A stretch of DNA of 25,677 bases from a virus: the IMG/VR virus record IMGVR_UViG_3300029266_000861, positions 1 to 25,677 of that record, one strand, 5' to 3'. Position numbers and translations under genes: made by a program. Positions 1-25,677 of the stretch are shown piece after piece. Numbering within the stretch: position 1 is the stretch's first letter; each line of letters opens with the position of its first letter. The notes under the pieces were generated by a model that searched no databases, was not told the DNA's origin, and worked only from the letters and a program-made list of their open reading frames with translations.

Positions 1-1
1 A

Positions 2-664
2 ATGGGATATTTAAATAACGCAGTAATAACAGTAGATGCTATCTTAACAGATAGAGGAAGAGAATTATTGGCAAGAGGTGATGGTTCTTTTAAAATTACA
101 CAATTTGCATTATCTGATGATGAGATAGATTATTCTCTATATGATCCAACATCTCCCTCAGGTTCTGCTTTCTTTGGTAAAAATATTGAAAATATGCCTT
201 TATTAGAGGCAATGCCAAAGGCTACACAAAATTTAAGGTATAAATTAACTACTTTACCTAGAGGAACCTCTCAAATGCCTGTGTTAGATTTAGGATACAC
301 AGCAATTACTTTAAAACAGGGAGCTACTTTATCCTTAACTCCTCAAACTTTAAATTACTTAGGTAATAACCAAGTATTTGAATCTAGTGGTTACACAGTT
401 ACTATAGCAGATGTTAGAACTATGTCTACATTTGAAGGTATTGGAGTTAATACTCAAGCTGCACAAAATTTAAATGCTACCCAAACATTAGGAGCAGCAA
501 CCCAGAAAACAGTAATAGGTACTACAGTTAATTTACGAGCTACTACTGTTAATACTTTATTTGGTTCATCTGCTACTTCAATCGTTACTTCATTATTAGT
601 AGTAGGTAGAGATAGTGGTGCTAGAGCAACAGTTCCTGTTACTATTACTAAGAATACTCAATAA
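2..664 (+). CDS. Virion structural protein (tail or neck region, unknown role)
   Basis: A 220-aa protein beginning at the second base of the window, so its promoter lies outside. The N-terminus (MGYLNNAVITVDAILTDRG, then a segment with KITQFALSDDEIDYSLY) is of a type I recall as conserved among T4-like phages of marine bacteria and usually annotated as structural. The rest is Thr/Ser/Asn-rich, low in charge, and looks all-beta, as expected for a tail, neck or fibre-associated subunit. No signal peptide, membrane segment or catalytic motif is visible. It is followed 10 nt later by three paralogous structural genes, so it probably acts in the same particle substructure. The family memory is moderate; the exact location in the virion is unknown. 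Confidence 0.6.
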   Translation: MGYLNNAVITVDAILTDRGRELLARGDGSFKITQFALSDDEIDYSLYDPTSPSGSAFFGKNIENMPLLEAMPKATQNLRYKLTTLPRGTSQMPVLDLGYTAITLKQGATLSLTPQTLNYLGNNQVFESSGYTVTIADVRTMSTFEGIGVNTQAAQNLNATQTLGAATQKTVIGTTVNLRATTVNTLFGSSATSIVTSLLVVGRDSGARATVPVTITKNTQ

Positions 665-674
665 TATATAAAGC

Positions 675-1487
675 ATGTCATTTAAAAGACTAGAACCAGA
701 AGATTTTCTTATAAGCACAGATGCTATAGCAGCTCCTGCTTTTGCAGGAGGTAGTAGTACTAATACAGCAAATTCCACAGCAAATAGTGGTGTAAGCCTT
801 AGCTACTACAGGGCAGTTAAATCAAGTACAGATTCAAGAGTAGAAGTAACTTTAGCTTATGGTAATATAACAGGAAGTGTTTCGGGTAGCCAGGCTATTT
901 ATAGACAATTTGCTAATATTATTCAAGGTAGTGCAACTTCTAACTTAGCAGTAGGTGCTGAATTTGTAGCGGTTTCAATAGATAGACAAAGATTTAAACA
1001 ATCTATTTTACCTTCTACCTTTAGAATTAATGGAGCAATAGGTGCTGATGCTCCTACTCCTTCTTTTGTTGCTACAGGTTCTACAGATGTAACGTTTACT
1101 GATGCGGGAAGACAGTTTAAAAACAGTGCTGATACCTTATTTTTATACCCCGACATAGGAACCGCTTTAATTAAAGGTGGAGCATCCCTCCCAGCATCTA
1201 TTGCTGTCGGAAGAGTTACAGCAGACAGTGAAGAAGTAATTACTTCTAATTATGTATTTATTAGAGCCAGAAATGCAGAGTTTAATTACTCGCAAAATCC
1301 TACATTTATTGATTCTACTACAGGAGGTGTTAGATACACTGACTTTATAACTGCTCCTCAAACATTTATTACTACAGTTGGTTTATATAATGACAACGGT
1401 GATTTATTAGCAGTTGCTAAATTATCTAAGCCTTTAAAGAAAGATTTTACTAAAGAAGCTCTTATTAGGATTAAATTAGATTTCTAA
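675..1487 (+). CDS. Structural protein, paralogue 1 of 3
   Basis: A 270-aa, Ser/Thr/Ala-rich protein. Its C-terminal 70 residues (FNYSQNPTF, then TFITTVGLYNDNGDLLAVAKL, ending in RIKLDF) match the C-termini of the next two genes almost block for block. It also shares a middle block (YRQFANIIQGS...SNLAVGA, then RFKQSILPSTF) with the third gene. Composition and repetition point to a beta-rich virion component, probably of tail, baseplate or neck; this is inference from context and composition. The start is ATG preceded by TATATAAAGC with no Shine-Dalgarno. There is a 4-nt gap to the next gene, so the three are probably co-transcribed. Confidence 0.6.
   Translation: MSFKRLEPEDFLISTDAIAAPAFAGGSSTNTANSTANSGVSLSYYRAVKSSTDSRVEVTLAYGNITGSVSGSQAIYRQFANIIQGSATSNLAVGAEFVAVSIDRQRFKQSILPSTFRINGAIGADAPTPSFVATGSTDVTFTDAGRQFKNSADTLFLYPDIGTALIKGGASLPASIAVGRVTADSEEVITSNYVFIRARNAEFNYSQNPTFIDSTTGGVRYTDFITAPQTFITTVGLYNDNGDLLAVAKLSKPLKKDFTKEALIRIKLDF
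900..929 (+). repeat. 30-nt direct repeat, copy 1 (within paralogue 1)
   Basis: Thirty bases identical to 2496-2525, encoding YRQFANIIQG in the first and third paralogues. The surrounding 60 bases also differ at only a few sites. Identity over synonymous positions suggests recent duplication or gene conversion rather than only protein-level constraint. Confidence 0.85.
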
Positions 1488-1491
1488 ATGA

Positions 1492-2337
1492 ATGGGTGTA
1501 TTCAAAAAATTATCTGGAAATGATGTTAGGGTAACCCCTATACAAGTTAAGTTTAGTCAAACTTCTACAGTAACTAATAATGCTGGGGATTCGTTTGATA
1601 TTAATACTAAATTAAATAGATCTGATATAGGAGGTAATACAGGGTTAAGTAATCCTGCTTTAGTTTATGCTTCGGCACGCCAATTATTTTATGGAGCCTT
1701 TATTTCTCAAAATTATATTTCTAGTGGAAGTATATTTGACAATGCTCTTGTAGGAACTGTTACTAACGCTGCATCAGGAGTATTTAGCAGATTTGATCCT
1801 TCATTTCAAGGTAGCTTTACATATAGAAGACATTTTCCTGTATTAGCTGATAAAGATATATTAGTTACTTCAATTCCTACAAAAGAATTTGGTGAATCTA
1901 TAATAGCAGGAACTATGGAATATGGTTCATTAATAGATGATACTAACGGTAATTTAATAGATGGGTCTGGGAATGTTGAAGGGCATATATTTTATGATCA
2001 GGGAGTAATAGTAACCGTTGGGGATGATGGAGATGGAGCATCTCCCGCAACAGATACATCATTAAACTACTCAGGATCTTACACAGTATATTCTACCCAA
2101 TATAAATGCACTTCCAGTCCTAATGAATTTAATTATACTTTAAATCCTACTTTATTATCTGCTTCAAATGTAGATTATGATCCGGCTATTATTGACAGCC
2201 CTGATTTTATGCCTTATGTTACTACTATTGGATTATATAATGAAAACCAAGAATTAATGATGGTAGCTAAATTGGGTCAACCTGTCCAATTAAATCCTTT
2301 TACTGACACTAATTTTATTATTAGATTAGATAGATAA
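1492..2337 (+). CDS. Structural protein, paralogue 2 of 3
   Basis: A 281-aa protein, the most divergent of the trio. It keeps the C-terminal module (FNYTLNPTLL, YVTTIGLYNENQELMMVAKLG, ending in FIIRLDR) but lacks the YRQFANIIQG block and has its own central part (residues about 60-190), including an acidic Gly/Asp stretch near GDDGDGASPATD. The start at 1492 (MGVFKKLSGND) was chosen over an ATG four bases upstream, which is in another frame and closes quickly. The opening resembles the third paralogue (MFKNLNSDD). Probably another subunit of the same virion structure. No enzymatic motif seen. Confidence 0.6.
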   Translation: MGVFKKLSGNDVRVTPIQVKFSQTSTVTNNAGDSFDINTKLNRSDIGGNTGLSNPALVYASARQLFYGAFISQNYISSGSIFDNALVGTVTNAASGVFSRFDPSFQGSFTYRRHFPVLADKDILVTSIPTKEFGESIIAGTMEYGSLIDDTNGNLIDGSGNVEGHIFYDQGVIVTVGDDGDGASPATDTSLNYSGSYTVYSTQYKCTSSPNEFNYTLNPTLLSASNVDYDPAIIDSPDFMPYVTTIGLYNENQELMMVAKLGQPVQLNPFTDTNFIIRLDR

Positions 2338-2339
2338 TT

Positions 2340-3032
2340 ATGTTTAAAAATTTAAATAGCGATGATATTGTAGTAGGTTCTTTCCCAACAGTTGAACCTG
2401 CGGGTGCTGATTTTGGGGGTGTATTAGTAAATGGTACTGATTATACAACATCATCTGCAAATATTGTTGGTTTTGTGACAGGTTCCCAAAGAGTATATAG
2501 ACAATTTGCTAATATTATTCAAGGTGATTCAACCTCTAACTTACCAGTAGGTGCTACTTTTAATGCTGTTACTTTAATTAGAAATAAATTTAAAGAATCT
2601 ATCAGCCCCCGAACATTTAGTATAGGAGGAGTTGGTATAGATACAGCATCTTTAACATTCACTGAAGCAGGAAGAGAACTTAAATCTACTACAGGAAACT
2701 ATTATCTATACCCAGACATAGGAACAGCATTGGTTCCTACGAGTACTACAGTTACTAGTGGAATAAAAGGGTGTAGTGAAGAAACAACTACCTTTACCAA
2801 CTCCTTTATTAGAATAAACCCAGGAGAGTTTAATTATTCAACAAACCCATCATTCTCAGATGAAGATGGATATTTAAGATTTGCAGATTTTACTGATAAT
2901 CCTAGAACATATATTACTACTATAGGATTTTATAATGACAATGGTGATTGTTTAGCAGTTGCAAAAGTGAATCAACCCACAGAAAATCGTTTTGAAAAAG
3001 CTCTACTCTTTAAAGTAGAAATGAAATTTTAA
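2340..3032 (+). CDS. Structural protein, paralogue 3 of 3
   Basis: A 230-aa protein closely related to the first paralogue: same YRQFANIIQGDSTSNLPVGA block, same NKFKESISPRTF and LYPDIGTAL motifs, and the same C-terminal module (YITTIGFYNDNGDCLAVAKV). It starts 2 nt after the second paralogue's stop, consistent with translational coupling. Composition is Ser/Thr/Gly-rich and beta-like. Three related subunits in a row suggest either hetero-oligomeric assembly or stepwise specialisation after duplication. Position in the particle is not determinable from sequence alone. Confidence 0.6.
   Translation: MFKNLNSDDIVVGSFPTVEPAGADFGGVLVNGTDYTTSSANIVGFVTGSQRVYRQFANIIQGDSTSNLPVGATFNAVTLIRNKFKESISPRTFSIGGVGIDTASLTFTEAGRELKSTTGNYYLYPDIGTALVPTSTTVTSGIKGCSEETTTFTNSFIRINPGEFNYSTNPSFSDEDGYLRFADFTDNPRTYITTIGFYNDNGDCLAVAKVNQPTENRFEKALLFKVEMKF
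2496..2525 (+). repeat. 30-nt direct repeat, copy 2 (within paralogue 3)
   Basis: Identical to 900-929; see that entry. It marks the best-conserved block between the first and third structural paralogues. Confidence 0.85.
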
Positions 3033-3039
3033 AAAAAAT

Positions 3040-3489
3040 ATGAATTGGTTATATAATGGAGAAGAAATTACAAACATATCTCAATTTCACCCCGATACAT
3101 TTGGGTTTGTTTATCAAGTAACTACCCCCGATGGTAAAAAATACATAGGTAAAAAAGTATTATACCACAATCACAAGAAAAAATTAACTAAAGTAGAACT
3201 TGCTGCTCAAACTGGAAGGGGAAGGAGAAAATCTTATAAAATTGTCCAAAAAGAAAGTGATTGGAAAAAATATGTAGGATCGAATTCCGAATTAAAACGT
3301 AAATTAACTGAAGGAGAAGTTACGCTGGAAGATTTGGATAAACAAGTTTTAGAAATTGCTCTTCATAAGAAACATCTTACATACCTGGAGACTAAGTATT
3401 TATTTTGTTATGAAGTACTAGAAAACCCAGAAGAGTATTATAACGATAATATACTAGGAAAGTTTTTTACAAACGACTTTGATTTTTAA
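3040..3489 (+). CDS. GIY-YIG-like endonuclease (putative)
   Basis: A 149-aa protein with a variant GIY-YIG nuclease core. GFVYQVT (residues 22-28) replaces the GIY strand, KYIGKK (34-39) is the YIG strand, GSNSELK (80-86) follows, then a helix with Glu117 (YLETKYL) and Asn135 (YYNDN), in the positions expected for the metal-binding Glu and the late Asn of the family. Such stand-alone GIY-YIG proteins in phages may be homing endonucleases or act on host or competing DNA; no intron or split gene is seen here, so homing is not proved. It sits between structural genes and the primase, typical of a free-standing inserted gene. The start ATG follows a poly-A stretch. Confidence 0.6.
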   Translation: MNWLYNGEEITNISQFHPDTFGFVYQVTTPDGKKYIGKKVLYHNHKKKLTKVELAAQTGRGRRKSYKIVQKESDWKKYVGSNSELKRKLTEGEVTLEDLDKQVLEIALHKKHLTYLETKYLFCYEVLENPEEYYNDNILGKFFTNDFDF

Positions 3490-3508
3490 ATCTTACATCG
3501 TATATTCG
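3478..3508 (+). promoter_or_regulatory. Candidate Bacteroidota-type promoter (TTTG / TATATTCG)
   Basis: TTTG at 3478-3481 and TATATTCG at 3501-3508 are separated by 19 nt. This fits the Bacteroidota housekeeping pattern (-33 TTG, -7 TAnnTTTG, about 19-21 nt spacing) with one mismatch in the -7 box. It lies just before the primase gene (start 3514), whose upstream gap lacks the TATTTAT motif found elsewhere. If real, the primase/nuclease pair would be read by unmodified host polymerase, earlier than the structural genes. The short distance to the ATG implies a nearly leaderless mRNA. Confidence 0.4.
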
Positions 3509-3513
3509 TTGTA

Positions 3514-4437
3514 ATGATTAATCATCTTTTAGTAACTCTAATAGATTCTGTAATAGGTAAGGGCAAATCCACATCCAGGGGTAATTATGCTTATCACTGT
3601 CCTTTTTGTAAGCACCATAAACCTAAAATGGAGGTGAACTTTACAGAAAATAAAAAAGGTCATAATCCATGGCATTGTTGGGTATGTAATACTAGAGGAA
3701 AAACAATCCCAGGTCTCCTTAAAAAAATGGAGGCTTATGATAAGATTGATGAAGCTAAAAAATTAATCCCCCAGGGATCATTTGTTAATGAATCCATAAT
3801 AAAAAATGATTTATTTTTACCTAAAGAATATATTCCATTTATAGATAAACCTACCAGCTTAATGGCAAGGCATGCTCTTACTTACTTAAAAAATAGAGGA
3901 GTTACTATAGAGGATATGATTAAGTACCATATGGGGTATTGTGAAAGTGGAGAATATCAAAATATGATTATTATTCCTTCTTATGATGATAAGGGTAATC
4001 TTAATTATTTTACAGCCCGTAGTTTTGAAAAAGATCCCTATAGAAAATATAAAAACCCATCAGTGTCTCGCGATATTGTACCGTTTGAAATGTTTATAAA
4101 CTGGAATAGCCCGTTGGTATTGTGCGAAGGACCATTTGACGCCATAGCCATCAAAAGGAATGCTATCCCGTTGTTAGGAAAAAATATACAAACTAATCTA
4201 ATGAAGAAAATAGTTTCTTCTAAAGTTGAAAAAATATATATAGCACTAGATAGTGATGCAATTAAATCATCACTCAGATTTTGTGAAACGTTTATGAATG
4301 AGGGTAAAGAGGTTCATTTATTAGAAATGGACGATAAAGACCCTAGTGATTTAGGATTCAAACGTTTTACTAAACTTATTCAAAAGTCTACCCCCCTAAC
4401 TTTATCTGGGCTTTTGGCTAGAAAATTAGCCCTATGA
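3514..4437 (+). CDS. DNA primase, zinc finger + Toprim (T4 gp61-like role)
   Basis: A 307-aa DnaG-superfamily primase that would make RNA primers for lagging-strand synthesis. An N-terminal zinc-binding domain has Cys29-x2-Cys32 and Cys55-x2-Cys58 (YHCPFC and WHCWVC) for template recognition. A Toprim domain follows, with the catalytic Glu205 (LVLCEGPFDA) and the metal-binding DSD at 246-248 (IALDSDA), then DDKDPSDLG near 274-282. The length is close to T4 gp61 (about 340 aa). No helicase domain is fused. It overlaps the next nuclease gene by 4 nt (ATGA), so the two are probably co-translated. A host-like promoter precedes it. Primase function is well supported; equivalence to gp61 is inferred. 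Confidence 0.85.
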   Translation: MINHLLVTLIDSVIGKGKSTSRGNYAYHCPFCKHHKPKMEVNFTENKKGHNPWHCWVCNTRGKTIPGLLKKMEAYDKIDEAKKLIPQGSFVNESIIKNDLFLPKEYIPFIDKPTSLMARHALTYLKNRGVTIEDMIKYHMGYCESGEYQNMIIIPSYDDKGNLNYFTARSFEKDPYRKYKNPSVSRDIVPFEMFINWNSPLVLCEGPFDAIAIKRNAIPLLGKNIQTNLMKKIVSSKVEKIYIALDSDAIKSSLRFCETFMNEGKEVHLLEMDDKDPSDLGFKRFTKLIQKSTPLTLSGLLARKLAL

Positions 4438-5198
4438 AACAAATTAAAAAACAATATGGTAGAGTATTAGAAATCTCTGATGACCATAAACAAATCACCC
4501 TTCCAGACGGGAGATATTATCAAAGGAATGGTGAATATTATCCTTCAGTAACTTATGTTTTAAGTTGTTATCCTAAGGGTAAATTTTTTGAAGATTGGCT
4601 TAAAAAAGTAGGATACTCTGCAGATTTTATTGTGAAAAAAGCAAGTCAAGAAGGAACTCAAGTACATGAAATGATTGAGGACTACCTTAACGGTAAAGAA
4701 TTAAAATTTTTAGAACATGGTATCCCCATGTATGTTCCTCATGTTTGGCAAATGTTTTTAAGATTTGTTGACTTTTGGGAAGAATATAAACCTACCCTTA
4801 TAGAAGCAGAAGTTCATCTATTCTCAGATAAATTAAAAATAGCAGGTACTTGTGATATGATTTGTGAAATTAATGGGGAGTTATGGGTTATAGATTTTAA
4901 AACATCTAACCATCTTCAAACAACTTATGATTTGCAAACAGCTATATATGCTAAATGTTTTGAAGAATGTTTTAATAAAAAAGTAAATAGAACAGGAGTA
5001 TTATGGTTAAAATCTTCTAAAAGAGGCCCTAAAAAAGATAAAATACAAGGTAAGGGATGGGAAATGTATGAATCTAAAAGAACCCAAGAAGAAAATTTAG
5101 AAATATATAATTCTGTTCGTCAATTATTTAATTTAGAAAATCCTAATCACAAACCTTACTTTACTGAATTCCGAACCACAGCTAAAAGAAATTTGTAA
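4434..5198 (+). CDS. PD-(D/E)XK nuclease, RecB/Cas4-like exonuclease
   Basis: A 254-aa nuclease with all elements of the RecB/Cas4-type fold: His78 in GTQVHEMIEDY, Glu124/126 (LIEAEVHLF), Asp141 in AGTCDMI, the D-x-K pair Asp154/Lys156 in WVIDFKTS, and the QxxxY motif (Gln168, Tyr172) in LQTAIYAK. No Cys cluster for an iron-sulphur centre is evident, unlike many Cas4 proteins. In T4-like phages such proteins are thought to act in recombination, repair or host DNA breakdown. It is coupled to the primase by ATGA overlap, supporting a role in DNA metabolism. The gene ends just before the first TATTTATA motif. Confidence 0.85.
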   Translation: MKQIKKQYGRVLEISDDHKQITLPDGRYYQRNGEYYPSVTYVLSCYPKGKFFEDWLKKVGYSADFIVKKASQEGTQVHEMIEDYLNGKELKFLEHGIPMYVPHVWQMFLRFVDFWEEYKPTLIEAEVHLFSDKLKIAGTCDMICEINGELWVIDFKTSNHLQTTYDLQTAIYAKCFEECFNKKVNRTGVLWLKSSKRGPKKDKIQGKGWEMYESKRTQEENLEIYNSVRQLFNLENPNHKPYFTEFRTTAKRNL

Positions 5199-5206
5199 TA
5201 TTTATA
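5199..5206 (+). promoter_or_regulatory. TATTTATA motif, putative late promoter
   Basis: TATTTATAAC ends 14 nt before the GTG start at 5221, in a 22-nt gap between the nuclease gene and the first CTS-type gene. It is the first of nine occurrences at heads of transcription units. With the TATTTA part as the -10 element, transcription would begin near 5210, giving a leader of about 11 nt. The reverse complement is the T4 late consensus TATAAATA, so the functional orientation needs testing. Confidence 0.5.
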
Positions 5207-5220
5207 ACAAATATTCTACT

Positions 5221-6015
5221 GTGAAATTATACGATATACTACAAGAAATACAAGGTAAATCTAAAGCTATTATATTAGCGGGTGCTCCCGGAGCTGGAAA
5301 AGGATATATCTTAAGGGGTTTAGATTTAGGAGGTTTAAAAGTATTAAACGTAGATGACATTTATGTCCCTATGTTAAAAAAGGCTAATATAACATTAGAC
5401 TTAAAAAATGCTACTCCCGAGGAAAGAAGCAATCAAGCTAAAGCAATGGCTGCAGCTAATAAAGAATTTAAAGGCAATTTAGCAACTACCATAGGAGAAA
5501 AAGAATCATTTATATTAGATGGTACAGGTGCTTCATTAAGAGAAACGTCTAAATTAAAAGATGAATTAGAAGGAGCAGGATATGAAGTATTTATGCTTTA
5601 CGTTTATACTGATTTAGAACGTTCTTTAAAACAAAACCAAGATAGATTCGAAAAATCAGGAGGAAAAGATAGGAGTTTAGCTCCTGCTATAGTAATGAGA
5701 ACATGGAAAAGTGTAACTCAAAACCATTCACCTTATAAAGAATTATTTGGTAATAATTTTGTGTCCGTTGCTAATACTCTAGGAGATGAAAAGTTAACTG
5801 ATTTAGAAGATATAGTAACTAAATATCTTACACCTTTTGACCCTAAAGGCACTAAACCTAAAACACCTAAGGAACAAGCCAGGTCAGATGCTCGAAAAGC
5901 TAAAGATGCTGAAGAAATAAAAGCATTATTAAGTGATGCAGGGGTAAAAGATATTATAAATACCTCTGTATCAGCTGAAGAAGCTCAATCTAAATTAAAA
6001 TCCTTTTTAGCATGA
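5221..6015 (+). CDS. P-loop kinase (zeta-toxin/AAA_33-like) with CTS-like leader
   Basis: A 264-aa protein starting at GTG; this start retains a short amphipathic leader (MKLYDILQEIQ) resembling T4 capsid-targeting peptides. A Walker A loop is at residues 21-28 (GAPGAGKG), followed by Asp45/Asp46 in LNVDDIY and FILDGTGAS (98-105), the arrangement seen in zeta-toxin and polynucleotide-kinase-like small-molecule or nucleotide kinases. The region near 130-160 has several Arg/Lys that could form the lid. The C-terminal 60 residues are Lys/Glu/Ala-rich and probably helical. It overlaps the next gene by ATGA. Substrate is unknown; UDP-sugar, nucleotide or nucleic-acid phosphorylation are all possible. 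The leader suggests packaging into the head, which is inference. Confidence 0.7.
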   Translation: MKLYDILQEIQGKSKAIILAGAPGAGKGYILRGLDLGGLKVLNVDDIYVPMLKKANITLDLKNATPEERSNQAKAMAAANKEFKGNLATTIGEKESFILDGTGASLRETSKLKDELEGAGYEVFMLYVYTDLERSLKQNQDRFEKSGGKDRSLAPAIVMRTWKSVTQNHSPYKELFGNNFVSVANTLGDEKLTDLEDIVTKYLTPFDPKGTKPKTPKEQARSDARKAKDAEEIKALLSDAGVKDIINTSVSAEEAQSKLKSFLA

Positions 6016-9000
6016 ACGATTTAGTTAAAGCATTAATAGAAGGCATTATAAGTGAAGATGAGTCTCCTAAGAAAAAAATAATTGGAATGTTTGGTGGAGG
6101 TTTTAAACCACCAACATCTGGTCACTTAGAGGTAGTAAAACGAGCTTTGCAAGAAAATCCTGAAATGGATGCTTTAATCATATTAGTGGGAAGTGGGACT
6201 CGAAATTCAATTAGCCAAGAAGAATCACTTGCTATTTGGAATATATATAAAAAATCTCTTCCTAATAAAGTAAGAGTAATGGCATCTCCTGATAATAAAC
6301 CTCCTATCGGAGCCATATATTCTTATGCTAAAAAAAATTCTGATAAAGAAATTTATTGGTTTATAGGTGCCCGAGAAGGAAATGAAGGAGATTTTCAAGA
6401 CATAGCCTCCCGTACTAAATCACTTCGTAAAGGTGATTATTCAAATATTAAAGTAAAAGAAATAGTAACAGGTGGGTCAGTTAGTGGTACTAAAGCTAGA
6501 CAAGCATTATTAGCTAAAGATAAAGAAACATTTATTCAATTTCTCCCAAATATCCCTGAAATAGATGAAATTTGGGATATGCTTACGGATGTAGTTAAAG
6601 AAAGGATTAGCTTTACTCCTGATTTCATATCACAAAATGATGTAGATTTTGTAGATAATATGGCTGATAGAAAGTTATCTCCTATAGATATAGATCTTTC
6701 AGGCAACCACTTTTTTGATAGATTAAATGACCCTAGAAACTACCCAGATATTTCAGTTGAAGAATTAGAAGATTTCTTTGACAAATTATCTGATGAAAAA
6801 GAAGATTTTATTGAATTTCTTAAAAAGTATAAAGATGTAGTAGTAAAAGATACGGAAACTAATATTAACATTCCGTTTATGAAGCAATCTAATAAAGCTA
6901 TTGCTAAAACTATTATGCGTAAAAAGAACTTTATGACTTCAAATAAAGTTTTACCACTTGAAGAAGGTAGATATGATGCTGAGGTAACTATGATATCTCG
7001 CATGATAATTAACTATTTTAAGGAAACACTTGGAAAAAAAGTTTCAAATAGATTTGAAGATGCAGGTGTATTGGGTGATGATACTTATGATTTAGAAGTT
7101 TACCTTACTCCTACGGATTTTGACACATTAGGACCTATTCCTTTTATAGTAAATGCTGCGGGAGATGAAAATGGAATTGCCATCCAAGTAAATTATAACC
7201 CAGAATCATTTCCTAAAGCTTATAATGATTTAATCCCCGAACTTAAGGATGCTATAAGGCATGAATTAGAACATACAGCCCAGTTTCGTTTTGATAAAGG
7301 AGTTTCTCCTGATGGAATAAATCAAGATGATTTATCTTTATTTGATTATCTTACTTTAAATTATGAAATCCCTGCTTTTGTTCAAGGTTTATATAAAAAA
7401 GCTAAAACTAAAAAAATAACATTTACAGCCGCTGTTGATGAGTTTTTAGATGAAAGAGTAGAAGAATTAATGCCCGAAGAAGCTGCTAAGGTAAAACAAA
7501 TTTATATTGATTATGCCAAAAAGAATTTACCTGCTGCTCAATTAGATGAAGAAATAACAGAAGATAGTATTATTTGTGATAATTGTGGTTGGACTTGGAA
7601 AATAGTAGATGGTGGTAATGATTTATATATTTGCCATAAATGTAATCATAATAATACCCCTTTAAATGAAGATGACCCTAAAAAAGGAACAGGTAAAAAA
7701 CCAAAAGGATCAGGACGTAGGTTATACACTGATGAAGATCCTAAAGATACAGTAGGTATTAAATTTTCTTCTCGACAAGATATAGTTGATACTTTAGGTA
7801 AAACTTCATTTAAAAATAAATCTCACGCTCGCCAATCTCAAGTTATAAACTTGATACACCAAAGAGTTAGAGCGGCATATGGTAGATCTAAAAAACCTGA
7901 AGTTAAAAAACGTTTAAAAACTGCTTTAAACTATATTACTAAACGTAAAGAAGCTTCTAAAGCTAAAACACAGCGATTAAAAAATCAAAAGAAAAAAACT
8001 AACGAAGCAATTATTTTAGAAGTAGTTCCTAAAGACATATTAGATAGTTTTGATATACAAGATACTTTAGTAAAAGATGTATGGGATGGATTAAATCTAA
8101 AACCAGAAATTAAAGAAAAATTATTATTAATAGCTCAAGATTTTTTTAATTCTTTAGAACTTCCTGAAGGTACAGTTTTAAAAGATATTAAATTAACTGG
8201 AAGTTTAGCTAATTTTAATTGGTCTAAATTCTCAGATGTTGACTTACATTTAGTAATAGATTTCACTCAAATATCAGATAGTGAAAAATTTGCTAAAGAT
8301 TATTTTGATGCTAAGAAAAATTTATGGAATAATGCTCATGATATAAACATATTTGGTTATCCTGTAGAAGTGTATGTTGAAGACATAGATGAATCTCATA
8401 CAGCATCAGGTCTATATTCAGTACTAAATGATAAATGGATTACAATCCCTCAAAACGATAAAATTGTAATTGATAAGGATGATGTTAAATCAAAAGCAGA
8501 AGGTTATTTCTCTTATATTCCTCAGTTAGAAAAAATGTTTAAAGATAAAGAATATGAACAGGTAGTAACAACTATAGACCAAATAAAAGAAAAAATAAGA
8601 AATATGAGATCATCAGGTCTTGAAAATGGGGGTTTATATAGTGTTGAAAATTTAGCATTTAAAGTTTTAAGAAGATCTAATTTTGTTGAGGAATTAAATA
8701 CTTTAAAAACAAATTCATATGATGCTATGATGAGTTTAGATGAAAATGTTGCTCCTAATCATAATCAAAAATCTGCTCCCTACGGTTCAGGATATAAACC
8801 ATTAAAAGAAGATCTAACTCCCCAAATTATTTCATTAACCCAATATATGGCAAGTAATGGGTTAAATTTAAAACCATATCCTAAAGTTAAATTTATAGAT
8901 AATGATGGAGAAAATGCTAGCAATCTATTAGGTAGAACTGCTTATTATGATCCTAACCAACAATTAGTAGCGTTGTATACTATGGGTAGACATCCTAAAG

Positions 9001-9182
9001 ATATTCTACGTTCATATGCACATGAATTGGTCCACCATCACCAAAATTTAAATAATACTTTAAACCATGGTCAAACTACTAATACCAAAAAAGATGATGC
9101 TTTAGATAGAATTGAACGTGAAGCTTATGAAAATGGTAATATATTATTTAGAAACTGGGAAGACTCAATTAAAAACCAATAA
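6012..9182 (+). CDS. 1056-aa multidomain protein: two nucleotidyltransferases, two zincins, Zn ribbon
   Basis: Domains in order: a CTS-like leader (MNDLVKALIEGIISED); a HIGH-type cytidylyl/NMN-adenylyltransferase-like domain (about 22-190) with GMFGGGFKPPTSGH and SGTKAR; a zincin metalloprotease-like domain with HELEH (417-421) and Glu452 (YEIPAF) as probable third zinc ligand; a zinc ribbon with Cys522, 525, 541, 544; a basic region (about 555-665) with GSGRRLYTDEDPKDT, a type I recall from marine phages; a Pol-beta-like nucleotidyltransferase with Gly730-Ser731, DVD (742-744) and a third acidic residue near Glu786; and a second zincin with HELVHHHQ (1004-1011) and Glu1037. L/I-x-E motifs near domain boundaries (316-318, 511-513, 551-553, 668-670, 931-933) could be prohead-protease sites. 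It overlaps both preceding kinase and ATGA style. Motifs are seen; packaging and processing are inference. Confidence 0.75.
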   Translation: MNDLVKALIEGIISEDESPKKKIIGMFGGGFKPPTSGHLEVVKRALQENPEMDALIILVGSGTRNSISQEESLAIWNIYKKSLPNKVRVMASPDNKPPIGAIYSYAKKNSDKEIYWFIGAREGNEGDFQDIASRTKSLRKGDYSNIKVKEIVTGGSVSGTKARQALLAKDKETFIQFLPNIPEIDEIWDMLTDVVKERISFTPDFISQNDVDFVDNMADRKLSPIDIDLSGNHFFDRLNDPRNYPDISVEELEDFFDKLSDEKEDFIEFLKKYKDVVVKDTETNINIPFMKQSNKAIAKTIMRKKNFMTSNKVLPLEEGRYDAEVTMISRMIINYFKETLGKKVSNRFEDAGVLGDDTYDLEVYLTPTDFDTLGPIPFIVNAAGDENGIAIQVNYNPESFPKAYNDLIPELKDAIRHELEHTAQFRFDKGVSPDGINQDDLSLFDYLTLNYEIPAFVQGLYKKAKTKKITFTAAVDEFLDERVEELMPEEAAKVKQIYIDYAKKNLPAAQLDEEITEDSIICDNCGWTWKIVDGGNDLYICHKCNHNNTPLNEDDPKKGTGKKPKGSGRRLYTDEDPKDTVGIKFSSRQDIVDTLGKTSFKNKSHARQSQVINLIHQRVRAAYGRSKKPEVKKRLKTALNYITKRKEASKAKTQRLKNQKKKTNEAIILEVVPKDILDSFDIQDTLVKDVWDGLNLKPEIKEKLLLIAQDFFNSLELPEGTVLKDIKLTGSLANFNWSKFSDVDLHLVIDFTQISDSEKFAKDYFDAKKNLWNNAHDINIFGYPVEVYVEDIDESHTASGLYSVLNDKWITIPQNDKIVIDKDDVKSKAEGYFSYIPQLEKMFKDKEYEQVVTTIDQIKEKIRNMRSSGLENGGLYSVENLAFKVLRRSNFVEELNTLKTNSYDAMMSLDENVAPNHNQKSAPYGSGYKPLKEDLTPQIISLTQYMASNGLNLKPYPKVKFIDNDGENASNLLGRTAYYDPNQQLVALYTMGRHPKDILRSYAHELVHHHQNLNNTLNHGQTTNTKKDDALDRIEREAYENGNILFRNWEDSIKNQ

Positions 9183-9184
9183 AA

Positions 9185-9337
9185 ATGAAAACTAAAGAAT
9201 TTATAGACGCAGTAAACGATGAATATGATATCGAAACATTAGAATTAATGCAAGGGTTAATTGATAAAAGATTAACTATGTTAAAAACTATGACTGATAT
9301 TGCTGTTAGAAAACAAATAAAAGGTTTTAGACGATGA
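9185..9337 (+). CDS. Small 50-aa protein, unknown
   Basis: ATG two nt after the preceding stop opens a 50-aa frame (MKTKEFIDAVNDEYDIETLE...KGFRR) whose TGA overlaps the next ATG by four bases (ATGA), exactly like neighbouring genes; this filling of the gap is the main support. The N-terminus MKTKEFIDAV resembles the CTS-like leaders nearby and T4's MKTYQEFIAEA. The second half is basic and probably helical. No known domain recognised. It could be a tiny internal head protein or a translational linker. Confidence 0.6.
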   Translation: MKTKEFIDAVNDEYDIETLELMQGLIDKRLTMLKTMTDIAVRKQIKGFRR

Positions 9338-9912
9338 ATAATGATAATGTTTTAAGAAAAGAATTCTCTAAAAAAGATGTAGAACGTGCTCGTAACCTTA
9401 TTACAGGAAATACTGACGCTCGTACTTCACAGGGAGTAGGTTATACTAAAAAATTTGAACACCATAAAGAAGGTGATATTTGGAATGAAGATGGGCGTAA
9501 ATGGACTATTAAAAATGGTATTAAACAAAATATCACTAAAATGGATAAATTTAAAAAAATGGGAAAAATCCCATTATTTTGTCCTGAGTGTAGTTCTCTT
9601 ATGAAAAAAGAATTAGATAAAAAAGTATTCCCAGCATATCAAAAATGCTTTGATTGTGTAGTGGATCATGAAGCCGAACTTAAAAAACAAGGTAAATACG
9701 AAAATTACATAACAGATTTAAGAAATAACCATATTCAAGGGGCTATGGATGGATATAAATCTTTTATGGGGGATAGAATGAAACAAACTAATGCTAATTT
9801 TGTGACTGAAGCAGGTGATGTTGAAAATTGGAAAGGAGGTGTAAGTGAAGAACAAATTCAACAAGAGCTACAGGAAGGAATTGAATTTTTAGAAGGATTA
9901 AAGATAAAATAA
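9334..9912 (+). CDS. Zinc-ribbon protein, conserved phage hypothetical
   Basis: A 192-aa protein with a four-cysteine zinc ribbon: CPEC at about residues 84-87 and CFDC at about 107-110. The N-terminal part has NLITGNTDARTSQGVGYTKK and a tryptophan-bearing GDIWNEDGRKWTIKNGIKQ segment; the C-terminal part is helical and charged. I recall this architecture among T4-like phages of marine bacteria, without a known function. Unlike its neighbours it lacks a clear CTS-like leader. It closes the transcription unit begun at 5221; the TATTTATA motif follows within 8 nt of its stop. A nucleic-acid or protein-binding role is likely for the ribbon. Confidence 0.6.
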   Translation: MNNDNVLRKEFSKKDVERARNLITGNTDARTSQGVGYTKKFEHHKEGDIWNEDGRKWTIKNGIKQNITKMDKFKKMGKIPLFCPECSSLMKKELDKKVFPAYQKCFDCVVDHEAELKKQGKYENYITDLRNNHIQGAMDGYKSFMGDRMKQTNANFVTEAGDVENWKGGVSEEQIQQELQEGIEFLEGLKIK

Positions 9913-9919
9913 ATTTATA

Positions 9920-9927
9920 TATTTATA
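9920..9927 (+). promoter_or_regulatory. TATTTATA motif, putative late promoter
   Basis: TATTTATA ends 6 nt before the ATG at 9934. The extended form TATATTTATAG also resembles a Bacteroidota -7 box (TAnnTTTG) with one mismatch. A start site at the usual distance would give a leader of only a few nucleotides. It heads the run of small overlapping genes ending at 14944. Confidence 0.5.
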
Positions 9928-9933
9928 GACATC

Positions 9934-10287
9934 ATGGTACTACTTAAAGAATTAATAAATCAAGCTTTATCTAAAACATTACGTAAAGAAGGAACTTGTG
10001 GATATAGTGAAGATATGAAAGGAAATAAACTTAAAACCCCAGGAGGACTTAAAGAAACTATTGAATTTGTAGCTGAAAACTACTCGGGTTTGACCCAAGA
10101 AGAAATAGTACAAGAAGTTTTAGAAATAAAAAAACTTGGTGAAATTTTAACTGAGGAATTATGTGCTAAAGGTAAGGCATACCGAAAAAGACGTATGGCG
10201 GCTGGAGAAAAATCCTCAGCTTACTTATCAGGTAGAGCAGTTAAAGTGTGTAAGGGTCAAATGAGTGGTAAAAAGAAAAAAAAGTAA
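9934..10287 (+). CDS. CTS-like leader + small Cys/basic C-terminal domain
   Basis: A 117-aa protein. Residues 1-20 (MVLLKELINQALSKTLRKEG) form an amphipathic leader like those of adjacent genes. The C-terminal block (LCAKGKAYRKRRMAAGEKSS, then AYLSGRAVKVCKGQM) has two Cys and many Arg/Lys and ends in poly-Lys; I recall a similar block in phage proteins of unknown function. Strong basic charge fits a DNA-associated internal head protein. It ends with TAATG overlap into the next gene. Function not known. Confidence 0.55.
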   Translation: MVLLKELINQALSKTLRKEGTCGYSEDMKGNKLKTPGGLKETIEFVAENYSGLTQEEIVQEVLEIKKLGEILTEELCAKGKAYRKRRMAAGEKSSAYLSGRAVKVCKGQMSGKKKKK

Positions 10288-10565
10288 TGACCCAAACCCG
10301 CTTACATGAAGTTATTCAAGAGTCATTACGTGACTGGTTCAAAAAAGAGAACTGGGTACGAATTAATACTCAAGGTAACATTGCGGGGGAATGTGGTACT
10401 ATGAAAAAAGGTAAGGCAACAACAAGATGTTTACCTAAAAAAAAAGCACAATCTTTAACTAAGGCAGAAAGAAAAGCGACGGTAGCAAAAAAAGTTAGAG
10501 GTAGTAAAAAAGGTAAACAATTTGTTAAAAATACTAAAAAGGCAACTTATAAAAAGAAAAAATAA
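10287..10565 (+). CDS. DUF5872-like basic protein with CTS-like leader
   Basis: A 92-aa, very basic protein. After a leader (MTQTRLHEVIQESLRDWFKK) comes a pattern WVRINTQGNIAGECGT, then TTRCLPKKKAQSLTKAERKA, characteristic (from memory) of the DUF5872 family found in bacteria, phages and giant viruses. Two Cys (GECGT and TRCLP) are conserved in that family. The C-terminus is Lys-rich. Function of the family is unknown; the charge suggests nucleic-acid contact. Joined to both neighbours by TAATG overlaps, implying coordinated expression with the other leader-bearing proteins. Confidence 0.65.
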   Translation: MTQTRLHEVIQESLRDWFKKENWVRINTQGNIAGECGTMKKGKATTRCLPKKKAQSLTKAERKATVAKKVRGSKKGKQFVKNTKKATYKKKK

Positions 10566-10608
10566 TGAAAAAGTCTGAATTCAAAGAATATCTTAAGAAT
10601 GAAGTCCT
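10565..10608 (+). repeat. Leader-coding repeat, copy 1
   Basis: Matches 10817-10860 at 39 of 44 bases by hand count. All but one of the codon differences are synonymous (Val to Ile is the exception), so the peptide is under constraint. Confidence 0.8.
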
Positions 10609-11131
10609 AAAAATGACTGAAGCGTCTGATGAGGATATATCTAAGCAACAAGAACTTAATAAAGAGCTTGAAAAAACTAAACAACTTACAGGTGATATGA
10701 TGGAAGGTGAAGGCTCTACATTAACTTTTAGTAAGGAAGAAATGGCTAAACTACATAATGATGGTAAGTTAGAAAAAGATGGCCATACTATGCTATATAA
10801 AATGAAAGAAGGTAAAATGAAAAAATCTGAATTTAAAGAATATCTTAAAAATGAAATTCTTGCTGAAATGAATGAGCAAGAAGAAGACGATATTGAAGTA
10901 GAGGATTTTGAAGGTGGAGAAGAAATGGAAGCTGCTATAGAGGAACCTCAACAAGATAAAGCTCTTGAATTAGATGATATAGGAGACACTTTAATCCAAT
11001 TAGCTAGAAGAGCTAAAGACGCAGATGAAAGAGATTTAGCTACTCAAATACTTAACTCTGCTAAATTTGCTAAAAAGACCGAATTTAAAAAAGTAGAAAA
11101 AGACGCTGGTATAGGCGACGGAGAAGTATAA
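10565..11131 (+). CDS. Prohead core-like protein with duplicated CTS-like leader
   Basis: A 188-aa acidic protein. The first 20 residues (MKKSEFKEYLKNEVLKMTEA) recur at residues 85-103 (MKKSEFKEYLKNEILAEMNE). The first copy is followed by a small module (TLTFSKEEMAKLHNDGKLEK); the second by an acidic stretch and a helical C-terminus (IGDTLIQLARRAKDADERD). It looks like two leader-bearing genes fused by loss of a stop, or a gene that acquired a second leader; the internal ATG at 10817 might also start a second product. Acidic, Glu-rich composition resembles T4 prohead core proteins. No enzyme motif. Confidence 0.6.
   Translation: MKKSEFKEYLKNEVLKMTEASDEDISKQQELNKELEKTKQLTGDMMEGEGSTLTFSKEEMAKLHNDGKLEKDGHTMLYKMKEGKMKKSEFKEYLKNEILAEMNEQEEDDIEVEDFEGGEEMEAAIEEPQQDKALELDDIGDTLIQLARRAKDADERDLATQILNSAKFAKKTEFKKVEKDAGIGDGEV
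10817..10860 (+). repeat. Leader-coding repeat, copy 2, in frame inside the gene
   Basis: Second copy of the leader at 10565-10608. It begins with an in-frame ATG at 10817 and is followed by I-L-A-E, fitting the L-x-E pattern expected for a prohead-protease site. Confidence 0.8.
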
Positions 11132-12216
11132 TGGCTAAAAAAAAGACCAAATTAGATAAGATGTCTAAAAAAGAAAAGACATCATTGGCATATGCTTTAG
11201 CTACTAATTTGGCTAAATATGGTAAACCTCAATCTCCTAAAAATGAGCGTAAGCTTACTAAAGGTGAGATTAATAATAAAGAAAAACATATGGGTGATTT
11301 TAAAAAAGCATTTGATTTAGAGGAAATTCAAGAAATTGTAAAAACAATGCAGGAGAAAAAACTTGAAAACCCTAAAAAAGCAGACTTAAATAAAGATGGT
11401 AAACTTTCTTCTTATGAAAAAACAAGAGGTGCTGCTATTGAAAAAAATATGCAGAGTGAAGACTTAGACTTGGGCCACCAGGATAATGAACCTCATATGC
11501 TTAAAAAAGATCTCTACAGGATTGCTAAGTATGCCTCTGAATTATATATGATGGTAAATAATTTTGATAATAAAGGAATGGAAGTTGATTTTCCTCATTG
11601 GTGGCAATCAAAAATTATCAAAGCAAAAAGTATGTTAGTTTCAGCTAAACATTACTTAGATGGAGAATTAACAATTCCTCAAATAGATGCTATGTTAGAA
11701 GAAGATATGGACCTTAACGACCCTGCATTAGTAGCTTTCCGTGCTGCTAGAGATAGAACCAATAAAATATTATCCCAACCAAAAGCAGATTTTGGTAAAG
11801 AGTATGGAGATGCTGTTGTAAAAGCTCGTAGTGGTAATAATAATGATACTAAACTTAGATTTCTTAATAAAGAAAGAGATCAATTAATGCGTGATATGGA
11901 GCAAGAGGCAGAGCCAGAAGGAGGACCAATTGCAGATAGATATGGTGCTGAACTTAATCGTATTGATAAAGCAATAGCTAAATTATCAGGTAGACAAGAA
12001 ATGACTTACGATCAAGCAATAGCTGAAGCTAAAGTTGATTATGATTTTTCTGAAAGAGAATTAATAAAAGTTCTTAGACACCTCCACCAGAATGCGAGTG
12101 GTGAAATCAATATGATAGATGCCTTTGCAAAAGCATTAGGTAGAGATATTACTGATGATGAACTAAATAAAAATCGTCCCTACAACACTACCATATTTGC
12201 TAAAGGAACTAAATAA
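11131..12216 (+). CDS. 361-aa prohead/core-like protein with EF-hand loop
   Basis: A Lys-rich N-terminus (residues 1-60, MAKKKTKLDKMSKKEKTSLA) is followed by a canonical 12-residue calcium-binding loop at 85-96 (DLNKDGKLSSYE: acidic or Asn at positions 1, 3, 5, Gly at 6, Glu at 12). A conserved helical block comes next (about 120-180: LYRIAKYASELYMMVNN, PHWWQSKIIKAKSML) that I recall from other marine phage proteins. The C-terminal half is helical and charged. Only one EF-hand-like loop is visible, closer to dockerin or excalibur-type single loops than to calmodulin pairs. Probably a structural internal protein; calcium binding is plausible but unproved. TAATG overlaps on both sides. Confidence 0.55.
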   Translation: MAKKKTKLDKMSKKEKTSLAYALATNLAKYGKPQSPKNERKLTKGEINNKEKHMGDFKKAFDLEEIQEIVKTMQEKKLENPKKADLNKDGKLSSYEKTRGAAIEKNMQSEDLDLGHQDNEPHMLKKDLYRIAKYASELYMMVNNFDNKGMEVDFPHWWQSKIIKAKSMLVSAKHYLDGELTIPQIDAMLEEDMDLNDPALVAFRAARDRTNKILSQPKADFGKEYGDAVVKARSGNNNDTKLRFLNKERDQLMRDMEQEAEPEGGPIADRYGAELNRIDKAIAKLSGRQEMTYDQAIAEAKVDYDFSERELIKVLRHLHQNASGEINMIDAFAKALGRDITDDELNKNRPYNTTIFAKGTK

Positions 12217-12752
12217 TGCAAAAATCAGAATTCATAGCAAAAATTAAAAACTTAGCAAAAACTGTATATGCTGAGAAATCTAATCCATTAGCAGATGCTG
12301 ATGAGATTAAGGATCAAGTAACTAAGTTTCCTGTAGTAGATAAATTCCCTCCATTAAAAAAAGTAATGGAAGATTTATTTGACTTCCAGTATGAACCTTT
12401 TGTTAAAGATGTAGAGTGGGTAGCCCCTCGTCCTACAACTTTTCGTGTTAAACTTGTAAATGGAGCTGATTTTTTTCTTATATATGAAGGTGAAGATGGA
12501 GGTAAAGGATTATTTATAGCTCAAGTAGCAGGTAAAAAATACTTTTTAGAATCACTTCCTGAAGAACAACAGGCATCTGAAGCAATTGCTAGATTATTAA
12601 GATATCAATTTGCAGACACTGGTAAAACAGATGAGGAAGACGTTGATGCCGGATTAGATGCCGAATTAGGAGACGATTTATCATCAGAAGAACCAACAAC
12701 TGAACCATCAGGGGATGATACAGGATTACCTGCTTCTATAGACGACTTATAA
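12216..12752 (+). CDS. CTS-leader protein with acidic tail, core-like
   Basis: A 178-aa protein. The leader (MQKSEFIAKIKNLAKTVYAE) belongs to the same K-S-E-F type as the gene at 10565. A middle domain (about 40-135) looks beta-rich (FRVKLVNGADFFLIYEGEDG, then KGLFIAQVAGKKYFLESL), followed by a helix. The last 40 residues are almost all Asp/Glu/Ser/Thr/Pro, a disordered acidic tail as in scaffolding or DNA-mimic proteins. I recall homologues in T4-like marine phages near core genes. Function unknown. Confidence 0.55.
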   Translation: MQKSEFIAKIKNLAKTVYAEKSNPLADADEIKDQVTKFPVVDKFPPLKKVMEDLFDFQYEPFVKDVEWVAPRPTTFRVKLVNGADFFLIYEGEDGGKGLFIAQVAGKKYFLESLPEEQQASEAIARLLRYQFADTGKTDEEDVDAGLDAELGDDLSSEEPTTEPSGDDTGLPASIDDL

Positions 12753-12764
12753 AATAAAATAAAC

Positions 12765-12815
12765 TAAAATGGACAATTTCGATTTAAAAAAATATTTAAC
12801 TGAAGGTAGGCTATT
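12765..12815 (+). repeat. 51-nt perfect direct repeat, copy 1 (leader of next gene)
   Basis: Identical to 13322-13372. It covers the bases just before the ATG at 12769 and the first 15 codons (MDNFDLKKYLTEGRL). Perfect identity, including third codon positions, indicates recent duplication or recombination. Confidence 0.95.
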
Positions 12816-13314
12816 TGAAGAAGCAAACCCTATATGGGTAATTGATGCATTTGAAGATAGTGCCGATATAGAACAAGCAGGTCCTGCATATAAAGAAGCA
12901 GTAATAAACATTATAAAATCTAAACACTCTAATATTTCAGATAAAGACCTAGAAGCATCTATAGAAGTAATGAACGTTACATGGTATAATGAAGCAAGGA
13001 GTAATGCTAAAGGATCCGAACCAGAAAAAATGAAAGTTTCTGCTGAAGATTTTGCTGATGGAGCAATAGAACATTACGAGGATGCTTTAATGGGTAATGA
13101 GGACAGAATGGATGATTTTGATGAAAGATTAAACGCTTTGATTAAAGATAGTAAACACCCCACACTAAATCTAAAATATTTTTCAGACAGACACGAGAAA
13201 GAATTTAGAAATTATGCTGAAAAATACTTAAAACCTACCAATGCATCGTATGCGGAAATAAGATCAGCTTTATTTGATTATACCACCAAACACTATGATA
13301 CTAAAGATATTTAA
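12769..13314 (+). CDS. CTS-leader cargo protein A, unknown domain
   Basis: A 181-aa acidic protein. Residues 1-18 (MDNFDLKKYLTEGRLFEE) are the shared leader, with L-T-E at 10-12 and L-F-E at 15-17 as candidate prohead-protease sites. The remaining 160 residues are helical and show no relation to the following gene, despite the same leader. Segments include VIDAFEDSADIEQAGPAYKE and SAEDFADGAIEHYEDALMG. No family recognised. The gap before the ATG is A/T-rich (ATAAAATAAA type) with no TATTTAT motif, so it is probably read through from 9934. Confidence 0.6.
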   Translation: MDNFDLKKYLTEGRLFEEANPIWVIDAFEDSADIEQAGPAYKEAVINIIKSKHSNISDKDLEASIEVMNVTWYNEARSNAKGSEPEKMKVSAEDFADGAIEHYEDALMGNEDRMDDFDERLNALIKDSKHPTLNLKYFSDRHEKEFRNYAEKYLKPTNASYAEIRSALFDYTTKHYDTKDI

Positions 13315-13321
13315 AATAAAA

Positions 13322-13372
13322 TAAAATGGACAATTTCGATTTAAAAAAATATTTAACTGAAGGTAGGCTATT
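13322..13372 (+). repeat. 51-nt perfect direct repeat, copy 2
   Basis: Identical to 12765-12815. It supplies the start and leader of the gene at 13326; sequence similarity fades soon after it, leaving a different cargo. Confidence 0.95.
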
Positions 13373-13709
13373 AAAAGAAGCATTTTACCCTGAATTTGAA
13401 GGGGAAACAAATGACAAAATTAATGATATTGCCATTGCTGTAGTTGACGAATTAGAATCTAAACTTGATAACGAATCATCAGGTATCCTAAAAGGAATGG
13501 ATTACTACGTTGGAAGTGATGGAATGGATAACGAAGAAGTTGAACAAGGATTTACAAAATGGTTTATTGATCTTGTTAAGTATTTAGGTAAAAATAATAA
13601 TGAAGTTACTATTTCATCTATCGAACAAGATGGTAAAGTATTCACCCCATCAATTACACTTAAATATTTAGATAATGGTAAAGAAGATATTTCTTGGGAA
13701 ATAAAATAA
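13326..13709 (+). CDS. CTS-leader cargo protein B, unknown domain
   Basis: A 127-aa protein. It has the same leader as the preceding gene (MDNFDLKKYLTEGRLLKEA), with L-K-E at 16-18 as a possible cleavage point. The cargo (about 100 aa) looks alpha/beta: IAIAVVDELESKL helix, then EVTISSIEQDGKVF and SITLKYLDNGKEDISWEIK strands. The fold is not recognised; it is small enough for a single domain, for example an inhibitor or DNA-binding module. It ends by TAATG overlap with the next gene. Confidence 0.6.
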   Translation: MDNFDLKKYLTEGRLLKEAFYPEFEGETNDKINDIAIAVVDELESKLDNESSGILKGMDYYVGSDGMDNEEVEQGFTKWFIDLVKYLGKNNNEVTISSIEQDGKVFTPSITLKYLDNGKEDISWEIK

Positions 13710-14944
13710 TGAGTATATTCGATAAATTTTTTACTAAGTTTTCCTATAAATTTCCTAAAGGATATCCTGATCCTAATGACATTCAAGATATGATTATGTT
13801 AGAAGGGATGTTAAAGGAGATGGGGATTGATTTAAATGAAGCTAGTTTAAGTGGAACAGCAACAGGGTATCCTCAAACTTATGGAGCATTTATAAAATAT
13901 GTTCAAGACAACGATAAACATATTGTAGGGAGTACTGATGATATGGAGTATAAAGCAAATAAAAATACTACATTATTTGATGCCGATTTTAATTCTGCTG
14001 AAGAAATTAAAAAAGGAGAAGAATTTAATATTTTAATTAAAAATGCTGACGACCTAGTAAAAAAAGGGGTTAGCACTTATGCTTTAGTATCTTTTAATAA
14101 TAAAAAACTTTACATAAAAATTAGCGACATCCTTAAACCTTCAGGAAAAGAAGTAGCAAAATATGAACCTAAGGTAGCCAAATCAGACCCCTCAATATAC
14201 CACCCTTTTACCCCAGGACACCCCCAAGAAAAACAAGTAGTAGAATTACTTATCAATAAATCTGATAAAAATTGGGGATTTAAATATGATGATACTTCCT
14301 ATAATATAACTTATTTAGGAGATCCTGAATGGAAAGGAAAAGGAAATCCTAAATCAGATGTTCAAGTGTCTCTTAATGGCAATCCCAGACCAGATATAGG
14401 TTCAGATTTTCAAATTAGTTTAAAAGCAGGAAACGCTGTATTTGTAGAAAATTGGGTTATTCCTTCAAGAGCACTCCAACTTTTTGATACTGACATTTTA
14501 AAAAAAGAATTATTAGATATCCAAACTACTGCTAATAGGGGTAAATTATTTAAAAGACAATCTACAGCTAAAAATTTAGCATTCTTTATTTCTACTAGAC
14601 CAAATGTTTACACTATAGACACAGGTACTGAAACTAGAGGATCATATAAACTTTCAGATGAATCTAAGTATGAAGCTTATTCTGGAGATAAAAAGTTTGG
14701 AGCAGAATCTAAAGGACAAGCTAATTGCTTTTTTAAAGGTGAGGTTCCTGAAACTATTGAAAAATTTATTAAACAAGTTAAACCTATCAAAGGTAATCTA
14801 GACCAATTTGAAGACTTATATATCCACTTTAGAGGAACTAACGAATCCAGAGGTGGTTCTTTAGTATTTCAAAGAATAGAACAAGAAGATGGATCAATTA
14901 AATATGAAATAACAGATCGCTGGAAATCAGCTTTAGGAATTTAA
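13709..14944 (+). CDS. 411-aa protein with PD-(D/E)XK nuclease-like core
   Basis: ATG at 13709 (MSIFDKFFTKF) is preferred because it overlaps the upstream stop as TAATG; an in-frame ATG 15 nt upstream is inside that gene. After a helical N-terminus (with MLEGMLKEMGIDLNEA near 35-50) and a beta-rich domain of about 60-150, residues about 220-250 show GNPKSDVQV, then DFQISLKAGNAVF. This resembles the D...(E/Q)xK core of restriction-type nucleases (Asp in SDVQV, then Q-I-S-L-K). Later EAYSGDKKFGAES fits a region I associate with such nucleases in phages. The call is tentative: Gln in place of the second acidic residue weakens it. If packaged with its neighbours it could attack host or competitor DNA. 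Confidence 0.5.
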   Translation: MSIFDKFFTKFSYKFPKGYPDPNDIQDMIMLEGMLKEMGIDLNEASLSGTATGYPQTYGAFIKYVQDNDKHIVGSTDDMEYKANKNTTLFDADFNSAEEIKKGEEFNILIKNADDLVKKGVSTYALVSFNNKKLYIKISDILKPSGKEVAKYEPKVAKSDPSIYHPFTPGHPQEKQVVELLINKSDKNWGFKYDDTSYNITYLGDPEWKGKGNPKSDVQVSLNGNPRPDIGSDFQISLKAGNAVFVENWVIPSRALQLFDTDILKKELLDIQTTANRGKLFKRQSTAKNLAFFISTRPNVYTIDTGTETRGSYKLSDESKYEAYSGDKKFGAESKGQANCFFKGEVPETIEKFIKQVKPIKGNLDQFEDLYIHFRGTNESRGGSLVFQRIEQEDGSIKYEITDRWKSALGI

Positions 14945-14947
14945 TAA

Positions 14948-14955
14948 TATTTATA
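14948..14955 (+). promoter_or_regulatory. TATTTATA motif, 3 nt before start codon
   Basis: TATTTATAACC directly abuts the ATG at 14959. With TATTTA as the -10 element (-11 to -6 relative to the A of ATG), transcription would start at the start codon, giving a leaderless mRNA. The same spacing is seen at 19740 and 25380. Confidence 0.5.
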
Positions 14956-14958
14956 ACC

Positions 14959-15747
14959 ATGCTTAAACAACATATACAAGAAGCACTTCAAGGTATCCAA
15001 TCATCTACAAAATCATGCTCATGTGGGTGTGGTAGTTGTGATGATGTGTCGCCTAAGCTCGCTTTATTGGAGACTAAAACGCCTATAAGCGAAGGCCTCC
15101 GATATCACATCGAGAGTGGCATCTCGCTGCAAGACAATGTGTTTAGAATGGGATCTAAAAAATACCTACAGTTATTTTCTGAAGCTCGTATGTTAAATGA
15201 GTGGAAAAATATTAGTTTAGATGAAAACAGTAAGTTCCTCATCGAAAATACTGACATTGGTAAGTTTGGTATTTACGAAGGTGAAAAAGTACCACTTGAC
15301 ATTCCTATGTTAGATGAATACTCAGATGAAAATTCTGATTCATTAGAGGATTCAATAGCACAAGCAGAATTTGGTATGGACTACGATCAGTTAGGGCCAG
15401 GCGAAAAAGAATTCGTAAGAGATGAGATTGATAATATGTCTATGAGCGAAGCTAAAAAGAAAAAGAAAAAAGACCCTCCAATTGGAAAACCTAAGCGTTC
15501 TTCTTCTGGAGGTAAAGCATATAAAGTTTTTGTTAGAGACCCTAAAACCAAAAAAGTTAAAACAGTACGTTTTGGATCAGGTGGTTTAAGAGCAAAAATA
15601 AGAAACCCTAAAGCAAGATCAGCATTTGCAGCTAGACACGATTGCAAAAATAAAAAAGATAGAACTAAAGCTTCATACTGGAGCTGTAACCTCCCAAGAT
15701 ATGCTCCTGCGTTAGGTCTTGGTCCTAAAATGAATACTTTCTGGTAA
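14959..15747 (+). CDS. Multidomain core-like protein (Cys cluster, RxGS and C-terminal YWSC modules)
   Basis: A 262-aa protein. The N-terminus MLKQHIQEALQGIQ is CTS-like. Cys20, 22, 24 and 27 (CSCGCGSC) form a tight metal-binding-like cluster. Residues about 43-115 (SEGLRYHIESGISLQDN, FRMGSKKYLQLFSEAR, ENTDIGKFGIYEG, VPLDIPMLDEY) are a domain I recall in many marine phage proteins. After an acidic linker and poly-Lys, the C-terminal domain (about 170-262) has AYKVFVRDPKTKKVKTVRFG, FAARHDC and ASYWSCNLPRYA, a basic module common at C-termini of T4-like phage core or structural proteins. Function unknown; modular build resembles the other leader-bearing proteins. Bases about 15045-15135 are richer in G+C than the surroundings. 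Confidence 0.6.
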   Translation: MLKQHIQEALQGIQSSTKSCSCGCGSCDDVSPKLALLETKTPISEGLRYHIESGISLQDNVFRMGSKKYLQLFSEARMLNEWKNISLDENSKFLIENTDIGKFGIYEGEKVPLDIPMLDEYSDENSDSLEDSIAQAEFGMDYDQLGPGEKEFVRDEIDNMSMSEAKKKKKKDPPIGKPKRSSSGGKAYKVFVRDPKTKKVKTVRFGSGGLRAKIRNPKARSAFAARHDCKNKKDRTKASYWSCNLPRYAPALGLGPKMNTFW

Positions 15748-16328
15748 TGGATAATTTTGATTATAAAGCGTACTTAAAAAACAACCCTCTTTTAAAAGAA
15801 GAGTTAAAGGATAATGGCCCTGAAGAAAAAGCATTTGATACTGAATTTGATGCTTTAGGTACTCAATTAGCAGGAGCTATTAAAAATGAATTAGGTGACA
15901 AAGCTAAAAAAATAGATGAGGTCGCTGGTGTAGTAGGTATAATAGGTTATATTTTACTATCCAACACAGTAGCAAATATGCTTGCTAAATTTGCCGAAAA
16001 ACAAGCCAAGAAATACGATTGGGGTAAGGGTGAAGAAGCAGCTAAAAATATATATAAGTGGACTCACGATAACGAAAAAGCATTTCAAGCTCCTATTAGA
16101 CGAATAGTTGGTTTATTTACTAAAGATACAAAAAGGCAAGACCAAGTAGCTAAAATAATTTACGCTGTTTTAATTTTATTAATGGCGGGTCAAGCAGGGG
16201 GGAATGCAGCATCTTATATGAAAAAAGCTAGTTACCTTAAAGGAGGATTATATGGACTCAAATCAGCTGTTAAAGGTAAAGAAGTCCATACTATTTTCAA
16301 AGACGTAGTAGCAGACATAGGAGCATAA
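15747..16328 (+). CDS. CTS-leader membrane-associated protein
   Basis: A 193-aa protein. The leader MDNFDYKAYLKNNPLLKEE is a diverged version of the repeat leader at 12769/13326, with L-K-E at 16-18. Two hydrophobic helices follow, about 58-80 (VAGVVGIIGYILLSNTVANM) and 136-155 (IIYAVLILLMAGQAGGNAA), separated by a charged helical region. A packaged protein with membrane segments suggests insertion into the host envelope during DNA entry, for example as a pore or superinfection factor; this is speculation. A holin is an alternative but the length and leader argue against it. TAATG overlap at both ends. Confidence 0.55.
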   Translation: MDNFDYKAYLKNNPLLKEELKDNGPEEKAFDTEFDALGTQLAGAIKNELGDKAKKIDEVAGVVGIIGYILLSNTVANMLAKFAEKQAKKYDWGKGEEAAKNIYKWTHDNEKAFQAPIRRIVGLFTKDTKRQDQVAKIIYAVLILLMAGQAGGNAASYMKKASYLKGGLYGLKSAVKGKEVHTIFKDVVADIGA

Positions 16329-16591
16329 TGAACCCCTATCAAGATCATACAATAGACAATACAGTAGTTAGAGAATTTGCTGCTGATACGGATCCAATGT
16401 CACTAATTTGGCATGAAGATCAGGAAGATAGAATAGTAGAAATTCTAACAGGTAATGGTTGGAAATTTCAATTTGATGAAGACATACCATTCGAAATGGT
16501 TACAGGCGATAAAATAGATATACCGAAAGGTTTTTTACATAGAGTTATAAAAGGAAAAAACAATTTAAAAATTAAAATTTATAAAAAATGA
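16328..16591 (+). CDS. Small cupin-like protein
   Basis: An 87-aa protein with the outline of a single cupin barrel: DRIVEILTGNGWKFQFDE, FEMVTGDKIDIPKGFLHRVI, NLKIKIYKK. The IPKGFLHRVIKG stretch matches the second cupin motif, with the His of LHRV as the one clear metal-ligand candidate; the first motif's His pair is not evident. I recall similar proteins in T4-like marine phages, function unknown. It lacks the CTS-like leader. It overlaps the next small gene by ATGA. Possibly a sugar or small-molecule binding or structural mini-protein. Confidence 0.65.
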   Translation: MNPYQDHTIDNTVVREFAADTDPMSLIWHEDQEDRIVEILTGNGWKFQFDEDIPFEMVTGDKIDIPKGFLHRVIKGKNNLKIKIYKK

Positions 16592-16758
16592 ATACTCAAG
16601 AGTTATTTGAACAAATTGAAGCTTTATACGAAACATTTAAAGCAGAACACGCTGGTTCTACAAAAACAGCACACGGAAAAGCTAGAAAATCATTAAGTGG
16701 ACTTAAAAAACTAATCCCAGATTATAGAAAAGCTTCTGTCGCTGAAGATAAAAAGTAA
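16588..16758 (+). CDS. Histone H1-like Hc1-type mini-protein (56 aa)
   Basis: A 56-aa frame with ATGA overlap to the cupin gene. Sequence features are MNTQELFEQIEALYETFKAE, then TKTAHGKARKSLSGLKKL, then DYRKASVAEDKK. The order (acidic-amphipathic helix, T/A-x-G-x-ARK-x-L-x-x-LKKL, YRKASV) matches what I remember of the histone H1-like Hc1 proteins (PF07432) of Bacteroidota, usually about 55-60 aa. These bind and compact DNA. In a phage it might condense packaged DNA, or act on host chromatin after infection. Resemblance is by eye only; it also supports a Bacteroidota host. Confidence 0.6.
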   Translation: MNTQELFEQIEALYETFKAEHAGSTKTAHGKARKSLSGLKKLIPDYRKASVAEDKK

Positions 16759-16760
16759 CA

Positions 16761-16768
16761 TATTTATT
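16761..16768 (+). promoter_or_regulatory. TATTTATT motif, putative late promoter
   Basis: TATTTATTAAC lies 27 nt before the ATG at 16796, giving the structural gene its own promoter and a real leader (A-rich, no Shine-Dalgarno). Together with the terminator at 17396 it makes this gene a separate transcription unit. Confidence 0.5.
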
Positions 16769-16795
16769 AACAAAACCCTTTAAAATTAAAACGAC

Positions 16796-17338
16796 ATGGC
16801 AACAAGCAAAACAGCACTTAATTCCCAATTAGATAGAACTCTGCAAGGTGATTCTAGTCTAAAAGCACAAGCAAAAATAGCAAACACAGCATTACTAAAT
16901 TCAGTAATGTGTTCTACTTATTCTACTGCAGTTAATACTACAAGTGGAAGTAAGGTAGTAGATATTCCTATTACTCAACCCGCAAATACCTTATTAGAAG
17001 ATTTAATAGTTATCTGTACTGTAGCCTCTGCCCATGAGGAAGGAACATTATGTTTTACTGCAGGTAATGCAGCACACACTGGTGAACAAATTGTAGCTTT
17101 TACTAGTAAGTCTTACACGGATTTAGGTACTTCAACAGCAGCAGGACAAGGTGCTTCTATTCATACTAAAGTAACTACTGCTCTGAATGGTGCTGCTTCA
17201 CATACTATTACGGCTGGAGCAGGATATACAGCAACAGATAGAACAATCTTTACTAGAGTTTCTGCAAGTGCGGGACCTGCAGGTTTCCAAAATAATAATG
17301 GAGCGTTTAAAGTAGTTGCAAAATATTACAATATATAA
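16796..17338 (+). CDS. Small virion structural protein (possible decoration or fibre subunit)
   Basis: A 180-aa protein, poor in charge and rich in Ala/Thr/Ser/Gly. The N-terminal 35 residues are helical (MATSKTALNSQLDRTLQGDS, then KAQAKIANTALL); the rest looks like beta strands separated by Gly/Ala loops (VDIPITQPANTLLEDLIVIC, HTKVTTALNGAASHTITAGA). No enzymatic motif. Its own promoter motif and the strong terminator just downstream suggest a monocistronic, abundant product, as expected for a head decoration or fibre protein. The particle location is a guess; the structural assignment is from composition and expression context. Confidence 0.5.
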   Translation: MATSKTALNSQLDRTLQGDSSLKAQAKIANTALLNSVMCSTYSTAVNTTSGSKVVDIPITQPANTLLEDLIVICTVASAHEEGTLCFTAGNAAHTGEQIVAFTSKSYTDLGTSTAAGQGASIHTKVTTALNGAASHTITAGAGYTATDRTIFTRVSASAGPAGFQNNNGAFKVVAKYYNI

Positions 17339-17395
17339 TAAACTTTAAACCTTTATAGACTGATTCATAGCCAGTCGTTTTAATAGCATACAGAG

Positions 17396-17430
17396 AGCTG
17401 TGACCTCAATTTGGGGTCACAGCTTTTTTT
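17396..17430 (+). terminator. Rho-independent terminator
   Basis: AGCTGTGACC pairs with GGTCACAGCT (10 bp, extendable by T-G and C-G pairs to 12 bp) around a loop of AATTT, followed by seven T. It lies 58 nt after the virion protein gene and is the only clear intrinsic terminator in the window. A weaker stem (GACTG/CAGTC, 17358-17376) lies just upstream. Confidence 0.9.
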
Positions 17431-17437
17431 ATTTATA
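17430..17437 (+). promoter_or_regulatory. TATTTATA motif abutting the terminator
   Basis: TATTTATATTTACG begins at the last T of the terminator and ends 22 nt before the ATG at 17460. It probably restarts transcription for the dehydrogenase operon. The overlap with terminator T's makes it slightly less certain than the others. Confidence 0.4.
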
Positions 17438-17459
17438 TTTACGTAATTTCAATACAACA

Positions 17460-18959
17460 ATGGAAAAAGTAGTAATCGTAGGAGCAGGTGTAGCAGGGGT
17501 TAATGCTGCAACTAAATTAGTTGATAATGGATATGATGGTTCTAAAATCACCATTATTGATATGGGCAATGATCCTTATAACCGTAAACCTGAAGAAGTA
17601 ATGACAGGTTTTATGGGTGCAGGAGGTTGGTCTGATGGTAAACTTACATACCATACTTCAATAGGTGGTCATTTAACTAAGTATACTGGTGATGAAAAAG
17701 CAATGGAGTTAATGGATCAAGTAATCACTAATTTTAAACGTTTCCACCCTAAACCAGAAGAAGTACAATGTTCTAATCCTGTAGCAGAACCTGATTTTAT
17801 TAAACCCTATTTTGGCTTACGTTTATTTCCAGTTTGGCACGTAGGTACAGATTATCTACATGAGATTGGTAAAAATTGGTATGATTATCTTTGCGATAAA
17901 GGTGTTAAATTCATTTGGAAAACTAAGGTTACATCAATTGATTTTGATGCCCAACAATTACATACTAATAAAAGTACAGAGGACAATGATTGGATAGGAT
18001 ATGATACACTTATATTTGGTGTAGGTAAATCAGGTATTGATTTTGGTAAAAAATTAGCAGAACAATATGAACTACCTACAGAACCAAAACCAGTACAAAT
18101 TGGTGTTCGATTTGAGTCACCACAAAAACACTTCCAAAAACTAATTGATGTAAGTTATGATTTTAAACTTTATCGTAAATTTGAAGATGAAGGTGTATCA
18201 CTTCGCTCATTTTGTACTAACAATAATGCGGCTTATGTGGCCCTAGAAGAAACTTATGGTGATTATAGTTACAATGGCCATGCTAAGAAAGGAGAAGAAC
18301 ACCGAAATAATATGACTAATTTTGGTATTTTAATGGAAGTTAAAGGGATTGATAAACCATTTGACTGGTCTCGTGAATTAGTTTCTAAGGTAAATAAAAT
18401 GGATATTGTATCCGGTGAGGGTAGAGGAGGAAAAAAAGCAATAGGTCGTTTTCAAGACAAATACAAAGCAGGTCTTTATTATAGTCCTTCATATAAAGAT
18501 AAAACACTTACATCTGAAGGTGATTGGGTTAAAGCACATTACATCAATGAAAAAGGTCTCCAAGAAGTAAAAGATGCATTTAAAGGATATTTTCAATATA
18601 TAGAAGATTTTATTGAGGATATGAAAAAAGTATTTCCAACACTTGGGGATGATTGGGGAATTTATGTACCTGAGGTAAAATATTTATCACCTGAACCACT
18701 TGTAAATTATCAAGATTTAAGTTTAACTACATATCCTAATGTACACTTTGTAGGTGACGCATTAAGTGCAAGAGGTATAACAGTATCAGGAGCACAAGGT
18801 ACTTTAGTAGCAGAACAAATATTATTACTACAAAAAGGGGTAAATAATTTTTTAAATGATCCTGCTAATAACCAAGAACCTTATGAAATGGGGGACACAC
18901 ATGAATATCTTATGGGGGGTTTAACAATGCCTAAAGAAAACACTAATAAATTACAATAA
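17460..18959 (+). CDS. FAD-dependent dehydrogenase (COG2509-like), phage-borne metabolic gene
   Basis: A 499-aa flavoprotein. The Rossmann FAD-binding motif is at the very N-terminus: VVIVGAGVAGVNAA with Gly8, Gly10, Gly13, and Asp about 32 (ITIID) ending strand 2. A second motif, FMGAGGWSDGKLTYHTS (about 55-72), resembles the GAGT-FSDGKL region of uncharacterised FAD-dependent dehydrogenases (COG2509). C-terminal VHFVGDALSARGITVSGAQGTLVAEQIL is the closing FAD-contact region. ATG at 17460 is chosen over an upstream in-frame ATG inside the terminator. Substrate unknown. Not part of a virion or replication module, so it looks like an auxiliary metabolic gene. TAATG overlap leads into the next small gene. 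Confidence 0.8.
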   Translation: MEKVVIVGAGVAGVNAATKLVDNGYDGSKITIIDMGNDPYNRKPEEVMTGFMGAGGWSDGKLTYHTSIGGHLTKYTGDEKAMELMDQVITNFKRFHPKPEEVQCSNPVAEPDFIKPYFGLRLFPVWHVGTDYLHEIGKNWYDYLCDKGVKFIWKTKVTSIDFDAQQLHTNKSTEDNDWIGYDTLIFGVGKSGIDFGKKLAEQYELPTEPKPVQIGVRFESPQKHFQKLIDVSYDFKLYRKFEDEGVSLRSFCTNNNAAYVALEETYGDYSYNGHAKKGEEHRNNMTNFGILMEVKGIDKPFDWSRELVSKVNKMDIVSGEGRGGKKAIGRFQDKYKAGLYYSPSYKDKTLTSEGDWVKAHYINEKGLQEVKDAFKGYFQYIEDFIEDMKKVFPTLGDDWGIYVPEVKYLSPEPLVNYQDLSLTTYPNVHFVGDALSARGITVSGAQGTLVAEQILLLQKGVNNFLNDPANNQEPYEMGDTHEYLMGGLTMPKENTNKLQ

Positions 18960-19216
18960 TGGGAAAAGACAATAAGTGGCCTAAACCAAGGCGTATTAAA
19001 ACGCCTGATGGAACTATTCTCCATACTTGGAACGGAAAACTTCATAATTGGGATGGCCCAGCTCTTATACCTGAGGGTGTAAAACGGTTAAGAGAGCATT
19101 ATCTTTATGGTATATTTCACACTGAAGAAGAATGGAAAGAAAAAAAACGAGACAGAACAGGATTACCTTGGTACAAAAATCCTGCAATGAGAGATAATGC
19201 TAGACAAGGAGGATAA
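18959..19216 (+). CDS. Small conserved phage protein, WDGPALIPEG motif
   Basis: An 85-aa, Trp-rich basic protein with TPDGTILHTWNGKLHNWDGP followed by ALIPEG, YLYGIFHTEEEW and LPWYKNPAMRDN. The repeated G-x-LH-x-W-x-G pattern resembles MORN-like short hairpins. I recall similar small proteins in T4-like phages with no known role. It starts by TAATG overlap with the dehydrogenase and its 3' end carries the Shine-Dalgarno of the next gene. Function unknown. Confidence 0.6.
   Translation: MGKDNKWPKPRRIKTPDGTILHTWNGKLHNWDGPALIPEGVKRLREHYLYGIFHTEEEWKEKKRDRTGLPWYKNPAMRDNARQGG
19206..19213 (+). promoter_or_regulatory. Unusual strong Shine-Dalgarno (AAGGAGGA)
   Basis: AAGGAGGA lies 4 nt before the ATG at 19218 and fixes that start over the in-frame ATG at 19197. 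It is the only near-perfect Shine-Dalgarno seen before a start in this window, where the other starts follow A/T-rich sequence. It also encodes the QGG end of the previous protein. Confidence 0.55.
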
Positions 19217-19217
19217 T

Positions 19218-19733
19218 ATGAAAATAGGACTAACAGGAACAATGAGTGTTGGAAAAACAACACTAGTTAAAGCTTTATCTAAGATAGAGCAATTTAAGGA
19301 TTATACATTCACTACTGAACGTAGTAAATATCTTAATTCATTGGGTATTCCATTGAATCATGAAACAACTATTGAAGGTCAAACTATATTTTTAGCGGAA
19401 CGTGTAACAGAACTAATGCAAGACCTTTTAATTACTGATCGTACCATTATTGATGTTATGGCATTTACAAATTGTGCTAAAAGAGTAAGTTATATTGATG
19501 GTGATGCATTTGAAACTTATGCTAAACGCTTTCTTTCCCAATATAGTCATATATTTTATATCTCCCCAGATGGTATAGATATTGAAGATAATGGAATTCG
19601 TGAAACGGATGCTGATTATAGACGTGAAATTGATGAAGAAATTCAAAAACTTTTATCTAAACATCGCTCTGTTGTCCATACTCTTAAGGGAACAACTGAG
19701 GAACGTATTGAACAAATAATAAAAACTATTTAA
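19218..19733 (+). CDS. P-loop ATPase/kinase, AAA_28 (NadR-kinase-like)
   Basis: A 171-aa nucleotide-binding protein. Walker A is at residues 7-14 (GTMSVGKT); then TTERSKYLNSLGIPLN, the segment typical of AAA_28/NadR kinase-like proteins; LITDRTIIDVMAF supplies the Asp-Arg of the phosphate-acceptor region; and ETDADYRREIDEEI may be the lid. Homologues in T4-like phages are annotated only as AAA ATPases. By analogy with NadR it might phosphorylate nicotinamide riboside or another nucleoside; that is a weak inference. Start chosen by the Shine-Dalgarno and 1-nt gap to the previous stop. Confidence 0.7.
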   Translation: MKIGLTGTMSVGKTTLVKALSKIEQFKDYTFTTERSKYLNSLGIPLNHETTIEGQTIFLAERVTELMQDLLITDRTIIDVMAFTNCAKRVSYIDGDAFETYAKRFLSQYSHIFYISPDGIDIEDNGIRETDADYRREIDEEIQKLLSKHRSVVHTLKGTTEERIEQIIKTI

Positions 19734-19739
19734 TTTTAA

Positions 19740-19747
19740 TATTTATT
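19740..19747 (+). promoter_or_regulatory. TATTTATT motif, 3 nt before start codon
   Basis: TATTTATTAAC abuts the ATG at 19751. It heads the lysis-like and packaging unit (19751-22010). Spacing matches 14948 and 25380, again implying a leaderless transcript if it is a promoter. Confidence 0.5.
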
Positions 19748-19750
19748 AAC

Positions 19751-20065
19751 ATGAAATTATGGAAATGGATTATAGGATTACTTACCCTGTTAGGGGGTGC
19801 AGCAGCATTAGCTTCAACTCAAAAGAAAAAAGAGCACAGTAAAAAAGTTAAAGTTAATAAAGAAAAAGTTAAAGTTGTACAAGCTAAAACCCGTAAGGTA
19901 GAAGAAGCTAAAGTAAAGACTAAAAAACAAATTACTGAGTCTAAAAAGAAAACTGCTTCTACTAAAAAGCAAGTTAAAGATACTACAACATCTAAAAAAA
20001 CTGTTAAAAACTTTGAAGACAAGTATCGTAAAAAAAGTCCGGGTCGTCCGAATAAAAAATCATGA
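19751..20065 (+). CDS. Single-TM, Lys-rich tail protein
   Basis: A 104-aa protein. An N-terminal hydrophobic helix (residues 5-21, KWIIGLLTLLGGAAALAS) is followed by 80 residues that are over one-third lysine, with heptad-like spacing (KVKVNKEKVKVVQAKTRKVE) and no Cys. The topology could be an N-terminal anchor with a basic coiled coil, as in inner-membrane spanin subunits or small membrane proteins of T4-like phages. It overlaps the next gene, a signal-peptide protein, by ATGA, suggesting a joint envelope role. Function not proved. Confidence 0.55.
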   Translation: MKLWKWIIGLLTLLGGAAALASTQKKKEHSKKVKVNKEKVKVVQAKTRKVEEAKVKTKKQITESKKKTASTKKQVKDTTTSKKTVKNFEDKYRKKSPGRPNKKS

Positions 20066-20442
20066 AACATTTACTATTAATCCTATTTTTAGGAGTATCT
20101 AGTATTTGCTATTCACAAGATACTCTTCAAATTCCTGAAGTGGAACTTGAAGAGTTTTTCTTAGCTTTAGATACTCTTAAGGTTCAAGACTCATTAAAAA
20201 CTAGTTTAATTCTAGATTTAGAAAGAACTGTAAAATTATATGGGTTACTTGCTGAACAGGATAGTTTAGTTATAAAATTTAAAGATGAAGAAATTTACCT
20301 TTTAAATGAACAAATCCAACTTCATTTAAATAGACTAAACGAAGTAGATAAATGGTACAATAAACCATCAGTAGGAATAGCTGCAGGATTTTTAGGTACT
20401 ATATTTTTAATCCAAGCCCTCGATTATACACTCCCTGAATGA
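20062..20442 (+). CDS. Candidate unimolecular spanin (signal peptide, coiled coil, C-terminal TM)
   Basis: A 126-aa protein. An N-terminal signal sequence (MKHLLLILFLGVSSICYSQD) ends in the Ser-Gln style typical of Flavobacteria; Cys16 lies there but the preceding SSI is a poor lipobox. Residues 25-95 are an alpha-helical Leu/Glu/Lys coiled coil (LKTSLILDLERTVKLYGLLA). A C-terminal hydrophobic helix (about 104-120, VGIAAGFLGTIFLIQAL) follows. This N-terminal export signal plus coiled coil plus C-terminal TM is the layout of single-gene spanins such as T1 gp11, which fuse outer and inner membranes at lysis. A structural or membrane chaperone role is the alternative. ATGA overlaps join it to both neighbours, including the terminase. 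Confidence 0.5.
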   Translation: MKHLLLILFLGVSSICYSQDTLQIPEVELEEFFLALDTLKVQDSLKTSLILDLERTVKLYGLLAEQDSLVIKFKDEEIYLLNEQIQLHLNRLNEVDKWYNKPSVGIAAGFLGTIFLIQALDYTLPE

Positions 20443-22010
20443 GTGATTTAAAACAGATAATAAGACAAGAGTACCTTAAATGTGCTCAGGATCCTATCCA
20501 CTTTATGAAAAAGTACTGTATGATCCAACACCCCCAAAGAGGTAGAATTAATTTTCATCTATACCCCTTTCAAGAAAAAGTACTTAAATTATTTGAAGAC
20601 AATCCTTATTCTATTATTCTTAAATCTCGTCAATTAGGAATCTCTACATTATCTGCAGGTTATTCTTTATGGTTAATGACTTTTCATAAAGATAAAAATG
20701 TTCTTTGTATAGCTACTAAGCAGGAAACTGCTAAAAATATGGTTACTAAAGTTAAATTTATGTATGAAAATTTACCTTCGTGGCTTAAAGTAGAATTTGA
20801 AGAAAATAATAAACTAGCCCTTCGATTACGAAATGGATCCCAAATTAAAGCTACTTCAGCATCAAGTGATGCGGGTAGATCAGAAGCAGTATCTCTTTTA
20901 ATAATTGATGAGGCTGCTTTTATTGAAAATATTGGTGAAATTTGGGCTTCGGCTCAACAAACTCTTGCTACAGGTGGTGGTTGTATAGCATTATCTACTC
21001 CATATGGTACAGGTAATTGGTTTCATCAAACTTGGGCTAGAGCTGAGGCTAAAGAAAATGAATTTCTTCCTATTAAACTACCTTGGTATGTCCACCCTGA
21101 GCGTGATCAAGAGTGGAGAGATAGACAAGATGAATTGTTAGGAGATCCTAGAATGGCAGCACAAGAGTGCGACTGTGATTTTAGTACTTCTGGAGATATA
21201 GTATTTTACCCTGAGTATTTAGAATTTATAGAAAAAACTACTATTATAGAACCCCTAGAAAGAAGAGGAGTAGACCAAAATTTATGGATTTGGCAACCTG
21301 CTGATTATACTAGACAATATATGATTTCAGCGGACGTTGCTCGGGGTGATGGAAAAGACTATTCAGCATTTCACATTTTTGATGTAGAATCTGCTACCCA
21401 AGTAGGTGAATATAAGGGGCAAATAGGTACTAAAGATTTTGGTAATATATTAGTAGCTATGGCTACCGAGTATAATAATGCCCTACTTGCAGTTGAAAAT
21501 GCTAATATTGGGTGGAGTACTATTCAAACTATTATAGAAAAAAACTATCCTAATTTATATTACTCACCTAAAGCTGACAATGTTAGTGTAGATTCATATT
21601 TAGCAAATTATGAAAATGATGCTAGTATGACTGCTGGGTTTACAATGTCATCTAGGACTCGTCCTATGGTTATAGGAAAATTCCAAGAATATGTGGCCGA
21701 TAAAGGGGTTACTATTCAATCAAAACGTTTATTAGAAGAAATGAAAACTTTTATTTGGAAATACGGTAGGGCAGAGGCACAACAGGGTTATAATGATGAT
21801 TTAATAATGAGTTTTGGAATAGGGTTGTATGTTAGAGATACTGCCCTTAAATTTAGACAACACGGATTAGATATTACAAAAGCAGCTTTAGGTTCATTTC
21901 ACAAAACCACAACCAGTTATCAAGGGGCTTATTTTTCAACAGGTCAAGATAACCCATATCATATGGATAATGGGAAGGGTGGAAATGAGAATTTTAGCTG
22001 GCTTTTATAA
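20439..22010 (+). CDS. Terminase large subunit (T4 gp17-like)
   Basis: A 523-aa DNA packaging motor. The ATPase domain has the phage-type Walker A KSRQLGIST (62-70), Walker B LLIIDEAAF with Asp157-Glu158, and coupling motif ALSTPYG (184-190). The RNase-H-like nuclease domain has Asp299 (SADVARGDGKDYS), Glu353 (LAVENANIGWS) and Asp453/454 (YNDDLIMSFG). Length is below T4 gp17 (610 aa), mainly through a shorter N-terminus. It is followed by the portal gene, the usual T4-like order. No small terminase subunit was recognised in the window. Assignment is secure. Confidence 0.95.
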   Translation: MSDLKQIIRQEYLKCAQDPIHFMKKYCMIQHPQRGRINFHLYPFQEKVLKLFEDNPYSIILKSRQLGISTLSAGYSLWLMTFHKDKNVLCIATKQETAKNMVTKVKFMYENLPSWLKVEFEENNKLALRLRNGSQIKATSASSDAGRSEAVSLLIIDEAAFIENIGEIWASAQQTLATGGGCIALSTPYGTGNWFHQTWARAEAKENEFLPIKLPWYVHPERDQEWRDRQDELLGDPRMAAQECDCDFSTSGDIVFYPEYLEFIEKTTIIEPLERRGVDQNLWIWQPADYTRQYMISADVARGDGKDYSAFHIFDVESATQVGEYKGQIGTKDFGNILVAMATEYNNALLAVENANIGWSTIQTIIEKNYPNLYYSPKADNVSVDSYLANYENDASMTAGFTMSSRTRPMVIGKFQEYVADKGVTIQSKRLLEEMKTFIWKYGRAEAQQGYNDDLIMSFGIGLYVRDTALKFRQHGLDITKAALGSFHKTTTSYQGAYFSTGQDNPYHMDNGKGGNENFSWLL

Positions 22011-22018
22011 TATTTATT
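22011..22018 (+). promoter_or_regulatory. TATTTATT motif, putative late promoter
   Basis: TATTTATTCAC begins directly after the terminase stop and ends 18 nt before the portal ATG at 22037; the leader contains further A/T-rich sequence (ATATAAAAATATAC). It places the portal gene in its own late unit. Confidence 0.5.
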
Positions 22019-22036
22019 CACATATAAAAATATACT

Positions 22037-23944
22037 ATGGCTGATACAAGCGTATTTACAAGATTAAAAAGACTATTTTCTACGGACGTACTAATCCGTA
22101 ATGTAGGAGGTAGTAAACTAAAGACATTAGACTTTAGTAAATATCAACAAACGGGACAAATTGAAACTAATTCAATGATAGATAGGTACAATAGATTGTA
22201 TACTACTAACCAAATGCCCGTTTACAACCCAGCTCTTAATTACCAAACATTAAGAACTCAATTATATTCCGACTATGAAGCAATGGATACTGATGCTATT
22301 ATTGCATCAGCCTTAGATATTATTTGTGATGAATCAACCCTTAAAAATACAATGGGTGAAGTCCTCCAAATTAAATCCTCAGATGAAAACCTTCAAAAAA
22401 TTCTTTATAACCTCTTTTATGATGTTTTAAACATTGAATTTAACCTTTGGATGTGGATTCGCCAGATGTGTAAGTACGGAGATTTTTTCTTAAAATTAGA
22501 AATAGCAGAAGAGTTTGGTGTTTATAACGTAATTCCTTATACTGCTTATAATATAATTAGAGAAGAAAAAATTAGTGAATCTAATAATCACCAAGTAGAC
22601 GTTAAATTTAAGTTTGACCCGGATGGTTTAAGTGGTGGAGGAGAATATGGTGGTTACTTTGGAGGCTTACAAGGATCAGGAAAAAACACTCACAATAGTA
22701 AAGCTATATATTTTGATAATTATGAAATAGCTCACTTTAGACTTCTTTCGGATGTAAATTATTTACCCTATGGTAGAAGTTACATAGAACCCGCTCGTAA
22801 ACTTTTTAAACAATATGTACTTGCTGAAGATGCTATGTTAGTACATAGAATTGTTCGTGCCCCCGAAAAGCGTATTTTTTATATAAATGTAGGTGCTATA
22901 CCACCTGCTGAAATAGAAAACTTCATGCAGAAAACTATTTCTAAAATGAAGCGTACTCCTTATATCGACCAAAACACAGGTGATTACAATTTAAAATACA
23001 ACATGCAAAATATGTTGGAAGATTTTTATATTCCTGTTAGAGGTAACGATTCATCTACAAAAATTGAAACCACCCCAGGTCTTCAATATGATGGTATTAA
23101 GGATGTTGAATACTTAAGAGATAAATTATTTGCGGCTCTTAAAGTTCCTAAAGCATTTTTAGGATATGATAAAGATACAGACGGAAAAGCTACTTTAGCA
23201 GCAGAAGACATTAGATTTGCTCGCACCGTAGAACGTATTCAAAGAATCATCCTCTCAGAATTGTATAAAATTGCTGTTATCCATCTTTACACACAAGGGT
23301 ATGATGGTGATGATTTAGTTAATTTTGAAATCAATTTAACTACTCCTTCAATCATTTATGATCAAGAAAGAGTAGCATTAATGAAAGAAAAAGTTGATTT
23401 AGCAGCTCAAATGATGGAAACCAAGCTTTTCCCAACTGATTTTATTTATGATAATTTATTCCATTTAAGTGAAGATGAATATCATGAATTCAGAGATTTA
23501 GTTAGAGAAGATTCTAAACGTAAATTCCGTAATGCTCAATTAGAAGCTGAAGGAAACGACCCCGTAGAGTCAGGTGAATCTTATGGTACACCCCATGATT
23601 TAGCTTCATTATATGGTAAAGGAAGATATTATGATGAGCCTGATAATGTGCCTGCTGGATATAATGAAAAAGAAATGGGTCGTCCTGAAGAAAAAGTTTC
23701 TAATATTAACACCCAAGATGGTAACTTTGGAAAGGATAGATTAGGTGTTGATGCTATGAAAGGTAAAGAAAATGAATCAAATTCTGTAAAATCTTCATAT
23801 AAAGGAGGTTCTCCATTAGCTTTAGAAGCTAAAACAGCTTATTTACAAAATAGGGATATACTTAAAAAAATACCGGTTAATCGCAAACAGTTAATTTTTG
23901 AGCAAGATGAGTCGCTACTTAATGAGGATAACCTAAAGGAGTAA
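22037..23944 (+). CDS. Portal vertex protein (T4 gp20-like)
   Basis: A 635-aa protein that would form the dodecameric head portal through which DNA is pumped. Supporting features: position right after the terminase, size (T4 gp20 is 524 aa), and segments characteristic of T4-like portals: YNPALNYQTLRTQLYSDYEA, AMDTDAIIASALDIICDES, FRLLSDVNYLPYGRSYIEPA, EDAMLVHRIVRAPEKRIFYI and KVPKAFLGYDKD. The extra 110 residues are mainly a charged, probably disordered C-terminus (after about 500; SYGTPHDLASLYGKGRYYDE, then Gly/Lys/Glu-rich). The end (KQLIFEQDESLLNEDNLKE) is acidic. Assignment is secure; the C-terminal extension is unexplained. Confidence 0.9.
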   Translation: MADTSVFTRLKRLFSTDVLIRNVGGSKLKTLDFSKYQQTGQIETNSMIDRYNRLYTTNQMPVYNPALNYQTLRTQLYSDYEAMDTDAIIASALDIICDESTLKNTMGEVLQIKSSDENLQKILYNLFYDVLNIEFNLWMWIRQMCKYGDFFLKLEIAEEFGVYNVIPYTAYNIIREEKISESNNHQVDVKFKFDPDGLSGGGEYGGYFGGLQGSGKNTHNSKAIYFDNYEIAHFRLLSDVNYLPYGRSYIEPARKLFKQYVLAEDAMLVHRIVRAPEKRIFYINVGAIPPAEIENFMQKTISKMKRTPYIDQNTGDYNLKYNMQNMLEDFYIPVRGNDSSTKIETTPGLQYDGIKDVEYLRDKLFAALKVPKAFLGYDKDTDGKATLAAEDIRFARTVERIQRIILSELYKIAVIHLYTQGYDGDDLVNFEINLTTPSIIYDQERVALMKEKVDLAAQMMETKLFPTDFIYDNLFHLSEDEYHEFRDLVREDSKRKFRNAQLEAEGNDPVESGESYGTPHDLASLYGKGRYYDEPDNVPAGYNEKEMGRPEEKVSNINTQDGNFGKDRLGVDAMKGKENESNSVKSSYKGGSPLALEAKTAYLQNRDILKKIPVNRKQLIFEQDESLLNEDNLKE

Positions 23945-23955
23945 AAATCTTTATA

Positions 23956-23963
23956 TATTTATA
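23956..23963 (+). promoter_or_regulatory. TATTTATA motif, putative late promoter
   Basis: TATTTATAAAAAAG ends 13 nt before the ATG at 23977, in the 32-nt gap after the portal gene. It is one of the best matches to the motif. Confidence 0.5.
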
Positions 23964-23976
23964 AAAAAGCCTATTG

Positions 23977-24834
23977 ATGAAAATTAAACATTCCAAGTAT
24001 AAAAATACGGGCCTTTTATTTGAGCTTTTAGTAAGACAAATAACTGCCGATACTCTTAACGGTGGTGAATCTCCCTCTTTAAATATTTTGAAAAAATCCT
24101 TTGCTAAAACTGAATTAGGAAAAGAATATAAATTATACGAAACTTTATTTAAAACTAAAAATTTAAGTGAAGGCAAAGCAGAAATTACTTTAAATGCGGT
24201 ATTAGAAGCTACTCGTAAGTTAAATAGAAGTGCTTTAAGAAGGGAAAAATATAATCTTATAAAAGAAATTCAACAATATTATAATGCAAATGAATTTTTT
24301 AAGCACCAAGTTCCTAATTATAAGGGCTATGCTGCTTTTTATAAACTAATAGAAATCTACAACTCAGATAAATTATCTGAAACTGATCAAATTATAGATA
24401 ATAAAGTAACTATATTAGAATGTTTAACTGAACGTCCTGTTAGCCAAAAAAAGGTTAAACAAGATTTAGTTGAAGAATTTGCTAAATATGATAAGGATTT
24501 AAGGGTGCTTACTTATAAGGTAATGCTTGAAAAATTTAATGGTAAATATTCTAATTTAAATAAGGGACAAAAAGAAGTACTCAAAGAATTTATGAATTCT
24601 ATTGATAATACTCCTCGTTTAAAGGAAATTTATAACACTAAAATTGCTGAAGTAAAAAAAGCTCTTCAATCTTATACTATAAAAGTAAAAGATGATGCTA
24701 CTAAAATCAAGTTATTAGAAGTAGTTACTTTACTTAAAGAAATAGATAAAGGTTCTCGTATTAGTAACGATGATCTTATCAATCTCCTCCAGTATTATGA
24801 ATTAACTGAAGAATTAACTAAAGTAAATAAGTAA
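23977..24834 (+). CDS. Conserved post-portal protein, probable head/core component
   Basis: A 285-aa, Lys/Glu/Leu-rich, almost entirely helical protein (KIKHSKYKNTGLLFELLVRQ, KTELGKEYKLYETLFKTKN, LNRSALRREKYNLIKEIQQY). ATG at 23977 is preferred over a TTG one codon upstream. I recall the same protein beside the portal in other T4-like phages of marine bacteria; function unknown. T4 has the core genes 67, 68 and 21 in this place, so a role in prohead assembly is plausible, but there is no recognisable similarity to those proteins. Joined by TAATG overlap to the next gene. Confidence 0.6.
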   Translation: MKIKHSKYKNTGLLFELLVRQITADTLNGGESPSLNILKKSFAKTELGKEYKLYETLFKTKNLSEGKAEITLNAVLEATRKLNRSALRREKYNLIKEIQQYYNANEFFKHQVPNYKGYAAFYKLIEIYNSDKLSETDQIIDNKVTILECLTERPVSQKKVKQDLVEEFAKYDKDLRVLTYKVMLEKFNGKYSNLNKGQKEVLKEFMNSIDNTPRLKEIYNTKIAEVKKALQSYTIKVKDDATKIKLLEVVTLLKEIDKGSRISNDDLINLLQYYELTEELTKVNK

Positions 24835-25379
24835 TGCCTATTAAACCTAAAGAACTAAATCCTAATTTTATTAAAAAAATTGAGGGTAAATATGGTCCTA
24901 TAAGTAACGAGGATTTTTTTTCTGATAATTTAAGTTATTATGCTAAAGCTAATAAACCTGAAGAAAGAAGTGAAGGAGGAGGTGTAACTCATACTATTAT
25001 TGATCTTCCAAGTTTTATAGAATTGTTTAAAACTTTAGATAAGGCTAAAGAGGTTGCTAAAGACCTAACTACCCAGAAAGAATTAAGAGGTGATCAGGAC
25101 TATAAAGAACAATATAAAAAAATTGCAGATACTTTTAACAAGTTTAGAACATTTTTCAGAAAAAACTACCCAGATCAATATTCTATGATAAGATCATCAG
25201 TTGATGAAAGTTTAAAAGAAGCATCAACTTCAGCAGGAGTTTCGGGTTATTCAACCCCATATGCATTTGGAAAGTCCTCAATATCAACATACACTAAAAT
25301 GGGCTATAAACCCGTAAACCAGAAGTCTTTAAGAAAAAAATCAAAAGGTATAGACTTTATTGATTTATATAAAGATTAA
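24834..25379 (+). CDS. Conserved post-portal protein 2, probable prohead component
   Basis: A 181-aa protein with a helical charged first two-thirds (FIELFKTLDKAKEVAKDLTT, TFNKFRTFFRKNYPDQY) and a C-terminal Ser/Thr/Gly tail (EASTSAGVSGYSTPYAFGKS) that ends FIDLYKD. The EASTSAGVSGYSTP-type tail is one I recall in phage head-core proteins. ESLKEA near residue 123-128 contains L-K-E, a possible prohead-protease site separating the tail. Function inferred only from position between portal and a CTS-type gene. Confidence 0.55.
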   Translation: MPIKPKELNPNFIKKIEGKYGPISNEDFFSDNLSYYAKANKPEERSEGGGVTHTIIDLPSFIELFKTLDKAKEVAKDLTTQKELRGDQDYKEQYKKIADTFNKFRTFFRKNYPDQYSMIRSSVDESLKEASTSAGVSGYSTPYAFGKSSISTYTKMGYKPVNQKSLRKKSKGIDFIDLYKD

Positions 25380-25387
25380 TATTTATA
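25380..25387 (+). promoter_or_regulatory. TATTTATA motif, 3 nt before start codon
   Basis: TATTTATAATC abuts the ATG at 25391; third example of the leaderless spacing. The first T belongs to the previous gene's stop region. Confidence 0.5.
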
Positions 25388-25390
25388 ATC

Positions 25391-25609
25391 ATGAAAACAT
25401 TACAAGAACAATATAATTTAATTAAAGAAGGAAAAGGACATAAAGATGTGTTCTTGAAGGAAGCAAAAAGACTGTTTCCTAATGTTGTTCCTAACAGCTC
25501 TACATTCAATCAAACTACTAAATTATTAAAGCAACGTAGTGTAATTAATGAAAATATCTTTCCACTAATACCATCCTCAGGATTAAATCCTTTTACTTCT
25601 TTTGCTTGA
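25391..25609 (+). CDS. CTS-leader prohead core-like protein, 3' part disrupted
   Basis: The first 54 residues look like a normal phage gene: leader MKTLQEQYNLIKEGKGHKDV, then FLKEAKRLFPNVVP and TKLLKQRSVINEN, a pattern I recall at the start of longer core or scaffold proteins downstream of the portal. After about residue 55 (nt 25555) the frame continues only to a TGA at 25609, while the opposite strand becomes coding-like (see 25510-25677). The gene therefore seems cut off by a strand switch rather than naturally short at 72 aa. The L-x-E motif appears weakly (NLIKEG). Assignment to a core/scaffold role is by position and leader. Confidence 0.55.
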   Translation: MKTLQEQYNLIKEGKGHKDVFLKEAKRLFPNVVPNSSTFNQTTKLLKQRSVINENIFPLIPSSGLNPFTSFA

Positions 25610-25677
25610 TCCATAGTTAACTTAGGATCTTTTTCCATTTCAACTCTTAAACCATTTAAATATTGATCAAAGATTTG
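25510..25677 (-). CDS. Reverse-strand fragment of a core-like protein (partial, inverted)
   Basis: Reading leftward from the window edge, 55 codons are open: the start is outside and TGA lies at 25512-25510. The first 28 residues (QIFDQYLNGLRVEMEKDPKL, then TMDQAKEV) look coding and resemble, from memory, the C-terminal half of the same protein family whose N-terminus is on the + strand at 25391. The remaining residues overlap that gene and are probably a shadow. It is the only convincing minus-strand coding signal in the window. Most likely an inverted piece of the same gene; an independent minus-strand gene is less likely. Confidence 0.4.
   Translation of the reverse strand, partial: QIFDQYLNGLRVEMEKDPKLTMDQAKEVKGFNPEDGISGKIFSLITLRCFNNLVV

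Follow-up and report, generated by a model that had tools for sequence, protein, structure and literature searches.

The DNA analysed here, hereafter the window, is the whole of an IMG/VR virus record of 25,677 bases; the record is linear, and the right edge of the window is the end of the contig. Toward this edge, the window carries in order a terminase large subunit gene (20439), a T4-type portal gene gp20 (22037), two small genes and a + strand gene starting at 25391, the subject of this analysis. The terminase large subunit and the gp20 portal (20439-23944) are both of the T4 type and the portal shares about 61% identity with its counterpart in Flavobacterium phage vB_FspM_immuto_2-6A (Immutovirus immuto), which suggests that this phage is probably a member of an uncultured, Immutovirus-related group. 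In immuto, a prohead protease and the major capsid protein are encoded downstream, and the gene order is that of a T4-type head cluster. Because of its position, which in T4 is occupied by genes 67 and 68, between genes 20 and 21, the gene at 25391 probably encodes a component of the prohead core or scaffold; its protein matched no family in PHROGs or Pfam.

The portal gene also led us to a homologue in immuto, immuto26A_200 (28% identity over 249 aligned columns, E=1e-18), a gene of a cultured phage that lies in direct orientation between the portal and the prohead protease. This homologue is distant from the window gene and, unlike it, uninverted. A small gene preceding the prohead protease in Microcystis phage Mel-JY01 was also considered as a counterpart and set aside, having no detectable similarity to the window gene.

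Elsewhere in the window, we observed a gene for a SegE-like GIY-YIG endonuclease (3040-3489; Pfam PF19835) and, within a phage gene cluster, a match to the zeta-toxin/P-loop kinase domain (5221-6015; PF06414, E=1.9e-13) whose product may be a polynucleotide kinase-like enzyme. A predicted 519-aa protein (17400-18959) has an N-terminal FAD/NAD-binding match (PF07992) confined to residues 23-64, which is unusual near head genes.

The gene at 25391 starts with an ATG (MKTLQEQYNLIKEGKGHKDVFLKEAKRLFPNVV...) and reads normally up to about 25604, yet its open frame comprises only 72 codons and closes at a TGA at 25607-25609. On the opposite strand, a 55-codon frame is still open at the right edge and encodes the peptide QIFDQYLNGLRVEMEKDPKLTMDQAKEV. 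An earlier note, made from the letters of the window, had described a flip of the coding strand inside a gene at this edge, and both the + strand gene and the minus-strand peptide are indeed present.

Comparison with relatives shows how the two pieces belong together. The nearest of them, L001, was identified among the best 80 of hundreds of related viral contigs, retrieved using the first 56 codons of the gene as query. Window positions 25000-25604 match L001 on the + strand at 94.5% identity (blastn, E=0.0), and the last 84 nt (25594-25677) match positions 4013-3930 of L001 on the minus strand at 98.8% identity (blastn, E=1.5e-36), the L001 coordinate jumping from 3819 to 4013 at the turn. 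With such E values for both pieces at the same locus, the split match is far beyond chance. Both arms fall within a single forward frame of L001, of 361 codons (MKTLQEQ...NPFSTFDKF...NNQIFDQYLNGLRVEMEKDPKLTMDQAKEVVAKN...), and the end of the record is therefore part of this gene in reverse complement; the earlier note's view that the minus-strand peptide resembles the later part of the same protein family is thus borne out. More specifically, 25391-25604 (+ strand) holds the 5' part of the gene, about 71 codons of what is a 361-aa protein in L001, truncated by the strand flip, and 25605-25677 (minus strand) carries, in reverse, sequence from further down that gene, equivalent to L001 4002-3930, which together with the turn encodes QIFDQYLNGLRVEMEKDPKLTMDQAKEV. 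In relatives, the sequence corresponding to the last 84 bases lies about 110-205 nt further downstream; according to the L001 layout, the reversed piece is expected to begin 111 nt beyond the turn. The reversed sequence has no second copy elsewhere in the record.

These homologues also bear on the reading that the minus-strand frame is a separate gene, entering from beyond the right edge and overlapping a short + strand gene at its end. The 55-codon frame does stay open to the edge, as such a gene would require. The same frame, however, is the interior of the + strand protein in relatives, and the neighbouring genes in the cultured relative all lie on the + strand. Homologues thus already refute a separate minus-strand gene, and we give it practically no credence.

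We placed the turn between 25593 and 25604, about 40-50 nt further right than the position of about 25,555 proposed earlier. The turn lies within about 10 nt that fit either arm (ACTTCTTTTG/CAAAAGAAGT), seen at 25594-25604 as an overlap of the forward and reverse matches in many relatives and in the comparison of the arms. The reverse arm CAAAAGAAGT is found in L001 at 4003-4012, and the two arms are spaced by 183 nt in that contig. The forward arm of L001 differs from ACTTCTTTTG at 2 of 11 positions, so that the shared length is an estimate; since relatives carry close variants of the forward arm (CCTTTTACTTCATTTGATAAA and similar), the arms of this strain probably share about 8-10 nt. The arms are not conserved from relative to relative. 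In this AT-rich window, inverted pairs of at least 10 nt with a spacing of 20-300 nt occur about 0.9 times per kb, and the arm pair at the turn is therefore unremarkable.

A near-palindrome, AGGATTAAATCCT, had also been noted near the junction, and it is present at about 25579-25591. It was rejected as a cause of the flip or as its breakpoint, since it lies upstream of the turn and is found, identical or nearly so, in relatives without the flip (for example the straight loci L051, L047, L050 and L053), where it is ordinary coding sequence, here the codons for GLNP.

To survey the relatives, we compared the best 80 loci all against all, together with the terminal 8.7 kb of the window, restricted to minus-strand matches. 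Every minus-strand match involved the final 130 bases of the window, which 42 of the best 80 relatives match in this way, and no pair of relatives among the fetched stretches of these 80 loci was flipped with respect to each other. The forward/reverse split of the window tail recurs against some 40 relatives besides L001. The gene runs straight through the region in at least 56 of the best 80 loci (50 recognised by script from a motif at residue 92-113, and 6 read from the same output), the remaining loci being more divergent or ending early; this comparison, which had been proposed as a check, brought to light no separate minus-strand gene. Furthermore, a degenerate pattern of the inverted junction had no match in the viral contigs scanned, and a pattern of the direct sequence, less strict than the former, matched 26 viral contigs in the same scan, the window's own record being left out of both. 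No DNA resembling the tail was found in named phages, and tblastn with a 28-aa peptide gave no match in them.

The earlier note had held out a real DNA inversion or an invertible segment as the exciting alternative. On such a reading, some 183-205 bp would be inverted in this phage, either in a programmed manner (phase variation) or as a one-off mutation in part of the population, and the contig would end inside the interval. The visible junction does have the geometry expected at the left end of a segment that has inverted between a pair of short inverted arms. The second junction, however, is absent from the record, and none of the 80 best relatives is inverted: a programmed segment would be seen in both orientations, whereas only the direct one occurs among the relatives. 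Nor do the sites resemble two conserved inverted repeats, the arms being about 10 nt long, variable among relatives and of a kind that arises by chance at the frequency given above, with the second site outside the record. No invertase or other recombinase appears among the Pfam matches of window genes of at least 90 codons, genes past the right edge being out of view, and none is found among the next annotated genes of immuto, which include the prohead protease and the major capsid protein. Moreover, the protein is stopped after 72 of about 361 codons in a gene conserved beside the portal and the prohead protease, and an inversion halting it there would most likely be lethal. We therefore regard a real inversion at this locus as very unlikely, and a low-frequency one within the putative prohead-core gene of this phage population as equally so.

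Taken together, these results identify the right end of the record, with high confidence, as a fold-back (template-switch) chimera, an artefact of assembly or amplification and not biology, which the earlier note had named as the simplest explanation; the pattern is the usual hallmark of such chimeras where contigs end. This reading fits because the flip is confined to the final 84 nt of a linear fragment, at a probable short inverted microhomology and with a small skipped interval, and because it disrupts a gene that the relatives keep intact, none of them carrying the flip. Past the turn, the record shows nearby sequence from the same gene in reverse complement (L001 4013-3930, 98.8%), and the arrangement is absent from independent assemblies, with 0 of the 80 best loci flipped and 0 contigs carrying the junction pattern. 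We propose that a 3' end within the gene at 25391 would anneal, through the about 10 nt of ACTTCTTTTG, to its complement CAAAAGAAGT, which lies about 190 nt downstream. It would then be extended or joined backwards, at the stage of genome amplification, library preparation or assembly. The resulting read or fragment would follow the gene in the forward direction as far as about 25604, leave out the intervening stretch and continue along that gene in the opposite direction. An assembler would extend the contig about 84 nt into such a chimera and stop; the record ends 73-84 nt past the turn, and one or a few chimeric reads could suffice to produce this end. Template switching in vivo, giving a genuine defective or recombinant phage genome with a fold-back end, would result in the same junction anatomy, yet the junction has no independent copy, and for a single contig end an in vitro origin is the simpler explanation; we consider the in vivo origin exceedingly improbable.

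The flip consequently matters only as data hygiene and not as a real feature of the phage. A gene caller would yield two spurious products at this edge, a 72-aa protein and a minus-strand fragment; the last 84 bases should be left unannotated, and the end of the record is best taken to lie at about 25593.

The fold-back end resembles the chimeras formed by template switching during MDA with phi29 (Lasken and Stockwell, 2007; PMC1855051), of which more than 85% are inverted sequences with an intervening deletion and over 70% show complementarity of 2-21 nt where the two parts join. The window shares with them the inversion, the intervening deletion, the short distance between the two parts and, probably, the short junction complementarity. 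In sonication libraries, reads join a strand to its own inverted complement at inverted repeats (PMC10908179), and these library-preparation reads, accounted for by the PDSM model, likewise turn into their inverted complement where a short inverted repeat occurs; they were described for human panels and as single reads, whereas the switch reported here lies at the end of a contig.
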